From Skermanella rosea (GTDB taxonomy: Bacteria > Pseudomonadota > Alphaproteobacteria > Azospirillales > Azospirillaceae), in NCBI RefSeq assembly GCF_016806835.2, contig NZ_CP086111.1, positions 5,263,471 through 5,327,470 on the forward strand: DNA of 64,000 bases. Direction: 5' to 3'. The position numbers were made by a program, and so were the translations under genes. The notes under the pieces were generated by a model, which had not been told where the DNA came from, ran no database searches, and saw only the letters and a program-made list of their open reading frames with translations. Shown here one piece after another: positions 1-64,000 of this stretch (position 1 is the first letter of the stretch; each line of letters starts with the position of its first letter).

Positions 1-73
1 CGAGCCCGGAAAGCCCGGCATGTTCGTACAGGTCGGTGAACGCGAGGCCGAAGCCGAGACTGAGTTCCGTCAT
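1..73 (-). CDS. Start of an unidentified protein, cut by the window edge
   Basis: An open frame begins with ATG at position 73 on the minus strand and runs off the left edge. The visible N-terminus reads MTELSLGFGLAFTDLYEHAG, which looks like ordinary protein, but it is too short to assign to a family. The ribosome-binding site is not clear: AGGGG lies rather far upstream. Roughly 200 bp of apparently non-coding sequence separates it from the lipoprotein gene that ends at 286. Function unknown. Confidence 0.45.
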   Translation of the reverse strand, partial: MTELSLGFGLAFTDLYEHAGLSGL

Positions 74-285
74 GACAGGCGTGGCGCCCCTGTGCTGGCC
101 TTCACTCGCCGGCCGGCACTCACCGGCCGGTTTCCGGATCGGGCTGCCGGCGGTCTCCAGGGCAGGCCCGCGTCGTCAATAAACCGATACCTGGATTTGT
201 AACACGCCCCCGCCATCACGCCACGCCGAAACCCCGGCCGCCGGGAACCCCGCGACCAGCGGACGCACCCCCGGAAATTCCGTCG

Positions 286-876
286 TCAGAAGCTCCTCTG
301 CGGATTCCGGTTGAATTCCAGTTCGGCCGGGTCGAGTTGGAAGCCCACGACCACGCCGTAGTTGGCCGCGCTGACGCCTTCGGCCAGGGGGATCTGCTGC
401 TGCAGCTCCTCGATCGAGCCGCCGCGGCCCACGTTGGGCGAGAAGTCGATCGTGGTGTCGAACTCGCGCTTCGCGATGATCCGGCCGGCCGGATCGGTGA
501 TGGCGACGAAGTAGCGGTACGCTCCCTGGGTATCGCGGGTCGCCGGTCCGCGCTCGGCCCCCAGGACCAGATTGAGGTTGACGGTCACGCCGTCGCGGCC
601 ATATTCGCACCCGCCGGTATAGTCCAGCACCGCGGCCCGCGACGTGACGTCCGTCAGGTCGCGGCCGCCGCTGGCGCGGAAGCGGGTCACCTCGCGGGTC
701 TCCTCCGGAATCGTCACGCGGGGGCAGGCCAGCGGGACGGCGTTCGCTTCCGCCGCCGCGGGAGGCTGGCCGCCGGCGCCGGAGCAGGCAGCCATCAGGG
801 GTATGACGGCTGCCAGCGATGCGCCGCGGGCTTTCCTGCCAAGCGTTCCTATATTACGGTCGGGTCCGAAAAACAT
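286..876 (-). CDS. Putative outer-membrane lipoprotein of unknown function
   Basis: A 196-residue protein if it starts at the ATG at 876; a longer frame reaches 942. A hydrophobic stretch around residues 17-30 ends in a lipobox-like LMAAC, so the mature protein would be lipid-anchored at that Cys. The rest is soluble and contains a predicted beta-rich segment (VTVNLNLVLGAERGP, then YRYFVAITDPAGRIIAKREF) resembling small periplasmic lipoproteins. No catalytic motif is visible. It is divergent from ispH, with about 130 bp between the two starts. I do not recognise a named family. Confidence 0.7.
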   Translation of the reverse strand: MFFGPDRNIGTLGRKARGASLAAVIPLMAACSGAGGQPPAAAEANAVPLACPRVTIPEETREVTRFRASGGRDLTDVTSRAAVLDYTGGCEYGRDGVTVNLNLVLGAERGPATRDTQGAYRYFVAITDPAGRIIAKREFDTTIDFSPNVGRGGSIEELQQQIPLAEGVSAANYGVVVGFQLDPAELEFNRNPQRSF

Positions 877-961
877 CGCCACTTGATGACTCGCTTGTAG
901 GTTCGTGCGGTGCGACTGTAGAGCAAGGTATCGGCACCGCACAAGCCGGCCACACCATCCC

Positions 962-990
962 TACCCCGGCGGGACGCCCCGCCGGGGGTA
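962..990. promoter_or_regulatory. GC-rich hairpin in the ispH leader
   Basis: TACCCCGGCGGG and CCCGCCGGGGGTA form a 12-bp stem (one extra G on the right arm) with a short loop. It ends about 20 nt before the ispH start codon and just ahead of its AAGG ribosome-binding site. There is no T-run, so it is not a classic terminator. It may influence ispH mRNA stability or translation; this is inference. Confidence 0.4.
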
Positions 991-1009
991 CCAAGTGCAA
1001 GGTTGAACT

Positions 1010-1960
1010 ATGTCCAGGCCTCTGACCATCCTGCTGGCCAGCCCGCGGGGCTTCTGCGCCGGGGTTGACCGCGCGATCCAGATCGTCGAAGTCGCGTTGG
1101 AAAAGTACGGCGCACCGGTCTATGTCCGCCACGAGATCGTCCACAACCGTTTCGTCGTCGAGGGATTGGAGGCCAAGGGCGCCGTCTTCGTCGACGAGCT
1201 GGACGAGATTCCCGACGACGTTCCGGTCGTCTTCTCCGCCCACGGCGTGCCCAAGGCGGTCCCGGCCGAGGCCGAGCGGCGCCGGATGTTCTATCTGGAC
1301 GCCACCTGCCCGCTGGTCAGCAAGGTCCACATCGAGGCGGAACGCCACCACGAGCAGGGCAGGCAGGTGATCCTGATCGGCCATGCCGGGCATCCGGAGG
1401 TGGTCGGCACCATGGGCCAGCTTCCCGAAGGAAGCGTGGTGCTGGTCGAGAGCGTCGGCGATGTCTCCAGGATCGAGGTCGAGGATCCGGAAAACCTGGC
1501 CTTCGTGACCCAGACGACCCTGTCGGTGGACGACACCGCCGCCATCGTGGCAGCGCTCCAGGCCCGCTTCCCGGCGATCGAGAAGCCGCGCAAGGAGGAT
1601 ATCTGCTATGCCACGACCAACAGGCAGCAGGCCGTCAAGGCGATAGCGCCGCGCGCCGACATGGTGCTGGTGGTGGGGGCGCCCAATTCGTCCAACTCCA
1701 TGCGTCTGGTCGAGGTCGCCCGGACCCATGGCTGCGAGCGCGCCATGCTGGTCCAGCGCGCGACGGACATCGACTGGAGCGCGCTGGAGGACGTCCGGAC
1801 GCTGGGGGTCACCGCCGGCGCCTCCGCCCCCGACGTCCTGATCCAGGAAGTCATCCAGGGCGCCCGCGACCGGTTCGACGTCACCATCGAGGAGGTGACG
1901 CTGACCCGGGAGGACGTCGTGTTCAAGCTGCCGAGGGTTCTGACGACGGCGGCGGAATAG
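1010..1960 (+). CDS. ispH: 4-hydroxy-3-methylbut-2-enyl diphosphate reductase
   Basis: A 316-residue IspH/LytB, the last enzyme of the MEP isoprenoid pathway. It reduces HMBPP to isopentenyl and dimethylallyl diphosphate in the cytoplasm using a [4Fe-4S] cluster. The three cluster cysteines are visible: C16 in PRGFCAGV, C100 in DATCPLV and C199 in [11 protein letters not shown]. The length is typical. ATG at 1010 is preceded by AAGG (about 999-1002). In many related alphaproteobacteria ispH is followed directly by thrB and rnhA. Here the same order is kept, but about 3.1 kb of accessory and decayed sequence lies between. Confidence 0.97.
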
Positions 1961-1991
1961 CGCCGCGGACCGGGGTCCCTGGCCCTGGGAT

Positions 1992-2357
1992 TCAGGGGCC
2001 GGCGCCCTTCTCGGCGCTGCGGCGGAACAGGCGCGCCAGCCCGATGGCCTCGCCGATCCCCGCAAACCCGAACCGGAACCCCGGTTCGGGCGGACGGCCG
2101 TTGGGAAACTCCGCCGCCTCCGCCCAGAGGTCGCCGACATAGGCGGCGTAATCCAGGGGCATCCGCCCGATCAGGCCGGACAGCACGCCGGCGGGGACGT
2201 CGGGTCCGGTCGCCAGGGTGATCCGCCGGCCCAGCCCCATGATGAAGTCGTGGTTCTCGTCCGTGTCGAAATCCGCCATCCGCCCGATCTCCAGCAGCCT
2301 GGCGATCTGGTCGGTGATGTCGAGTTCGACACCCGTGTCTTCGTTGACGAGAATCAT
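1992..2357 (-). CDS. Hypothetical acidic protein, 121 residues
   Basis: Starting at the ATG at 2357, with GGAG about nine bases upstream, this encodes a soluble 121-residue protein beginning MILVNEDTGVELDITDQIAR. No signal peptide, membrane segment or known motif is visible. It is convergent with ispH: the stop codons are about 30 bp apart and share a GC-rich imperfect hairpin (1981-2000). A longer frame extends to 2507, but its extra residues are Arg/Cys-rich and look untranslated. Function unknown. Confidence 0.65.
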   Translation of the reverse strand: MILVNEDTGVELDITDQIARLLEIGRMADFDTDENHDFIMGLGRRITLATGPDVPAGVLSGLIGRMPLDYAAYVGDLWAEAAEFPNGRPPEPGFRFGFAGIGEAIGLARLFRRSAEKGAGP

Positions 2358-2581
2358 GCTTCGTGGCTCCGGAGTTGAACGGCAAACAATGCTGACGATT
2401 TCACGTACCCGTGCGGGGTGTATCCCGCACTTGAGGTCGCCACAAAGTAATCGTCGGATTGTGACATTTCTCCGTGCCTTTTTGTGCATCGCAAAGGCAA
2501 GCGGCATTGAGGTGATGATAGCCGCGAGCGGAGTGGGAATCCCGGATTAGTGCCTCGGCATGGTGTTTTCGATTGATTTGT

Positions 2582-2680
2582 CGTAGGTCGGCCTCGGCCG
2601 AAGGCCGACGCCGACAGCTTGGCTGGAGCGTCGATGCAGGGTGTCGGCGTTCGCCCTGACGGGCGAAGGCCGGCCTGCGG
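2582..2680. repeat. REP/BIME-like inverted repeat, copy A
   Basis: Two arms of about 36-40 nt face each other: GTAGGTCGGCC... at 2582-2618 and its near-complement ending ...CGGCCTGCGG at 2641-2680. Each arm contains its own small hairpin, for example TTCGCCCTGACGGGCGAA at about 2650-2667. The same structure recurs at 25866-25962. It lies between the 121-residue gene and the response regulator, with no gene inside. This is the architecture of bacterial interspersed REP elements. Confidence 0.75.
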
Positions 2681-2724
2681 CACTCCGCTCCGCCGAACGT
2701 CATCAAGAACACTGTGCGGGACCG

Positions 2725-3465
2725 CTATTCCCGGATCCAGACATGTTCTAGCACGATACTGAGATCCGCCAGGTCCTTCAGCCGCTGGATCAGCCTCTTG
2801 CTCATCAACGTTCCCTTGCCGACGATGACCAGGCCGGACGGGATGATCACGTCCTGGGCCGGCACGCTTCCCGGGGGCACGTCGGCCAGCGCCCTCCTGA
2901 CCATCCCGGCGTCCGGCGCCTCGGGAGGAACCGGCAGCGGCCGGGTCGGCAGCCCGGCCTTCTCCGGGGACCCGGCCCGTTCCGCCGGCGGCTCGCCGAA
3001 GCCAAGCCGCACGTCCACCTTGGCGTATTCGGTCCCGGAGCGGATAGTGCGGATCTCCTCGCCGAAAACCCGGGCCAGCCGCGAGGCAAGGGCGCCCTGG
3101 GATACCGGCTTGACGATGAAACCGTTGATGTCCAGCGCCATGGCGCGGCTGACCAGTTCCATGTCGGAATGTCCGGTCAGCATGATCACGGGCAGGTCGC
3201 GGCGGCAGCCGTTGGCTCCCGAGCGGATCGCCTTCAGCATCTCCAGGCCGTTGATCCGCGGCATGTTCAGGTCGGCGATGACCGCGTCGAACTCCATCCT
3301 GCCGCCTTCCAGCATCCACAGCGCGTCGGCCCCGTTTTCCGCCTGGTGGACGCCCTTGGCGCCGAGATATCCCAGCAGACGGCCGCCCAGGGCGCGCGTG
3401 AAGCGCTCGTCGTCGACGACCAGGATGGAGCGTTCCGCCAGCAGCGTGTCGGGTTTGGGCTGCAT
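2725..3465 (-). CDS. Response regulator with unusual C-terminal extension
   Basis: A 246-residue protein from the ATG at 3465. The N-terminal half is a receiver domain: acidic pocket in ILVVDDE near residues 15-21, phospho-acceptor Asp in FDAVIADLNMPRINGLE, the VIMLTGHSD segment and the switch Lys in INGFIVKPVSQ. The C-terminal part, after about residue 150, is a Pro-rich linker and then a short domain ending in VIIPSGLVIVGKGTLMSKRLIQRLKDL. It has no HTH, so it is probably not a DNA-binding regulator. The frame continues upstream, without a stop, into the remnant of a histidine kinase that was probably its partner. The ribosome-binding site is weak. Confidence 0.85.
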   Translation of the reverse strand: MQPKPDTLLAERSILVVDDERFTRALGGRLLGYLGAKGVHQAENGADALWMLEGGRMEFDAVIADLNMPRINGLEMLKAIRSGANGCRRDLPVIMLTGHSDMELVSRAMALDINGFIVKPVSQGALASRLARVFGEEIRTIRSGTEYAKVDVRLGFGEPPAERAGSPEKAGLPTRPLPVPPEAPDAGMVRRALADVPPGSVPAQDVIIPSGLVIVGKGTLMSKRLIQRLKDLADLSIVLEHVWIRE

Positions 3466-4182
3466 GGCATCTACGCCGCGTGGATGTAGCGGAATATGAA
3501 GTCCTGGACAGCGTAGGCCGCATCGCGGAGATCGGCACCGATCCGGCGTCACCGCGTCGTCGGTCACGACCAGCACCCGCAAGCCTTCGGTGTCGGTCAG
3601 TTCCGGCAGCACGGGCGGGGCCAGGATCTCGACCGGGATGGTGAACCAGAAGCACGCGCCCTCTCCCGGCACGCCGCGCGGAGCGCCATGTCCAGGTCGC
3701 GCCCGCGGCGCTGGGCCTGCTCGACGTGCCGCTTCATGTAGTCGATCGCGGTGCCGAGCCCGGCATGGCGGCCCGCCTCCGCGATGACGAAGCCGTTGAC
3801 CAGCGCGTCCGGCGCCTCGTTCGCGATGCACAGGCCGATCTCGTCCAGGCTGGCCCCGGCATCGACCACCAGCGGCGTCCGATGCATCAGCGACTCGATC
3901 GGCCGGCGCTGATAGAGGTCGCGCATGAAGGGCTTGGCCAGGATGGAGAGCAGGTCGGTCCGGCTGACCAGTCCGACGACCCGGTCGTCGTCGCCGACCA
4001 CAGCCAGGGCCGGCCACTCCGCATGGTCGACCAGATGCTGGACGACCGCCTCGCAGGCGGTCTGGAAATGGATCGGCGTCAGCGGCACCAGCATGTCCGC
4101 CGCGCGGAGATCGCGCCCGCGGGCGACCGGCTCCGGGAATGGCTTCGTCGGGGGCGGCGGTCCGGAGGTCTGGCACGATCAT
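3466..4182 (-). pseudogene. Remnant of a CBS-domain hybrid histidine kinase
   Basis: Pieces of one kinase lie in two frames. An N-terminal start (MIVPDLRTAAPDEAIP, at 4182) is in one frame. A CBS-pair-like region (residues such as PALAVVGDDDRVVGLVSRTDLL and VNGFVIAEAGRHAGLGTAIDYM) is in another, readable from 4094 to about 3670. The final piece, GACFWFTIPVEI followed by LRVLVVTDDAV, is back in the first frame. GACFWFTIPVE is the typical end of a HATPase domain, and LRVLVVTDD the typical start of a receiver. The DHp and ATPase domains expected between them are missing, so a deletion joined the two parts out of frame near 3670. A second frame disruption lies between 4182 and 4094. The receiver is cut off before its Asp. 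Confidence 0.75.
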
Positions 4183-4302
4183 TCTCTGGTAGTAGCGCAG
4201 ATGCACTTTTAGACAAAAGCGCTGCGTCTGCGTGACGCCAGCGTGAATTTCTTTCGTGCCGGACCGAGGCTCGGCGCGTGCCCTCGTATGCCGCCGGCGA
4301 GC

Positions 4303-4551
4303 CTAGCGGCAATCCCCCAGCATCGCCTCGAGCGACGGCGCGTCGAAGATATCGTCGGCCAAACGGTCGAGTTCCGCGAGGGAGGCCCCGCGCACCCGCC
4401 GGACCGCCCCCTCCGGGAGCGGACCGAACCGGCGCCCCAGCTGCCGGAGCAGCATCTCCGCCATGGCTTCGGCCCGGCCCTCGACCAATGCAGCGGCACG
4501 TGCCTCCGCCCTCGCCTCGTCCAGATATTCGCGGAGCGCCATCGACGCCAC
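4303..4551 (-). CDS. Possible internal Rpn short product (82 residues)
   Basis: Inside the core-deleted Rpn gene, AGGAGG (4565-4560, minus strand) lies eight bases before an in-frame GTG at 4551. Translation would give the C-terminal domain alone ([17 protein letters not shown]...). The full-length Rpn gene at 61.2 kb has a perfect AGGAGG at the equivalent place. Separately translated short C-terminal forms that inhibit the long form are known for E. coli Rpn genes. That this one is made is inference. Confidence 0.4.
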   Translation of the reverse strand: MASMALREYLDEARAEARAAALVEGRAEAMAEMLLRQLGRRFGPLPEGAVRRVRGASLAELDRLADDIFDAPSLEAMLGDCR

Positions 4552-4974
4552 TTTCTCATCCTCCTTCGGCACGACACGGCCCAGCATGGCCTTCAACCGC
4601 TCCCGGTCCAGGGCTTCGGCCGCCCCGAACAGATACCTGACCACCGACACGATCACCGTCAAGCCGGCGCCCGCCGCGACGGACAGCAGGCGCTCCAGCG
4701 TCTCCTGCGGGTCGGCGTCGCGGCCGGCGTATTTCAGCACCAGCAACCCGGCCTGCAACTCGGGATGCCGGGACAGCTCATGGTCGGCGATCGCCCCCAG
4801 GTCGACCAGGACATAACCGAAATCCAGCAGCCCGGCGTCCACCAGCCCGGCCGGCAACCGTTCCCGAAGGAACGCGTCGGCCACCCCGGGCTGGTCGAGC
4901 AGCTGCCTGGCGAACTGGTCGTGCTGCCGGATCAGACGCCGGCCGCCGCCTCCATCGTCGCTCCCATCGGTCAT
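4303..4974 (-). CDS. Core-deleted Rpn-family (PD-(D/E)XK) nuclease paralogue
   Basis: A 223-residue protein (ATG 4974, AGGTGG seven bases upstream). Residues 12-42 match the N-terminus of Rpn/YhgA-like nucleases ([23 protein letters not shown]). It then jumps straight to the C-terminal domain ([14 protein letters not shown] onward). Compared with the full-length relative at 61199-62164, about 118 residues holding the catalytic Asp and the E-x-K motif are absent, so it cannot be a nuclease. The C-terminal domain is well preserved, including [16 protein letters not shown] and [13 protein letters not shown]. It sits between ispH and thrB. It could be a decayed gene or a maintained C-terminal-domain protein. 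Confidence 0.8.
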
Positions 4975-5128
4975 TCGGGCACCACCTCGGTCGGACGGCT
5001 GTCCACACTTTCGTATGACGGTACCTGCGCCCGCTCAAGGACGGCGATGTCGCAGGCGGAAGGCTCGATGCCCCGCCCCCAAGCGGAGCTTGACCCCCGA
5101 TCCGAAAAGGGTTAGTTGCCGAACCGCC

Positions 5129-6106
5129 ATGGCCGTCTATACAGAAGTTTCCGACGAGGACCTGAACGCCTTCACCGCCCAGTATCCGCTGGGCGCGGTG
5201 CTGTCGTGCAAGGGCATCGCGGAAGGGGTGGAGAACTCCAACTACCTGCTGGTGACGGAATCGGGCCCGTACATCCTGACCCTGTACGAGAAGCGGGTGA
5301 ACCGCGCCGACCTGCCGTTCTTCCTGGGCCTGATGGAGCATCTGGCGGCCAAGGGCGTCGGCTGCCCCGTGCCGCTGCACGGCCATGACGGGGAGGCGCT
5401 CCGGGAGCTGTGCGGCCGGCCCGCCGTGCTGGTGACCTTCCTGAACGGCATGTGGCCCCGGCGGATCGACCCGTACCATTGCGCGGCGCTGGGCGAGGCG
5501 ATGGCCGCCATGCACCTGGCCGGGGCCGATTTCGCGATGAGCCGGGCCAACAACCTGTCCGTCTCCGGCTGGCGGCCCCTGTTCGAGGCCTGCGCCGACC
5601 GCGCGCACGAGGTCAAGCCGGGCCTGGCGGAAGCCCTGGCGGCGGAACTGGACCTGCTGGAGGTGCGCTGGCCCACGGCCGAGGGGCCGGACGCCCTGCC
5701 CTCCGGCGTGATCCATGCCGACCTTTTCCCCGACAACGTGTTCTTCCGCGGGCGCGACCTGTCGGGACTGATCGACTTCTATTTCGCCTGCACCGACCTG
5801 CTGGCCTACGACGTGGCGATCTGCCTGAACGCCTGGTGCTTCGAGCCCGACGGCGCGTTCAACGCGACCAAGGCGCGGCTGCTGCTGTCGAGCTATCGCA
5901 AGGTCCGGCCGCTGTCAGACGCTGAACTGGCGGCCCTGCCGCTGCTGGCCCGCGGCAGCGCCCTGCGGTTCCTGCTGACCCGCCTGTACGACCTGCTGAA
6001 CCACCCCGCCGGGGCCTTCGTCAAGCCCAAGAACCCGCTGGAATACTGGAACAAGCTGCGCTTCCACCAGCAGGTGCGCGGCCCCGGCGACTACGGGCTG
6101 GAGTGA
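5129..6106 (+). CDS. thrB: Homoserine kinase (ThrB type II)
   Basis: A 325-residue kinase of the aminoglycoside-phosphotransferase fold. It phosphorylates homoserine in threonine biosynthesis. The start is taken at the ATG at 5129 ([15 protein letters not shown]), the usual start of alphaproteobacterial ThrB; an upstream extension to 5015 is Arg/Pro-rich and unlikely. The catalytic loop [13 protein letters not shown] (Asp and Asn) and the metal-binding GLIDFYFA (Asp) are both present. It is translationally close to rnhA: the stop at 6104-6106 is five bases before the rnhA start. Confidence 0.95.
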
Positions 6107-6111
6107 CCGGA

Positions 6112-6573
6112 ATGGGCACCGAATCGAATGGCCCCAAGGTCGTCGACATCTATACCGACGGTGCCTGCAGCGGCAATCCGGGGCCGGGCGGCTGGGGCGC
6201 CATCCTGCGCTACGGCGCCGTCGAGAAGGAAATGTGCGGCGGCGAGCCGAACACGACCAACAACCGGATGGAGCTGATGGCGGCGATCCAGGCCCTGGAG
6301 GCGCTGAAGCGCCCGGTCAAGGTCAGGCTCCACACCGACAGCCAGTACGTCAAGGACGGGATCACCAAGTGGATCCATGGCTGGAAATCCCGCGGCTGGC
6401 AGACCGCCGACAAGAAGCCGGTCAAGAACGTCGAGCTGTGGCAGCGCTTGGACGCCGCCAAGGCCGGCCACGAGATCGAGTTCCACTGGGTCCGCGGCCA
6501 TGCCGGCCACCCGGAGAACGAGCGCGCCGACGAGCTGGCGCGCAAGGGTCTCCAGGAGGCGCGGCGTCGGTGA
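6112..6573 (+). CDS. rnhA: Ribonuclease HI
   Basis: A 153-residue RNase HI that cleaves RNA in RNA-DNA hybrids. The four catalytic acids are visible: Asp in [12 protein letters not shown], Glu in NRMELMAA, Asp in LHTDSQYV and Asp in ENERADELA. The basic handle [20 protein letters not shown] is also present. The ATG at 6112 has GGAG, within the end of thrB, eight bases upstream; a GTG at 6103 that overlaps the thrB stop is an alternative. The gene is transcribed with thrB. Confidence 0.96.
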
Positions 6574-6589
6574 ACCGCGCCCGCCCGAG

Positions 6590-7645
6590 TCAGAATTCCA
6601 GGTTGACCGCGATCAGGGCCACGTAGCCGTCCCCGACCTCCGGATCCTCGTCGTCGAAGAAGATCAGGTCGGGGCCGACGGTCAGGCCGGAAGCGACCTG
6701 GTAGGCAGCACCCACGGCATAGATGTCGATGCCCCGGCCGGGCAGGTCGACCTTCTGGTACTGCGCCGCCACGCCCCAGGCATCCGCCTCGTAGCTGACG
6801 CCGACGTTCCAGGACTTGGCGTCCGGGTCGTCGGTCTCGATCAGGCTGTCGCCGTTGTCGTTGTAGGCGCCGCCGACCTTGAAGCCCTGGTAGCCGACCT
6901 GGGCGCCGACGCCCCAGGCGTCGAAATCCTCCGCCTCGGTCCCATCGTTGGCGTCGCCGTGGACATAGCCGGCGCCGATCTCCAGCGAGAAGCCGGCGAC
7001 CTCCCGCTCGTAGCCGATGCCGGCCTCGATCAGGTCCTTGTAAAGGTTGTCCGTGTCAGGGTCCGTCGGATCCAGGCCGACGACGTTCTGGCCTTCGCTG
7101 TCGAGCTGCGGCGTGTAGGAGACGCCGGCCCGCAGGCCGCCGATCTCCGGGGTCATGTAGGTGACCTTGGTCGAGTCGGAGGTGTCGGTCGGCAGCAGCA
7201 GGTCGTCGGTATCGATGTCCGGCCCGGCGAAGTCGAACCAGTCCTCGTCGATCTGGCCGTTGCCCACGGTGGGCGCGAAGACGAACAGCTGGTCGGCGGC
7301 GCCGTCCTGGTCGCCGAATTCCAGCCGCCCCCAGGCGCCGCCGAGATAGACCGACGCCTCGTCGGTGACGATGCCGCCGCCGGCGCCCTCGTTCTCCAGC
7401 TCGATCCGCGCGCCGTAGAGCAGGCCGTTGTCGGCCTTGCCGTCGGCGGCGACATGGATCTCGACCTCGTTCTGGAACTCCCGGGTGGTCGCGCCGGGGG
7501 CGTCGCCGTCGAAGGTGGCACCCCGGAAGGTCGTGAAACCACCGAGCTTCACCGTGAGCTGCGCCTCGGCCGGCTGGGGCTGCATCACCGCCAGTGCCGC
7601 TCCGGCAAGCAAGGCAGCACTCAAGGACCTCGATCTGGACAACAT
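6590..7645 (-). CDS. Gram-negative porin
   Basis: A 351-residue outer-membrane beta-barrel protein. It has a Sec signal peptide (LSAALLAGAALAVM, cleaved near AEA-QLTVKLGG). Alternating beta-strand patterns follow (YGARIELENEG, LRAGVSYTP, KSWNVGVSYEADAWGVAAQY), with acidic surface loops, and the protein ends in Phe (NLEF), the usual signal for barrel assembly. It fits the alphaproteobacterial general-porin family. The start at 7645 has GGAG seven bases upstream. It is convergent with rnhA, with only 16 bp between stops. Substrate unknown; probably general diffusion. Confidence 0.9.
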   Translation of the reverse strand: MLSRSRSLSAALLAGAALAVMQPQPAEAQLTVKLGGFTTFRGATFDGDAPGATTREFQNEVEIHVAADGKADNGLLYGARIELENEGAGGGIVTDEASVYLGGAWGRLEFGDQDGAADQLFVFAPTVGNGQIDEDWFDFAGPDIDTDDLLLPTDTSDSTKVTYMTPEIGGLRAGVSYTPQLDSEGQNVVGLDPTDPDTDNLYKDLIEAGIGYEREVAGFSLEIGAGYVHGDANDGTEAEDFDAWGVGAQVGYQGFKVGGAYNDNGDSLIETDDPDAKSWNVGVSYEADAWGVAAQYQKVDLPGRGIDIYAVGAAYQVASGLTVGPDLIFFDDEDPEVGDGYVALIAVNLEF

Positions 7646-7862
7646 CGAACCGCTCCGAAACACATGAACCCTGGAGCGGATTTCTAAGGATAAATCAATG
7701 CATCACAAAAAGAGCAAAGGTCTAATTCCGACCGAATCCTCTTGCTGTGCCATATAGGTGACACCTTCATTGCAGGAAGAATCCATTACTCCTTGCATGA
7801 TGGAGATCTTTGCGAAACATGACTGCAACGATACTGAAACATCAAATTATATGCTTCGACAT

Positions 7863-8072
7863 TCAATCCGGACTGCCGAAGCGTTCAACGGCCGGAGAAC
7901 CTCCGAGCGGATCGGCAGGCTTGTCGGCCTCCCGGGTCTTCCGCATCTTGAGATTGGCTTCCTGCGCCTCCTGCCCCGATTCGTCGTCGAACAGTCTCTC
8001 GACAGTCCGAGCGTTCTCCGCGGGATCGCTCTTCAGGGCATCGGAAAGATCGGGAACCGGCTTCCTTTCCAC
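7863..8072 (-). CDS. Small acidic hypothetical protein, 69 residues
   Basis: A GTG at 8072 preceded by GGAG (seven-base spacing) opens a 69-codon frame: VERKPVPDLSDALKSDP, then ERLFDDESGQEAQEANLKMRK. The product is hydrophilic and charged, with no membrane segment or Cys. Its composition (D, E, K-rich, few Arg runs) looks translated, unlike the overlapping plus-strand frames here. No family is recognised. It lies alone between the porin and the peptidoglycan-binding protein gene. Confidence 0.45.
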   Translation of the reverse strand: MERKPVPDLSDALKSDPAENARTVERLFDDESGQEAQEANLKMRKTREADKPADPLGGSPAVERFGSPD

Positions 8073-8274
8073 GGCGCTGCTCCTTGGATGGATCGCAGCG
8101 TGAACACCCCGGCGGGGGCTCGGGTTCCAGGCCGCCCCTCCGTTATCCGCTACTGATTGTTGCGCCAACGTATCACACCCGAACTTCCCGGCGGCGGGTG
8201 CCAAAAAAACTGCGGCGCGCCCGGGGCATGGCCTGATATGAAAGATAGGGTTACTCTGCCAGGGAGTTTTTGGA

Positions 8275-9120
8275 ATGGGGTTCCGGGGGCATTGGCTCGC
8301 GGTATTGAGCGTTGCGGTCTGCCTGTCGGTATCGGCTCCCGGGGCCGGTCCGGCCCGTGCCGCCGATCCGAAGAGCGCCGACGTGCAGTGGGCGCAGACG
8401 ATCCTGAAGGACAAGGGTTTCTTCAAGGGCCGTCCCAACGGCGACATGAACGATCCGACCCGCACGGCCCTGCGCGCCTATCAGAAATCGGCCGGGCTGA
8501 AGCAGACGGGAGAACTCGACCAAGCGACCACCAACCATATGCTCGCGGCACGCCAGGCCGCGGCGGCGCCGACCATGGGCAATCTCGCCGGGCCGAACGG
8601 CCGTCCCCAGCCGAGCCAGGCCCCCCGCGGCGAAGCGCCCAAGCCGATGGCGGCGCCGAGGACCCAGGTCGACTCCCACGGCGCGCCCGAGGGCGTGCAG
8701 GCCCTCGGCGTGGTCGGCCGGTCCTCCGGCCAGTCCGAGACCGCCGGGAACTCCAGCTACACCGCGCCCGCTCCGGCGAGGCGCGCCGCGGCGCCCGGTG
8801 AACCGGTTCCCCAGGCCGCCCCCCGCACCGCCGTCGACTCCGTCGGGCAAGCCCCGCCGGAAGGCATGCGCGAAGCGCCGGACCCGGCGGGCAGCGGGAT
8901 CATCGTGCCGGAATGGGTGCGGACCGGCGTGATCGGCATCCTGGCCGGGACCTTCGGCATCGCCGGCCTGACCTTCTGGCTGAGCGGACGGCGGCCGTCG
9001 CGCAGGCGCACCGCCGCCGGTGCGGCCGACCCGGCGACCCAGCGGCGGGAACCCAGCTTCGACGGCGGCAAAGCGGCGGCGGGCGGCGCTCCGGTGCTGC
9101 GCGCGAGCCGGCCCTCCTGA
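8275..9120 (+). CDS. Secreted/anchored peptidoglycan-binding-domain protein
   Basis: A 281-residue protein with a Sec signal peptide (residues 1-30, ending PARAAD). A PG_binding_1-type domain follows at about residues 34-90 (VQWAQTILKDKGFFKGRPNGDM, LRAYQKSAGLKQTGELDQAT). Next comes a long Pro/Ala-rich linker with a degenerate repeat (APRTQVDSHGAPEG and APRTAVDSVGQAPPEG), then a single C-terminal transmembrane helix (GVIGILAGTFGIAGLTFWLSG) and a short basic tail. It would sit in the inner membrane with its cell-wall-binding domain in the periplasm. AGGGAG nine bases upstream supports the start. Confidence 0.85.
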   Translation: MGFRGHWLAVLSVAVCLSVSAPGAGPARAADPKSADVQWAQTILKDKGFFKGRPNGDMNDPTRTALRAYQKSAGLKQTGELDQATTNHMLAARQAAAAPTMGNLAGPNGRPQPSQAPRGEAPKPMAAPRTQVDSHGAPEGVQALGVVGRSSGQSETAGNSSYTAPAPARRAAAPGEPVPQAAPRTAVDSVGQAPPEGMREAPDPAGSGIIVPEWVRTGVIGILAGTFGIAGLTFWLSGRRPSRRRTAAGAADPATQRREPSFDGGKAAAGGAPVLRASRPS

Positions 9121-9260
9121 CCGGATCGCAGCCCGAAACGGTTCGGCGTCGGGACAAATTGTTGCATTGCAGCAAAAGCTGTGGGCAGGGATGGCCGTCC
9201 CGGCGTAGCATCCCTGCCGCCGTACGTACCCTCCCCTGACCGACCGGGATATCCCCGCCC

Positions 9261-10940
9261 ATGGAACTTCTGACCGGCCTGATCGGCGACTTGCCGGCCG
9301 TCGCCCAGGTCATGCTGATGCTGTGCCTCGTCGCCGTGCTGGGTCTGGCCCTGGGCGAGATCAGGTTGGGCGGCGTCGGACTCGGGATCGGCGGCGTCCT
9401 GTTCGCCGGGATCGCGGTCGGGCACGCCGCCAAGCTGGCGGGGGTGTCGCTTGACCACGCCATGCTCGACTTCGCGCGGGAGTTCGGGCTGATCCTGTTC
9501 GTCTACAGCATCGGCATCCAGGTCGGCCCCGGCTTCTTCTCCGCGCTGAAGCGGTCCGGCCTGGCGCTCAACCTGATGGCGGCGGCGATGGTCGGGCTCG
9601 GCGCCGCGACGGCGGTCGCGATCCATCTGGCGGGCGGGCTGCCGCTGCCGGTCGTGCTGGGCCTGTTCTCCGGCGCCGTGACCAACACGCCGTCGCTGGG
9701 CGCCGCGCAGCAAGTGCTGAAGGAGGTCGGCGCCGCGCCGGAGATGCTGGCCCTGCCCAGCCTGGGCTACGCCATGGCCTATCCCTTCGGCATCGCCGGC
9801 ATCCTGATCACCATGCTGGCGGTGAAGGCCCTGTTCCGGCTCGACCCGGCCGAAGCGGCCCGAGCCTTCGAGGAGCGGCGGCGGTCGGAGGTGGCGGCGC
9901 TGGAGACCATGAACGTGGCGGTCCGAAACGAGGCGCTGGGCGGCCGGGCGATCGGCGACCTGCCCGGACTGGCGGGCTGCGGCGTGATCGTCTCGCGCAT
10001 GATGCGGGACGGCAGGCTGCGGGTGCCCCACGACGGCACCCTGCTCCAGGCGGGCGACGTGCTGCACCTCGTCGGGCCGAAGCCCGGCCTGCTCAGAATG
10101 CGGTCGGTGCTGGGGCCGGAGAGCGACCTCGAGCTCACCACCAAGGGAACCGACCTCGCCTGGGCGCGGGTGGTGGTGACCAACTCCCAGGTGCTGGGCA
10201 GGTCGATCGCGGCCTTGAACGTCCAGGACACCTACGACGTCCGCATCTCGCGCGTGGTCCGGTCGGGGGTCGAGCTGGTGCCCGATCCCGCCTTCAGGCT
10301 CCAGTTCGGCGACATCGTCAACGTCATCGGCACGCCGGAGCATATCCGGCAGGTCGCGGGCGTGCTGGGCAATTCGGAACGCCGGCTCCAGCAGGTCCAT
10401 CTGGTGCCGATGTTCCTCGGCATCCTGCTGGGGCTGCTGCTGGGCAGCGTGCCCCTGGCGGTGCCGGGACTGCCCGCGCCGCTGAAGCTGGGGCTCGCCG
10501 GCGGGCCGCTGATCGCGGCGATCCTGCTGGCCCGCGTGGGCCATGTCGGGCCGCTGGTCTGGTTCATGCCGCCGGTCGCCAACACGGCGCTGCGCGAGCT
10601 GGGCATCGTGCTGTTCCTGGCTGTCGTGGGGTTCCGGTCGGGGGACCGCTTCGTCGATACCCTGGTCCACGGCGACGGGCTGGCCTGGATGGCCTGCGGC
10701 GCGCTGATCACCATCGTCCCGCTCATGGCCGTGGCGCTGTTCGCCCATCTGGCGATGCGGCTCAATTATCTGAGCCTGTGCGGCCTGCTGGCGGGATCCA
10801 TGACCGACCCGCCCGCTCTGGCCTTCGCCGGTGCCATGGCCCGGAGCGAGGCGCCCGCCCTCGCCTACGCGACCGTCTACCCCCTGGTGATGTGCCTGCG
10901 CATCCTGGCGCCCCAGGTGATGGTGCTGCTCCTCGCCTGA
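9261..10940 (+). CDS. AspT/YidE-YbjL family transporter
   Basis: A 559-residue membrane protein with the family layout: an N-terminal block of about five helices (MLMLCLVAVLGLALGEIRLGG onward), two central RCK_C/TrkA_C-like cytoplasmic domains (about residues 205-370, each with a VPHDGTLLQAGDVLHLVG-like strand pattern), and a C-terminal helix block. The motif GLFSGAVTNTPSLGAA in the first half and GLLAGSMTDPPALAFA in the second are the paired signatures of the aspartate-alanine exchanger group. The substrate is unknown; characterised members exchange amino or dicarboxylic acids. It lies alone, convergent with the downstream esterase gene. Confidence 0.9.
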   Translation: MELLTGLIGDLPAVAQVMLMLCLVAVLGLALGEIRLGGVGLGIGGVLFAGIAVGHAAKLAGVSLDHAMLDFAREFGLILFVYSIGIQVGPGFFSALKRSGLALNLMAAAMVGLGAATAVAIHLAGGLPLPVVLGLFSGAVTNTPSLGAAQQVLKEVGAAPEMLALPSLGYAMAYPFGIAGILITMLAVKALFRLDPAEAARAFEERRRSEVAALETMNVAVRNEALGGRAIGDLPGLAGCGVIVSRMMRDGRLRVPHDGTLLQAGDVLHLVGPKPGLLRMRSVLGPESDLELTTKGTDLAWARVVVTNSQVLGRSIAALNVQDTYDVRISRVVRSGVELVPDPAFRLQFGDIVNVIGTPEHIRQVAGVLGNSERRLQQVHLVPMFLGILLGLLLGSVPLAVPGLPAPLKLGLAGGPLIAAILLARVGHVGPLVWFMPPVANTALRELGIVLFLAVVGFRSGDRFVDTLVHGDGLAWMACGALITIVPLMAVALFAHLAMRLNYLSLCGLLAGSMTDPPALAFAGAMARSEAPALAYATVYPLVMCLRILAPQVMVLLLA

Positions 10941-10943
10941 CGC

Positions 10944-11798
10944 TCAGCGGAGACCCTGGAAGAAGTCCATGATCGCCTCCGCGGTCCCCGGCGGCCACTG
11001 GTGCGGATAATAGCGTCCGCGGGCATTGAGGTCGCGGTCGTGCGGGCACCACAGCACCGGGTTGGCGGGATCGCGGTCGGCGAACCGCTCGCACCGGAAG
11101 GCGCCGGCCCCGGCCGGCTCCGGGGAGGCCGCGTCCTGGCCGTTCTGGGCCACCAGCGTGTCGCGGGCCCGCTCGCCTTCGGAGATCGGGACCAGCTCGT
11201 CCGCCGGGTTGTGCAGCATCAGCGCCGCGACGCTGCCCCGGCAGCGGGACGGCACGATCCCCCCGGCGACGCTGCCGACGCCGCGGATCCGGTCGCCGCG
11301 GGCGCAGGCCAGGCTGTTGACGAACGACGCCCCAAGCGAATGCCCGACCACGAAGATGCGGTCGGGATCGACGCAGTAGCTCCCGGCGAAGCGGGCCACG
11401 ACGGCGTCGAACAGGGCATAGTCCCGCAGGCTCCCCGACCGGTCTCCGGGATCGGACCAGCTGAAGGTGCCGTCGGCCTGCCGCAGGGCCTGGGGATAGA
11501 CGAACAGGGTCGGCTCGCGGGCCGCCTTGTCCAGGCCGTAATAGCCCCTGACCTGGGCATTGTCGTTGGTCCGCCCGTGGAAGGCCACGACCAGCCGGTG
11601 CGGCCGGCCCGGCTCGTAGCCGGCCGGGATATCGGCGATCAGCGCGCGCTCCCGCCCGTCCACCACGACGCTGTCCGGCGGCGTGGCCGGCGGCGGGCGG
11701 CCGCAGCCGACCGACGACCCCGCCCCTTCCGCGGTGGCGCAGGCCGACAGCAGGAACAGCGGGACCGGCAGCAGGGCGAGCCATCGGGCGGCGGTCAT
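10944..11798 (-). CDS. PHB-depolymerase/feruloyl-esterase-like lipoprotein
   Basis: A 284-residue alpha/beta hydrolase of the LpqC/polyhydroxybutyrate-depolymerase-like group. The N-terminal hydrophobic stretch ends in the lipobox LLSAC, so it is likely membrane-anchored on the periplasmic side or exported. The nucleophile is in VGHSLGASF. A plausible acid is in NPADELVP and the His in YYPHQWPPG. The early strand LVVAFHGRTND is the usual oxyanion region. It may cleave an aryl or short-chain ester; the substrate is not evident. The stop is three bases from the end of the transporter gene, convergent. Confidence 0.85.
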   Translation of the reverse strand: MTAARWLALLPVPLFLLSACATAEGAGSSVGCGRPPPATPPDSVVVDGRERALIADIPAGYEPGRPHRLVVAFHGRTNDNAQVRGYYGLDKAAREPTLFVYPQALRQADGTFSWSDPGDRSGSLRDYALFDAVVARFAGSYCVDPDRIFVVGHSLGASFVNSLACARGDRIRGVGSVAGGIVPSRCRGSVAALMLHNPADELVPISEGERARDTLVAQNGQDAASPEPAGAGAFRCERFADRDPANPVLWCPHDRDLNARGRYYPHQWPPGTAEAIMDFFQGLR

Positions 11799-11803
11799 GA
11801 CGC

Positions 11804-12328
11804 CTATTCCCCGGCCGCCGCGGGCGGCAGCTCGTCGCCGAGCGAGCGGGCGATCTCCAGGTGGTCGCGCAGCGACAGCAGGTGGTTCGCCGCGAAAGTG
11901 CGGAGCGCCGGATCGGCGCCCTCCCGCGACTGCCGGTCGAACAGGTCGATCAGCGTCTCCTGCGTCGCCGTCTCGGTCTCCAGGTAGGCCCGGTCGAAGG
12001 CGGCACCCGTCAGGTCCAGCAGGCCGTTCGGCGCCGGGTCCGGCGATGCCCCGGCGGGTGCCGGAGCGATCCCCGCGTCACCGGCGAGCACGGTGAGTTC
12101 CTGGTTGATCGGCCCCTGGTCCTCGACGACCCGCTCCGCCAGGGTCCGGACCCGCCCGTCATGGGCCTTGGCCAGCGCCTGCTCCGCGGTTTCCAGCCGG
12201 ACGAGGCCGGCGCGCGACGCCTGCTCGACGAACCGGCGGTCCTGCGCCGCGGGTTCGGCGGCAGGGGCGGGAACGGGATGTCCCACCGCCCAGGCGAGCA
12301 GGAGAAGAACGGCGGCTGGCAGCTTCAT
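11804..12328 (-). CDS. DUF4142 family periplasmic protein
   Basis: A 174-residue protein from the ATG at 12328, with a signal peptide (LPAAVLLLLAWAVG, cleavage near APAAEP). The remainder is helical and matches the DUF4142 pattern: DRRFVEQASRAGLVRLETAEQAL, VRTLAERVVEDQGPINQEL, AFDRAYLE, and a C-terminal LRTFAANHLLSLRDHLEIAR. These are four-helix, ferritin-like-fold proteins of unknown role in the periplasm. It is five bases upstream of, and in the same direction as, the esterase gene, so the two are probably co-transcribed. Confidence 0.85.
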   Translation of the reverse strand: MKLPAAVLLLLAWAVGHPVPAPAAEPAAQDRRFVEQASRAGLVRLETAEQALAKAHDGRVRTLAERVVEDQGPINQELTVLAGDAGIAPAPAGASPDPAPNGLLDLTGAAFDRAYLETETATQETLIDLFDRQSREGADPALRTFAANHLLSLRDHLEIARSLGDELPPAAAGE

Positions 12329-12516
12329 CGCGTCTGGTCCATGGCATTGCGCCCCGGGTATCGGGGCTTCCAGCTTGCTGAACAACATTGATGCCCGGTT
12401 GCTCCGGACCGGGCGCTTCAGCATACCGGGCCGCGCATAAAATATTAATACTTACTGAGCATACAATCCTTTCTGTCCGCAGGGACATCCTACCGCCAGA
12501 CAGGGAATACTTCCGC

Positions 12517-14631
12517 ATGGGACCGCGCGACAGGTCCGGAGGATTGCGCAGGTCCGACCGAAAGCGCTGGGCCGCCCAGGCATTCGGCCTCGGGATCGTC
12601 AGCTTGCTCAGCTTCATGCTGCTGCTCCAGCTGCGGCAGGACCGGGCCGCGGCCCTGGCCAGCGCGACGGCGACCGCCGACCGGCTTTCCCGGGTGCTCG
12701 AGGCGCACACGCGGGAGACCGCCTCCGCCGTCGGGGCCGTGCTGGCCGCCACCGCCTTCCACCTGCGCATGAGCACCCGGGCCGACACGCTGCAGCCGGA
12801 CCGGGTACGCCGGGTGCTGCTGGAGAACGCGAACAGCCTGCCCTACCTGGGCGCCCTGTCGTTCATCGGGGCCGACGGGCTGCTGGTCGCCTCGACGCGA
12901 AGGGAACTGCCCCCCTCGGCCGACATCTCGTCCCGCGACTATTTCCGCCGCCACGCCGCCGGCGAAACCGGCCTGCTGATGGGATCGGCGGTGCCGAGCC
13001 TGGTTTCCCAGAACGTGGTCCTGCCGATCAGCCAGCGGGTCGAGACGGTCGAGGGTGCCTTTGCCGGCGTGCTCGTGGCGGTGATCGACTTCCGGCACTT
13101 CCAGGCGTTCTACCGGACCCTCAGGATCGGGGACCTGGGGCTCGTGGCACTCTATTCCGGCGAGCGCGTGATGACGCTCGAACTTCCGGACGGCCGGTCC
13201 GGCGCCTATGGCGACGTATCGACCGGGATGCTGTTCCGCGACGTCCTGCCCGACGCCGGGGTCGGAACATTCCACGCGGAAACGCCGCTCGACGGCGTCG
13301 ACCGGATCATGGGCATCCGCACCATCGACGGCCTGTCGCTCGGCGCCGTGGTCGGCGTCTCGGTCGAGGAGGCGCTGGCCGACTGGCGCCTCGGCGCCCG
13401 CAGCCACGCCCTGGTCTGGCTGGCGGCGGGGCTGGGCGTGGTCGGGCTGACCGTCATGCTTCTGGGCCAGATGCACCGCCGGGACCGGGCGACCGAGGCC
13501 CTGCGCGCGGCGGGAGAGCGGCTCTGCCGCGACGAGCAGCACCTGACCCGGGCCCAGACCGTGTCGCGCATGGGCAGCTGGGAGCTGGACCTGGTATCCG
13601 GCCGGGTCCTCTGGTCGCCCATGATGTACCGGATCTTCGGCCAGCCGATGGCGTACCGTCCGACGGTCGCCAACATCTTCGAACTGGTGGGCGAGGAGAT
13701 CCGCGGCGACCTGCGGCGCTTCCTGGACGAGGCGGTCGCCGGCTCGTCGCCCCCCGGCATCGAGTTCGACATCACCCGGCCGGACGGCGGTACGCGGCGC
13801 TGCCGCTGCAAGTGCGAGCCCGTCCTGTCCGGCGGCCGGACCGTCGCGATCATCGGGACCCTGCAGGACGTCACCGAGCAGCGCCGGGCCGAGGCCAAGC
13901 GGCTGGAGCTCGAACGGCAGCTGCAGCAGGCGATGAAGATGGAAGCGCTGGGCACCCTGGCCGGCGGCATCGCCCACGACCTGAACAACGCCCTGGTGCC
14001 CGTACTCGGCTTGACCGAATGCGTGCTGGAAAGCCTTCCCCCCGGCAGCGCGGAGCGCGCCGACCTGGAGGTGGTGGTCCATGGCGCCGCCCGGGCCCGC
14101 GACCTGGTGCGCCAGATCCTCGCCTTCAGCCGCAAGGAAACGCCGGAGCGCAGGCCCGTCGATGTCGGGGCCCTGCTCGGCTCCGCCTGGGAACTGCTGC
14201 GCCACGCGCTGCCGCCCACCGTCACGGTCGACTTCCGCTGCGCTTCCGGAGCGCAGGTCATGGCCGATCCGTCGCAGCTCCACCAGGTGGTCGTCAACCT
14301 GGTGACCAACGCCGCGCAGGCGATCGGGGACCGTGCCGGAACCGTCACCGTGACCGTGGCCGCCGCCGGCGGAGAGGTCCGCCTGAGCGTCGCCGACACC
14401 GGATCCGGCATGGACGAGGCGGTCCTGGCGCGCGTCTTCGAACCCTTCTTCACGACCAAGCCGGTCGGCGAAGGCACGGGCCTCGGCCTTGCCGTCGTCC
14501 ACGGCATCGTGACCGGCCATGGCGGCCGCATCGAGTGCCGGAGCCGGCCCGGCGAAGGCACGGTGTTCGATATCCACCTGCCCGCCCTCGAGGCGGCCGG
14601 CCTGGAACCCGTCCCCTGCGACTTCATCTGA
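12517..14631 (+). CDS. Membrane sensor histidine kinase (PDC-PAS-HisKA-HATPase)
   Basis: A 704-residue kinase from the ATG at 12517. The first transmembrane helix is at about residues 20-40. A periplasmic PDC/dCache-type sensor follows (about 55-305; YLGALSFIGADGLLVAS, SSRDYFRRH), then a second helix (about 315-335) and a PAS domain (about 370-460; MGSWELDLVSGRVLWS). A DHp domain has the phospho-acceptor His487 in GGIAHDLNN, and the HATPase has the N box NLVTNAAQAI and G boxes DTGSGMD and GEGTGLGLAV. It autophosphorylates and hands the phosphate to the response regulator 21 bp downstream. The PDC signal is unknown. Confidence 0.93.
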   Translation: MGPRDRSGGLRRSDRKRWAAQAFGLGIVSLLSFMLLLQLRQDRAAALASATATADRLSRVLEAHTRETASAVGAVLAATAFHLRMSTRADTLQPDRVRRVLLENANSLPYLGALSFIGADGLLVASTRRELPPSADISSRDYFRRHAAGETGLLMGSAVPSLVSQNVVLPISQRVETVEGAFAGVLVAVIDFRHFQAFYRTLRIGDLGLVALYSGERVMTLELPDGRSGAYGDVSTGMLFRDVLPDAGVGTFHAETPLDGVDRIMGIRTIDGLSLGAVVGVSVEEALADWRLGARSHALVWLAAGLGVVGLTVMLLGQMHRRDRATEALRAAGERLCRDEQHLTRAQTVSRMGSWELDLVSGRVLWSPMMYRIFGQPMAYRPTVANIFELVGEEIRGDLRRFLDEAVAGSSPPGIEFDITRPDGGTRRCRCKCEPVLSGGRTVAIIGTLQDVTEQRRAEAKRLELERQLQQAMKMEALGTLAGGIAHDLNNALVPVLGLTECVLESLPPGSAERADLEVVVHGAARARDLVRQILAFSRKETPERRPVDVGALLGSAWELLRHALPPTVTVDFRCASGAQVMADPSQLHQVVVNLVTNAAQAIGDRAGTVTVTVAAAGGEVRLSVADTGSGMDEAVLARVFEPFFTTKPVGEGTGLGLAVVHGIVTGHGGRIECRSRPGEGTVFDIHLPALEAAGLEPVPCDFI

Positions 14632-14652
14632 CGAACAGCGACAGGTATTCGA

Positions 14653-15087
14653 ATGGATTCCCTTCCCGACCCCGCCCAGGCGAAGACGATCGTCGTGATC
14701 GACGACGAGAAGCTGGTCCGGCTGACACTGTCCCGCATCCTGACCCGGGCCGGCTACCGCGTCGCCGAGGCCGCCAACGGCGAGGAAGGACTCGGCGAGG
14801 TCGCCCGCTGCCGGCCGGACCTCGTGATCTGCGACATCCTGATGCCGACCAAGGAGGGGATCGAGACGATCCGGGAACTGCGGCGCATTCTCCCGGACCT
14901 GCCGATCATGGCGATCTCGGGCGGCGGACGGCTCGGCAGCTGCGATTTCCTGCGACATGCCGAACAGTTCGGCGCCCGGGCGACGCTCCGGAAGCCGTTC
15001 CTGCCGGAAGAGGTGATCCGGACGGTGGGCCGGCTGCTTCCCGGACCGGCCCTGCCGTCGGTCAGTCCAGCTTCAGCGCCTGCCTGA
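14653..15087 (+). CDS. Single-domain response regulator
   Basis: A 144-residue CheY-like receiver without an output domain. The acidic pocket is in IVVIDDEK, the phospho-acceptor is Asp61 in LVICDILMP, the Thr/Ser position is in IMAISGGGRL, and the Lys is in ATLRKPFLPEE. It is encoded directly after the PDC-PAS histidine kinase and is almost certainly its partner, acting through protein contacts rather than DNA. The last 26 bp overlap the 3' end of the convergent choX-like gene. Confidence 0.93.
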   Translation: MDSLPDPAQAKTIVVIDDEKLVRLTLSRILTRAGYRVAEAANGEEGLGEVARCRPDLVICDILMPTKEGIETIRELRRILPDLPIMAISGGGRLGSCDFLRHAEQFGARATLRKPFLPEEVIRTVGRLLPGPALPSVSPASAPA

Positions 15088-16018
15088 CCGCCGGGAGCGC
15101 CGGCTCGCCGCCCAGGGTGGTGACGCCGTCGAGCCAGGCGGCGATCGGCTCGGGATCGGCCTTCAGGACTTCCGCCGCGGCCACGGTGGGATCCTGCCGC
15201 TTGTCCTCGATCCCCTGCATGATCGCGTTCTCCATGTCGGTGGTGAAGGCGAGCTGGCTGAACAGCTTGCCGGCGTTCGGGCAGTCCTGGGCATAGCCGC
15301 GGCGCGCCAGGGTGTTGATCGTGGTGCCGCCGTAGTTGGCCCCGAAATACTCGTCGCCGCCGCTGAGATAGGTGATGTCGAACTTCTCGTTCATCGGATG
15401 CGGCTCCCAGGCGAGGAACACGATCCAGTCGTCCCGCCGGGCCTTGCGGTTGACCTGGGCCAGCATGCCCTGCTCGCTCGACGGCACAAGCGACCAGTCG
15501 CCCAGCCCGAAGGCGTCGGCCCCGATCATCCGGTCGATGTTCTGGTTGGCGGGAGCCCCGGGATCGATGCCGTAAATCTTGCTTTCGAACTTGTCGGCGA
15601 ACTTGTCCAGGTCGGCGAAGCTGCGGACGCCGGCCTCCGCGACATAGTTGGGCACCGCCAGCGTGAACTTGGCGTTCTCCAGGTTGGCGCGCAGCAGGTC
15701 GGCCTCCTTGTTCTCCAGCAGGGGGCCGGCGAGGTGGCTCTGGGCCGGCATCCAGTTGCCGAGGAAGACGTCGATCTGGCCGGTCTTCAGGCCCTGGAAG
15801 GTGATCGGCACCGCCACCGTCTCGACCTTCTGCTCGTAGCCCAGCGCCTTCAGCAGGATGCCGGCGACCGCGTTGGTCGCGGTGATGTCGGTCCAGCCCG
15901 GATCGGACATGCGGACCAGCTTGCAGGAGGCCGGGTCCGCCGCCTCGGCCCGGGCCACCGGCAGCGCCGCCAGGAAGCCGGCAAGCGCCATGCCTGCCGC
16001 CACGCTCATTGCCTTCAT
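15062..16018 (-). CDS. choX: Choline/betaine ABC transporter substrate-binding protein (ChoX-like)
   Basis: A 318-residue periplasmic binding protein of the OpuAC/ChoX group. It has a signal peptide (MSVAAGMALAGFLAALPVARA-EA). The mature part contains the aromatic residues expected for quaternary-ammonium binding: Trp in SDPGWTDI, Trp in FLGNWMPAQ and Trp in LAWEPHPMN, plus LANLENAKFTLAVPNYV-type core strands. AGGA six bases upstream fixes the start at 16018. It is downstream of betC on the same strand (37 bp gap) and has no permease or ATPase genes next to it, so it must share membrane components encoded elsewhere. It likely supplies choline, or choline sulfate, to the BetC pathway. Confidence 0.9.
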   Translation of the reverse strand: MKAMSVAAGMALAGFLAALPVARAEAADPASCKLVRMSDPGWTDITATNAVAGILLKALGYEQKVETVAVPITFQGLKTGQIDVFLGNWMPAQSHLAGPLLENKEADLLRANLENAKFTLAVPNYVAEAGVRSFADLDKFADKFESKIYGIDPGAPANQNIDRMIGADAFGLGDWSLVPSSEQGMLAQVNRKARRDDWIVFLAWEPHPMNEKFDITYLSGGDEYFGANYGGTTINTLARRGYAQDCPNAGKLFSQLAFTTDMENAIMQGIEDKRQDPTVAAAEVLKADPEPIAAWLDGVTTLGGEPALPAVRQALKLD

Positions 16019-16055
16019 CGTCGGTCCTTTCGCATCTGTTCCCAAGATCGGCGGC

Positions 16056-17591
16056 TCAGGGTCGTTGAACCGCCGGGAAGCGGGCCATCGCCTCCAGCTC
16101 GTCGAGATCGATATGGTTGCGCATGTATTTCCGCGAGGCGTCGTTCGGCGGATGGTGGTCCCAGGACCGGCGCTCGCCGTGGCAGAGCGCGTCATAGACC
16201 AGGTGCCGCCGCCGCTGGCTTTCCAGCACCCGGGCGTGCAGCGCCGGCAGGTCCCAGCGCCGGGCGACCTCCGCCCGGTAGGCGGCGACGGTGTCGGCCG
16301 CCTCAGGCCGCTCCGCCAGGTTGACCAGCTCGTCCGGATCGTCGGCCAGGTCGTAGAGCTGGTCGGGGTCGGCCGGGCAGTGGACGAACTTCTCGGTCCC
16401 GCGCCGGATCATGACGACAGGCGCCACGGCACCCTCCGCAAGGTATTCGCCGATCGCCTCGTCGTGGCCGCCGGTCCCCTGGAGGTGGGGAAGCAGGCTG
16501 CGGCCCTCGATCGGCGTAGCAAAGGACGGGGCGGCGCCGTCATGGGCGATCTCCGTCAGGGTGGGCAGAAGGTCGACGGAGGAGACGGAGGACGCCACCC
16601 GCCGCGCCTGGAAGCGCCCGGGCGCATGGACGATCAGCGGGATGCGGCAGGACGGCTCGAAGAAGCTCATCTTGTACCAGAGCCCGCGCTCGCCCAGCAT
16701 CTCGCCATGGTCGGACAGCAGCACGACGATGGTGTTCTCCGCTTGGCCGCTGTCGCGCAGGGACCGCATCACCAGCCCGATCTGGTCGTCGATGAAGGAG
16801 ACGGACCCGTAATAGGCCCGCCGCGCGTTGCGGACGTGCCGCTCCGTGATCTCCGCGTTGTCCATGTCATAGACATGCCGCAGCCGGCGGGAATGGGGAT
16901 CGAGCCGGTCGGGCGGGATCGTGATGCGCGGCGGCGCGATCTCGTCGTCGCGGTACCGGTTCCAGTACTCCTCGGTGATCGCGTAGGGATCATGGGGATG
17001 GGTCATCGACACGACCATGCAGAACGGCCGGTCGTCGCGCCCGCGGGCGATGTCGAACAGCTTGCGCCGCGCCTCGAACACCACCTCCTCGTCGAAATCG
17101 AGCTGGTTGGTCCGCACGCACAGCCCGGCGTCGATGACGGAGCCCATGTTGTGGTACCAGGACGGCCGGTGGTCGAAATCGCTCCAGTCCGGAGTCCAGC
17201 CGAAATCGGCGGGATAGATGTCGGTGGTCAGACGCTGCTCGAACCCGTGGAGCTGGTCCGGCCCGCAGAAATGCATCTTGCCGGACAGGATGGTCTGGTA
17301 CCCGGCATGGCGCAGGTAATGGGCGAAGGTCGGGACGTCGGACGGGAACTCCGCCGAATTGTCGTAGGCGCCGATCGCCGACGGCAGCCGGCCGGACATG
17401 AAGACGTAGCGCGACGGCGCGCACAGGGGGCTGTTGCAATAGGCGGATTCGAAGGTGACCCCGCCGGCCGCCAGCGCGTCGATATGCGGCGTCTTCGCCG
17501 GTCCGCCGCCATAGGCCGCCAGCACCCCCGGTGTCAGTTGATCGGCCATGAGGATCAGTATGTTCGGCCGGCCCGCAGTGCGCCCTGACAT
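16056..17591 (-). CDS. betC: Choline-sulfatase
   Basis: A 511-residue type I sulfatase that hydrolyses choline-O-sulfate to choline and sulfate. The C-x-P-x-R motif (C57-A-P-S-R61) is the site of formylglycine formation. Metal-binding acids lie in ILILMADQLTPG and LLSDHGEMLGERG. The C-terminal segment (RRRHLVYDALCHGERRSWDHHPPNDASRKYMRNH region, about residues 460-500) is the typical choline-sulfatase tail. It forms an operon with choX and is divergent from a LysR regulator of the choline-sulfate type. This provides the entry step for the choline-to-pyruvate genes across the window. Confidence 0.96.
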   Translation of the reverse strand: MSGRTAGRPNILILMADQLTPGVLAAYGGGPAKTPHIDALAAGGVTFESAYCNSPLCAPSRYVFMSGRLPSAIGAYDNSAEFPSDVPTFAHYLRHAGYQTILSGKMHFCGPDQLHGFEQRLTTDIYPADFGWTPDWSDFDHRPSWYHNMGSVIDAGLCVRTNQLDFDEEVVFEARRKLFDIARGRDDRPFCMVVSMTHPHDPYAITEEYWNRYRDDEIAPPRITIPPDRLDPHSRRLRHVYDMDNAEITERHVRNARRAYYGSVSFIDDQIGLVMRSLRDSGQAENTIVVLLSDHGEMLGERGLWYKMSFFEPSCRIPLIVHAPGRFQARRVASSVSSVDLLPTLTEIAHDGAAPSFATPIEGRSLLPHLQGTGGHDEAIGEYLAEGAVAPVVMIRRGTEKFVHCPADPDQLYDLADDPDELVNLAERPEAADTVAAYRAEVARRWDLPALHARVLESQRRRHLVYDALCHGERRSWDHHPPNDASRKYMRNHIDLDELEAMARFPAVQRP

Positions 17592-17626
17592 TCAATCCAC
17601 CCTTCTCTGCTGTGCCTGCTCACCGC

Positions 17627-17669
17627 ACGTCGGACGATGACCGGGTCAAGCCCGGTCATCGTCCGACGT
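17627..17669. repeat. Perfect 19-bp palindromic hairpin between betC and its LysR gene
   Basis: Positions 17627-17645 and 17651-17669 are exact complements around a five-base loop (TCAAG). The core GACCGGGTCAAGCCCGGTC is of a type dispersed widely in alphaproteobacterial genomes. It lies between two divergent genes, so it is not needed as a terminator. I treat it as an interspersed palindromic element. Confidence 0.7.
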
Positions 17670-17745
17670 CGAGGTAAGTCCCCGGCCGGGCGAAACGTTC
17701 CATCCGGCGATGCCATTCCGCCCGATGATCCGCGCCCGCGCATCC

Positions 17746-17788
17746 CCTGGAATTCCGTTCCGGAACTTCCTGTGCGTAGAATTCCAGG
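17746..17788. promoter_or_regulatory. Candidate LysR operator with nested palindromes
   Basis: CCTGGAATTC (17746-17755) and GAATTCCAGG (17779-17788) form a perfect 10-bp inverted repeat. Between them lies GTTCCGGAAC (17757-17766), itself a perfect palindrome. The element is about 55 bp upstream of the LysR gene and about 155 bp from betC. That is a plausible location for a LysR-type regulator controlling both. Binding is inferred. Confidence 0.5.
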
Positions 17789-17842
17789 CGAATGCGGTCG
17801 ATGTGAAGCCGCTCGTTGATCATGATGGTATGAGGACCGCTC

Positions 17843-18793
17843 ATGTCGAACCGCCGCCCGCCGCTCCAGCCCCTGGCCTTCTTCGAGGCCGCCGGACGCC
17901 ACCTGAACTTCAGCGCGGCGGCGCGCGAATTGGGCGTGACCCAATCGGCGGTCAGCCATCAGGTCGCCTGGCTCGAAGCGGACCTGGGCGTGCCGCTGTT
18001 CCGTCGGCTCCACCGGGGCGTGGCCCTGACCGCCGAGGGCGGCCGCCTTTTCGAAGTGGTGCGCCGGGGACTGGACGAGATCGGCGCCGTGCTGGCCGCG
18101 ATCCGGGCCGGGCGCGGCCGCCGGGTCCTGAACGTGGCGACCGATTTCGGTTTCGCGGCGTGGTGGCTGATGCCCCGCTTGGCGGAACTGCGCGAACGGA
18201 TGCCCGACCTGGACGTCCGCATCGTCACCTCGCAGGACGCGATCGACATCCGGCGTGAGGCGATCGACGTGGCCGTGAGTTTCGGCACCGGCGCCTGGCC
18301 CGGCTGCACCGCCCGCCGCCTGTTCCCGGAGATCGTGGTCCCGATCTGCAGCCCGGGCTTCCTCGACGGATCAGGCCTTTCCGCCCCCCCGGAACTGCTG
18401 GCGTCCCTGCCCCTCCTCCACCTGGAAAGCTCGGATGCGGCGCCCTGGCTGTCCTGGCGCGACTGGTTCGAGCTTCGCGGGGTGGCGGGCCGCCGGCCGG
18501 CCGGCCTAGACCTGACCTTCAACAACTATCCCCTGGTGCTGCAGGCGGCGCTGATGGGCCAGGGCGTGGCGCTGGGCTGGTCGCCGCTGATCGACTCGCT
18601 GGTGAAGGGCGGCCAGCTGGCCACGCTCGGCGCCCCAGTCGAGCGCGCCGACCGCGGCTACTTCATCGTCGAGGCGGGAGAAGGCGCGCCGGTTCCGGGA
18701 CCGGCCGGCGAAAGCCGCGAGGTGTTCAGGAAGTGGATCCTGGAGGAGGCGGGAAGCCAGCCGGTCGCCCTCTCCTACTGCCGCGTCGGATAG
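17843..18793 (+). CDS. LysR-type regulator of choline-sulfate utilisation
   Basis: A 316-residue LysR regulator. The N-terminal winged HTH is at about residues 7-65 (LAFFEAAGRHLNFSAAARELGVTQSAVSHQVAWLE), followed by a substrate-binding effector domain. It is divergent from betC, the arrangement seen for choline-sulfate utilisation regulators, so it probably activates betC-choX in response to choline sulfate or choline. Its last 19 bp overlap the convergent DUF2264 gene. ATG at 17843; a weak AGGA lies upstream. Confidence 0.88.
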   Translation: MSNRRPPLQPLAFFEAAGRHLNFSAAARELGVTQSAVSHQVAWLEADLGVPLFRRLHRGVALTAEGGRLFEVVRRGLDEIGAVLAAIRAGRGRRVLNVATDFGFAAWWLMPRLAELRERMPDLDVRIVTSQDAIDIRREAIDVAVSFGTGAWPGCTARRLFPEIVVPICSPGFLDGSGLSAPPELLASLPLLHLESSDAAPWLSWRDWFELRGVAGRRPAGLDLTFNNYPLVLQAALMGQGVALGWSPLIDSLVKGGQLATLGAPVERADRGYFIVEAGEGAPVPGPAGESREVFRKWILEEAGSQPVALSYCRVG

Positions 18794-20259
18794 GGTTCGG
18801 CGGTCGAGTAGAACCTGCCGTCGTACTTGACCGCGTGGTTGTAGGGCCGGTACAGGCGCATCGTGAGGTGCTCCATCGTCCGGCGCAGCAGCGTGTGGCC
18901 GCCGACCGGATGCTCGACGTCCGGGTTGGCGGGGATCTCGATCGTGATGTCGCCGGTCGCCTGCCGCCCGGAGACCTTCCAGCCGATCTTCTCCAGATCC
19001 AGGTCGTAGTCGGCGACCTCGACGGGCAGGGGCTGCTCAGGCTCGGTCCAGAAGGGCGAGCCGGGCGGCTGGAGGAAGGCCATGACGAGCGACCGCAAGC
19101 CCCAGTGGCAGCTTCCGGTGCCGGTATAGGGCTCGACGAAGCGGAGATCCTGGCCGTAATAGCCCTGGGTCAGCTGCCCGCCCCGGAGGGCGCCCCGCTC
19201 CACGAAGTGCCGCCACACCGCGTCCAGCGCCCGGCGCGCCCGTCCCGGCGCCACGTTCTCGGGCGCTGCGGCGGCCTCCGCCACGACGGCGGCCGGGATC
19301 GCCGTACGGTAGCAGATGCTGCGCCCCATGATCGGAACGCCTTTGGGGCTGATCAGGTGGAGGATGTTGGAGGTGGACGCCTGGAGGGCATCCGCGTTGA
19401 AGTCGGCGTCGAAGTCGGGATCGACCATCCGGATCCAGGCCAGTTCGTAGCTGATGCCCCACGCATTGTAGAAGTCGATGCCTTCCGGGTTGTCGAAGAA
19501 CCAGCCATGCCCGCGGTAATGCCCCATGAAGGTCTTGTAGTGGTGCAGCGGAACCTCGGCGCCAGGGACGCCGAGGTCCTTCAGCACGATGCCGACCATC
19601 AGGGGGAAGAAGTGCCAATTGTTGTCGCGGACCTTCACGGTCAGGGCCGGGGACAGCCAAGCGCCGATCCGGTCCCGCTCGGCGGGGGTCAGGCGGTCCC
19701 AGATGCGCTCCCGGGTCATCCACAGGATGCGGGCGACATCGGCGGCCTCGACGGTGCGCTGGTTGTAATCCCGCAGGTCGCCCCAGTAGGCGTCGCCTTC
19801 CCTGTCCGTCCCGGCCAGCACCCCGGCCCGCAGGACCTCGACCAGATCCACCTCGCCGATGCCGCCGCCGAGCCGGACCACGGGATCGCGGCCGGAATGG
19901 ATCCAGGCCGCCGCGAGGACCGCCGTCCTGGCGAACCCTTCGAAACCGTTGATCGCATACCCCGCCCCGCTCGGCGCGCCGGGGTACTGGACCCGTTCGC
20001 CCCCGGGCGAGCGGTACGTCATGTATCCTTCCATGAAGTAGGTGAACAAAGCCTCGTACCGCTCCTCCACCCCGGCCGCGGGATCGAGAAACGCCGACCG
20101 GAGCGCCTCGTCCCGCCGCGTCGGCTCGGATTCGGCCGCCTCGTAGCTCAACCAGCCCGGAATGCCGCGCATCTTGAGATAACCTGCATAGACGCCGCCG
20201 AGAAGGAACAGACCTGTGACGAGGAAAAGGAACCACTTACGCGAAAAACGCGACTTCAT
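18775..20259 (-). CDS. DUF2264 family protein with N-terminal membrane anchor
   Basis: A 494-residue protein. An N-terminal transmembrane helix or uncleaved signal (WFLFLVTGLFLLGGVYAGYL) precedes a DUF2264-type (alpha/alpha)6-like region, about residues 60-380. Typical segments are NGFEGFARTAVLAAAWI, LTPAERDRIGAWLSPAL, NWHFFPLMVGIVLK, HGWFFDNPEGIDFYNAWGISYELAWI and SFCHWGLRS-like SCHWGLRSLVMAFL. The family is linked to polysaccharide or glycan metabolism, but its activity is not established. Unlike most DUF2264 proteins, which lack export signals, this one appears to face the periplasm. It has no obvious link to choline catabolism. Confidence 0.8.
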   Translation of the reverse strand: MKSRFSRKWFLFLVTGLFLLGGVYAGYLKMRGIPGWLSYEAAESEPTRRDEALRSAFLDPAAGVEERYEALFTYFMEGYMTYRSPGGERVQYPGAPSGAGYAINGFEGFARTAVLAAAWIHSGRDPVVRLGGGIGEVDLVEVLRAGVLAGTDREGDAYWGDLRDYNQRTVEAADVARILWMTRERIWDRLTPAERDRIGAWLSPALTVKVRDNNWHFFPLMVGIVLKDLGVPGAEVPLHHYKTFMGHYRGHGWFFDNPEGIDFYNAWGISYELAWIRMVDPDFDADFNADALQASTSNILHLISPKGVPIMGRSICYRTAIPAAVVAEAAAAPENVAPGRARRALDAVWRHFVERGALRGGQLTQGYYGQDLRFVEPYTGTGSCHWGLRSLVMAFLQPPGSPFWTEPEQPLPVEVADYDLDLEKIGWKVSGRQATGDITIEIPANPDVEHPVGGHTLLRRTMEHLTMRLYRPYNHAVKYDGRFYSTAEPYPTRQ

Positions 20260-20879
20260 TCAGAGCCAAACCTCAACGTGCCAGACAAACAAAAGCCGCG
20301 GCATCCGGTGCGGACGCGAGTTGCCGAGGCCACGAACCCGGATTGTCTATGCTCCGGGCCGGAATATCTGTGAGTTGTATCTCAGGGATGGCACGAAGGC
20401 GAAGCTTTAGGTTGAGAAAATACGGATGCCTTCAAAGTTTTCATGACAATCCCGGGGCTCTCCATAAGCCAGGAAAAGGGGTCGGAGTGGATATGCCGGG
20501 GCAACCAGATCCTTGCCCGCCTGATTGGATCGCCCCGGCACCGGCGAATGGCCGGGCGGCAATCAACCTGACGGTTTCACGCCGGAAGAAACCCCACCCC
20601 GATGAACGGGATGGAAATCTCATGATAATAGGTGTAAAAGCCTATCATCCAACTCTCCCGAAGGGTCCCGCCATGCCCGACACCGCCGTCCCGGCACACG
20701 CCCGCCACCCGGAAACTTCCGGCCGGGCATGCCAGCGATCCGGGCCTGCTTGGCCTTCCCAGGCGTACCCGCGAGAAAACCGGAAGACGGATGGGGCATC
20801 GTGCCGGGTTCGGCGACGGACGGCGGCCGATGGAGGAGCCGGGCCCGGGTGCTCGCAGGAGGTTACGGCGAGTGATGAC
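20260..20879. other. Intergenic region without a supported gene
   Basis: No reading frame here looks like protein. An AT-richer patch at about 20621-20648 holds an imperfect inverted repeat (ATGATAATAGG and CCTATCAT around a short loop), which could be an operator. The region is the 5' flank of the DUF2264 gene and ends at the gbcB-derived remnant. Confidence 0.6.
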
Positions 20880-21035
20880 GGATCATGACATTCACGGCCT
20901 TACCCCAGGGGTGCCGACGATCGCGCCGGCGGACTCCGAAACCGTGCTTCATGTCCACGCAGCCCGCGGCCAGCCGCCCGTGCCGGTGCCGCGCGACCCA
21001 CCGGCACGGGAAGAAGTGGGACCCACGCCCGCGCC
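20880..21035 (-). pseudogene. Degenerate duplicate of the gbcB 3' end
   Basis: Read on the minus strand, this stretch aligns with the last part of gbcB and its downstream flank. The segment around GCGGCACC, then GCTGG, then GTGGACATG and AGCACGG matches the ferredoxin-domain coding sequence near 21231-21290. GGCCTTACCCC at 20896-20906 matches the same 11-mer just beyond gbcB at 21087-21097. About 90 bp present in gbcB is missing between those anchors, and the reading frame has stops. It is a decayed partial tandem duplication. Confidence 0.6.
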
Positions 21036-21134
21036 CCGAACTCGCCGACGGAGCCGCGGTGCATGACGACAGATGATGACGTTTCCGGCCTTACCCCGGG
21101 GCGACAGCACCCGATCCGCCGACCGGTTCCCCGC

Positions 21135-22286
21135 CTACCGGTCCACCACCACGTCGCTGGTCGGCTTGGAGCAGCACAGCAGCACCTGCCCGGCGTCGAT
21201 CTCGCGCTGGCGGATGCCGCCGCCGTGCTGCATGTCCACGGTGCCGGCGACCAGCTTGCTCTTGCAGGTGCCGCACAATCCCTTGGTGCAGGAGGACGGC
21301 AGGCGCATGCCCGCCATCCGCGCGGCGCTCAGGATGGACGTCCCGGCATCACACTCGATCACCCGCCCGGTCTTGGCGAACTCCACCCGGAAGGTGCGCG
21401 CGACCGCCTCGGGGGGCGGCACCGGCACCACAGCAGAAGCCGCCGCCGCATCAGGCTGGACCTCGGCCAGGGTCGCGAAGTCGAAGCTCTCCTCGTGATA
21501 GCGCCGCATGTCGAAGCCGGCCTCGGCCAGCATCGCCCGTACCGCCGCCATGTAGGGCGCCGGGCCGCAGGTGAAGACGGTGCGTTCCTCCAGGTCCGGC
21601 GCGATCAGCCGCAGCATCGGCAGGGTCAGCCGCCCCCGGAAGCCGCTCCAGGCGCGCTCGGTGCCCGTCGTCTCGCAGACATAGGCGGTCGAGAACCGGG
21701 GCAGGTTGCGCGCCATCAGGTCCAGCTCGGTCCGGAAGATGATGTCGGCCGGGCTGCGGGCGCTGTGGACGAACACGATGTCCCGGTCCTGGGCAAGGTC
21801 GTGGTACGTCCGCGCCATCGACATCAGCGGCGTGATTCCGCTGCCGCCGGACAGGAACAGGTATTTCGGTGCCGGATGGTCGATCGCCGTGAAGTCCCCC
21901 AGCGGGCCGACCGCGCGCAGCTCCATCCCCGGCTTAAGGGTGTCGTGCAGCCAGTTGGAGACGGGGCCGCCCGGCACCCGCTTGACCGTGATGGAGATCA
22001 GGTGGCCGCGGGTCGGCGCGGAGGAGATCGTGTAGCAGCGGTTGATCACCTGCCCGCCGATCGGCAGGTCCAGGGTGATGAACTGGCCGGGCTTGTAGCG
22101 GAACAGGCGCGGCTCCCGCGCCGAGAAGACGAAGGTCCTGACGTCATGGGTCTCGTCCCGGACCTGCCGGCAGACCAGGACGTCGTCGATCTCCGGGTCC
22201 CATCCCGGCAGCTCCCGGGTGACCTGGGAGGCCAGGGCGTCTTCCGCGGAGGTCTCCAGGACAGGTGCGTCACTCATCAGCATCAC
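21135..22286 (-). CDS. gbcB: Glycine betaine demethylase, reductase subunit
   Basis: A 383-residue ferredoxin-NAD(P)H-reductase-type protein that passes electrons to the Rieske oxygenase encoded just upstream. The FAD domain (about residues 38-135) has the flavin motif INRCYTISSAP, and the nucleotide domain has LFLSGGSGITPLMSM and FTCGPAPYM. A C-terminal [2Fe-2S] ferredoxin domain (about 300-383) has the ligands SSCTKGLCGTCKSK and LLCCSKP. This is the GbcB layout. It follows gbcA by 18 bp, as one operon. A degenerate copy of its 3' end lies downstream. Confidence 0.93.
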   Translation of the reverse strand: MMLMSDAPVLETSAEDALASQVTRELPGWDPEIDDVLVCRQVRDETHDVRTFVFSAREPRLFRYKPGQFITLDLPIGGQVINRCYTISSAPTRGHLISITVKRVPGGPVSNWLHDTLKPGMELRAVGPLGDFTAIDHPAPKYLFLSGGSGITPLMSMARTYHDLAQDRDIVFVHSARSPADIIFRTELDLMARNLPRFSTAYVCETTGTERAWSGFRGRLTLPMLRLIAPDLEERTVFTCGPAPYMAAVRAMLAEAGFDMRRYHEESFDFATLAEVQPDAAAASAVVPVPPPEAVARTFRVEFAKTGRVIECDAGTSILSAARMAGMRLPSSCTKGLCGTCKSKLVAGTVDMQHGGGIRQREIDAGQVLLCCSKPTSDVVVDR

Positions 22287-22304
22287 CGGTTTCCTGCTCT
22301 CATC

Positions 22305-23588
22305 TCAGCGTGCGCCGTCGCCCGGACCGCGGGCGGCGTTATGGGCCGACATGCGGCCGACATACCAGTTGGTGAATTTCTCGACGAGCATCTCGGTATG
22401 GACCGAATAGGGGCCGGGCTCGTAGGCCGGGCTGCGGGCACCCGCCTGGGCATAGCCGACCAGCTCGCCGTCCTGGTTGTTGGTCGCGGCCCAGACCGAG
22501 ATCAGGTTGCGCAGGTCGTAGTCCACGCCCTCGACCGCGTCCTTGTGGACCAGCCACTTGGTGCGCAGCAGCGTGCGCTCCGGGCTGAGCGGCAGCACCG
22601 AGAAGGTCACGATGTGGTCGCTCATGAAATGGTGCCAGGAGTTCGGCTGGGTCCAGACCGACAGCCCGCCGAGCTTGGCGTCGTTCAACCCGCCCAGCAG
22701 CTTCTTGCAGGCCACCTGCGTGTTCATGGTCTGGGACTCGCCGTGCTGGTCGATCGGCAGGCGCTGGGCGCGGTAGCCGGTCACCCGGTCGTCCAGATGG
22801 TCCACCTCCCGCGCGCCGATGCCCCGCGCCTCGCACCGGGCCTCCAGGTCGCGGACCAAGCCGTCGTAGCGGGCGATCTGCTCGCGCCCCACGTCGTCCA
22901 CCTCGTCCGGCGCAAAGCCGAAGCCGTAGGCGAACAGCGGGATCGTCAGTTCGGGATGATTGACCGAGCAGTGGTAGCATTCACGGTTGTTCTCCATCGT
23001 GAGCTTCCAATTGCCCTCCTCGATGAGGTCGATCTGCTGCACCACCTTCGCGTTGGCGATGTCGTGGGGTGCGATGTAGGGCTCCAGGTCGCGCGCCATG
23101 TCCTCGATGTCGGCCGGCGGCTCGGCGGCCAGGCAGATGAAGATCAGGCCGGCGACGTTGCGCAGATGGACCTTCTTCAGGCCATGGCACGCGGTGTCGA
23201 AGCCCGGCCCCATGTGCTCGGCGAACAGCAGCGAGCCGTCCAGGCCGTAGGTCCATTGATGGTAGCGGCAGACGATGTTGCCGACCGTCGTCTTCTCGTC
23301 CAGCACCAGCCGGGCGCCCCGATGCCGGCAGACATTGTGGAAGGCCCGCAGGCCCATGTCGTCGTCGCGGGCGATGATGACCGAGGCGGCGCCGATATCC
23401 ACCACCATGCAGTCGCCCGGCTCCGGCACGTCGGGCTCGACGCCCACATAGATCCAGTGCCGCCGGAAGATGATGTCGAGGTCCGCTTCGAAGATCTCGC
23501 CGCTGGTATAGAACGGCGCTTCCAGGCTATAGCCCGGCTTGCGCCGCCGGAGCAGGCTTTCCAAAGAGGATGCAACCATCGTCGACAT
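22305..23588 (-). CDS. gbcA: Glycine betaine demethylase, Rieske oxygenase subunit
   Basis: A 427-residue Rieske non-heme iron oxygenase that demethylates glycine betaine to dimethylglycine with release of formaldehyde. Rieske ligands are C87-x-H89 (VCRHRG) and C107-x2-H110 (CRYHQW). The mononuclear iron site lies in NNRECYHCSVNHPE. GGAGAG eight bases upstream supports the start at 23588 rather than the longer frame to 23609. It is the first gene of gbcAB and is divergent from pabB, with 123 bp between starts. Confidence 0.95.
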   Translation of the reverse strand: MSTMVASSLESLLRRRKPGYSLEAPFYTSGEIFEADLDIIFRRHWIYVGVEPDVPEPGDCMVVDIGAASVIIARDDDMGLRAFHNVCRHRGARLVLDEKTTVGNIVCRYHQWTYGLDGSLLFAEHMGPGFDTACHGLKKVHLRNVAGLIFICLAAEPPADIEDMARDLEPYIAPHDIANAKVVQQIDLIEEGNWKLTMENNRECYHCSVNHPELTIPLFAYGFGFAPDEVDDVGREQIARYDGLVRDLEARCEARGIGAREVDHLDDRVTGYRAQRLPIDQHGESQTMNTQVACKKLLGGLNDAKLGGLSVWTQPNSWHHFMSDHIVTFSVLPLSPERTLLRTKWLVHKDAVEGVDYDLRNLISVWAATNNQDGELVGYAQAGARSPAYEPGPYSVHTEMLVEKFTNWYVGRMSAHNAARGPGDGAR

Positions 23589-23711
23589 GCAAAGGCTCTC
23601 CCGCGGCAATCGGGCGCTCGTCCCGCCCGAAGCCGATGGTGCGACGGACGGACTGGCCGGGCCTCCGCAAATGCGTCATTTTTCTCTCAAAGCGCGACAT
23701 CGTCCGAGACC

Positions 23712-25073
23712 ATGATCATCCGAGAGATCGACTGGCGCGACCCCGTCCCGGCCTTCGCCCCCTGGGCGTCGGACTCCTTCGCCGTGCTGTTCGACAGCGC
23801 CGCGGACGGGGATGCCCGCAGCCGATGGAGCTACCTCGCGGTCGAGCCCTTCCGCACGATCCTGGCCGGCCCGGGCGGCGTCGATGTGGACGGGCTGCCG
23901 GCAACGGGCGATCCCTTCGCCGTGCTGGAGGCCGAGCTGGGGCGGACCCCGATGGCTCCCGGCGCTGGGCCGGCGCCCTGGTGCGGCGGCGCGGCCGGCT
24001 TCCTGGGCTACGGCCTGGGCCGCCATCTGGAGCGCCTGCCCTGCCGCCACGGCGACGACCTCGGCATCCCGGACATGGCGATCGGCCTCTACGACGTGGT
24101 CGTCGCCTTCGACCACCGGGAGCGGCGCTGCTGGATCACCTCGATCGGCGGGACCGGAAAGCTGGACGCGGTGGCCGCCCGGCTTGAAGCCGCACCTCCC
24201 GCCCCGGCGGAGCCGTCCCCTTCCGCCGGGCCGTGGCGGGCGGAGCTGACGCGGGCCGAATACGAGCGGCGGGTCGGCCGGGTGCTGGACTATATCCGGG
24301 CCGGCGACATCTTCCAGGCGAACTTCACCGGCCGCTTCACCGCCGGCCGGCCGGCGGCACTGGGCGGTTTCGACCTCTACCGGCGCCTGCGCGCCTTGAG
24401 TCCCGCGCCGTTCGCGGCCTATGCCGCCTGCGGCTCCCGGCTCGGCCTCGCGAGCGCGTCGCCGGAACGGTTCCTGAAGCTGTCGGCCGATGGCCATGTC
24501 GAGACCCGGCCGATCAAGGGCACCCTGCCGCGCGGCGCCACGGCCGAGGAGGACGCGCGCAATGCCCGCACCCTCGCCGCCAGCGCCAAGGACCGCGCCG
24601 AGAACCTGATGATCGTGGACCTGATGCGCAACGACCTGGGGCGCGTCGCCCGGACCGGCAGCGTCACGGTGCCCAGCCTGTACGCGCTGGAGAGCTTCGC
24701 CAGCGTCCATCACCTGGTCTCGGTGGTGGAGGCGGAGCTTCGCCCCGGCGTCGGCCCGGTCGGCCTGCTGCGCGCCACCTTTCCCGGCGGATCGGTCACC
24801 GGCGCGCCGAAGATCCGCGCCATGGAGATCATCGACGAGCTGGAGGCCTGCCGACGCGGCCCCTATTGCGGCGCGCTGGCCTGGATCGGGTTCGACGGCG
24901 CCATGGACAGCAGCATCCTGATCCGCACTCTGATGGTGATGCCGGACCGCATCGCCGCCCATGCCGGCGGCGGCATCGTCTCCGACAGCGACCCGGCGCG
25001 GGAGTACGAGGAAATGCTGGTCAAGATCACGCCGCTGCTGCGCGCGGCGGATCCGGAATGGAGGGCGGAGTGA
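23712..25073 (+). CDS. pabB: Aminodeoxychorismate synthase component I
   Basis: A 453-residue chorismate-binding enzyme that makes 4-amino-4-deoxychorismate for folate. Signature segments are PIKGTLPRGAT, ENLMIVDLMRNDLGRV, FPGGSVTGAPKIRAMEII and IGLYDVVVAF in the N-terminal half. The GDIFQANFTGRF segment marks the start of the chorismate-binding domain (about residue 195). The frame continues open far upstream (to 21063), but that part is a shadow of gbcAB. It overlaps pabC by four bases, so the two are translationally coupled. The position beside gbcA suggests folate supply for demethylation; that is inference. Confidence 0.95.
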   Translation: MIIREIDWRDPVPAFAPWASDSFAVLFDSAADGDARSRWSYLAVEPFRTILAGPGGVDVDGLPATGDPFAVLEAELGRTPMAPGAGPAPWCGGAAGFLGYGLGRHLERLPCRHGDDLGIPDMAIGLYDVVVAFDHRERRCWITSIGGTGKLDAVAARLEAAPPAPAEPSPSAGPWRAELTRAEYERRVGRVLDYIRAGDIFQANFTGRFTAGRPAALGGFDLYRRLRALSPAPFAAYAACGSRLGLASASPERFLKLSADGHVETRPIKGTLPRGATAEEDARNARTLAASAKDRAENLMIVDLMRNDLGRVARTGSVTVPSLYALESFASVHHLVSVVEAELRPGVGPVGLLRATFPGGSVTGAPKIRAMEIIDELEACRRGPYCGALAWIGFDGAMDSSILIRTLMVMPDRIAAHAGGGIVSDSDPAREYEEMLVKITPLLRAADPEWRAE

Positions 25074-25870
25074 AAATCTGGCTGAACGGTGCGCTGACCG
25101 AAGCGGATGTGGCGCGGATCGACCCGGCCGACCGGGGCTTCACGCTGGGCGACGGTCTGTTCGAGACGATCCGGGTCGCGGCCGGGCGCCCCTGCCACCT
25201 GGATCGCCACTTGGCGCGGCTGGCCGACGGGGCGGCGGTGTTGGGCATTCCGCTGCCGATGGAGACACCGGAAATCGCCGCCGGGATCGCTTCCCTGCTG
25301 GCGGAGACGGAATGGGCGGAAGCGGCGGTACGGCTGACCCTGACGCGGGGACCGGCGCCGCGCGGCCTGCCGCCGCCCGACACGCCCCGGCCGACGCTGC
25401 TGGCGACGGCGGCTCCGGCCTCCCCGCCCCCGGCGCCGGCCCGCGCGGTGATCGCCCGCTCGACCTGCCGGAACGAGCTGTCACCGCTCTCCCGGCTCAA
25501 GAGCCTGAACTATCTCGACGGCATCCTGGCCCGGCGCGAGGCGGTCGACCGCCGCGCCGACGACGCGCTGCTTCTGAACACCCGCGGCCGCCTGGCCGAG
25601 GCCACCGTCGGCAACGTCTTCGCCGTGATCGACGGCGTGCTGATGACTCCGCCCGCCACCGAGGGAGCGCTGCCGGGCATCGCGCGCGGCTTGGCGATCG
25701 AGCGCCTGGCGGTGGTCGAGCGCCCCGTGACGGTCGAGGAACTGCTGCATGCCACGGAGATCGCCGTCACCAACAGCCTGGGCGTCAGGCCGGTAGCCAC
25801 TCTGGAAGGCCGGCCTCTGGAGAGCCGCACCGCGGCCTCCGAACTGGCCCGCGTGATTTTTTCTGCGTAG
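25070..25870 (+). CDS. pabC: 4-amino-4-deoxychorismate lyase
   Basis: A 266-residue fold-type IV PLP enzyme that releases pyruvate from aminodeoxychorismate to give 4-aminobenzoate. The Lys that binds PLP is in SRLKSLNYLD. The N-terminal LNGALTEADVARIDPADRGFTLGDGLFETIR and the C-terminal TEIAVTNSLGVRPV segments are typical. The GTG start at 25070 overlaps the pabB stop, with GGAGGG four bases upstream; an in-frame ATG at 25058 is an alternative. The gene ends inside the first arm of the REP-like repeat. Confidence 0.92.
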   Translation: MKIWLNGALTEADVARIDPADRGFTLGDGLFETIRVAAGRPCHLDRHLARLADGAAVLGIPLPMETPEIAAGIASLLAETEWAEAAVRLTLTRGPAPRGLPPPDTPRPTLLATAAPASPPPAPARAVIARSTCRNELSPLSRLKSLNYLDGILARREAVDRRADDALLLNTRGRLAEATVGNVFAVIDGVLMTPPATEGALPGIARGLAIERLAVVERPVTVEELLHATEIAVTNSLGVRPVATLEGRPLESRTAASELARVIFSA

Positions 25871-25962
25871 GTCGGCCTTCGCCCGCAGGGCGAACGCCGA
25901 CACCATGCGGGAACGTCGGAGTCCGCCGTCGGCGTTCGCCCTGCGGGCGAAAGCCGACCTAC
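25866..25962. repeat. REP/BIME-like inverted repeat, copy B
   Basis: Two near-perfect inverted arms of about 36 nt (CGTAGGTCGGC...CGCCGACA at 25866-25901 and its complement ending GCCGACCTACG at about 25927-25962). Each contains a sub-hairpin TTCGCCC-GCAG-GGGCGAA type. It is closely related to the element at 2582-2680. The left arm overlaps the last codons of pabC. It separates convergent pabC and proX and could also act as a 3'-end stabiliser. Confidence 0.8.
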
Positions 25963-25998
25963 GGTGTTTCGAACTCGGCGATCGATGTCAGTGGCCGC

Positions 25999-26895
25999 TC
26001 AGCCGGCCTTCAACTGGCCGGTGACCCAGTATTCGATCCGCTCCGGGTTCTTCTTGATGTAGTTGTCAACCGCCTGCTCGTAGCTGCTGCTCTGGGCCTC
26101 GAACATGATCGCCTCGACGTCAGCCAGCGGCAGCACCATGCGGCCCAGGAACTCGTAGGCCTCCGGCTGGTCCTGGTAGAACCCCTTGCGGACCAGCTTG
26201 TTGACGCTCTCCAGCCCGCCCAGCGATCCCTTGGGATCGTCCAGGTAGCGCAGCTCGTGCTTGGCGAACATCCAATGCGGGCTCCAGCTGGTGGCCACGA
26301 TCCAGTCCTTGCGGCGCTCCGCCCGTTCGACGCCGGCGAGCATAGCGGCGTCGCTGGCCGAGATCAGCTGGTAGTCCGTCAGGCCGTAGTCCTTCAGCGC
26401 CTGTTCGGACGCCTGCATCAGCCCCGCGCCGGGGTCGATGCCCTGGATCTTGCTGCCGAGCTTCTGCTTCACCTCGGGCTTGCTCAGGTCCTCGATGCTC
26501 TTCAGCTCGGACTCCGGGATGTAGGCCGGAACCACCCAGCCCAGCTTGGCGCGGGTATACATCGGGCCGAGATCGTCCACGTCCTGACCGACCTTGTCCA
26601 GGTAGGGCTTGTGGGTCAGCGGTTGCCACGACATCAGCATGGCGTCGAGGTTGCCCGACGCGATGCCCTGGTACTGGATGCCGATATCGGCCATGGTCAG
26701 CTGGACCGTGTAGCCCATGCGGTCTTCCATGACCTTCTTCGCCAGCTTGGTCACCGCCTCGGCGTCGGACCAAGCCGTCCAGCCGATGTTGATCTTCTTC
26801 TCGGCGGCCAGCGCGGGACCGGCCAGTGCGGCCACCATCACGGCGGCGGCGGCCGAGGTTGCGGCGACGCTCAAAGCCCTGGAAAAAATTCCCAT
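25999..26895 (-). CDS. proX: Glycine betaine/proline ABC transporter substrate-binding protein
   Basis: A 298-residue periplasmic OpuAC-type binding protein. It has a signal peptide (AAAAVMVAALAGPALA-AEKK). Trp residues in IGWTAWSD, MLMSWQPLTH and TSWSPHWMF are plausible members of the quaternary-ammonium cage. It is the last gene of a probable operon with proV and proW (45 bp after proW). In sequence character it differs from the two ChoX-like proteins of the window, so it likely binds glycine betaine or a related betaine. Confidence 0.92.
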   Translation of the reverse strand: MGIFSRALSVAATSAAAAVMVAALAGPALAAEKKINIGWTAWSDAEAVTKLAKKVMEDRMGYTVQLTMADIGIQYQGIASGNLDAMLMSWQPLTHKPYLDKVGQDVDDLGPMYTRAKLGWVVPAYIPESELKSIEDLSKPEVKQKLGSKIQGIDPGAGLMQASEQALKDYGLTDYQLISASDAAMLAGVERAERRKDWIVATSWSPHWMFAKHELRYLDDPKGSLGGLESVNKLVRKGFYQDQPEAYEFLGRMVLPLADVEAIMFEAQSSSYEQAVDNYIKKNPERIEYWVTGQLKAG

Positions 26896-26940
26896 CTTCT
26901 GTTAGCCTCCTGTATCATCATTCTGATTTTTGCCCGACGC

Positions 26941-27849
26941 TTAATGCGTCGGGTTCGAACGGGCCGGCGACGGCATCAGCCGTTGCAGGAATGCCGGCAT
27001 CACGAAGCGGCCCTTGGAGGGTGCCGCGGCCTTGGCCCCGAAGCTCTGGGTGATGCGGTCAAGGATGATCGCGAGTAGCACGACGGCCAGGCCGCTCTTG
27101 AAGCCCAGCCCGATGTCGAGCCGCTGGATGCCCTGGAGCACCACGTTGCCGAGCCCGCCGGCGCCGATCATCGAGGCGATCACGACCATCGACAGCGCCA
27201 GCATCATGGTCTGGTTGATGCCGGCCATGATCGACGGCCGGGCGTTGGGAAGCTGGACCCGGAACAGCAGCTGGCGGTCGGTGCAGCCGAAGGCGCGGGC
27301 GGCCTCCACGATCTCGACCGGGACCTGCTGGATGCCCAGCGCGGTCAGGCGGACCGCCGGGGGCATCGCGAAGATCACGGTGGCGATGATGCCCGGGACC
27401 CGGCCCAGGCCGAAGAACATGACGGCCGGGATCAGGTACACGAAGGCCGGCATGGTCTGCATGAAGTCCAGCGTCGTCTTGGAGATGCCCTCGACCAGCT
27501 TGCTCCGCGCCATCCAGACGCCGAGCGGCACGCCCAGGATCAGGCTGAGCATGGTAGCCGCCAGCACAAGGCCCAGCGTCGAGATCGTCTCGGTCCACAG
27601 GCCCATGGAGACGATCAGCAACAGCGCCACCAGCGTGAACAGCCCGAAGCGCAGGCTGACCCGCCAGCCGGAGAAGGCGGTCAGCAGGGCGATCATCAGC
27701 CAGACCGGCAGGGCCAGCAGCGCCCCGTCGATCGTGGCGCCGAATCCGTCCACCACGGCGGCGATGCCGTCCAGGAACGGCTGGAAATTGTCGAGGATAT
27801 AGTTGACGAGGTCTTCGACCCAGATGTCGAGCGGGATCTGGAAATCCAT
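26941..27849 (-). CDS. proW: Glycine betaine/proline ABC transporter permease
   Basis: A 302-residue inner-membrane permease with about six or seven helices (LPVWLMIALLTAFSGW, FTLVALLLIVSMGLW, and later ATMLSLILGVPLGVWMA). The EAA-type coupling loop is in VEIVEAARAFGCTDRQLLFRVQLPNARPSI. A near-N-terminal amphipathic segment precedes the first helix, as in ProW. It starts four bases after the proV stop, indicating tight co-translation. Confidence 0.93.
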   Translation of the reverse strand: MDFQIPLDIWVEDLVNYILDNFQPFLDGIAAVVDGFGATIDGALLALPVWLMIALLTAFSGWRVSLRFGLFTLVALLLIVSMGLWTETISTLGLVLAATMLSLILGVPLGVWMARSKLVEGISKTTLDFMQTMPAFVYLIPAVMFFGLGRVPGIIATVIFAMPPAVRLTALGIQQVPVEIVEAARAFGCTDRQLLFRVQLPNARPSIMAGINQTMMLALSMVVIASMIGAGGLGNVVLQGIQRLDIGLGFKSGLAVVLLAIILDRITQSFGAKAAAPSKGRFVMPAFLQRLMPSPARSNPTH

Positions 27850-27853
27850 CGGG

Positions 27854-29188
27854 TCAGCCCTCCCGGTCCAGGGTCTTCAGCAGGGACGAGGGCGAGATCG
27901 AGCCGACCAGCTTGTTCTCGCCGTCCACCACGGGGACCGGGCATTCGGTCGAGGCGACGGTGCGCATCACCTCGTGCAGCGGAGTCTCGGCCGAGATCGG
28001 ATCGACGTCGGGCAGAAAGGCGTGGACGAAGCGGGGCTGGTCCTCCGCCGCCAGCGCGCGCTCCAGCGAGCTGCGCGACACGGTGCCCTGGTAGCGCTGG
28101 TCCTGGTCGTGGACATAGCCGTATTCCTGGTTGCCCCCGGCCAGCTTCTCCAGCGCCGGCTGGAGCACGCCCGGCGTGCGGACGACGGCCGTCGCCTCCT
28201 GGAAATGCGCCACGTCGCCGGCGCGCAGCACGCGCGACACGTCCACGTTGCGGAAGAAGGAGCGGACATAATCGTCGGCCGGGTTGCGCAGGATCTCGAA
28301 GGGCGTGCCGACCTGGACGATGCTGCCGCCCTCCATGATCGCGATCCGGTCGCCGATCCGCATGGCCTCGTCAAGGTCGTGGGAGATGAAGATGATGGTC
28401 CGCTTGTGCTCGCGCTGGAGGCGCAGCAGCTCGTCCTGCATCTCGGTCCGGATCAGCGGGTCGAGGGCGGAGAAGGCCTCGTCCATCAGCATGATGGTCG
28501 GGTTGTTGGCGAGCGCCCGGGCAAGGCCGACACGCTGCTGCATGCCGCCCGACATCTCGCGCGGATAGCGCTGGGCGTACTGGCCCAGCCCGACCTGCTC
28601 CAGCGCCTCCAGGGCAGCCTCGTGGCGCTTCTGCTTGGGCACGCCTGCGATCTCGAGCCCGAAGGCGGCATTGTCCAGCGCGGTCAGGTGGGGCATCAGC
28701 GCGAAGGACTGGAACACCATGCTCATGTCCTTGCGGCGGACGCCGATCAGTTCCTTCTTCGACATCTGCACGAGGTCGCGCCCGTCGAACACGATCTTGC
28801 CGGCGCTCGGCTCGATCAGGCGGTTGAGCAGGCGGATCATGGTAGACTTGCCCGAGCCGGACAGGCCCATGATCACGAAGATCTCGCCGCTGCGGACCTG
28901 GAAGCTCGCATCCTTGACGCCGACGGTGACGCCCAGCTTCTTGAACACCTCGTCCTTGGTGGCGCCCGCGTTCAGCATGTCGAGCGCCGGCTTCGGATCG
29001 TCGGCGAAGATCTTGTAGACGTTGGAGACGTCGAGCCGGACATCGCCGGCGGCATCCTTGGATTTCGTGCCGGCCGGTCGAGCTACGGCCACAGGCGCCG
29101 ATGCCGCGCCGGAGGCCGCCGGAAATGAGCGCAGCGGAGCCGATTGAACGGAGTCTTTGCTCGTTATGCCCTCGAACGCTGCTTTCAT
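27854..29188 (-). CDS. proV: Glycine betaine/proline ABC transporter ATPase with CBS domains
   Basis: A 444-residue ATPase. Walker A is GLSGSGKST, Q loop MVFQSFALMPH, signature MSGGMQQRVGLARAL, Walker B IMLMDEAFSALD and H loop ISHDLDEA. Two CBS domains (about residues 325-440) follow, which in OpuA-type transporters sense ionic strength. The N-terminal extension of about 50 residues before VSNVYKIFADDP is longer than in E. coli ProV and Ala/Ser-rich. GAGGA seven bases upstream sets the start. It is 64 bp downstream of etfB on the same strand, so it may belong to the dgcAB-etfAB transcription unit. Confidence 0.95.
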   Translation of the reverse strand: MKAAFEGITSKDSVQSAPLRSFPAASGAASAPVAVARPAGTKSKDAAGDVRLDVSNVYKIFADDPKPALDMLNAGATKDEVFKKLGVTVGVKDASFQVRSGEIFVIMGLSGSGKSTMIRLLNRLIEPSAGKIVFDGRDLVQMSKKELIGVRRKDMSMVFQSFALMPHLTALDNAAFGLEIAGVPKQKRHEAALEALEQVGLGQYAQRYPREMSGGMQQRVGLARALANNPTIMLMDEAFSALDPLIRTEMQDELLRLQREHKRTIIFISHDLDEAMRIGDRIAIMEGGSIVQVGTPFEILRNPADDYVRSFFRNVDVSRVLRAGDVAHFQEATAVVRTPGVLQPALEKLAGGNQEYGYVHDQDQRYQGTVSRSSLERALAAEDQPRFVHAFLPDVDPISAETPLHEVMRTVASTECPVPVVDGENKLVGSISPSSLLKTLDREG

Positions 29189-29252
29189 CTCATGGTCCTC
29201 TTCCCTGTTTTTACATCGGTTACCTGCAACTGTACCCGCATGCTTATTTCAT

Positions 29253-30026
29253 TCAACGAATCATTCCCTGTTCGATCAGGCATTCGTAGATCGCCGACGC
29301 CGCGTCTTCAGGCGACGGACGGACCATCAGCCTGCCCTGTCCGGTCCTGGTCTCGGTCGCCGCCTTCAGGCGGTCGAGCGCCGAGCCGCCCCGCCGGGAC
29401 ACCATCAGCCTGGGCTTGGCCCGCCACGGCCGGACGGTGCAATCCGCGAGGAAGTCATCGGCGACGCCCTCGGCCGGCAGGACGTCGACGACGCCGCGCC
29501 GGGCGCGGGCGAATGCGCTCTGGCGCGCCGCCGGCGCCGATCCATGCAAAGTCGCGACCAGTGGCAGCCCGGCACCGACCAGCCGGCGCCGTCCGCGCGG
29601 CAGTGCCTGGGTCAGTTCGGCGCCGCCGCCGGAAAGCTCCAGCGCGACAACGTCCGGAACGAGCGGACGTTCCAGCGATCGTGCCACCAGATAAGGCACC
29701 ATGCCGCTGTCTTCGCCACCTTCGGCGACCGCCCCGGCCAGGACGAGCGCCGGCGCCAGCGCCCGCAGGCGGGTCGCGAGGGCCGGGACCGGGTCGGCGC
29801 CGGACGCCAGTTCCAGCACCTCCAGCCGGTCCAGGCCCATGCCGAGGTAATCGCGGAGCGCCGGGTTCGCCGGGTCCCCGGCATGGAGCGCATGGACGCG
29901 GGCGGCATGGCCGCCTTCGACCAGCCGAAGCGCCAGTTCCAGCGCCTGGGCGTCGAGCGGCGCGCGCCTGGGGCGGCCCGACGCCGGATGGCGCCCGACG
30001 GAGAGCAGGACGGCCACGTCAATCAT
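29253..30026 (-). CDS. etfB: Electron transfer flavoprotein beta subunit (dimethylglycine pathway)
   Basis: A 257-residue ETF-beta-family protein from the ATG at 30026, which overlaps the etfA stop by eight bases. The N-terminal VAVLLSVGRHPASGRP and the nucleotide-fold segment LVLAGAVAEGGEDSGMVPYLVARSL match ETF beta, although the family signature is divergent. It is placed after dgcA, dgcB and etfA, as in Pseudomonas dimethylglycine clusters. It would take electrons from DgcAB and deliver them to the quinone pool. Confidence 0.85.
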   Translation of the reverse strand: MIDVAVLLSVGRHPASGRPRRAPLDAQALELALRLVEGGHAARVHALHAGDPANPALRDYLGMGLDRLEVLELASGADPVPALATRLRALAPALVLAGAVAEGGEDSGMVPYLVARSLERPLVPDVVALELSGGGAELTQALPRGRRRLVGAGLPLVATLHGSAPAARQSAFARARRGVVDVLPAEGVADDFLADCTVRPWRAKPRLMVSRRGGSALDRLKAATETRTGQGRLMVRPSPEDAASAIYECLIEQGMIR

Positions 30027-31236
30027 GACCACCCCGCTCGCGGCGGCGTTCGCGCGCATGCCGGATCAGGGCCGGCATGACCGCCTGGGCGTCGGCCACG
30101 ATCGCGAGGTCGGCGCGCTTGATCATCTCGGCGTGAAGGTCGGTGTTGACGGCGATGACGTGCTTTACCTCCGATATGCCTTGCAGATGCTGGGGCGCTC
30201 CCGCGATCCCCAGCGCGAAATAGCAGCGCGCCGTCACCAGCGTTCCGGACGCGCCGATCTGGCGGTCCCTGGGCAGATGCCCGGCGTCGCAGACGACGCG
30301 GCTGCCGCCGCGCGTGGCCCCCAGCACCTCCGCCAGTTCGGCGAACGACACCCAGTCGGTCAGGCCGTTGCCGGCGCTGACGATGAAATCCGCTTCGGCC
30401 AGCGAGAGCCGGTCAGGGTCGGTCTCCAGCAGGCGCGCGAAGCGGATGCCCGCCGATACCGGGAAGGCCGGATCCGGAGCCGGGATCGGCCGCGCCTCGT
30501 GGCGGACATCGTCGAGCGGCGGAACGGCATCGGGAGCGATGCTCATCAGCCGCGCCGGGGCACGGCTCAGTTCCGATGAGCCACCGCAGGCACGCCGGCC
30601 CGCCTGGGTCGGTGTCAGTGTCTGGACACCCGGAAACAGCCGTTCGCCGGTTGCCGCCGCGACGCGGCGCGCCAGATCGGCACCGCCGGAAGCACTTTCG
30701 GCAAACAGCACGTGTCGCGGCTTCAGACTGTCCACCGCGGCGAGCACCAGGGCGGTGCGTCGCTCCGGGCAATAGCCGGCAAATAGTTCGAAGTCAACCT
30801 TCATAACCCGATCGATACCGGCGGCGCCAAGGTCCGGCGCGGCGGCAAGCGCCACCACGGCCCCCCCGCCGGCATCGGCGAGGACGCGTCCGGCGGCGAT
30901 TACCTGGCGGTCATGGTCGGTGATCTCGCCATCGGGCTGGTCCAGGACGACCAGCACCAGGAACGCCGGGTCGTCGATGATCCGGACGGAAGGCCCGGCC
31001 GCGGCTGCGGTCTCTAGGCGACCCTGCTGCCCCGGATGGGCCAGGGCGGCGCCGCTCCAGTCGAAGCGGCGCCGCGCTCCGACCTGGACGGCGGCCCCGG
31101 CGCGCTCGGCCCGGGGATCGCGGCGCCGCCGGCCGCCCGGTGCCGGTACGGCTCCCCGGGCGATGCGCCGGCGCGGCTGCTCCGACACCGTCAGGGCCAG
31201 CAGTTCGGCCCGGGGATCGCGCCGCTTGCGGGTCAT
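30019..31236 (-). CDS. etfA: Electron transfer flavoprotein alpha subunit (dimethylglycine pathway)
   Basis: A 405-residue ETF alpha. An unusually long Arg-rich N-terminal extension (about residues 1-80) precedes the alpha/beta domain. The C-terminal FAD-binding region is clear: DFIVSAGNGLTDW, GASGTLVTARCYFALGIAGAPQHLQGI and VNTDLHAEMIKRADLAIVADA. The start overlaps the dgcB stop by four bases (ATGA) and the end overlaps etfB by eight, so the three are translationally coupled. It is the dedicated electron acceptor for dimethylglycine demethylase. Confidence 0.9.
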   Translation of the reverse strand: MTRKRRDPRAELLALTVSEQPRRRIARGAVPAPGGRRRRDPRAERAGAAVQVGARRRFDWSGAALAHPGQQGRLETAAAAGPSVRIIDDPAFLVLVVLDQPDGEITDHDRQVIAAGRVLADAGGGAVVALAAAPDLGAAGIDRVMKVDFELFAGYCPERRTALVLAAVDSLKPRHVLFAESASGGADLARRVAAATGERLFPGVQTLTPTQAGRRACGGSSELSRAPARLMSIAPDAVPPLDDVRHEARPIPAPDPAFPVSAGIRFARLLETDPDRLSLAEADFIVSAGNGLTDWVSFAELAEVLGATRGGSRVVCDAGHLPRDRQIGASGTLVTARCYFALGIAGAPQHLQGISEVKHVIAVNTDLHAEMIKRADLAIVADAQAVMPALIRHARERRRERGGHD

Positions 31237-33125
31237 GGCCGCGGCTCCGTGGCGGCCAGGACCAGTTCGGCGATCTCGGCGACCTGCGGCCTCGGTCCGA
31301 CCACGCCTTCCAGCATCAGCGCGCAGTTGGGACAGGCCACCGCCACCGTCGCGGCGCCGGTCGCGCGGGCATGGTCCATGCGGACGTCGGGAATGCGCCG
31401 CTCGCCCGCCACGTCGGTCAGCGGCGCCCCGCCGCCGCCGCCGCAGCAGCTCGACCGCAGGCCGGAGCGCTCCATCTCGACGCGGGCGACGCCGATCGCG
31501 TCGAGAAGATCCCGGGGTGCCTCGATCTCGCCGTTGTAGCGGCCGAGATAGCAGGGATCATGGTATGTCACGGACTCCGAAAGCCGGGTCTCCGCCTTCA
31601 GTCGACCGTCCCGCAGCAGGTCCAGCAGGAAGGCGGTGTGGTGGACCACCGGAACGTCGAGCCCGAACGGCCGGTACTCGTTCCGAAGGGTATGGAGCGC
31701 GTGGGGATCGGCGGTGACGATTCGGTCGAAACGATAACGGCGCAACGTGGTGACGTTGCGCCGTGCCAGATCCTGGAATGTCGCCTCGTCGCCGAGCCGC
31801 CGGGCGACGTCGCCGCAGTCCAGCTCTTCCGCCCCCAGCACCGCGAAATCGACCCCGGCGCGGCGGAGCAGCTTCACCAGCGCCCTCAGGGACCGCTGGG
31901 TCCGCAGCTCGAACGCCCCGTCGCCCAGCCACAGCAGTACGTCGCACCCGCCCCGGTCGGCAAGGAGCGGCAGGTCCAGGTCCACCGCCCAGTCCAACCG
32001 CCGGGACAGCGGCCGTCCGCCCGGATTGTCGGTCGCCCGAAGCTCCTCCAGCATGCCGGCCGCCTTGCCCGGGGTGGCGCCCAGTTCCAGGGTCTGGAAG
32101 CGCCGCAGGTCGACCACGGCATCGACATGCTCGATCATCATCGGGCACTCCTGCACGCAGGCGCGGCAGGTGGTGCAGGCCCACAGGGTATCCGGATGCA
32201 CCGTCGGGCCGATGACGGGTTCGGCGGGGCCGCCCTGGGCACTGCCGACGGGGCGCCCGGGATGGCCATGGCCGGCATAGTTCCGATCCGATCCATCCTC
32301 GTCCAGCGCCGTCACCAGGTCCTGGATCAGCTTCTTGGGGTTCAGCGGCAGGCCGGCGGCATAGGCCGGGCAGGCCGTCTCGCACCGGCCGCACTGGACG
32401 CAGGCGTCGAACCCGAGCAGCCGGTTCCAGTCGAAATCCACCGGACGCTCGGCCCCCAGCCTCGGCGCCTCCAGGTCGAGCGGCCGGATCGCGCTGTCGC
32501 GGCCGGCGCCGTCCCGGAACCGCAGGGGGCGGGGATGGGCGACCAGATGGAGGGCGCCGTGAATCGCGTGCTTCAGGGGTCCCTTCCAGACGCCCAGCAC
32601 CAGTTCCGCGCAGCCCCAGGCGCCGGCCAGCACCAGCGCCAGGGCCAGCCATACCGGCAGGACACCCCCGGCGGCCTGGTCCAGCGCCACCGCCAGGAAG
32701 GCCGCGGCATAGGCCAGCAGCGCGAAGGGCAGCCGGCTGAAGCGTCCGCCGGACAGTTCCGCCGGCCGCTCGACCCGGCGGCGCCAGCCGACCATCAGGC
32801 CGCCCGCCAGCATGGCCGCCAGCGCCAGGCTCAGCAGGCCCCAGACGGCGCCGTGCCGTAGCGGCGGCAGGGCCAACGCCACGATCAGCACCAGCGAGGC
32901 GAGGAAGCCGCCGGCCGTCAGCGCGTGGAACCGGGAATTGAAACTGTTGCGCGCCACGACCTCGTGGACATCGACCAGGTAGCGGCGCGGCAGCGCCTTC
33001 AGCCCGGCGACGATATCCACGTCGGCCGCGCGGCCCGCGCGCCAACGCCGGGCCTGGACCAGGGCCAGCAGCAGGCCTGCGGCCAGAGTGGCGATGACGA
33101 TGGCGGAGAGCGTCGTCGCGATCAT
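31233..33125 (-). CDS. dgcB: Dimethylglycine demethylase subunit DgcB (Fe-S oxidoreductase)
   Basis: A 630-residue membrane-linked protein. The N-terminal third has several helices (LSAIVIATLAAGLLLALV, AAMLAGGLMVGW, AYAAAFLAVAL), like a HdrE/NarI-type anchor. Two [4Fe-4S] ferredoxin motifs follow (CVQCGRCETACP and CTTCRACVQECP). The C-terminal domain is CCG/HdrD-like (HDPCYLGRYNG, RSSCCGGGGG, ACPNCALML). It relays electrons from DgcA to EtfAB. The gene begins eight bases after the dgcA stop. The open frame runs far upstream as a shadow of dgcA, but the real start is the ATG at 33125. Confidence 0.93.
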   Translation of the reverse strand: MIATTLSAIVIATLAAGLLLALVQARRWRAGRAADVDIVAGLKALPRRYLVDVHEVVARNSFNSRFHALTAGGFLASLVLIVALALPPLRHGAVWGLLSLALAAMLAGGLMVGWRRRVERPAELSGGRFSRLPFALLAYAAAFLAVALDQAAGGVLPVWLALALVLAGAWGCAELVLGVWKGPLKHAIHGALHLVAHPRPLRFRDGAGRDSAIRPLDLEAPRLGAERPVDFDWNRLLGFDACVQCGRCETACPAYAAGLPLNPKKLIQDLVTALDEDGSDRNYAGHGHPGRPVGSAQGGPAEPVIGPTVHPDTLWACTTCRACVQECPMMIEHVDAVVDLRRFQTLELGATPGKAAGMLEELRATDNPGGRPLSRRLDWAVDLDLPLLADRGGCDVLLWLGDGAFELRTQRSLRALVKLLRRAGVDFAVLGAEELDCGDVARRLGDEATFQDLARRNVTTLRRYRFDRIVTADPHALHTLRNEYRPFGLDVPVVHHTAFLLDLLRDGRLKAETRLSESVTYHDPCYLGRYNGEIEAPRDLLDAIGVARVEMERSGLRSSCCGGGGGAPLTDVAGERRIPDVRMDHARATGAATVAVACPNCALMLEGVVGPRPQVAEIAELVLAATEPRP

Positions 33126-33133
33126 GCCGGCAC

Positions 33134-35170
33134 TCACAGATCCTTGCACAGGCGGGCGGCGTCGTAGATCGCCGCATGGATATTGCGCCCGGCGACCCCG
33201 TCGCCGATGCGGTAGAGGACCGCGTGCCCGTTGCTCCGATGGGGTTGCGGCCGGCCCTCGACCAGGGCCCGCAGGTCCATCTCGCCCCGATTGACCGAGC
33301 GCTCCTTCAGGTCGAAATACAGGCCCTCGTTGGGCAGGGTGCCGAACTCGACCACGACCTGGTCGACCAGCCGCTCCTCCTCCTCGTGGGTGAACTCGTT
33401 GCGCAGCACCGCGACCAGCTTGTTGCCTTCCCTGTAGATCTCGGTGAGCTGGAGGTTGGGCGACATGACGACGCCCAGCTTGTACAGCTCGCGCAGGTGG
33501 ATCGGCTGGTTGGTGGCCCCGACCTCCTCGGCGATCATGCGGTCCTGGGTCGCGATCTCCACCAGGGCGCCGCGCTTCGCCAGGAACTCGGCGCAGGACG
33601 AGGCGTGGTGCTGGCCGGTGCCGTCGTACAGCAGGATATTGTCGGCGGGCTCCACGGTGCCGGACAGCATGTCCCAGGTGGTGACGGCCAGTTCGGCGCC
33701 CTTGACGTCGCCCCGGCTGGGATGGCCGCCGGTCGCCAGGATGATCACGTCGGGCTTCTCCGCCTCGATCAGGTCGGGTGTCGCCTCGACGCCGAGGCGC
33801 ATGTCGGTGCCGAGCCTCGCCGCCTGCTGGGTCAGCCAGCGGGTGATGCCGGTCAGGGCCTCCCGCCAGGTCGCCTTGGCGGCGATGGTGATCTGGCCGC
33901 CGGTCGCGGCGTTCTTCTCGAACAACACCACGGAATGGCCGCGCTCGGCGCAGACCCGCGCCGCCTCCAGCCCGCCGGGGCCGCCGCCGACCACCACCAC
34001 GCGCTTCTTCGCGTCGGCCTTGGGAATGACGTGCGGCATCGTCCGCTCGCGGCCGGTGGCCGCGTTCTGGATGCACAGGGCGTCGCCACCCGCATAGATC
34101 CGGTCGATGCAGTAGCCCGCCCCGACGCATTGCCGGATATCGTCCATCCGCCCTTCCATCAGCTTCCGCACCAGATGCGGGTCGGCGATGTGGGCGCGGG
34201 TCATGGCGACCATGTCCACGTGCCCCTCCGCCACGGCGCGGCCGGCGGTGTTCAGGTCGGTCACCCGCTGGGCGTGGAAGACGGGGATGTCCACCTCGCG
34301 CTTGATGGCGCTGGGCAGGAACAGGAAAGGGGCCACCGGGAACGACATGTTGGGCAGCACGATCGCGTGGGCCAGATGGTCCCGCGCCTGCCCGCCCAGC
34401 ACGTTGGCGAAGTCGATCAGGCCGCGCCCGGCATAGGTGCGGGCGATGGCGACGCAGTCCTCGTGGGTCAGGCCGTCGTCGATCAGCTCGTCGCCGGACA
34501 TGCGGATGCCGATGACGTAGTCGTCGCCGACCGCCTCTCGGCAGGCCTCCAGCACCTCGATGCCGAACCGCATCCGGTTCTCCAGGCTGCCGCCGTACTT
34601 GTCGGTGCGCCGGTTGACCGAGGGGCTCCAGAACTGGTCGATCAGGTGGCCGTGGGCGGCCGACAACTCGAACCCGTCGAGCCCGCCCTCCTTGCAGCGG
34701 CGCGCCGCGGCGGCGTAATCGGCGACGATGCGCCGGATGTCGGTGTCCTCCATCTCCTTCGGGATGGTCCGGCTGGCCGGCTCCCGCCGGGGCGAAGCCG
34801 ACACGGTGGGCAGCCAATTCTCGGTATCCCACTTGGTCCGGCGGCCCATATGGGTGAGCTGGACCATCAATGCCGCGCCATGGGCGTGGATGCGGTCGGA
34901 GAACTCCCGGAAGAAGGGGACGACGCTGTCGTCGGCGACCGAGATCTGGTTCCACGGGGCCGCCGGGCTGTCGAGCGCCACCGACGACGAGCCCCCGAAC
35001 ATGGTCAGGCCGATGCCGCCTTTCGCCTTCTCCTCGTGATAGAGCTGGTAGCGCTCCTTGGGCTTGCCGTCCGAACCGTAGGACGGCGCGTGCGACGTGC
35101 TCATCACCCGGTTGCGGATGGTCAGGTGCTTGATTTTCAAGGGGCGGAGAAGCGCTTCGACGGGAGACAT
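33134..35170 (-). CDS. dgcA: Dimethylglycine demethylase subunit DgcA (NADH:flavin oxidoreductase type)
   Basis: A 678-residue relative of 2,4-dienoyl-CoA reductase and trimethylamine dehydrogenase. An N-terminal TIM barrel with FMN (about 1-370; FELSAAHGHLIDQFWSPSVNRR, YGGSLENRMRF) is followed by a cluster motif CVGAGYCIDRIYAGGDALC. A two-dinucleotide C-terminal half follows (VVVVGGGPGGLEAARV, NILLYDGTGQHHASSCAEFL). It demethylates dimethylglycine to sarcosine. The ATG at 35170 has GAGG five bases upstream. It is first in the dgcA-dgcB-etfA-etfB set. Confidence 0.94.
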   Translation of the reverse strand: MSPVEALLRPLKIKHLTIRNRVMSTSHAPSYGSDGKPKERYQLYHEEKAKGGIGLTMFGGSSSVALDSPAAPWNQISVADDSVVPFFREFSDRIHAHGAALMVQLTHMGRRTKWDTENWLPTVSASPRREPASRTIPKEMEDTDIRRIVADYAAAARRCKEGGLDGFELSAAHGHLIDQFWSPSVNRRTDKYGGSLENRMRFGIEVLEACREAVGDDYVIGIRMSGDELIDDGLTHEDCVAIARTYAGRGLIDFANVLGGQARDHLAHAIVLPNMSFPVAPFLFLPSAIKREVDIPVFHAQRVTDLNTAGRAVAEGHVDMVAMTRAHIADPHLVRKLMEGRMDDIRQCVGAGYCIDRIYAGGDALCIQNAATGRERTMPHVIPKADAKKRVVVVGGGPGGLEAARVCAERGHSVVLFEKNAATGGQITIAAKATWREALTGITRWLTQQAARLGTDMRLGVEATPDLIEAEKPDVIILATGGHPSRGDVKGAELAVTTWDMLSGTVEPADNILLYDGTGQHHASSCAEFLAKRGALVEIATQDRMIAEEVGATNQPIHLRELYKLGVVMSPNLQLTEIYREGNKLVAVLRNEFTHEEEERLVDQVVVEFGTLPNEGLYFDLKERSVNRGEMDLRALVEGRPQPHRSNGHAVLYRIGDGVAGRNIHAAIYDAARLCKDL

Positions 35171-35270
35171 TTGACCTCGGTTCCCCATCATTGTGACAGT
35201 CCCAAGAATTCGCTGGCGTCGGCAGGGGCACCTGCCCTAGCGCGACAAATTTCCGTCAAGTTGCGACAAG

Positions 35271-35912
35271 GTGTCCGATACCCCTTCTGCGGCATCCGGC
35301 AGCTATCATAGGACCCGGCCACGGTCACTGCCGACCCGGCTTCGGGACGCCTATGGCGTGCCGGCCGGGATGGTTGAAGCGGGGCTGCTCGATTTCGGTT
35401 ATGTCCTGATCGACCTGGAGACGATCGCCGATGACGAACTGTCCCGGCATCCCGATCTTCAGGCGGGCCTGCTGGTGCTGAAATACGCGGGCAGCGACGC
35501 CGACCCGCGAGAAACCCTGGAACGGCTGCTGACGATCGGGGCGGCAGCCGGCCTGGCGGTGATCGTATCGGTGGTGAGATACTTGTTCAGCGCGGCGGAA
35601 ACCCTGGACCGCCAGCATTTGAGGACGATCTTGGGCCGCATCGTGCCGGAGGAGAGTGAATTGATCATGTCGAACGCGCTTCGCGAAGTCATGGCCGAGG
35701 CCCGCGCCGAAGGCGTGATCCTTAGCGAAGCCAAGGGCCACGCCAGGGGCAAGGCCGAGATGTTGCTTCGCCTGCTCGGCCGACGCTTCGGACCGGTGCC
35801 GGAGGAGACGGCCCAACGGGTGCGCGCGGCATCGATCGAAGATCTGGACAGCTGGGCCGAAACCATTTTCGACGCGCCGACGCTCGACGCGGTTTTCAAC
35901 GATCTTCATTGA
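35271..35912 (+). CDS. Second core-deleted Rpn-family paralogue
   Basis: A 213-residue frame whose residues from about 30 onward match the C-terminal domain of Rpn-family nucleases. The first 30 residues are unrelated, and the nuclease core is missing. It is strikingly similar to the copy at 4303-4974: [21 protein letters not shown] here and [21 protein letters not shown] there. Both share the same deletion junction, so they descend from one shortened ancestor. Conserved tail: MLLRLLGRRFGPVPEE and ETIFDAPTLDAVF. The true start may be inside the frame. It lies between dgcA and glyA. Confidence 0.7.
   Translation: MSDTPSAASGSYHRTRPRSLPTRLRDAYGVPAGMVEAGLLDFGYVLIDLETIADDELSRHPDLQAGLLVLKYAGSDADPRETLERLLTIGAAAGLAVIVSVVRYLFSAAETLDRQHLRTILGRIVPEESELIMSNALREVMAEARAEGVILSEAKGHARGKAEMLLRLLGRRFGPVPEETAQRVRAASIEDLDSWAETIFDAPTLDAVFNDLH
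35667..35912 (+). CDS. Possible internal Rpn short product (81 residues)
   Basis: GGAGGAG (35648-35654) precedes an in-frame ATG at 35667 (MSNALREVMAEARAEG...), with an in-frame TTG at 35661 at better spacing. This is the same position in the domain as the internal AGGAGG sites of the other two Rpn loci. The spacing to ATG is long, so this site is weaker than the one at 61.4 kb. Translation here is inferred. Confidence 0.35.
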   Translation: MSNALREVMAEARAEGVILSEAKGHARGKAEMLLRLLGRRFGPVPEETAQRVRAASIEDLDSWAETIFDAPTLDAVFNDLH

Positions 35913-35948
35913 AGAATGGCGGTGCGGCCCCCTCCGCGTCGCCGGGCT

Positions 35949-37262
35949 TCACTCCGCCGCGGCCGCCAAGGGCGCTCCCGAATAGATCGGGAAGCGGGCG
36001 CACAAGGCCTGCACCCGCTCCCGAACCTTGGCCTCGACCGCTGCGTTGTCGCCGGAACCGCCGGCGGCGGCCAGCCCGTCCAGGACCTGGGTGATCATCT
36101 CGCCGACCTGGGTGAACTCCGCCGTGCCGAAGCCCCGCGTCGTGGCGGCCGGGGTGCCGAGACGCACGCCCGAGGTCACCATCGGCTTCTCCGGGTCGAA
36201 CGGGATGCCGTTCTTGTTGCAGGTCATCCCGGCGCGCTCCAGGCTCGCCTCGGCGGCCTTGCCGGTCAGGCCCTTGGGCCGCAGGTCGACCAGCACGATG
36301 TGGCTGTCGGTTCCGCCCGACACGATATCCACCCCGCCCTCGACCAGCCTTGAAGCCAGCGCGCGGGCATTATCCACGACCGACCGGGCATAGGTCTTGA
36401 ACTCCGGCCGCAGCGCCTCGCCGAACGACACCGCCTTCGCGGCGATCACATGCATCAGCGGACCGCCCTGCAATCCCGGGAAAACGGCGGAGTTGATCTT
36501 CTTGCCCAGGTCGGTGTCGTTGGACAGCACCATGCCGCCGCGCGGACCGCGGAGCGTCTTGTGCGTCGTCGTCGTGGTGACATGGGCGTGCGGGACCGGA
36601 TTGGGATAGACGCCGCCCGCGATCAGGCCGGCATAGTGGGCCATGTCCACCATCAGGTATGCCCCGACCTCGTCGGCGATCTCCCGGAACGCGGCGAAGT
36701 CGATCACCCGGGGATAGGCCGAGCCGCCGGCGACGATCAGCTTCGGCCTGTGCTCGCGCGCGAAGTCGCGGATCTGGTCATAGTCGATCAGCGCATCGTC
36801 GCGCCGGACGCCGTACTGCACGGCGTTGAACCACTTGCCGGACTGGTTGACCGAGGCGCCATGGGTCAGATGGCCTCCGGCCGCCAGCGACATGCCGAGG
36901 ATGGTGTCGCCCGGCTGGAGCAGCGCCATGAAGACCGCCTGGTTGGCCTGGGCGCCCGAGTGCGGCTGGACGTTGGCGTAAGTGCAGCCGAACAGCGCCT
37001 TGGCCCGGTCGATCGCGATCTGTTCGGCGACATCGACGAACTCGCAGCCGCCATAGTATCGGCGGCCGGGATAGCCCTCCGCGTACTTGTTGGTCAGGAC
37101 GGACCCCTGGGCCTCCAGCACGGCGGAGGAGACGATGTTCTCCGACGCGATCAGCTCGATCTGGTCCTGCTGCCGGTGCAGTTCCCGGGCAAGCGAGTCC
37201 GACAGCTCGGGATCGCTGTCGGCGAGGCGGGCGGTGAAGAACCGTTCGATGGAGTGCGACAT
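35949..37262 (-). CDS. glyA: Serine hydroxymethyltransferase
   Basis: A 437-residue PLP enzyme interconverting glycine plus methylene-tetrahydrofolate with serine. The Schiff-base Lys is in [11 protein letters not shown]. Other family segments are [33 protein letters not shown] and [15 protein letters not shown]. Here it would take the glycine left from sarcosine and the one-carbon units from demethylation to make serine. It is last in soxBDAG-sdaA-glyA. The start at 37262 is 11 bp after the sdaA stop; an ATG at 37280 overlapping sdaA is an alternative. Confidence 0.96.
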
Positions 37263-37273
37263 GTCAAAGCCCT

Positions 37274-38653
37274 TCAGCATTCGATAAAGTTGACGGCGAG
37301 GCCGCCAAGCGAGGTTTCCTTGTATTTCGTCTGCATGTCGGCGCCGGTCTCGCGCATGGTGCGGATCACCTTATCGAGCGAGACATGGTGCCGGCCGTCG
37401 CTGCGCAACGCCAGCCGCGCGGCGTTGATCGCCTTGGTGGCGCCGATCGCATTGCGCTCGATGCAGGGGATCTGGACCAGGCCGCCGATCGGGTCGCAGG
37501 TCAGGCCCAGATTGTGCTCCATCCCGATCTCGGCGGCGTTCTCGACCTGCTCCGGCGTGCCGCCCTGGGCGGCGGCGAGGCCGGCGGCGGCCATGGAACA
37601 GGCGACGCCGACCTCCCCCTGGCAGCCGACCTCAGCACCCGAGATCGAGGCGTTGCGCTTGTAGAGGCCGCCGATGGCGCCGGCGGTCAGCAGGAAGGTG
37701 AAGACACCCTGCTCGCTGCGGCCGAAGCAGAAGCGGTCGTAGTAGTGAAGCACCGCCGGGATCAGGCCGGCCGCCCCGTTGGTCGGCGCCGTGACGACGC
37801 GCCCGCCCGCCGCGTTCTCCTCGTTGACCGCGATGGCATAGAGGCTGACCCAGTCCATGATCGCCATGGGATCGCGGAGCGACGCCTCCGCCCTGCCGTT
37901 CAGCTCGCGGTGCAACGCCGCGGCGCGGCGGCGGACGTCGAGGCCGCCGGGCAGCTTGCCCTCCTGCGTCAGGCCCCGGGCGACGCAGGCCTGCATGGCA
38001 TCCCAGATGCGGCGCAGGCCGGCGTCGATCTCGGCATCCGTGCGCCGGACCCGCTCGTTGGCCCGCATCATCTCGGCGATCGACAGGCCGGAGGTGCGGG
38101 CCGCCTCCAGCATCTGGCTGCCGCTGACGAAGTCGTAGGGCACTGGAGGGGCATCGGCCACGCGCTCGTTGCGGAACATCTCCTCCTCCGTCACGACGAA
38201 GCCGCCACCGATCGAGTAAAAGATCCGGGTGTCCAGCACCGCCCCGTCGGCGTCGAACGCCGTGAAACGCATGCCGTTGGGATGACCCGGCAAGGTTTCG
38301 TCGCGGTGAAGGACAAGGTCCCCGCCTTCATCGAACGCGACCTCGTGACGGTCCTTGAGCGAGATCCGGCGGTCGGACCTGATGCCCTCCAGGATCCCCG
38401 CAATCCGGTCCGGATCGACGGCATCGGGTTCCGCCCCGGACAGCCCCAGCAAGACCGCCCGGTCGGTACCGTGGCCGACACCGGTCAGGGCCAGCGAGCC
38501 GAACAATTCGGCGGTGACGCGATGCGTACCGGCGAGGAGGCCACGCTCGTCCAGCGCGCCGATGAAAGCGGCGGCCGCCTTCATCGGTCCGACGGTGTGG
38601 GAGCTGGACGGCCCGATGCCGATCTTGAAGATGTCGAACACGCTGACCGACAT
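37274..38653 (-). CDS. sdaA: L-serine dehydratase (iron-sulfur type)
   Basis: A 459-residue single-chain L-serine ammonia-lyase giving pyruvate and ammonia. It has the [4Fe-4S]-type signatures: [24 protein letters not shown] at the N-terminus, and cysteines in [26 protein letters not shown] and [10 protein letters not shown]. The C-terminal [14 protein letters not shown] matches the family. It lies between soxG and glyA in the same direction, completing the route sarcosine, glycine, serine, pyruvate. The start is the ATG at 38653; the longer frame is a shadow. Confidence 0.96.
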
Positions 38654-38682
38654 GACCACCCCCGTTGGATGTGAGAAAGCCG

Positions 38683-39273
38683 TTAGCGCCGGTACTCCGC
38701 CATGGCGTCGCTCAGCCACATCCAGGTGTATTCCGTGAAGGACCGGCGCGGGTAGACGTCGTAGGTGGGCGCGTCGTCGATCTGGTGCAGGATGATGCCG
38801 GCGCGGGCGAGCAGGGTCTGGGCGCACTGGCCCGGCTTGAAACAGGACGGATGCAGGTCGAGGCTGCATCCCTTCATCAGCGTCTCGCGGGCACCGGGAC
38901 CGGAGAGGCGCAGGCGGGTGCGGTTACCGGTCACGTCGGTAACCGCGGCGTGCAGGTCGCCCAAGGCTTCGCGCAGCCGGGCGACCAGCGCGGTCTCCTC
39001 TCCCGGAGGAGTCACGAGAAGCCACTCGTCGGGACCGAGCCACAGCACGGTCACGTCGGCGGCGGACGTCACCGTGTTCGCGCTGAGCGGAAGGACGCAG
39101 CCCAGCACGGCGCCGACCGTGCGGACGAACCTGGGATCGGATGGCCGGCCGCGCAGGTTGATCTGGCCGGGCGGCGTCAGCTCGACCAGCCCGAGGCCGG
39201 GACCGCCGACCAGCGTCGCGACGGCCTGGGTGAAGCGCTCGGCGCCGCCGCGCCGGAGCAGGGTGTCAGCCAT
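38683..39273 (-). CDS. soxG: Sarcosine oxidase gamma subunit
   Basis: A 196-residue SoxG. Family segments include [63 protein letters not shown] and a C-terminal [19 protein letters not shown]. It is a small subunit of heterotetrameric sarcosine oxidase. The ATG at 39273 overlaps the soxA stop by eight bases, indicating coupled translation. Confidence 0.94.
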
Positions 39274-42200
39274 GGAGACGCACTCCCTCGGGATCGTAGA
39301 ACACGGGCTTTGTGACGGCGCATTTGACGGTCTTGCCGCCCTCCAGCGGCGCATAGACATCCTGGCCCATCCGGTTGAAGCCGTCGGAGACCAGCGCCAA
39401 GGCGATCGAGCGGCCCAGCGTGTCGCTGGAATAGCTGGACGTGACATGGCCCAGCATCCGCACCGGCGGATGGCCGCCGGCCGTCGCGGTCAGCTGCGCC
39501 CCCTCCGGCAGCACCTCGTTCGGATCCTCGGTCAGGAGGCCCACCAGCTGCTTGCGATCGCTCCGCGCCGTGTCCTCGCGGGTGAAGGACCGCTTGCCGA
39601 TGAAGTCGGCCTTCTGCTTGGACACCACCCAGCCCATGCCGAGGTCCTGGGGGGTCACCGTCGCGTCCGTCTCCTGGCCGACGATGATGTAGCCCTTCTC
39701 GGCCCGAAGCACGTGCATGGTCTCGGTGCCGTAGGGCGTGATGCCGTGCTTCTCGCCGACCCGCATGATCTCTTCCCAGAGATGCAGGCCGTGCTGGGCC
39801 GGCACGTTGATCTCGTAGGACAGCTCGCCGGTGAAGCTGATGCGGAAGATCCGGGCCGGGACGCCCGCCACCGCGGCCTCCCGATACGACATGAAGGGAA
39901 ATGCATCGGCGCTCAGGTCCAGCCCGGGCGCCAGTTCCGCCACCACCTCGCGGGCCTTCGGGCCGGCAACCGAGGCCGTCGCCCAGTGCTCGGTGACGGA
40001 GGTCAGGAACACGCGTAGGTCCGGCCACTCGGTCTGGATGTAGTCCTCCAGCCAGTCCAGCACCTTGGCGGCGTTGCCGGTGGTGGTGGTCATCAGGAAA
40101 TGGTTGGGGCCGAGGCGCGTGGTGACGCCGTCGTCCATCACCATCCCGTCCTCCTTGCACATCACGCCGTAGCGGCAGCGCCCCACCTCCAGTTTCAGGA
40201 AGGCGTTGGTGTAGACGCGGTTGAGAAGCTGCGCCGCGTCGGGTCCCTGGATGTCGATCTTGCCCAGGGTCGAGGCGTCGAGCACGCCGACCGCGTTCCG
40301 AACCGCCCTGCATTCGCGCCGGACGGCGGCATGCATGTCCTCGCCGCCCTGCGGGAAGTACCAGGGCCGCTTCCACTGGCCGACATCCTCGAACGCGGCC
40401 TTGCGGGCGACGTGCCAGGAATGCATCGGCGTGACGCGGGCGGCGTCGGCCAGTTCGCCGACGTCGCGGCCGGCCAGCACGCCGTATGTCGTCGGCGTAT
40501 AGGGCGGGCGGAAGGTGGTGGTGCCGACCTGCGGGATAGGCGAGGCCAGCGACTTCGCCAGGATCGCCAGGGCATTGACGTTGGAGGTCTTGCCCTGGTC
40601 GGTGCCCATGCCGGTGGTCGTGTATCGCTTCAGGTGCTCGACCGACTGGTAGCCTTCGCGGGACGCCAGCAGCACGTCGGCGGCGGACACGTCGTTCTGG
40701 AAATCGACGAAGTGCTTGGCCTTGCCATGGCCGACCGGGGCCGTCGTCGGAACGATCCAGAGCGGCCGGATCGGCTGGTGCGGCACCGACGCCGCGGCCG
40801 GGACCGCAGGAGCCGAACCGTCGCCATGGCCGGCCGCCCGGGCCGCCTCCGCGCCGGCGGCGGCACCCTCCGCGAGGCACCCGGGAAGGTCGAAAGTTCC
40901 CTTGCAGGACCCCGCCGACCGCTCGGCCTGGACCGACACGCCCGGAACGAAGCAGGCCAGCGCATCGTCGTAGCGCAACTTGCCGGTAGACTGCGAGAAC
41001 AGGTGGACCGCCGGGTTCCAGCCGCCCGACATGGCGACGAGGTCGCACTCGATCCTGGTCGGAGCGCCGATCACGCCTTCGCCGGGACCGTTCATCATCA
41101 TGACCTCGACGCCGGTCACCCGCTTGCTCCCCTGCGTCGCCGTGACCGCCGTGTTCGCCAGGATGCGCATGCCGCGCCGCTTCGCTTCGGCCGCCAGCGG
41201 GCCGCCGGCCTGGGTGCGGAGGTCGACGATGGCGGCGATCTCGATGCCGGCATCGTTCATGTCGAGGGCGGCGGCGTAGGCGCTGTCGTTGTTGGTCAAC
41301 ACCACGGCGCGGCGGCCCGGCAGGGTTCCGAAGCGGTTGACATAGGTCCGGGCGGCGCCCGCCAGCATGACGCCGGGACGGTCGTTGTCGGCGAACACCA
41401 GCGGGCGTTCGTGCGCCCCGGTCGCCAGCACGACCTGCTTGGCGCGGACCTTCCAGAGGCGCTGGCGGGAAATCCCGGGCGCCGAGCCGCGCGGCAGGTG
41501 GTCGGTCCGCCGCTCCGCCAGGATCAGGTAGTTGTGGTCGTAGTAGCCGGTCACGGTGGTGCGCGGCAGCAGGCGCACCTCGGGGAAGGTCTTCAGCTCG
41601 GCGACCGCATCGCGCACCCAGTCGGCGGCGGGCCGGCCGTCGATCGTCTCGTGCGTGCCGAGCAAGGAACCGCCGAACTCGTTCTGCTCGTCCGCCAGGA
41701 TGACGCGGGCACCCGTCCGGGCGGCGGCCAGCGCCGCCATCAGGCCGGACGGACCGGCGCCGGCGACCAGCACGTCGGCGTGGACATGCATCTTGTCGTA
41801 GAAGTCGGGATCCGGCTCGGCCGGGGCCTTGCCCAGGCCCGCCGCCCGGCGGATCACCGGCTCGTAGACCTTCATCCAGAAGCTCTGCGGATGCATGAAG
41901 GTCTTGTAGTAGAAGCCGGCGACGAAGATCTTGGACAGCACGTTGTTGATGGCGCCCACGTCGGTCTCTACCGACGGCCAGGCGTTCTGGCTTCCGGCGA
42001 CCAGACCTTCGTAGATCTCGATCTGGGTGGCGCGCAGGTTCGGTTCGGTCCGGCCGCCGCGCTCCAGCTGGATCAGCGCGTTGGGCTCCTCCGATCCGGC
42101 GGACAGGATGCCGCGCGGCCGGTGGTACTTGAAGCTGCGGCCGACGAGATGGACGCCGTTGGCGAGCAGGGCCGAGGCCAGCGTGTCGCCCTCGAAGCCC

Positions 42201-42289
42201 CTGTATCGGCGGCCGTTGAAGGTGAAGCCGACGGGCCGGCCACGGTCGATACGGCCGCCTGAAGAAGTGCGGAAAGCGTTGTTGGTCAT
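39266..42289 (-). CDS. soxA: Sarcosine oxidase alpha subunit
   Basis: A 1007-residue subunit, the usual SoxA length. Domains in order: an N-terminal 2Fe-2S-like fold domain (FTFNGRRYRGFEGDTLASALLANG), a dinucleotide-binding disulfide-reductase-like part (VLVAGAGPSGLMAALAAARTGARV), and a C-terminal GcvT-type aminomethyltransferase part (about 600-1007; RECRAVRNAVGVLDASTLGKI, FTGELSYEINV) that moves the methyl group to tetrahydrofolate. It overlaps soxD by four bases and soxG by eight. The real start is the ATG at 42289. Confidence 0.96.
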   Translation of the reverse strand: MTNNAFRTSSGGRIDRGRPVGFTFNGRRYRGFEGDTLASALLANGVHLVGRSFKYHRPRGILSAGSEEPNALIQLERGGRTEPNLRATQIEIYEGLVAGSQNAWPSVETDVGAINNVLSKIFVAGFYYKTFMHPQSFWMKVYEPVIRRAAGLGKAPAEPDPDFYDKMHVHADVLVAGAGPSGLMAALAAARTGARVILADEQNEFGGSLLGTHETIDGRPAADWVRDAVAELKTFPEVRLLPRTTVTGYYDHNYLILAERRTDHLPRGSAPGISRQRLWKVRAKQVVLATGAHERPLVFADNDRPGVMLAGAARTYVNRFGTLPGRRAVVLTNNDSAYAAALDMNDAGIEIAAIVDLRTQAGGPLAAEAKRRGMRILANTAVTATQGSKRVTGVEVMMMNGPGEGVIGAPTRIECDLVAMSGGWNPAVHLFSQSTGKLRYDDALACFVPGVSVQAERSAGSCKGTFDLPGCLAEGAAAGAEAARAAGHGDGSAPAVPAAASVPHQPIRPLWIVPTTAPVGHGKAKHFVDFQNDVSAADVLLASREGYQSVEHLKRYTTTGMGTDQGKTSNVNALAILAKSLASPIPQVGTTTFRPPYTPTTYGVLAGRDVGELADAARVTPMHSWHVARKAAFEDVGQWKRPWYFPQGGEDMHAAVRRECRAVRNAVGVLDASTLGKIDIQGPDAAQLLNRVYTNAFLKLEVGRCRYGVMCKEDGMVMDDGVTTRLGPNHFLMTTTTGNAAKVLDWLEDYIQTEWPDLRVFLTSVTEHWATASVAGPKAREVVAELAPGLDLSADAFPFMSYREAAVAGVPARIFRISFTGELSYEINVPAQHGLHLWEEIMRVGEKHGITPYGTETMHVLRAEKGYIIVGQETDATVTPQDLGMGWVVSKQKADFIGKRSFTREDTARSDRKQLVGLLTEDPNEVLPEGAQLTATAGGHPPVRMLGHVTSSYSSDTLGRSIALALVSDGFNRMGQDVYAPLEGGKTVKCAVTKPVFYDPEGVRLHG

Positions 42290-42618
42290 GACCCGCTCCC
42301 CTGCTTGGGTTCCTTCGTCTCGACCACCTGTTCCACCGGCCGCTCCGCGACGGCATCGGTGCCGCCGATCGGATAGACCCGCAGGATCTGGTTGGTCACG
42401 GTATGGCGCTCGACGTTGAACCAGCGGCGGCAGCCATGGCTGTGAACCCAGCGTTCGCGGTGGGCGCCCTTGGGGTTGGTGCGCATGAACAGGAACTCGG
42501 CCCATTCGGCATCGCCGAGGGAAGACGGGTCGGCCGGGCGGGCGCGGTGGGCTTCGCCGCCGTAGCCGAATTCGGTCTCGTCGCGCGGGCCGCACCAGGG
42601 GCAGTTGATCAGGAGCAT
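42286..42618 (-). CDS. soxD: Sarcosine oxidase delta subunit
   Basis: A 110-residue zinc-binding subunit. It has the N-terminal CPWCG motif followed by RDETEFGYGGEAH, and the conserved WAEFLFMRTNPKGAHRERWVHSHGCRRWFNVER. The C-terminus is extended and charged. It lies between soxB (17 bp gap) and soxA (four-base overlap). GAGGA precedes the start. Confidence 0.95.
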   Translation of the reverse strand: MLLINCPWCGPRDETEFGYGGEAHRARPADPSSLGDAEWAEFLFMRTNPKGAHRERWVHSHGCRRWFNVERHTVTNQILRVYPIGGTDAVAERPVEQVVETKEPKQGSGS

Positions 42619-42635
42619 CCGGGAGTCCTCGAGTA

Positions 42636-43889
42636 TCAGTGGGCGACGGCGGCGGCGCCGTGCTCGTCGATCAGGTGGCCGGTGGTGAAGCGTTCCAGGC
42701 CGAAGGCGGCGTTCAGCGCGTGCGGCTCGCCCCGGGCTATGGTATGGGCGAAGACGAAGCCGGACCCCGGCGTCGCCTTGAAGCCGCCGGTTCCCCAGCC
42801 GCAGTTGATGAACAGGTTCTCCACCGGCGTCTTCGAGATGATCGGGCTGGCGTCGGGACAGACATCGACGATGCCGCCCCACTGGCGCAGCATGCGCAGC
42901 CGGCTGAAGATCGGGAACAGCTCCAGCAGCGCACCCATCTGGTGCTCGATCACGTGGAAGCTGCCGCGCTGGCCATAGCCGGTATAGGCGTCGATGCCGG
43001 CGCCCATGACCAACTCGCCCTTGTCGGACTGGCTGACATAGACGTGGACGGTGTTGGACATCACGACGCAGTCGATAACCGGCTTGACCGGCTCCGACAC
43101 CAGCGCCTGGAGCGGATGGCTCTCCACCGGAAGCCGCAGGTCGGCCATGCCGGCCACGACGCTGGAATGGCCGGCGGCGACGATGCCGACCTTACCGGCC
43201 TTGACGAAGCCCATGGAGGTCTCGACGCCGACCACCTTGCCGTTCTCGCGGCGGATGCCGGTGACCTCGCAGTTCTGGATGATATCGACGCCCCGGGCGC
43301 TGGCGGCCCGCGCGAAGCCCCAGGCGACCGCGTCGTGGCGGGCGGTGCCGGCGCGGCGCTGCAGGGTGCCGCCCATGATCGGGTAGCGGACATCCTTGGA
43401 GATGTTGATGATCGGGCAGAATTCCTTGACCTGCTCCGCCGTCAGCCACTCGCTGTCGATGCCGTTGAGGCGCAGGGCGTTGACCCGGCGCATTCCCTCG
43501 CGCACGTCGCCCAGGTTATGGGCGAGGTTGAGCACGCCGCGCTGGCTGAACATGATGTTGTAGTTCAGCTCCTGGCTCAGCCCCTCGTAGAGCTGGAGCG
43601 ACTTCTCGTAGAGCGCCGCGCTCTCGTCCCACAGGTAGTTCGACCGGATGATGGTGGTGTTGCGGCCGGTGTTGCCGCCGCCCAGCCAGCTCCGCTCGAT
43701 TACGGCCACGTTGGTGATGCCGTGCTCCTTGGCGAGGTAGTAGGCCGTCGCCAGCCCGTGCCCGCCGCCGCCGATGATCACGACGTCGTAGCCGTCGGCT
43801 TTCGGCCGGTTGTCGCGCCAGGCGCGGTCCCAATTCTGATGGTGGGACGCCGCGTTCTTCACGAGGGAGAAAATCGAGTATTTCGCCAT
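42636..43889 (-). CDS. soxB: Sarcosine oxidase beta subunit
   Basis: A 417-residue flavoprotein that oxidises sarcosine to glycine. The FAD-binding Rossmann motif is [22 protein letters not shown]. The His for covalent FMN is in [14 protein letters not shown]. The C-terminal [18 protein letters not shown] is typical. First gene of soxBDAG-sdaA-glyA. It is divergent from a DMT exporter gene, with 124 bp between starts. No purU is in the operon, unlike in many pseudomonads. Confidence 0.96.
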
Positions 43890-44013
43890 GCCAGCCTCAC
43901 CCTGTACCGTGGGCCAACGCTATCGCGGAATCACTGCCGGCTGCTAGAATGCAGCAGCCGATTCGGCATAACGGAAGCGACACGCCCCCGTCCCGACACG
44001 TCAGAAATCTACA

Positions 44014-44922
44014 ATGAGCACGTCCTCCCCCATCATGGCCCCCGGGCGCTCCGCCACCACCGGCCGCGCCACGCTGATCGGCATCTCCGCGATCCTGATG
44101 TGGGCCCTGCTGGCTCCGCTCACGGCGCTGACCGGCGCGCTGCCGCCGTTCCAGACGGTGGCCGTCGCCTTCGCGATCGGGGGACTGACGGGGATCTGCG
44201 GCACCCTGGCGGGCGGCCGAAGCCCGGTGCGGGCCATGCGCCAGCCGGCCGCCGCCTGGGCCTTGAGCGTCGGCGGCCTGTTCGGCTTCCACTTCCTGTA
44301 TTTCCTGTCGCTGAAATCGGCCCCGCCGGTCGAGGCCAACCTGATCAATTACCTGTGGCCGCTGTTCATCGTGCTGTTCTCGGCCCTGCTGCCCGGCGAG
44401 CGCCTGCGCTGGTGGCACATCGCCGGCGCCTTCGCCGGCTTGGCGGGAACGGCCCTGCTGGTGACCCGGGGCGGCGGCTTGGCGGTCCGCACCGAGTACC
44501 TGCCGGGCTACGTCGCGGCGCTGGGCAGCGCCCTGATCTGGACGACCTATTCGCTGCTGAACCGGCGTTTCGGGCAGGTGCCGACGGATGCGGTCGCGGG
44601 CTTCTGCCTCGCGACGGCGGTACTGGCGCTGGCGTGCCATCTGGCCTGGGAGACGACGGTCTGGCCGGACGACGCGGTCGGCTGGGCGGCGTTGATCGGG
44701 TTGGGGATCGGCCCGGTGGGCGCCGCCTTCTTCGCCTGGGACCATGGCGTCAAGCGCGGCGACATCCGCGCGCTGGGCGCCTTGTCATACGGGGCGCCGC
44801 TGATATCGACGCTGCTGATGATCACCTTCGGGCTGGCCGAGGGGCACTGGACGGTATGGGCTGCCTGCGCGCTGATCGTCGGTGGTGCCCTGCTGGCAAG
44901 CCGGGAGATGCTGCGGCGGTAG
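44014..44922 (+). CDS. DMT-superfamily exporter (EamA/YddG-like)
   Basis: A 302-residue membrane protein with about ten helices in two EamA repeats (ATLIGISAILMWALLAPLTAL, NLINYLWPLFIVLFSALLPGERL, then GYVAALGSALIWTTYSLLNRRF, LSYGAPLISTLLMITFGLAEG). YINYLWP-type and SLLNRRF segments recall the YddG aromatic-amino-acid exporter group, so export of an amino acid or amine is likely; the substrate is not shown. It is divergent from soxB. An atypical repeat lies just after its stop. Confidence 0.88.
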   Translation: MSTSSPIMAPGRSATTGRATLIGISAILMWALLAPLTALTGALPPFQTVAVAFAIGGLTGICGTLAGGRSPVRAMRQPAAAWALSVGGLFGFHFLYFLSLKSAPPVEANLINYLWPLFIVLFSALLPGERLRWWHIAGAFAGLAGTALLVTRGGGLAVRTEYLPGYVAALGSALIWTTYSLLNRRFGQVPTDAVAGFCLATAVLALACHLAWETTVWPDDAVGWAALIGLGIGPVGAAFFAWDHGVKRGDIRALGALSYGAPLISTLLMITFGLAEGHWTVWAACALIVGGALLASREMLRR

Positions 44923-44970
44923 CACGCCGGCCGTTGAGTCGCCAGGTTGGCAGCGTAGTTGTCTTTTTCT

Positions 44971-45070
44971 GGCCACAGATAAACACAGATAAACTCAGAT
45001 GAGTGTTGGTTTGGCACCGCGCCTTTCGCCAAAAAGACCTATCTGTGTTTATCTGCGTGCATCTGTGGCC
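44971..45070. repeat. Inverted repeat built from 10-nt CACAGATAAA units
   Basis: The left arm (44971-45000) is three successive 10-mers like CACAGATAAA, and the right arm (45041-45070) is their complement ATCTGTGTTT ATCTGCGTGC ATCTGTGGCC. They are separated by about 40 nt, and the ends GGCCACAGAT and ATCTGTGGCC pair exactly. The arms are much richer in A+T than the surroundings. It lies between two convergent genes. Similar CACAGATAAACACAGAT elements occur between genes in many unrelated bacteria, and their function is not settled. Confidence 0.75.
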
Positions 45071-45112
45071 CAAAAATTAGAGTTTCCCACACTTGAAGGC
45101 TGACGGCCGCCC

Positions 45113-46189
45113 TCACTCGAACAAGCGCCGGTCCGGCGGTACCATGTCCCGGTCCAGCGCCAGCGCCGTCACCGCCCGCAGTCCCTCCGCCAGCACCGCC
45201 GGTTCCGGTGCCGGCCCGTCCCGCCGCAGTTCGCTCGGGCTGACGCCGTAGACTTCGCGGAACTGGCGGGAGAAGTGGGCACAGTCGGCGAAGCCTGTCT
45301 CCTGGGCGATGTCGGTCACCGACCGGGCGGAGTTGCGCAGCAGCCAGTGGCCGTAGCGCAGGCGAAGCAGGCGGTAGAAGCCGGTCGGGCTCATCGCCGT
45401 GGCATCGCGGAACAGCCGCTCGAACTGGCGGGTGCTGACGCTCAGGCGGGATGCTATCTGCTCGACCGTCAGCGGATCGCTCAGGTTCTGCTCCATCAGA
45501 AGCAGCGCGCGGCGGACGCGGTCGTTGACGACGGCGGCCGCTCCCTCCATCGAGGCCGTCGGAGGCTGCGGCTGCGACTGGCCGGGCGGGCGGGCCTTGT
45601 CGATCAGCATGATGTGCATCGTCTTCTGGGCGCAGGCGGAGCCCAGGTGCCGCTCGATCAGGAAGGCGGCGAGGTCGGCGACACCCGCCCCGCCGGCGCA
45701 GGTGATGCGGTCGCGGTCCACGACGTAGAGCTGCTCCGCGACCGGCTGATGATCGGGAAACTCCTCCAGGTAGTCGCGGTAATGGTACCAGCTCACGCAG
45801 CAGCGCCGGTTGCGCATCAGCCCGGCGCGGCTGAGCACGAAGCTGCCGGTGCAGACCCCGACCAGCCCGACGCCTTGCGCCGCGGCGGTGCGCAGGTATT
45901 CGACCGCCTGCGCGTCCAGCTGGGGGCCGGCGTGGAGCAAGCCTCCGACCACCACGATGTAATCGAACTGGCGCGGGTCCTGGAACGCTTCCCAGCGGGC
46001 GACCGGGATGCCGCAGCTCGACCTGACCGGTTCGGGGGAGGAGCCCATGATGGTCCAGCGGCAGCGGATCTGCCGGCTGCCGTCGCCGTCGTCGGCGGCC
46101 AGCCGCAGCGCGTCCATGAAGGTCGACAGCGCCGTCAGCGTGAAGTTGTTGGTCAGGACGAACCCGACGGAAAGCCCGGTGCAGCTCAT
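45113..46189 (-). CDS. GlxA-family AraC-type regulator
   Basis: A 358-residue regulator. The N-terminal DJ-1/PfpI-like domain (about 5-190; VGFVLTNNFTLTALSTFMDALRLA, VVGGLLHAG, GVCTGSFVLSRAGLM) is followed by a C-terminal AraC double HTH (about 235-325; LTVEQIASRLSVSTRQFERLFRDATAMSP, VTDIAQETGFADCAHFSRQFREVYGVSPSE). Its start overlaps the stop of the next regulator gene by four bases, so the pair is co-expressed. Placement beside betA suggests control of choline/betaine or carnitine-type catabolism. The effector is not identifiable from sequence. Confidence 0.88.
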   Translation of the reverse strand: MSCTGLSVGFVLTNNFTLTALSTFMDALRLAADDGDGSRQIRCRWTIMGSSPEPVRSSCGIPVARWEAFQDPRQFDYIVVVGGLLHAGPQLDAQAVEYLRTAAAQGVGLVGVCTGSFVLSRAGLMRNRRCCVSWYHYRDYLEEFPDHQPVAEQLYVVDRDRITCAGGAGVADLAAFLIERHLGSACAQKTMHIMLIDKARPPGQSQPQPPTASMEGAAAVVNDRVRRALLLMEQNLSDPLTVEQIASRLSVSTRQFERLFRDATAMSPTGFYRLLRLRYGHWLLRNSARSVTDIAQETGFADCAHFSRQFREVYGVSPSELRRDGPAPEPAVLAEGLRAVTALALDRDMVPPDRRLFE

Positions 46190-47193
46190 TTCGCCACCTC
46201 GGGCTGGCGGGCCGGCTCGACCAGGGGGCGGACCCGGTGACTGCTCTGGTCGGCCCTGGGCGCCACGCCGAAATAGTCGCGGTAACATTTGCTGAAATGC
46301 GTCGCCGAGACGAAGCCGCAGCTGATCGCCACTTCCATCACCGACATCCGGGTCTGGCACAGCAGCTGGCGCGCCCGCTGGAGCCGGAGCCCCAGGTAAT
46401 GGCGCGCGGGAGAGCAGTTCATGAACTTGCGGAACAGCCGCTCGACGTTGCGCCGCGACTGGCCCAGCCGGCTGGACAGGGTCAGCAGGTCCAGCGGCTC
46501 CTCGATGTTCTCCAGCATCAGCTTGACGGCGGCGGCAAGTTCCTGCCGTTCGATGGCGGGATCGGGCTGGATCGCCTCCCGCTGGCGGACCGAGCCTTGG
46601 CGGATCTTTTCGTGCAGGAGTTGTTCGGCGATCGATACCGCCAGCTTATCGCCATGCGTCCGGGCGATGCGGTGGAGCATCATGTCCATCGCCGCCGTCC
46701 CGCCGGCGCAGGTGAAGCGGTTGCGGTCGACGGTGAACAGCTCGCCGGTCGCCTCGATCTCAGGATAAGTCTCGGCGAAGCCGGCCAGGTTCTCCCAGTG
46801 GATCGTGCAGCGATATCCGTTCAGCAGGCCGGCCCGCGCCAGGATGTGGCTGGCGGTGCAGAGGGAGCCGAACTCCACCCCCTGCGCCGCCCGTCGCCGC
46901 AGCCATGACAGCACGCCGCGGTCCTCGTACCAGTGGCCGTCGATGCCGCTGCACAGGACGATGGCGGGGATGTGGGGCGCCGCGTCGATGCCATGGTCCA
47001 CCGCGATCCGCAGCCCGCAGCTCGCCTCTCCCGCGGTCCCGTCGGGGGAGAGCAATACCCAGCGGTACAGCTCCCGCCCGCTGATGTGGTTGGCGAGCCG
47101 GAGGGGCTCCAGGGCCGCCGTGAACGCGATCATCGAGAACCGGGGAATCAGCAGAAACCCCACCGTCTCAGGCGTGCTCGCGGTATGGCCCAT
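46186..47193 (-). CDS. gbdR: GbdR-like GlxA/AraC-family regulator
   Basis: A 335-residue regulator with the same architecture: a DJ-1/PfpI-like sensor (VGFLLIPRFSMIAFTAALEPLRLANHISGRELYRW, SLCTASHILARAGLL, CTIHWENLAGFAETYP, RFTCAGGTAAMDMM) and an AraC HTH pair (LDLLTLSSRLGQSRRNVERLFRKFMNCSP, VMEVAISCGFVSATHFSKCYRDYFG). The EPLRLAN/SGRELYRW and RNRFTCAGGTA segments resemble Pseudomonas GbdR, which senses betaine and dimethylglycine and activates gbc, dgc and sox genes. The gene symbol rests on that resemblance and context. Confidence 0.75.
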   Translation of the reverse strand: MGHTASTPETVGFLLIPRFSMIAFTAALEPLRLANHISGRELYRWVLLSPDGTAGEASCGLRIAVDHGIDAAPHIPAIVLCSGIDGHWYEDRGVLSWLRRRAAQGVEFGSLCTASHILARAGLLNGYRCTIHWENLAGFAETYPEIEATGELFTVDRNRFTCAGGTAAMDMMLHRIARTHGDKLAVSIAEQLLHEKIRQGSVRQREAIQPDPAIERQELAAAVKLMLENIEEPLDLLTLSSRLGQSRRNVERLFRKFMNCSPARHYLGLRLQRARQLLCQTRMSVMEVAISCGFVSATHFSKCYRDYFGVAPRADQSSHRVRPLVEPARQPEVAK

Positions 47194-47318
47194 GACTGGA
47201 GAGACCTCTCAGGACGCGCGGTTCACCGATGTATGCAGATTATGACTTCACCTTCTGGGCATCACCAAGGCAAGAGACGTTGCTTGGATCATCCGAAAGG
47301 GTTTCAAATACTCCCGGC

Positions 47319-49034
47319 TCACCCGGCGGAGCGATAGCTGGAAACCGCCGCTCCGGCCGGAACCGGCTGCCGGGCCGGAGCATCCCCCGCGACATAGTAG
47401 GGCACGTCGGCGCGCGGCAGCGCGTCCCGGCCCCGGATCACGTCGGCCAATTTCTCGGCCATCATGATGGTCGGCGCGTTCAAGTTCCCCGTGGTGATCT
47501 GCGGCATGATCGAGGCGTCGATCACGCGGAGCCGGTCCACCCCGTGGACCCTGCCTTGCCCGTCCACCACGGCCATGTCGTCGGTGCCCATCCGGCACGA
47601 GCAGGACGGGTGATAGGCGGTCTCGCCATGCTGCCGGACGAACTCGTCCAGTTCGGCGTCGGACTGGAAGTTCACGCCGGGGCTGATCTCCCGCCCGCGA
47701 TAGGGGTCCAGCGCCGGCTGCGCCATGATCTCGCGGGTGATGCGGATGGCGTCGCGGAACTCCCGCCAGTCCTGGGCGGTGGACATGTAGTTGAACAGGA
47801 TGCTCGGCGCCTCGCGCGGATCGCGTGACTTCGCATGGATGCGGCCCCGGCTGGGCGACCGCATGGAGCCGACATGGGCCTGGAAGCCGTGGGCGTTCAC
47901 CGCGTTGGTGCCGTTGTAGTTAATCGCCACGGGTAGGAAATGGTACTGGATGTTCGGCCAGGCGAAGCTCTCGTCCGAGCGGATGAAGCCGCCCGCCTCG
48001 AACTGGTTGCTGGCCCCGGTGCCGGTGCCCATGAACAGCCACTCCGCCCCGATCGCCGGTTGGTTCCACCATTTCAGCGCGGGATAGAGCGACACCGGCT
48101 GGGTGCACTCGTACTGCAGGTACATCTCCAGATGGTCCTGGAGGTTGGCGCCGACGCCGGGGATCTCCGCCACCGGCGATACGCCGAGGTCGCGCAGGAG
48201 GTCGGCGGGACCGAGGCCGGAGCGCTGCAGCAGGGCCGGCGAAGCGATGGCGCCGGCGCAGACCAGGACCTCGCGGCGGGCATGCGCCGTCACCGGCTCG
48301 CCCTTGCGCAGGTACGACACGCCGACGGCGCGCTTGCCGTCGAACAGCACCCGGTCGCTCAGCGCGTGGGTGACGATGGTCAGGCCCGGCCTGCCCTTCG
48401 CCATGTCCAGGTAGCCCCGCGCGGTGCTGGCCCGGCGGCCCTGCGGCGTGACGGTCCGGTCCATCGGGCCGAAGCCTTCCTGCCGATAGCCGTTCAGGTC
48501 GTCGGTATGCGGATACCCCGCCTGCACCCCCGCCTCTATCATGGCATGGTAGAGCGGGTTGTTATGGGTCTTCGGCGTCGCCACGCTGACCGGGCCGTCG
48601 CCGCCATGGTATTCGTTCGGCCCGATGTCGCGGCTTTCCGCCTTGCGGAAATAGGGCAGGCAGTCGCGGTAGCTCCAGCCGTCAAGGCCGAACTGCTCCG
48701 CCCAGTTGTCGTAGTCCATCGCGTTGCCGCGGATGTAGCACATGCCGTTGATCAGCGACGAGCCGCCCAGCCCCTTGCCCCGGCCGCATTCCATGCGCCG
48801 GTTGTTCATGAAGGGCTCGGGCTCGGTCAGGTAGGCCCAGTTGTAGCGCCGCCCCTGGAGCGGGAAGGCCAGCGCCGCCGGCATCTGGGTGCGGAAATCC
48901 ATCCGGTGGTCCGGCCCGCCGGCCTCCAGCAGCAGGACGCTGACTCCCTCGTCCTCGGTCAGGCGGGCGGCCAGCACGTTCCCGGCCGAGCCGGCGCCGA
49001 CGATGATGTAGTCGAACTCCTGGATGGTAGGCAT
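47319..49034 (-). CDS. betA: Choline dehydrogenase
   Basis: A 571-residue GMC flavoprotein oxidising choline to betaine aldehyde (and further). FAD motif [16 protein letters not shown] at residues 9-24. The GMC signatures [21 protein letters not shown] and [16 protein letters not shown], and the active-site His region [12 protein letters not shown], are all present. It is membrane-associated in relatives. It lies 49 bp after betB in the same direction, forming betB-betA. Confidence 0.96.
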
Positions 49035-49083
49035 CGTTCAGGTCCCTCCTGGAAAGACGGGAGCGTTTCAAAAACCCGGAAGA

Positions 49084-50553
<1,470 letters not shown>

Positions 50554-50620
50554 CACACCCTCCCCGTCCCGCATATACCGATCGTTCCGTTCCGATCCGT
50601 TTCGATGTAATGGTTTTATA

Positions 50621-50632
50621 TTGAACGTTCAA
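50621..50632. promoter_or_regulatory. Probable BetI operator upstream of betB
   Basis: The perfect palindrome TTGAACGTTCAA within the AT-rich context TTTTATATTGAACGTTCAAC lies about 70 bp upstream of the betB start. It matches the site at 52181-52192 beside betI and resembles the BetI-binding sequence of enterobacterial bet operons. Choline would relieve repression. Confidence 0.7.
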
Positions 50633-50704
50633 CCAAAAAAGATTCGGCGACGGATCGGGAACTCCGGGCGATCTTCTTCGAAGCCGCTCAGGTCTTATGG
50701 AATG

Positions 50705-50719
50705 ACACCATTAAGGTGT
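50705..50719. promoter_or_regulatory. Candidate MqsA operator
   Basis: ACACC-ATTAA-GGTGT is a perfect 5-bp inverted repeat centred about 45 bp before mqsR. It resembles the paired half-sites (AACCT/AGGTT type) bound by MqsA. A TTGACA hexamer, a good -35, begins four bases after it at 50723. Autoregulation by MqsA is inferred. Confidence 0.5.
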
Positions 50720-50756
50720 ATCTTGACATTGAGGGCAGAAGGCGCAATTTGCCCCG

Positions 50757-51075
50757 ATGACGGAGAAACGGAAGCCGACCTACGATCTGGATGCCTTCAA
50801 GGCTGCATTCGACAGTGCTGGAAAGCTCCGGGCGACGGGCTCAGCGATAAGGGGGGGCGGCAGCACTGGGATTCGGCCGCACCGAGATCGTGGCGACACT
50901 GCAGACCATGCGGCGATCTCATTTCTACAAGTCCATGACAGCCTATGCGGATCATCGGGTCTGGCAGGACGTGTACCATGTGCCATCGTCAGCAGGGATG
51001 CTGTACGTGAAGTTTACCGCCGATACCGTGACCGAATTCCTGCTGCTGTCCTTCAAGGAGAAAGACGATGAGTGA
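50757..51075 (+). pseudogene. mqsR: mqsR toxin gene with a +1 frameshift in a G7 run
   Basis: The N-terminal part (TEKRKPTYDLDAFKAAFDSAG to GSAIRG) is in one frame. The C-terminal part (ATLQTMRRSHFYKSMTAYADH, VWQDVYHVPS, KFTADTVTEFLLLSFKEKDDE) is in the next. Removing one G from the run at 50851-50857 restores a continuous 105-residue MqsR with AIRGAAALGFGRTEIVATL across the junction. MqsR is a GCU-specific mRNA interferase toxin. As given, the toxin would be truncated and inactive. The stop overlaps the mqsA start by eight bases. Confidence 0.85.
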
Positions 51076-51523
51076 TCCCGTCTGTCCCCAGACAGGAGCG
51101 CCCATGTACCGCGACACGCGGCCTATGACGCTGTCTTACCGGACTGAAAGCATCACCTTCGACATGCCGGGATGGTATTGCGACATGTCGGGCGAAAGCA
51201 TCCATACCGGTGCCGACATGAAGGTTTCCGACCGGATGCTGAACCGGCTCAAGGCCCGGACCGAAGGATTGCTCGAACCGGAGGAGGTCCGCCGCATCCG
51301 CAAGAAACTCGGCCTCACCCAGGAACAGGCCGGGCAGCTCGTCGGCGGCGGCCCGCGCGCTTTTCAGAAATACGAAAACGGCGATCTGCTGCCCAGCAGG
51401 GCCATCAGCAGCGCCCTTGTCCTGCTCGACCACGACCCCGACGGTTTGAAGGTGCTCAGAGGGCGGAGCGGGAAAGCCGACATGGGGTCACTGGATAAAC
51501 CGCATGAGGGGCCGCAACCCTGA
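51068..51523 (+). CDS. mqsA: MqsA-family antitoxin
   Basis: A 151-residue antitoxin, intact. The N-terminal half corresponds to the toxin-binding zinc region, but two of the four classic Cys ligands are replaced (CPQTG and WYCDMSGES in place of CxxC and CxxCxE). The C-terminal XRE HTH is at about residues 75-125 (VRRIRKKLGLTQEQAGQLVGGGPRAFQKYENGD). It represses its own operon and neutralises MqsR. It is kept although the toxin frame is broken. Its stop is 10 bp from the convergent betI stop. Confidence 0.9.
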   Translation: MSDPVCPQTGAPMYRDTRPMTLSYRTESITFDMPGWYCDMSGESIHTGADMKVSDRMLNRLKARTEGLLEPEEVRRIRKKLGLTQEQAGQLVGGGPRAFQKYENGDLLPSRAISSALVLLDHDPDGLKVLRGRSGKADMGSLDKPHEGPQP

Positions 51524-51533
51524 GCGGCCTCAT

Positions 51534-52127
51534 CTATCCCGCCGCGTCAATCCTGCGCCCGAGCTGCGACGCGAGATAGCTCTGCACGATCGCCCGCGCC
51601 GTGTCGGACTTCTCGACGCCTTCGAGGGAGGCGCGCAGCCACAGCCCGTCGATCAGGGCGGCAAGGCCGGTCGCCGCCTCCTCGGCGCGATCGGACGGCA
51701 GCAGGCGGCGCAGGTCGTAGAGCAGGTTGGAGCGCAGGCGCCGGGCGTTGACGCGCTGCAGGCGGGCCAGTTCGGGCACGTGCGGGACCTGCGCCCAGAA
51801 GGCGAGCCAGGCGACGATCACCGGCCGGTCGAACTGGTTGGCCGCGAAATTGCCGTCGATGATGGCGGCCAGGCGCTGTTCCGGCGAGGAGGCCGCCGCC
51901 AACCGCCCGACAACGTCCAGGCGCAGCTGCTGCAGAAGATTTCGCATCGTCGCCTCAAGAAGGTCGTCCTTGCTGCCGAAATAATGATGTATGATGCCGG
52001 TGGAAACGCCCGCTTCCTTGCTGATCCGTGATATGGTCGCATCAGCGAAACCGTAGCGGCTGATCGACGTGATCGTCGCCTCGATAAGCTGCTGTCGGCG
52101 TATTGGCTCCATACCGACTTTCGGCAT
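51534..52127 (-). CDS. betI: Choline-responsive TetR repressor
   Basis: A 197-residue TetR regulator matching BetI: N-terminal PKVGMEPIRRQQLIEATITSISRYGFADATISRISKEAGVSTGIIHHYFGSKDDLLEATMRNL, here seen as the HTH at about residues 28-50. The ligand domain has NFAANQFDRPVIVAWLAFWAQVPH and GLAALIDGLWLRASL. It represses bet genes in the absence of choline. It is divergent from a choX gene, with a BetI-like operator in the shared 120-bp region. Confidence 0.94.
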   Translation of the reverse strand: MPKVGMEPIRRQQLIEATITSISRYGFADATISRISKEAGVSTGIIHHYFGSKDDLLEATMRNLLQQLRLDVVGRLAAASSPEQRLAAIIDGNFAANQFDRPVIVAWLAFWAQVPHVPELARLQRVNARRLRSNLLYDLRRLLPSDRAEEAATGLAALIDGLWLRASLEGVEKSDTARAIVQSYLASQLGRRIDAAG

Positions 52128-52180
52128 GAGTTGATCCTCACCTTCTGGTTTTATCCGAAGGGGAACTTAGCTTTTTTTTA

Positions 52181-52192
52181 TTGGACGATCAA
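52181..52192. promoter_or_regulatory. Probable BetI operator between betI and choX
   Basis: TTGGACGATCAA, within TTTATTGGACGATCAATCAA, lies between divergent betI and choX. It matches the palindrome TTGAACGTTCAA upstream of betB at 10 of 12 positions, and the A/T-rich flanks (run of T before, CAAAA after) also match. It likely controls betI and choX together. Confidence 0.65.
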
Positions 52193-52247
52193 TCAAAATA
52201 AGCTATCTGTGTTCGGCATCACGGGCATGAACTGCGGGAGTTACCTG

Positions 52248-53240
52248 ATGCAGACCTACACGCGCACGCCGAAATTTGGCGCCCTCGCACGCACCCTGGC
52301 GCTGGCCTTCACGGTATCGGCCGTAGCCTTGACGGCGGCCGTCCCCGGTCCCTCGGCCGCGGCGGAACCCGACCAGTGCAGGGCGGTACGCTTCGGCGAC
52401 GTCGGCTGGAGCGACATCGCCGCGACCACGGGGACGGCATCGGTCGTGCTCCAGGGGCTGGGCTACAAGACGACGACCCAGATCGCGTCGGTGCCGGTGG
52501 TGTTCCTGGGGCTGAAGAAGAAGGACATCGACGTCTTCCTGGGCAACTGGATGCCGACGATGGAAACGTTCATCCGGCCCTATATCGAGGACAAGTCGAT
52601 CGAGGTCGTGCGCGCCAACCTCGAGGGCGCCAAGTACACCCTGGCGGTCCCGTCATACGCCGCCGAGGGCGGCCTCCGCGACTTCTCGGACATCGCGAAG
52701 TTCAAGGACAAGCTCGACGGCAGGATCTACGGGATCGAGGCCGGCAACGACGGCAACGTGATCATCGACAACATGATCAAGGCCGATGCCTTCGGCCTGA
52801 AGGGCTTTCGGCTGGTCGAGTCCAGCGAAGCCGGCATGTTGAGCCAGATCAAGCGGGCCCAGCGGTCCAAGGAGTGGGCGGTCTTCCTGGGCTGGGAACC
52901 CCACCCGATGAACAAGTCGATCGACATGACCTACCTGACCGGCGGCGACGAATGGTTCGGGCCCAACCTGGGCGGGGCGACGGTCTACACCAACGTGCCG
53001 GCGGGTTATCGGCAGACCTGCCCGAACGTCGGCAAGTTCCTCGAGAATCTCGTGTTCGACCTGAACATGGAGAACGAGATCATGACGTCGATCATCGACG
53101 AAAAGCAGGCGCCGGAGGCTGCGGCGACGGCTTGGCTGAAGAGCAACCCCGCGGTTCTGGAAACATGGCTCAAGGGCGTCACCACCGTGGATGGCAAGGA
53201 CGGCCTGGCGGCGGTCAGGAAGCATCTCGGCATCTCCTGA
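52248..53240 (+). CDS. choX: Choline ABC transporter substrate-binding protein
   Basis: A 330-residue ChoX-type periplasmic protein. It has a signal peptide (LALAFTVSAVALTAAVPGPSAAA). Core segments match the family: RFGDVGWSDIAATTGTASVVL, DVFLGNWMPTMETFI, ANLEGAKYTLAVPSYAAEGGL, VFLGWEPHPMNKSIDMTYL. Trp residues in GWSD, GNWMP and GWEPH likely form the choline cage. GGGAG seven bases before the ATG at 52248 sets the start. No choW or choV follows. It is divergent from betI, so it should be induced by choline. It is a close relative of the gene at 15062-16018. Confidence 0.93.
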   Translation: MQTYTRTPKFGALARTLALAFTVSAVALTAAVPGPSAAAEPDQCRAVRFGDVGWSDIAATTGTASVVLQGLGYKTTTQIASVPVVFLGLKKKDIDVFLGNWMPTMETFIRPYIEDKSIEVVRANLEGAKYTLAVPSYAAEGGLRDFSDIAKFKDKLDGRIYGIEAGNDGNVIIDNMIKADAFGLKGFRLVESSEAGMLSQIKRAQRSKEWAVFLGWEPHPMNKSIDMTYLTGGDEWFGPNLGGATVYTNVPAGYRQTCPNVGKFLENLVFDLNMENEIMTSIIDEKQAPEAAATAWLKSNPAVLETWLKGVTTVDGKDGLAAVRKHLGIS

Positions 53241-53400
53241 TCCGGCACGCCTTATCCGGTCGGGGGAATCGGCCGGCGGACCGGGCCGTGGATGAAGTTT
53301 GTCGCAAAAAGGCAGGCAAGCCTTGTGCAGACGCCCAAATAATGGTCGCCTGGACCTTGCGACTTCTCCTGCCGTCCCTTTGCCCATCGGACCCCATGCC

Positions 53401-54114
53401 ATGGACTCCCGGTTGATCCCGACGAAAGAAGCCCCGCCGACCTTGGAGGACGCCTGCGTGATCCAGGTCGGCGGCACCCTCGCCGATTGGGTGGGAACGG
53501 CCGACTGGATAGCGCTGGCGGCGCGGCTGGGTGCCGTACGCCCGACGATCATCGTGCCGACCGGCGGCCCCTTCGTCGATACGGTTCGGGAAGCCGAGGA
53601 CATGTGGCGACTCCATCCCGCCGTCGTGCGACGGATGACGCTGCTGGCGATGGACAGCTTCGCCCTGCTGCTGCATGGCATCCACCCCGAGATCGGGATC
53701 GCGGCCGGTCCGGCGGAGATGAAGGCCAACGCCGCCACCGGGCGAGCCAGCGTCTGGCTGCCGTCTTCCCTGGCGCAAACGCGGCGGGAATTGATCGAGG
53801 ATTGGGACGCGGCCTCGGACAGCCTCGCGGCGTGGCTCGCGGTGGAGATCCGCGCGGAGCGGCTGATCCTGGTCAAGGCGGGGGCCTGCCCGTGCCATTC
53901 CGTCGAGGCTCTCGGGGCGGATACCGCCGCGATGGTGCGCGACGGGGTCCTGAGCCCCGGCTTCCCGGTCTGGCGGCGCCGGTTCGGAGGCGCCGTCTGG
54001 TGCGTGGAGCGCGAGCGGGTGGAGGACGTGGCCGCCGCGCTGGAACAGGGCGGCGGCTTCGGATGCCCGCTGGCCGCGACACCCCTGATGGGCGTCGCGG
54101 CGCCGGAACGTTAG
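53401..54114 (+). CDS. MfnE-like amino-acid-kinase-fold protein
   Basis: A 237-residue member of the amino acid kinase superfamily. The N-terminal VIQVGGTLAD (phosphate-binding Gly pair), IIVPTGGPFVDTVREAEDMW, LLAMDSFALLL and the DWDAASDSLAAWLA segment are those of kinases like MfnE (aminomethylfuranmethanol phosphate kinase). These are found in methanogens and in bacteria with tetrahydromethanopterin/methylofuran C1 metabolism. The start is the ATG at 53401. It follows choX on the same strand after 160 bp. The link to formaldehyde handling is speculative. Confidence 0.7.
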   Translation: MDSRLIPTKEAPPTLEDACVIQVGGTLADWVGTADWIALAARLGAVRPTIIVPTGGPFVDTVREAEDMWRLHPAVVRRMTLLAMDSFALLLHGIHPEIGIAAGPAEMKANAATGRASVWLPSSLAQTRRELIEDWDAASDSLAAWLAVEIRAERLILVKAGACPCHSVEALGADTAAMVRDGVLSPGFPVWRRRFGGAVWCVERERVEDVAAALEQGGGFGCPLAATPLMGVAAPER

Positions 54115-54136
54115 GGCCGCCCCCCCGGCCCGGTCT

Positions 54137-54334
54137 TCAGGCGGAGCGACGCCCGGTCAGGCGGCGGCCGATCGCGCCGGCGATCAGGCCCAGCAGCCAG
54201 ACTCCCAGGGCTACGGCGACGCTGGCGCCGATCACGAAGATCCACTGCGACTGCTGGAAGCCGCAGTCGCAGACACTGTAAAGATATGCGAAGACCGCCC
54301 CGCCGCACAGCAGGGCGAAGATGGCACTGATCAC
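54137..54334 (-). CDS. Small two-helix membrane protein, 65 residues
   Basis: A GTG at 54334 preceded by GGAGAG opens a 65-codon frame. Two transmembrane helices (AIFALLCGGAVFAYLYSV and WIFVIGASVAVALGVWLLGLIAGAI) flank a short loop with paired cysteines (VCDCGFQQ). The C-terminus is basic (GRRLTGRRSA). It is 17 bp downstream of the Tat-signal gene in the same direction, so it belongs to the GMC oxidoreductase set. No family is recognised. Confidence 0.6.
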   Translation of the reverse strand: MISAIFALLCGGAVFAYLYSVCDCGFQQSQWIFVIGASVAVALGVWLLGLIAGAIGRRLTGRRSA

Positions 54335-54351
54335 CGCCGGCTCTCCATCGT

Positions 54352-54765
54352 TCAGGCCTGGGCCGCGAGGGCGTAGAGCCGGGCCTCGGTCTCGGCCAGG
54401 ACCCAGCCTTCCACCTTGACCGTCCTGCCCTCGGCGAAGTCCTTCCGGATGCGGCCGCGCAGCCAGCCATGGATCTCGGCGTCGGGAGAGCCGGCGAGGC
54501 GGCCGCGCTCGGCGCCGAAGATCGTGTCGACCAGGACTTCGCGCGGCTGGCACAGGGCGGCGTGGCCCTGGCAGGCGAAGCCGACGCGGCGCGCGTCGTT
54601 CGGCCGGGAGAACATCCGGAGCGCCCGGTCGGCCAGATCGCGGTCTCCCGCCCTTTCCGGCAGGGCGAAGGCGCCGGCCGGGGACGGGGCCACGGCGGCC
54701 AGCCCGGTGACGGCGGCGAAGCCGGCGAGGGCGGAGCGGCGGGTAAGCTTCATGCGGGTGCTCAT
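54352..54765 (-). CDS. Tat-signal protein paired with the GMC oxidoreductase
   Basis: A 137-residue protein with a twin-arginine signal (KLTRRSALAGFAAVTGLAAVAPSPAGAFA). The mature part is about 105 residues (LADRALRMFSRPNDARRVGFACQG, HGWLRGRIRKDFAEGRTVKVEGWVLAETEARL). Its overlap by four bases with the GMC gene shows coupling. The arrangement resembles the small Tat-borne subunits that escort GMC dehydrogenases across the membrane. No specific domain is recognised; two Cys are present in the mature part. Confidence 0.7.
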   Translation of the reverse strand: MSTRMKLTRRSALAGFAAVTGLAAVAPSPAGAFALPERAGDRDLADRALRMFSRPNDARRVGFACQGHAALCQPREVLVDTIFGAERGRLAGSPDAEIHGWLRGRIRKDFAEGRTVKVEGWVLAETEARLYALAAQA

Positions 54766-56345
54766 GCTGTCAACAGCCCCTTCAGATGTCCGGCCAGCCG
54801 GACGGAAAGCGCGGTGATGGTGAAGGTCGGGTTGGAGGTGCCGACCGTCGTGAAGACCGAATTGCCGACGACGTAGAGATTGCCGACGCCGTGGACCCTG
54901 CAATCGGCATCGACGACGCCGTCGCGCGGATCGGCGCTCATCCGGGTCGTGCCGGCATGGTGGAAGCCCCAGGTGTCGAAGCGCGACCAGACATTGGGAT
55001 CGTCCTCCATGGCGATCTGCATCCGGCCGAGGCCGAGACGCCCCAGCTCCTCGCCCATCAGTTCCATGGAGCGGACCACGCTGTGCTTCTCGATCTCCTG
55101 CGTCGCCCAGTGCAGGTTGATCCGGCGCAGGCCCAGATCGTCGACCTGATCGGTCAGGGTGATGCGGCTGTCGGGGTTGGGGACCTGCTCGACCTCCATC
55201 TTCAGCAGCCAGACCGCCATGTTGCCCGGGTCGCCGGTGATCCGGCGGGCGAGGTTGCCGGCGACATAGTCGATGTCGCAGATGATGTTGCCGACATGGA
55301 CGTTGAAGTCGCGAACCCAGCCGCCGCCCGAGACGAATTTCTTCAGCCCGTCGCGGATCGCAGCCAGCGACCGGTCGCCCTGGGTGCGGATGCCGTCATA
55401 GAGTTCCAGGCTGAACTGCGCGTTGCACATCCGCTCGGCGCGGATCGTCTCCTCGCTGAGGTGCAGGGAACCCTCGATGTATTCGCCGCTCGGCACCGTG
55501 TTCCGGCGGTAGAAGCTGAGGTCGGTCGAACCGTCGGACAGCAGGATCATGCCGGGGCTGGCGACCCGGTGCTCCATGAAGAACCGGCCGACATTGTCAT
55601 GGTCGTTTCCGATGCCGTTGGGCCGCACCTTGTTGGCGTTCAGCAGCATCCGCGGGTTTTCCATCCCGCCGCAGGCCAGCACGAAATGGCGGGCGCGGAA
55701 GGTGGAGCGGTTGCCCGCCGCGTTCACGACGGTCACTTCCCGGATCAGGTTCTCGGTCTCGCCGATCACCAGGTCGACGACGCTGCAATTGAGGTAGCAG
55801 GTGACGTTGGGCGACGCCTTCACGGCATCCCGGTGGACCTCGCCGAAGCGGGTCGCGTGGATCTGGGTGGCGCCGGTGTGGAACCGCTTGGGGTCGAACG
55901 GCAGAACCGGCAAGCCGGCCGCCTTGGACCAGTACTCGCCGTCGAACAGATGGGGGTTGAGGCCGATGATCTCGGTCGCGCGCGGATAGTGGGCCTTGAC
56001 GTCGTCCAGGGTGATCGGCCAGCCGCTGTGCGGGATCCAGTCACGCTTCTCGAAATCGATCGGGTCCAGGCTGCGGCAATAGCCGCCCCAATGGTTCGTC
56101 GTTCCCCCGAAATAGCGCAGGCGGCAGGCGTCCAGATCGGCATACTCGATACCGGTCTGGGTGCCCTCGTAATTGGGTTGGCCGTTCTCCGGATACTCGA
56201 AGCCGCCCGCTTCGATGATGGATACCCGGAAGGGCGCACCGGTCAGTTCCAGCGCCATCGTGATGCCGGCGGCACCGGCACCGATGATGCAGATTTCAGT
56301 CTCGATGACTTCGCCGGAAGGTATCTCGGCGCCTTCTAAGATCAT
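54762..56345 (-). CDS. GMC-family flavin oxidoreductase
   Basis: A 527-residue GMC-type flavoprotein. The FAD motif is IIGAGAAGITMALEL near residue 20, a GMC segment is LRYFGGTTNHWGGYCRSLDP, and the C-terminal active-site region is FHHAGTTRMSADPRDGVVDADCRVHGVGNLYVVGNSVFTTVGTSNPT. It has no signal peptide of its own. If exported, it would travel with the Tat protein encoded just downstream. The substrate is an unknown alcohol or sugar. It is unlike betA in sequence. Confidence 0.88.
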   Translation of the reverse strand: MILEGAEIPSGEVIETEICIIGAGAAGITMALELTGAPFRVSIIEAGGFEYPENGQPNYEGTQTGIEYADLDACRLRYFGGTTNHWGGYCRSLDPIDFEKRDWIPHSGWPITLDDVKAHYPRATEIIGLNPHLFDGEYWSKAAGLPVLPFDPKRFHTGATQIHATRFGEVHRDAVKASPNVTCYLNCSVVDLVIGETENLIREVTVVNAAGNRSTFRARHFVLACGGMENPRMLLNANKVRPNGIGNDHDNVGRFFMEHRVASPGMILLSDGSTDLSFYRRNTVPSGEYIEGSLHLSEETIRAERMCNAQFSLELYDGIRTQGDRSLAAIRDGLKKFVSGGGWVRDFNVHVGNIICDIDYVAGNLARRITGDPGNMAVWLLKMEVEQVPNPDSRITLTDQVDDLGLRRINLHWATQEIEKHSVVRSMELMGEELGRLGLGRMQIAMEDDPNVWSRFDTWGFHHAGTTRMSADPRDGVVDADCRVHGVGNLYVVGNSVFTTVGTSNPTFTITALSVRLAGHLKGLLTA

Positions 56346-56519
56346 GTCTCAATCATTCCCTGATCACTGGCCCTGGGCACGGCGAGCGCGAGCCTATGTT
56401 TCGCCCCGGACGCGGACAATCGAGCAGGGTTGGTACCCCTATCGCCACATATCTAAGGTAGAGCAACCGGCCCGGCCACAAACGTGTTTCCCCGGCACCG
56501 ACGATTCAAGGAGACTCCT

Positions 56520-57197
56520 ATGGCCCACATGGATACCGCCTTCGTGTTCGACCTGGACGGCACGCTGATCGACAGCGTCTACCAGCACGTGCTGGCATGG
56601 CAGGAAGCGCTGGACGCCGAGGGGATCGATCTGTCCGCCTGGCGCATCCACCGCAAGATCGGCATGAGCGGCGGGCTGTTCACCAACATGCTGGTCCGGG
56701 AGACAGGCCTCGACATCGAGCAGGACCTGCTGGACCGGCTGCGGGCGCGCCACGCCGAGGCCTACCGGCGGCAGTCCGGCCGGCTGCGGGCCCTGCCGGG
56801 ATCGCGGGAACTGCTGGCGCACCTGACGAACTCCGGCATTCCCTGGACGATCGCGACCAGCGGCAGGATGGAGACGGCGGCGCCCGCGCTTGAGGTGCTG
56901 GGAATCGACCTGGAGAAGATCAAGGTCGTGACCCGCGACCAGGTCAAGTACGCCAAACCGGACCCCGACCTGTTCCTGACCGCGGTCGAACGGCTGGGCG
57001 TCGATATCCAGTCCACCATCGTGGTCGGCGACAGCATCTGGGACACGCTGGCGGCCCAGCGCGCCCGCGCGCTGAGCGTCGGCCTGCTGTGCGGCGGCTA
57101 CGGCGCCGACGAGCTCCAGCGGGCGGGAGCCTTCCGGGTCTACGAGGATCCGGCCGACCTGCTGAAGCACCTGGACGAGGTCGGCGGCCGGCGCTGA
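56520..57197 (+). CDS. HAD-superfamily hydrolase (phosphatase, subfamily IA)
   Basis: A 225-residue HAD phosphatase. Motif I FDLDGTLIDS (nucleophile Asp and acid Asp), motif II TIATSGRMET, motif III Lys in VKYAKPDPDLFL, motif IV VVGDSIWDTLAA. A helical cap is at about residues 20-85. GGAG six bases upstream sets the ATG at 56520. It resembles phosphoglycolate- or sugar-phosphate-type phosphatases, but the substrate cannot be told. Divergent from the GMC gene. Confidence 0.9.
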   Translation: MAHMDTAFVFDLDGTLIDSVYQHVLAWQEALDAEGIDLSAWRIHRKIGMSGGLFTNMLVRETGLDIEQDLLDRLRARHAEAYRRQSGRLRALPGSRELLAHLTNSGIPWTIATSGRMETAAPALEVLGIDLEKIKVVTRDQVKYAKPDPDLFLTAVERLGVDIQSTIVVGDSIWDTLAAQRARALSVGLLCGGYGADELQRAGAFRVYEDPADLLKHLDEVGGRR

Positions 57198-57251
57198 CCG
57201 GTGGCGGGCCGGACCAGGAACAAGGGATGCCGACCATGCGTTCTGTCCGGC

Positions 57252-57869
57252 ATGGAAAATTCCTATCCGCTGCCGCGCACGGCGCGGGCGATGATCGCCC
57301 GCCGGCCGTTGGTTGCCAAGGCCTGCTCCCCGGAACCGACCGGGGTGGCGGGCCTTGACCTGATCGTCCGCAACTTCTGTCTCGACGACCCCGGACCCGT
57401 CGCCCAGGCGGTCAAAATCGCGGGACGATACGGCATCAAACGCCACGTCCTGATCCCCGCCTTCGCCCTGTGCTGGGCGGCGGGCAGTCATCGCGACCTG
57501 CCGGCGCTGGAGCAGGCCGGCAGGATCGGCGTGACCGGCGTGGTGGCGACGGCGCTGGTATCCGAAGCGATCAAGCGCAACCTGTGCCGCTCCCGCCCCT
57601 GCGACTGCGGCGATGCCGGCGAATGGGGCACCGAGGGCGCCCGCTCCTTCCCCTCCGGCCATGCGGGAAGCGCTTTCGCGGCCGCCACGGCGGTGGCCCT
57701 CGCGGCCGGGGACCGACGCATCGGCGGGGGCGTCTTCGCGGTAGCCGGCGTGCTGGCGGGCGGGCGGGTCTACGCCGACCGGCACTGGACCTCCGACGTG
57801 GTCGCCGGCGCCGTCCTGGGCACGGCGGTCACCGCGCTGGCGGCGTGGTGGCTGGGAGTACGGCGCTAG
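57252..57869 (+). CDS. PAP2-family phosphatase
   Basis: A membrane phosphatase of about 205 residues. The three PAP2 motifs are present: KRNLCRSRP (K-x6-RP type), SFPSGHAGSAFA, and GGRVYADRHWTSDVVAG (R-x5-H-x3-D). Helices precede and follow these motifs. It likely dephosphorylates a lipid phosphate or undecaprenyl-type substrate at the periplasmic side. The start is uncertain: an ATG at 57252 is used, but 57291 or an upstream GTG at 57201 are possible, and no clear ribosome-binding site decides. Confidence 0.82.
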   Translation: MENSYPLPRTARAMIARRPLVAKACSPEPTGVAGLDLIVRNFCLDDPGPVAQAVKIAGRYGIKRHVLIPAFALCWAAGSHRDLPALEQAGRIGVTGVVATALVSEAIKRNLCRSRPCDCGDAGEWGTEGARSFPSGHAGSAFAAATAVALAAGDRRIGGGVFAVAGVLAGGRVYADRHWTSDVVAGAVLGTAVTALAAWWLGVRR

Positions 57870-57884
57870 GAAAGAATGAGGAGA

Positions 57885-58198
57885 TGGTGTCCGCGGCGGG
57901 ATTCGAACCCACGGCCCCAGGATTCATCCCACTTCGGCTTTCGCCGCCGCCGGGCTATCGATCTGCCCGGCGTTCGTGGTCTGGACTGTCCCTTCACCAT
58001 GGGCCGAAGCCGACAGGTGCCGCCCGTCCAGTCTCTACACCTTCCCCGACCTTTCGGAGGGGGCTTGGCTCGGGATCGGCAAGGTGCCGTCGGCACCGGA
58101 GCTTTCCCCGACTTTGAGCGGATCCGCCGCGCGGTTTCCCCTCGCGACGCCCAATTGAACTAGGAATCCTGTGCTCTATCCTGCTGAGCTACGCGGAC
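57885..58198 (-). tRNA. tRNA-Arg(CCU), interrupted by a group I intron
   Basis: Minus strand. The 5' exon is 58198-58162 (37 nt, ending ...CAGGATTCCT) and the 3' exon is 57924-57885 (starting AATCCTGGGG and ending with an encoded CCA). Joined, they make a perfect cloverleaf: acceptor GTCCGCG with CGCGGAC, D stem GCTC with GAGC, anticodon stem CAGGA with TCCTG, loop TTCCTAA (anticodon CCT, for AGG codons), T stem GTGGG with CCCGC around TTCGAAT. The break falls immediately after the third anticodon base. It is located between a PAP2 gene and polA. Confidence 0.93.
57925..58161 (-). ncRNA. Group I self-splicing intron in tRNA-Arg(CCU)
   Basis: A 237-nt intron. The exon before it ends in U and the intron ends in G (at 57925), as group I introns do. 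P1 can form between the exon bases CCU and a GGG guide about nine bases into the intron, giving the U-G wobble at the splice site. The catalytic core is visible: the R-like segment GAGACTGGACGGG and the S-like AAGGGACAGTCC, whose CTGGAC and GTCCAG halves form P7. It has no open reading frame for a homing endonuclease. Size and site match the small tRNA introns (IC3 type) known from alphaproteobacterial tRNA-Arg(CCU). Confidence 0.88.
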
Positions 58199-58309
58199 AT
58201 TATCTCCTGTGGAATGTCTAGCGGTTTTCGCCCCCTGCGGCAACCCGCAAATCGCCCGCCCCGGATCAACCTGCCCGTATCGACCTGGGGCACCGGCCAT
58301 GCTATTTCC

Positions 58310-61180
58310 ATGGACATGACCGACACCGCCCAGACCGATTCCGTCCAGACGGAAACCGCCGCCAAACCCGCCGATGGCCTCTATCTGGTGGATGGCTCCG
58401 GATTCATCTTCCGCGCCTACCACGCCATTCCGCCGCTGACCCGCGCCGACGGCACCCCGGTCAACGCGGTGATGGGCTTCACCAACATGCTGATGAAGCT
58501 GCTGGCGGACCATCATGCCGAGGCGGTGGCGGTGGTCTTCGACAGCAAGCGGCTGAACTTCCGGAACGAGTTCTACGCCGATTACAAGGCCCACCGGCCC
58601 GAACCGCCGGAGGAGCTGAAGCCCCAGTTCGGCATCATCCGCGAAGCGGTCGAGGCCTTCTGCGTACCGTCGATCGAGCTGGAGGGGTACGAGGCCGACG
58701 ACCTGATCGCGACATACGCGCGCCTCGCCCGCGAGCAGGGGCGGCAGGTGACGATCGTCTCCTCCGACAAGGACCTGATGCAGCTGGTCAGCGACGGCGT
58801 CGCCATGCTGGACCCGATGAAGAACAAGCCGATCGGGCCGGAAGAGGTCTTCGAGAAGTTCGGCGTGACGCCGGACAAGGTGGTGGACGTGCAGGCGCTG
58901 GCCGGCGACCCGGTGGACAACGTGCCGGGCGTTCCCGGCATCGGCGTCAAGACCGCGGCCCAGCTGATCGGCGAGTACGGCGACCTGGAACAGCTTCTGG
59001 AGCGGGCCGGCGAGATCAAGCAGCCCAAGCGCCGTCAAGCCCTGATCGATAATGCGGAGCTGGCGCGGATCTCCAAGCGGCTGGTCCGGCTGGACGACCA
59101 AGCCCCGGTGCCGGTGCCGCTCGACGACCTGAAGGTGCGCGAGCCTGACCACGAGAAGCTGCTGGGCTTCCTGCGGCAGCAGGGATTCCGGTCGATCATC
59201 ACCCGGGTCGAGAACGAGATCCGCGCCGACGGCAAGTTGGTGGACGGCGCCTCCGCCCCGGCCGGCCCGGCGGGGACCGTGGCAGCTCCGGCCTCCGCGC
59301 CGGAGGCGAAGCCCCGGGCGCAGTTCGGCGGCAAGGGCACCTACGAGCTGGTCCAGACCGCCGAGGCGCTGGACCGCTGGATCGCCGCCGCCCATGCCGC
59401 GGGAACGGTTGCGGTCGATACCGAGACCGACTCGCTCAGTGCCTGCAGCACCCGGCTGGTCGGCGTCTCGATGGCGGTGGAACAGGGGGCGGCCTGCTAT
59501 ATCCCGGTCGGCCATGTCGGCCCGGGGGGTGCTCCGGCGGAAGGATCGCTCGACCTCAGCCCGTCCGACGCGCCGCCGCAATTACCGATCGCCGAGGTGG
59601 TGGCGAAGCTGAAGCCGCTTCTGGAAGACCCGACCGTGCTGAAGGTCGGGCATAACCTGAAGTTCGATATCCAGGTGTTCGGCAGCCACGGCATCCGGCT
59701 CTCCCCGATCGACGACACCATGCTGATCAGCTACGTGCTGGAGACGGGATTGCACGGCCATGGCATGGACGAGCTGTCCAAGCTCCATTGCGACTATGCG
59801 CCGATCACCTACGACCAGGTGACCGGCACCGGCAAGTCGCGGGTCACCTTCGACCGGGTGCCGCTGGACAAGGCGACCGAGTACGCGGCGGAGGACGCCG
59901 ACGTGACGCTCCGCCTGCATCACGCGCTGAAACCCCGGCTGGTCCAGGAACGGCTGACCACCCTCTACGAGACGATCGAGCGGCCGCTGGTCCCCGTCAT
60001 CGCCGACATGGAGGCCTGCGGCATCCTGGTGGACCGCGACGTGCTCAAGGAGCTGTCGGGCGACCTGGCGTCCAGGCTGGCCGAGCTGGAGACCGCGATC
60101 CACCGGCTGGCCGGCCATCCCTTCAACGTCGGCTCGCCCAAGCAGCTGGGCGACGTGCTGTTCGGCGAGATGGGTCTCCAGGGCGGCAAGAAAGGCAAGA
60201 CCGGCGCCTATTCAACCGACAGCGCCACGCTGGAGCCGCTGGCCGAGCAGGGCCACGACATCGTGCAGAAGGTGCTGGACTGGCGCCAGTTCTCCAAGCT
60301 GAAGAGCACCTACACCGACAGCCTGCAGCAGCAGATCGACGCCAAGACCGGCCGGGTCCACACCTCGTTCTCGCTGGCGATCACCAACACCGGCCGGCTG
60401 TCGTCAAACGATCCCAACCTGCAGAACATCCCGATCCGCACCGAGGAAGGCCGCAAGATCCGCCGTGCCTTCATCGCCAAGCCGGGCCATGTGCTGCTGT
60501 CGGTCGACTATTCCCAGATCGAGTTGCGGCTGGTCGCCGAGATGGCCGGGATCGAGGCGCTGAAGCACGCCTTCCGCGAGAACATCGACATCCACGCCAT
60601 GACCGCGTCCCAGGTGTTCGGCGTGCCGCTGGACCAGATGACCGGGGAGATCCGGCGCAAGGCCAAGGCGATCAATTTCGGCATCATCTACGGCATCAGC
60701 GGCTTCGGCCTGGGCCGCCAGCTCGGCATCTCGGCGGGAGAGGCCAACGCCTTCATCAAGAGATACCTGGAGCGCTTCTCCGAACTGGCCGCCTACATGG
60801 AGCAGACGAAGGAGTTCTGCCGGAAGAACGGCTACGTCACGACCCTGTTCGGCCGCCGCTGCCACATCCAGGGCATCACCGAGCGGAACCCGGCGCGCCG
60901 CCAGTTCGCCGAGCGGCAGGCGATCAACGCGCCGATCCAGGGGACCGCGGCCGACATCATCAAGCGCGCCATGGTCCGCATCCCCCCGGCGCTGGAGGCG
61001 GCTGGCCTGACGGGCCGCATGCTGCTCCAGGTCCATGACGAACTGGTGTTCGAGGTACCGGAGGCCGAGGCGGCCGAGACCTCCGATACCGTCCGCCGCG
61101 TGATGGAAGGTGCCGCGAGCCTGGGCGTGCCGCTGGTCGCCGAGGCCGGTACGGGACACAGCTGGGCCGACGCGCACTGA
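58310..61180 (+). CDS. polA: DNA polymerase I
   Basis: A 956-residue, three-domain Pol I for Okazaki-fragment maturation and repair. The N-terminal 5'-3' exonuclease is at about residues 20-300 (LYLVDGSGFIFRAYHAI, EGYEADDLIATYA, GVPGIGVKTAAQL). The 3'-5' exonuclease is at about 340-560 (VAVDTETDSLSA, with VLKVGHNLKFDIQVF and YAAEDADVTL), so proofreading is likely intact. The polymerase domain follows (SVDYSQIELRLVAEMAG, RRKAKAINFGIIYGISGFGL, LLQVHDELVFEVP). The ATG at 58310 is the probable start; 58316 is possible. Confidence 0.96.
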   Translation: MDMTDTAQTDSVQTETAAKPADGLYLVDGSGFIFRAYHAIPPLTRADGTPVNAVMGFTNMLMKLLADHHAEAVAVVFDSKRLNFRNEFYADYKAHRPEPPEELKPQFGIIREAVEAFCVPSIELEGYEADDLIATYARLAREQGRQVTIVSSDKDLMQLVSDGVAMLDPMKNKPIGPEEVFEKFGVTPDKVVDVQALAGDPVDNVPGVPGIGVKTAAQLIGEYGDLEQLLERAGEIKQPKRRQALIDNAELARISKRLVRLDDQAPVPVPLDDLKVREPDHEKLLGFLRQQGFRSIITRVENEIRADGKLVDGASAPAGPAGTVAAPASAPEAKPRAQFGGKGTYELVQTAEALDRWIAAAHAAGTVAVDTETDSLSACSTRLVGVSMAVEQGAACYIPVGHVGPGGAPAEGSLDLSPSDAPPQLPIAEVVAKLKPLLEDPTVLKVGHNLKFDIQVFGSHGIRLSPIDDTMLISYVLETGLHGHGMDELSKLHCDYAPITYDQVTGTGKSRVTFDRVPLDKATEYAAEDADVTLRLHHALKPRLVQERLTTLYETIERPLVPVIADMEACGILVDRDVLKELSGDLASRLAELETAIHRLAGHPFNVGSPKQLGDVLFGEMGLQGGKKGKTGAYSTDSATLEPLAEQGHDIVQKVLDWRQFSKLKSTYTDSLQQQIDAKTGRVHTSFSLAITNTGRLSSNDPNLQNIPIRTEEGRKIRRAFIAKPGHVLLSVDYSQIELRLVAEMAGIEALKHAFRENIDIHAMTASQVFGVPLDQMTGEIRRKAKAINFGIIYGISGFGLGRQLGISAGEANAFIKRYLERFSELAAYMEQTKEFCRKNGYVTTLFGRRCHIQGITERNPARRQFAERQAINAPIQGTAADIIKRAMVRIPPALEAAGLTGRMLLQVHDELVFEVPEAEAAETSDTVRRVMEGAASLGVPLVAEAGTGHSWADAH

Positions 61181-61198
61181 GCGCGGCGGCCACCGGCA

Positions 61199-61414
61199 TC
61201 AGTTCGCCCTGCGCCCCGTGAACACCGCGTCCAGGCTGGGGGCGTCGAGGATGTTCTCGGCCCATTCGTCCAGATCGCCGTCAGGGGCGCCGAGCACCCG
61301 TTCCAGCGTCGATTCGGGCACGGCACCGAAGCGCCGCCTAAGCTGGCGCAACAACAGGTCGGCCTTGCCCTCTGCCTTGCCTTCCGCCTTCCACTGTTCC
61401 GCTGCGATCGACAT
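61199..61414 (-). CDS. Probable internal Rpn short product (71 residues)
   Basis: Within the rpn gene, a perfect AGGAGG (61428-61423) lies eight bases before an in-frame ATG at 61414. Translation would give only the C-terminal helical domain (MSIAAEQWKAEGKAEGKAD to the end). E. coli Rpn genes encode exactly such intragenic short proteins, which block the toxic long form. The strength of this SD in a coding region argues for real initiation, but it is not proven. Confidence 0.55.
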   Translation of the reverse strand: MSIAAEQWKAEGKAEGKADLLLRQLRRRFGAVPESTLERVLGAPDGDLDEWAENILDAPSLDAVFTGRRAN

Positions 61415-62164
61415 GATCCTGGCCTCCTGACCTGGAACGATCTCGGTCAGCGCGTCCCGAAGGACCGCCGCGTTGATCTCGTTCGGCTCTGCGATAAGGT
61501 AGCGTACCAGCGCAACCAAGTCATCAAAGCCGATGGCCAGCGCCGCCCGGCCGAGCTTCACCAGCAGCTCGTAAAGGTCGCCGCGGCGGCTGCCATGCTT
61601 CAGGATCAGCAAGCCGACCCGAAGCACCTTTTCGCGCGACAGGCTGGCGCCGTCGATGCGGCCAAGATCGGCCAGCGAGTAGCGGAAATCCAGGAGGTAC
61701 GGCCGCAGCATCTCGTCGCCCAGCTCCATCCCGGCGGCGAAATCGAGGGGTATCCGCCACTCCGCCTCGCCGTGATAGACCACGAGCGGCAGGATGGGCG
61801 GCAGCGGCTTCAGCCTGCCGTCGGCATCCCTGCCCTCCCGCTGGACCCACCACTGCCAGATCTTGACCTCGTAGCCGAGCAGCTGAAGACCGATTCGCGG
61901 TTCCGGCCAGGCCTTGTGCTCCAGCAGGGCATAGATGAAGGCGGCCCCGCCCGTGAGGGTGCGGGTCCGGTAAAGCCGATCGGTGCGGTATTCCTGAAGT
62001 TCCCGATCGACGAAGGAGCCGTGCTCCAGCACGGGATCCTCCGGGGACAACTGGCGAGCGACTTCTTCCGGAAGGCGCTCGCGGATCAGGGCGCCTGCCG
62101 CGCCGGGCTGATCGAGCAGGCGCTTGAAGAAATGGTCGTGGCGCTGGATCAGGCGGGAGGTCAT
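61199..62164 (-). CDS. Rpn-family recombination-promoting nuclease / putative transposase
   Basis: A 321-residue Rpn/YhgA-like protein with an intact PD-(D/E)XK core: Asp62 in EYRTDRLYR and the E-x-K motif Glu82-His83-Lys84 in ALLEHKAW. The N-terminal RLIQRHDHFFKRLLDQPG is typical. The C-terminal domain (about 150-321) includes LLRQLRRRFGAVPESTLERV and ENILDAPSLDAVF. Family members cut DNA, are toxic when unrestrained and are linked to phage defence. An AGGAGG site and ATG inside the gene mark a possible short product. The window also holds two relatives without the core (4303-4974, 35271-35912). Confidence 0.9.
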   Translation of the reverse strand: MTSRLIQRHDHFFKRLLDQPGAAGALIRERLPEEVARQLSPEDPVLEHGSFVDRELQEYRTDRLYRTRTLTGGAAFIYALLEHKAWPEPRIGLQLLGYEVKIWQWWVQREGRDADGRLKPLPPILPLVVYHGEAEWRIPLDFAAGMELGDEMLRPYLLDFRYSLADLGRIDGASLSREKVLRVGLLILKHGSRRGDLYELLVKLGRAALAIGFDDLVALVRYLIAEPNEINAAVLRDALTEIVPGQEARIMSIAAEQWKAEGKAEGKADLLLRQLRRRFGAVPESTLERVLGAPDGDLDEWAENILDAPSLDAVFTGRRAN

Positions 62165-62281
62165 CGACGGGAACATCCGGTTGGAGACACATGCGTGAGT
62201 ATTCGCATGCCCGACCGGCGTTTCCCTATCGAAGCGTCCGTCGCGCGGCTGCGTCAAATCGGCCGCGCGACGGTCCTCCGG

Positions 62282-62923
62282 TCAGACCGCGACCTTGAAC
62301 TCGGCCTCGGTCTTGGACTTGATGTCGTCCACGGTCACGCCGGGAGCGACCTCGATCAGGGTCAGGCCGCCACCGTTCTCATCGATCTGGAAGACTCCCA
62401 TGTCGGTGATGATCATGTCGACCACCGCGGCCCCGGTCAGCGGCAGGGTGCACTGCTTCAGGATCTTCGGCTCGCCGTCCTTGGAGGCGTGCTCCATCAC
62501 CACGACCACCTTCTTGACCCCGGCGACCAGGTCCATGGCGCCGCCCATGCCCTTGACCATCTTGCCCGGGATCATCCAGTTCGCCAGGTCGCCGTTGGCC
62601 GCCACCTGCATGGCGCCGAGGATCGACAGGTCGATATGGCCGCCGCGGATCATGCCGAAGCTGTCCGCGCTGCTGAAGTAGCTGGTCTTCGACAGCTCCG
62701 TGATCGTCTGCTTGCCGGCGTTGATCAGGTCGGGGTCCTCCTCCCCCTCGTAGGGGAACGGGCCCATGCCCAGCATGCCGTTCTCGCTCTGGAGCGTCAC
62801 CTCGATCCCGTCCGGGATATAGTTCGCCACCAGGGTCGGGATGCCGATCCCTAAGTTGACGTAGAAGCCGTCGCGCAGTTCCTTCGCGGCGCGCGCCGCC
62901 ATCTCTTCGCGGGTCCAAGCCAT
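62282..62923 (-). CDS. scoB: 3-oxoacid CoA-transferase subunit B
   Basis: A 213-residue CoA-transferase subunit, with the catalytic Glu in [13 protein letters not shown]. Other segments are [36 protein letters not shown] and [21 protein letters not shown]. With ScoA it moves CoA between succinyl-CoA and acetoacetate, in ketone-body or PHB turnover. GGAGG precedes the ATG at 62923. It follows scoA by 23 bp. Confidence 0.95.
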
Positions 62924-62946
62924 GTTCTTATCTCCTCCCCTGTTGG

Positions 62947-63648
62947 TCAGGCGCGCTTGCGGACGGTGCGCTGCTCGATGCGCTTGCCGGCATCGGCCAC
63001 GTGGATGATGCGCTTGACGAAGATGCCGGGCGTGATGATGTGGTCGGGATCGATCTCGCCGGGCTGCACCAGGTGCTCGACCTCGGCCACGGTGACCTTG
63101 GCCGCCGTCGCCATCATCGGGTTGAAGTTGCGCGCGGTCTTGCGGTAGACGAGGTTGCCCTCGGTGTCGCCCTTCCAGGCGTGGACCACCGCCAGGTCGG
63201 CGAACAGGCCGCGCTCCATCACGTAGGTCTCGCCGTCGAACTCGCGGACTTCCTTGCCATCCGCTACCGAGGTGCCGACGCCGGTCTTGGTGAAGAAGGC
63301 CGGGATGCCGGCGCCGCCGGCGCGGATGCGCTCGGCCAGGGTGCCCTGCGGGTTGAACTCGATCTCCAGTTCGCCGGCCAGGTACTGCTTGGCGAAGGTC
63401 TTGTTCTCGCCGACATAGGACGAGATCATCTTGGCGATCTGGCGGGTCTCCAGCAGGACGCCCAGGCCGACATTGTCGATGCCCGCGTTGTTGGAGATCA
63501 CGGTCAGGCCCTTGACCCCGGAATCGCGGATCGCCTCGATCAGCACCTCCGGGATGCCGCACAGGCCGAAGCCGCCGGCCATGATCGTCATGTCGTCGAA
63601 GAGCAGCCCTTCCAGGGCGCTCTTGGCGTCGGCGTAGACCTTCTTCAT
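62947..63648 (-). CDS. scoA: 3-oxoacid CoA-transferase subunit A
   Basis: A 233-residue alpha subunit with the conserved [63 protein letters not shown] and [19 protein letters not shown]. It is the first gene of scoAB. AAGGG-type purines lie just before the ATG at 63648. Confidence 0.95.
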
Positions 63649-64000
63649 CCCTTTATCCTTGTCTCTTTATCGTTGTTACGCCCATTGATCCGGTCCGGAA
63701 CCTGATCGGCGCACTTGCCCGCCGTCAGCCGGGCCGTTACCGTCAGGGCTATTGCCGTCGGAGCCATTGTCTCCAGGGATAGTGCGGTGCGACATCCCCT
63801 GTCAATCCGGCGCATGCCCGTCGAGGGGTCTTCCCCCAAGCTTTCGACAATCTCCCGCGCACCCATTACACGGCTCCGGGCGTTGTAGCGCCAATCGGTT
63901 CCCGCGGCCTCTACCAACGGCGAGATCGTCCATCATGCCCAATCCTCGAACCGGGACACCGCATCCGCCATGCTCGACCTGGCACTGACCTCGGCCGTGG
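63649..64000. other. Right-edge region, no well-supported gene
   Basis: This is the 5' flank of scoA. On the minus strand an open frame from the right edge ends at a TGA at 63933-63935 (last residues ...SARSSMADAVSRFEDWA). It could be the C-terminus of a gene beyond the window, but 22 codons are too few to tell. A 90-codon frame that overlaps the scoA start does not look like protein. Confidence 0.45.

Follow-up and report, generated by a model that had tools for sequence, protein, structure and literature searches.

The minus-strand gene at positions 61,199 to 62,164 of the window, the 64,000-nucleotide stretch of the Skermanella rosea genome that was analysed, is probably (at a probability of roughly 0.8) a toxin-antitoxin gene in which a single reading frame encodes two proteins, a long Rpn nuclease of the RpnL type and a short DUF4351-containing tail of the RpnS type. 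This reading draws on features of the sequence and on analogy with the Rpn proteins of E. coli. Translation from about position 62,164 would produce the 321-residue nuclease, and separate initiation at 61,414, which is preceded by a much stronger Shine-Dalgarno (SD) sequence, would produce the 71-residue DUF4351 tail, probably in excess. The free tail would, by analogy with E. coli RpnA, pair with the corresponding part of the long form via the helix that holds a series of four-residue repeats. The paired tail would block the presumably toxic nuclease until some event frees it, and the system would serve phage defence. An overlapping toxin-antitoxin gene had already been proposed in the initial annotation of this DNA, and the proven start of E. 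coli RpnA at the homologous place, the SD found in relatives, the codon bias around it and the signs of purifying selection all argue for that proposal.

With the ATG at 62,164 taken as the start, the rpnL-type open reading frame (61,199..62,164, minus strand) comprises 321 codons and a stop. The PF04754 domain (Transposase_31, YhgA-like) spans 61,550..62,146 on the minus strand (residues 7-205, Pfam E 3.2e-44), and its score of 151.4 bits against a curated cut-off of 21 identifies the protein as an Rpn domain protein. The NCBIfam matches of the window protein were far under the cut-off, both for the RpnA equivalog model (47.9 against 583) and for PRK09956. PF04754 domains belong to the PD-(D/E)XK superfamily (PMC10327210). 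D62 is invariant and E82 is present in at least 90% of the sequences in alignment A1 (13 sequences), and both are invariant in alignment A2 (18 sequences); K84 is present in the window protein. D62 (61,981-61,979), E82 (61,921-61,919) and K84 (61,915-61,913, all minus strand) are candidate active-site residues with a putative catalytic role. Searching the PDB sequences with the window protein returned two matches, with E values of 0.38 and 0.5, that were taken as chance. No family of PADLOC-DB 2.0.0 matched at E 0.1, no known defence-system model thus fitting, and none of four candidate stretches was confirmed in viral contigs, which were scanned with a single protein so that close relatives only were detectable. 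Around the gene no promoter-like site was found in a scan for the sigma-70 consensus, a terminator scan was also empty, and RNA folding gave no indication that the region of the internal site is unusually open (z 0.49).

The elements of the internal site that had been annotated initially were confirmed in the sequence. AGGAGG at 61,428-61,423 (minus strand) is followed after eight bases by an in-frame ATG at 61,414-61,412, codon 251 of 321, which would open an rpnS-type product of 71 residues and a stop (61,199..61,414, minus strand). This start had also been placed at a domain boundary, and it does lie there, since PF04754 covers residues 7-205 and the DUF4351 match residues 261-311 (61,232..61,384, minus strand; Pfam E 1.4e-10), with codon 251 between both domains. 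In E. coli rpnA, AAGGAG is followed after 6 nt by the ATG of codon 244, and the solved RpnAS chain in crystal 7TH0 matches RpnA residues 244-292. Initiation at this E. coli site is proven, as changing K240, E241 and M244 abolished RpnAS (Zhong et al. 2023, PMC10327210). A profile built from 18 relatives matches RpnA residues 5-256 (E 3.5e-31), running across the internal start and stopping about 13 residues past it. The profile alignment pairs the internal Met of the window protein with M244 of RpnA, and a large MAFFT alignment places the two one column off.

The tail itself carries DUF4351 at E <= 0.1 in 17 of the 18 members of A2, a set of our own choosing. Its four-residue repeats (KAEGKAEGKA, residues 259-268; 61,361..61,390, minus strand) vary in length among close copies, where the distance from the internal Met to the RRFG/RRFD motif is 26, 30, 34, 38 or 42 residues in 13 of 14 measurable copies; in this MSIA[ASD] group of 15 rows, L003 is off the four-residue step with a distance of 37 and L031 lacks the end motif. 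The group therefore shows the repeat variation that marks RpnL/RpnS proteins, located 8-20 residues past the internal Met. In the wider table of 156 rows described below, 34 rows lack the motif and the other 122 are spread over all four residues modulo 4 (7, 17, 61 and 37), so we limit the four-residue step to the close group.

The short product might act otherwise than as an inhibitor, namely as a structural partner required by the nuclease, in the way that Cas11d is a partner and not an inhibitor, although the Cas10d/Cas11d family is unrelated to Rpn. We hold this to be unlikely. The internal site and its SD indicate only that a tail is translated, not what it does, and the E. coli RpnA tail, an established inhibitor, matches neither DUF4351 nor any other Pfam family above the cut-off, so inhibition by a DUF4351 tail rests on analogy; moreover, the production of Cas11d from within cas10d, cited in PMC10327210, offers a precedent. 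What speaks against a structural role is that RpnS counteracts the toxicity and DNA cleavage of RpnL, that the tails of E. coli RpnA, RpnB and RpnP2 work against their long forms, and that the four-residue repeat variation reported for RpnS and tied to specific inhibition in RpnC (all PMC10327210) is present in the group of the window gene. The same source reports that RpnP2 gives protection against some phages. The E. coli complex dissociates at alkaline pH.

Conservation of the internal SD was analysed in a sample consisting of the window gene, 84 loci from other genomes, E. coli rpnA and 80 named loci among the matches listed, the named loci having been kept from a scan with at least 547 confirmed stretches. 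The 179 distinct ORF pieces yielded 156 usable rows (71 from named loci, 84 from the window together with the other genomes, and the single E. coli row), 17 pieces having too little sequence to one side of the alignment column and six lacking a nearby start codon. Some named loci share contigs with loci from the other genomes, and merging was limited to identical ORFs. A GC content of at least 62% is found in 93 of the 156 rows. The start was picked without regard to the SD, by its position near the alignment column and by its codon (ATG, GTG or TTG only). Choosing the site by motif and strongest SD was dropped because it favours the conclusion in advance and put some sites in the wrong place. 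An SD energy of -6 or lower was found at the homologous place in 146 of the 156 usable rows (69 of 71 for the named loci among the matches listed), compared with 73 of 655 other in-frame ATGs within the genes and 327 of 2630 ATG, GTG and TTG codons of the same genes. The SD of the site was the strongest, or tied for the strongest, among the in-frame starts of its gene in 124 of 156 rows, and in 138 GGAG occurred within the 18 nt preceding the start. With a mean of -9.4 the site had the strongest SD of 261 codon offsets, a signal which the offsets -1, +1 and +2 share by overlap; the mean at offsets more than four codons off was -3.1, and at any one of them at most 40.4% of the rows reached -6. 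By most measures, the SD is conserved among relatives to an extent that exceeds the chance models used.

The consensus SD had initially been called unlikely by chance, a claim that did not survive for the single gene. In 2000 synonymous redraws of the window gene, with the protein kept fixed and codons sampled according to the usage of the gene itself, 54% had an SD at least as strong (p 0.54), so the argument from chance fails for this gene alone. The same test gave p 0.042 for E. coli rpnA. Among the 156 rows, 18 had a synonymous p below 0.05, where about 8 were expected, and 42 had a p above 0.5; the mean of the synonymous null was -6.8 against the observed -9.4. Fisher combination gave P 5e-5 for 53 single-linkage representatives at 50% identity. 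It was not significant with clustering at 40% (15 representatives, P 0.39) and at 35% (4 representatives, P 0.87), levels at which single linkage leaves few sequences to combine.

The p of 0.54 for the window gene, the null mean of -6.8 and the lack of significance at 40% and 35% are what can be said for the view that no internal initiation takes place and that GC-rich codon usage, together with conserved Glu and Gly residues before the tail helix, mimics an SD. Such mimicry seems very unlikely in the light of codon phase and codon choice, and the homologous site in E. coli has been proven to initiate translation. In 119 rows the central A of the SD core occupies codon position 2, in 25 position 3 and in 7 position 1 (five of 156 rows have no SD core, with cores down to 4 nt counted), and the SD is encoded variously as Gln-Glu, Glu-Gly-Gly or Glu-Gly-Ser. 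Codon choice was compared with expectations from gene-wide usage, using one row for each of 74 clusters at 60%. At position -4, Glu was encoded by GAG in 29 of 31 cases (expected 17.0), Gly by GGA in 17 of 20 (expected 5.3) and Arg by NGG in 6 of 6 (expected 2.7). At position -3, GAG was used for 26 of 35 Glu residues (expected 20.3) and GGA for 3 of 11 Gly residues (expected 2.9), and at position -2 GAG was below usage, with just 3 of 15 (expected 7.7). The biases reported here are the clear ones among 25 residue-and-position tests. A count of TTG in 8 of 8 Leu start codons was discarded as evidence, as it is circular: CTG could not be picked as a start.

Codon phase and codon choice suggest that the SD is kept across the family beyond the need of the protein, a conclusion to which the window gene alone lends no support. 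The question posed initially, whether orthologues conserve the SD beyond codon constraint, is thus answered in the affirmative by phase and choice, but neither by the synonymous test of the window gene nor by the Fisher combination at 40% and 35%. Free synonymous substitution of AGGAGG in close orthologues would have told against the initial proposal; replacement was found to be rare yet present. GGAG is kept in 18 of 19 rows whose product starts with MSI, L042 being the exception, and in the more distant L053, L061 and L067 a synonymous CAAGAG stands in place of CAGGAG, so that GGAG is lost and a weaker GAGG (-5.8) is left.

Ten of the 156 rows are weaker than -6, and L042, L053, L061 and L067 are four of them. 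L150, L105 and the L012 piece have a weak SD; the L012 row (485 aa) seems to be an overlapping ORF in the wrong frame, was retained and counts against conservation. L009, L073 and a further copy within the window (4303-4974) are weak at the chosen start, a GTG three codons upstream having been skipped because ATG was preferred. The six pieces without a start codon within three codons come from an Acidobacteria-titled locus (L105), from planctomycete-titled loci (L156 and L165) and from Bacteroidales- and Draconibacterium-titled loci (L157, L158 and L161). Bacteroidetes rely little on SD sequences. L156, L157, L158, L161 and L165, which belong to low-SD groups, may use another start or make no short form. 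A subfamily with a TTG internal start after GGGAGGG was also observed (L005, L008, L052, L055, L063 and L069).

The relative strength of the two starts was compared after leaving out 15 of the 156 rows, the long form being given its best N-terminal candidate start. The internal SD was stronger than that of the best upstream long-form candidate in 133 of 141 rows and equal in 2; in the window gene the values are -10.3 for the internal start and -3.6 for the long-form start. Such a difference predicts a short form in excess of the long form.

The window gene is flanked by what we take to be polA (58,214-61,180, plus strand) and a CoA-transferase pair (minus strand). The order polA, rpn, CoA-transferase is kept in the genomes G000, G001, G002 and G004, and in G003 no rpn or scpB match was found within 1.5 kb on either side of polA. 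The window gene differs from the G002 copy by 39 synonymous and 7 nonsynonymous substitutions, with a dN/dS of 0.055. The tail evolves faster (dN 0.032) than codons 1-250 (dN 0.004), and SD and internal start are identical in both copies. As judged from these substitutions, the window gene is under purifying selection. That it should be a decaying remnant without present function is hardly credible, as this low dN/dS, the open frame and the conserved motif residues argue against decay even though broken or shortened copies exist nearby, two in the window and one in G001 with an in-frame stop.

There are 14 PF04754 matches in the genome of the window, and the five genomes of the genus contain 11 to 17 PF04754 and 9 to 15 PF14261 matches each, fragments included. 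One shortened rpn copy in the window (4303-4974, minus strand) has its first 37-40 residues or so joined in frame to a point near residue 157 of L049, which leaves out the region holding the nuclease motif residues; it keeps the tail and AAGGAGG (4566-4560), followed after eight bases by GTG (4551). Another copy (35,304-35,912, plus strand) lacks the first 138 residues or so, and its remainder is 94% identical to L049; AGGAG (35,650-35,654), six bases, an in-frame TTG (35,661), an ATG (35,667) and the DUF4351 tail are kept. The G001 copy (L016/L170) is divided by one in-frame TAA into a 105-aa N-terminal piece and a 223-aa piece with the internal site, and the adjoining polA is also in two pieces, so this is either real decay or an assembly error. 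Also in this genus, L029 and L056 are separate small ORFs downstream of an intact rpn (117 and 96 aa from stop to stop); they have PF14261 and a start of the internal type and resemble the stand-alone RpnS genes of PMC10327210. At L120, three pieces with a near-identical METFIDRYIAQGE tail start lie on one contig in what looks like an array of rpn tails.

The gene-within-gene arrangement itself is already known from E. coli. In the titles and abstract openings of the open-licence PMC literature, no description of SD conservation in DUF4351-tailed Rpn genes was found. A gene-within-gene antitoxin has been demonstrated in E. coli and in C. difficile; the present analysis carries the concept over to DUF4351-tailed Rpn genes, which are numerous in Skermanella, and adds sequence evidence for selection on the internal SD as such. 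Somewhat speculatively, the Rpn family may be a fixed chassis in which nuclease and internal start are constant across phyla and dissimilar tails, of the DUF4351 or the RpnA type, are swapped as antitoxins. The far stronger internal SD would then set the excess of antitoxin at translation, and shortened copies that keep the site, such as the two in the window, may persist as orphan antitoxins or as regulators of intact paralogues. Direct tests are now possible both of how strongly each start is used relative to the other and of whether tails are exchanged.

Among known systems, the window gene most directly recalls RpnL/RpnS of E. coli RpnA, with which it shares the PF04754 domain and, at the homologous codon, an internal ATG with its SD. 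It differs in its tail, which is a DUF4351 domain whereas the RpnA tail has no Pfam match above a cut-off, and in having EHK where RpnA has EHQ. Its close group shares the four-residue repeat variation of the RpnS proteins in PMC10327210. In the part of that source considered here, DUF4351 is named once, for separate stand-alone rpnS genes; these resemble the window gene in providing a DUF4351 tail as a separate product, but in the window gene the tail sits inside the nuclease gene. Like Cas10d/Cas11d, also cited there, the window gene would yield a second product from a start within a larger defence gene.
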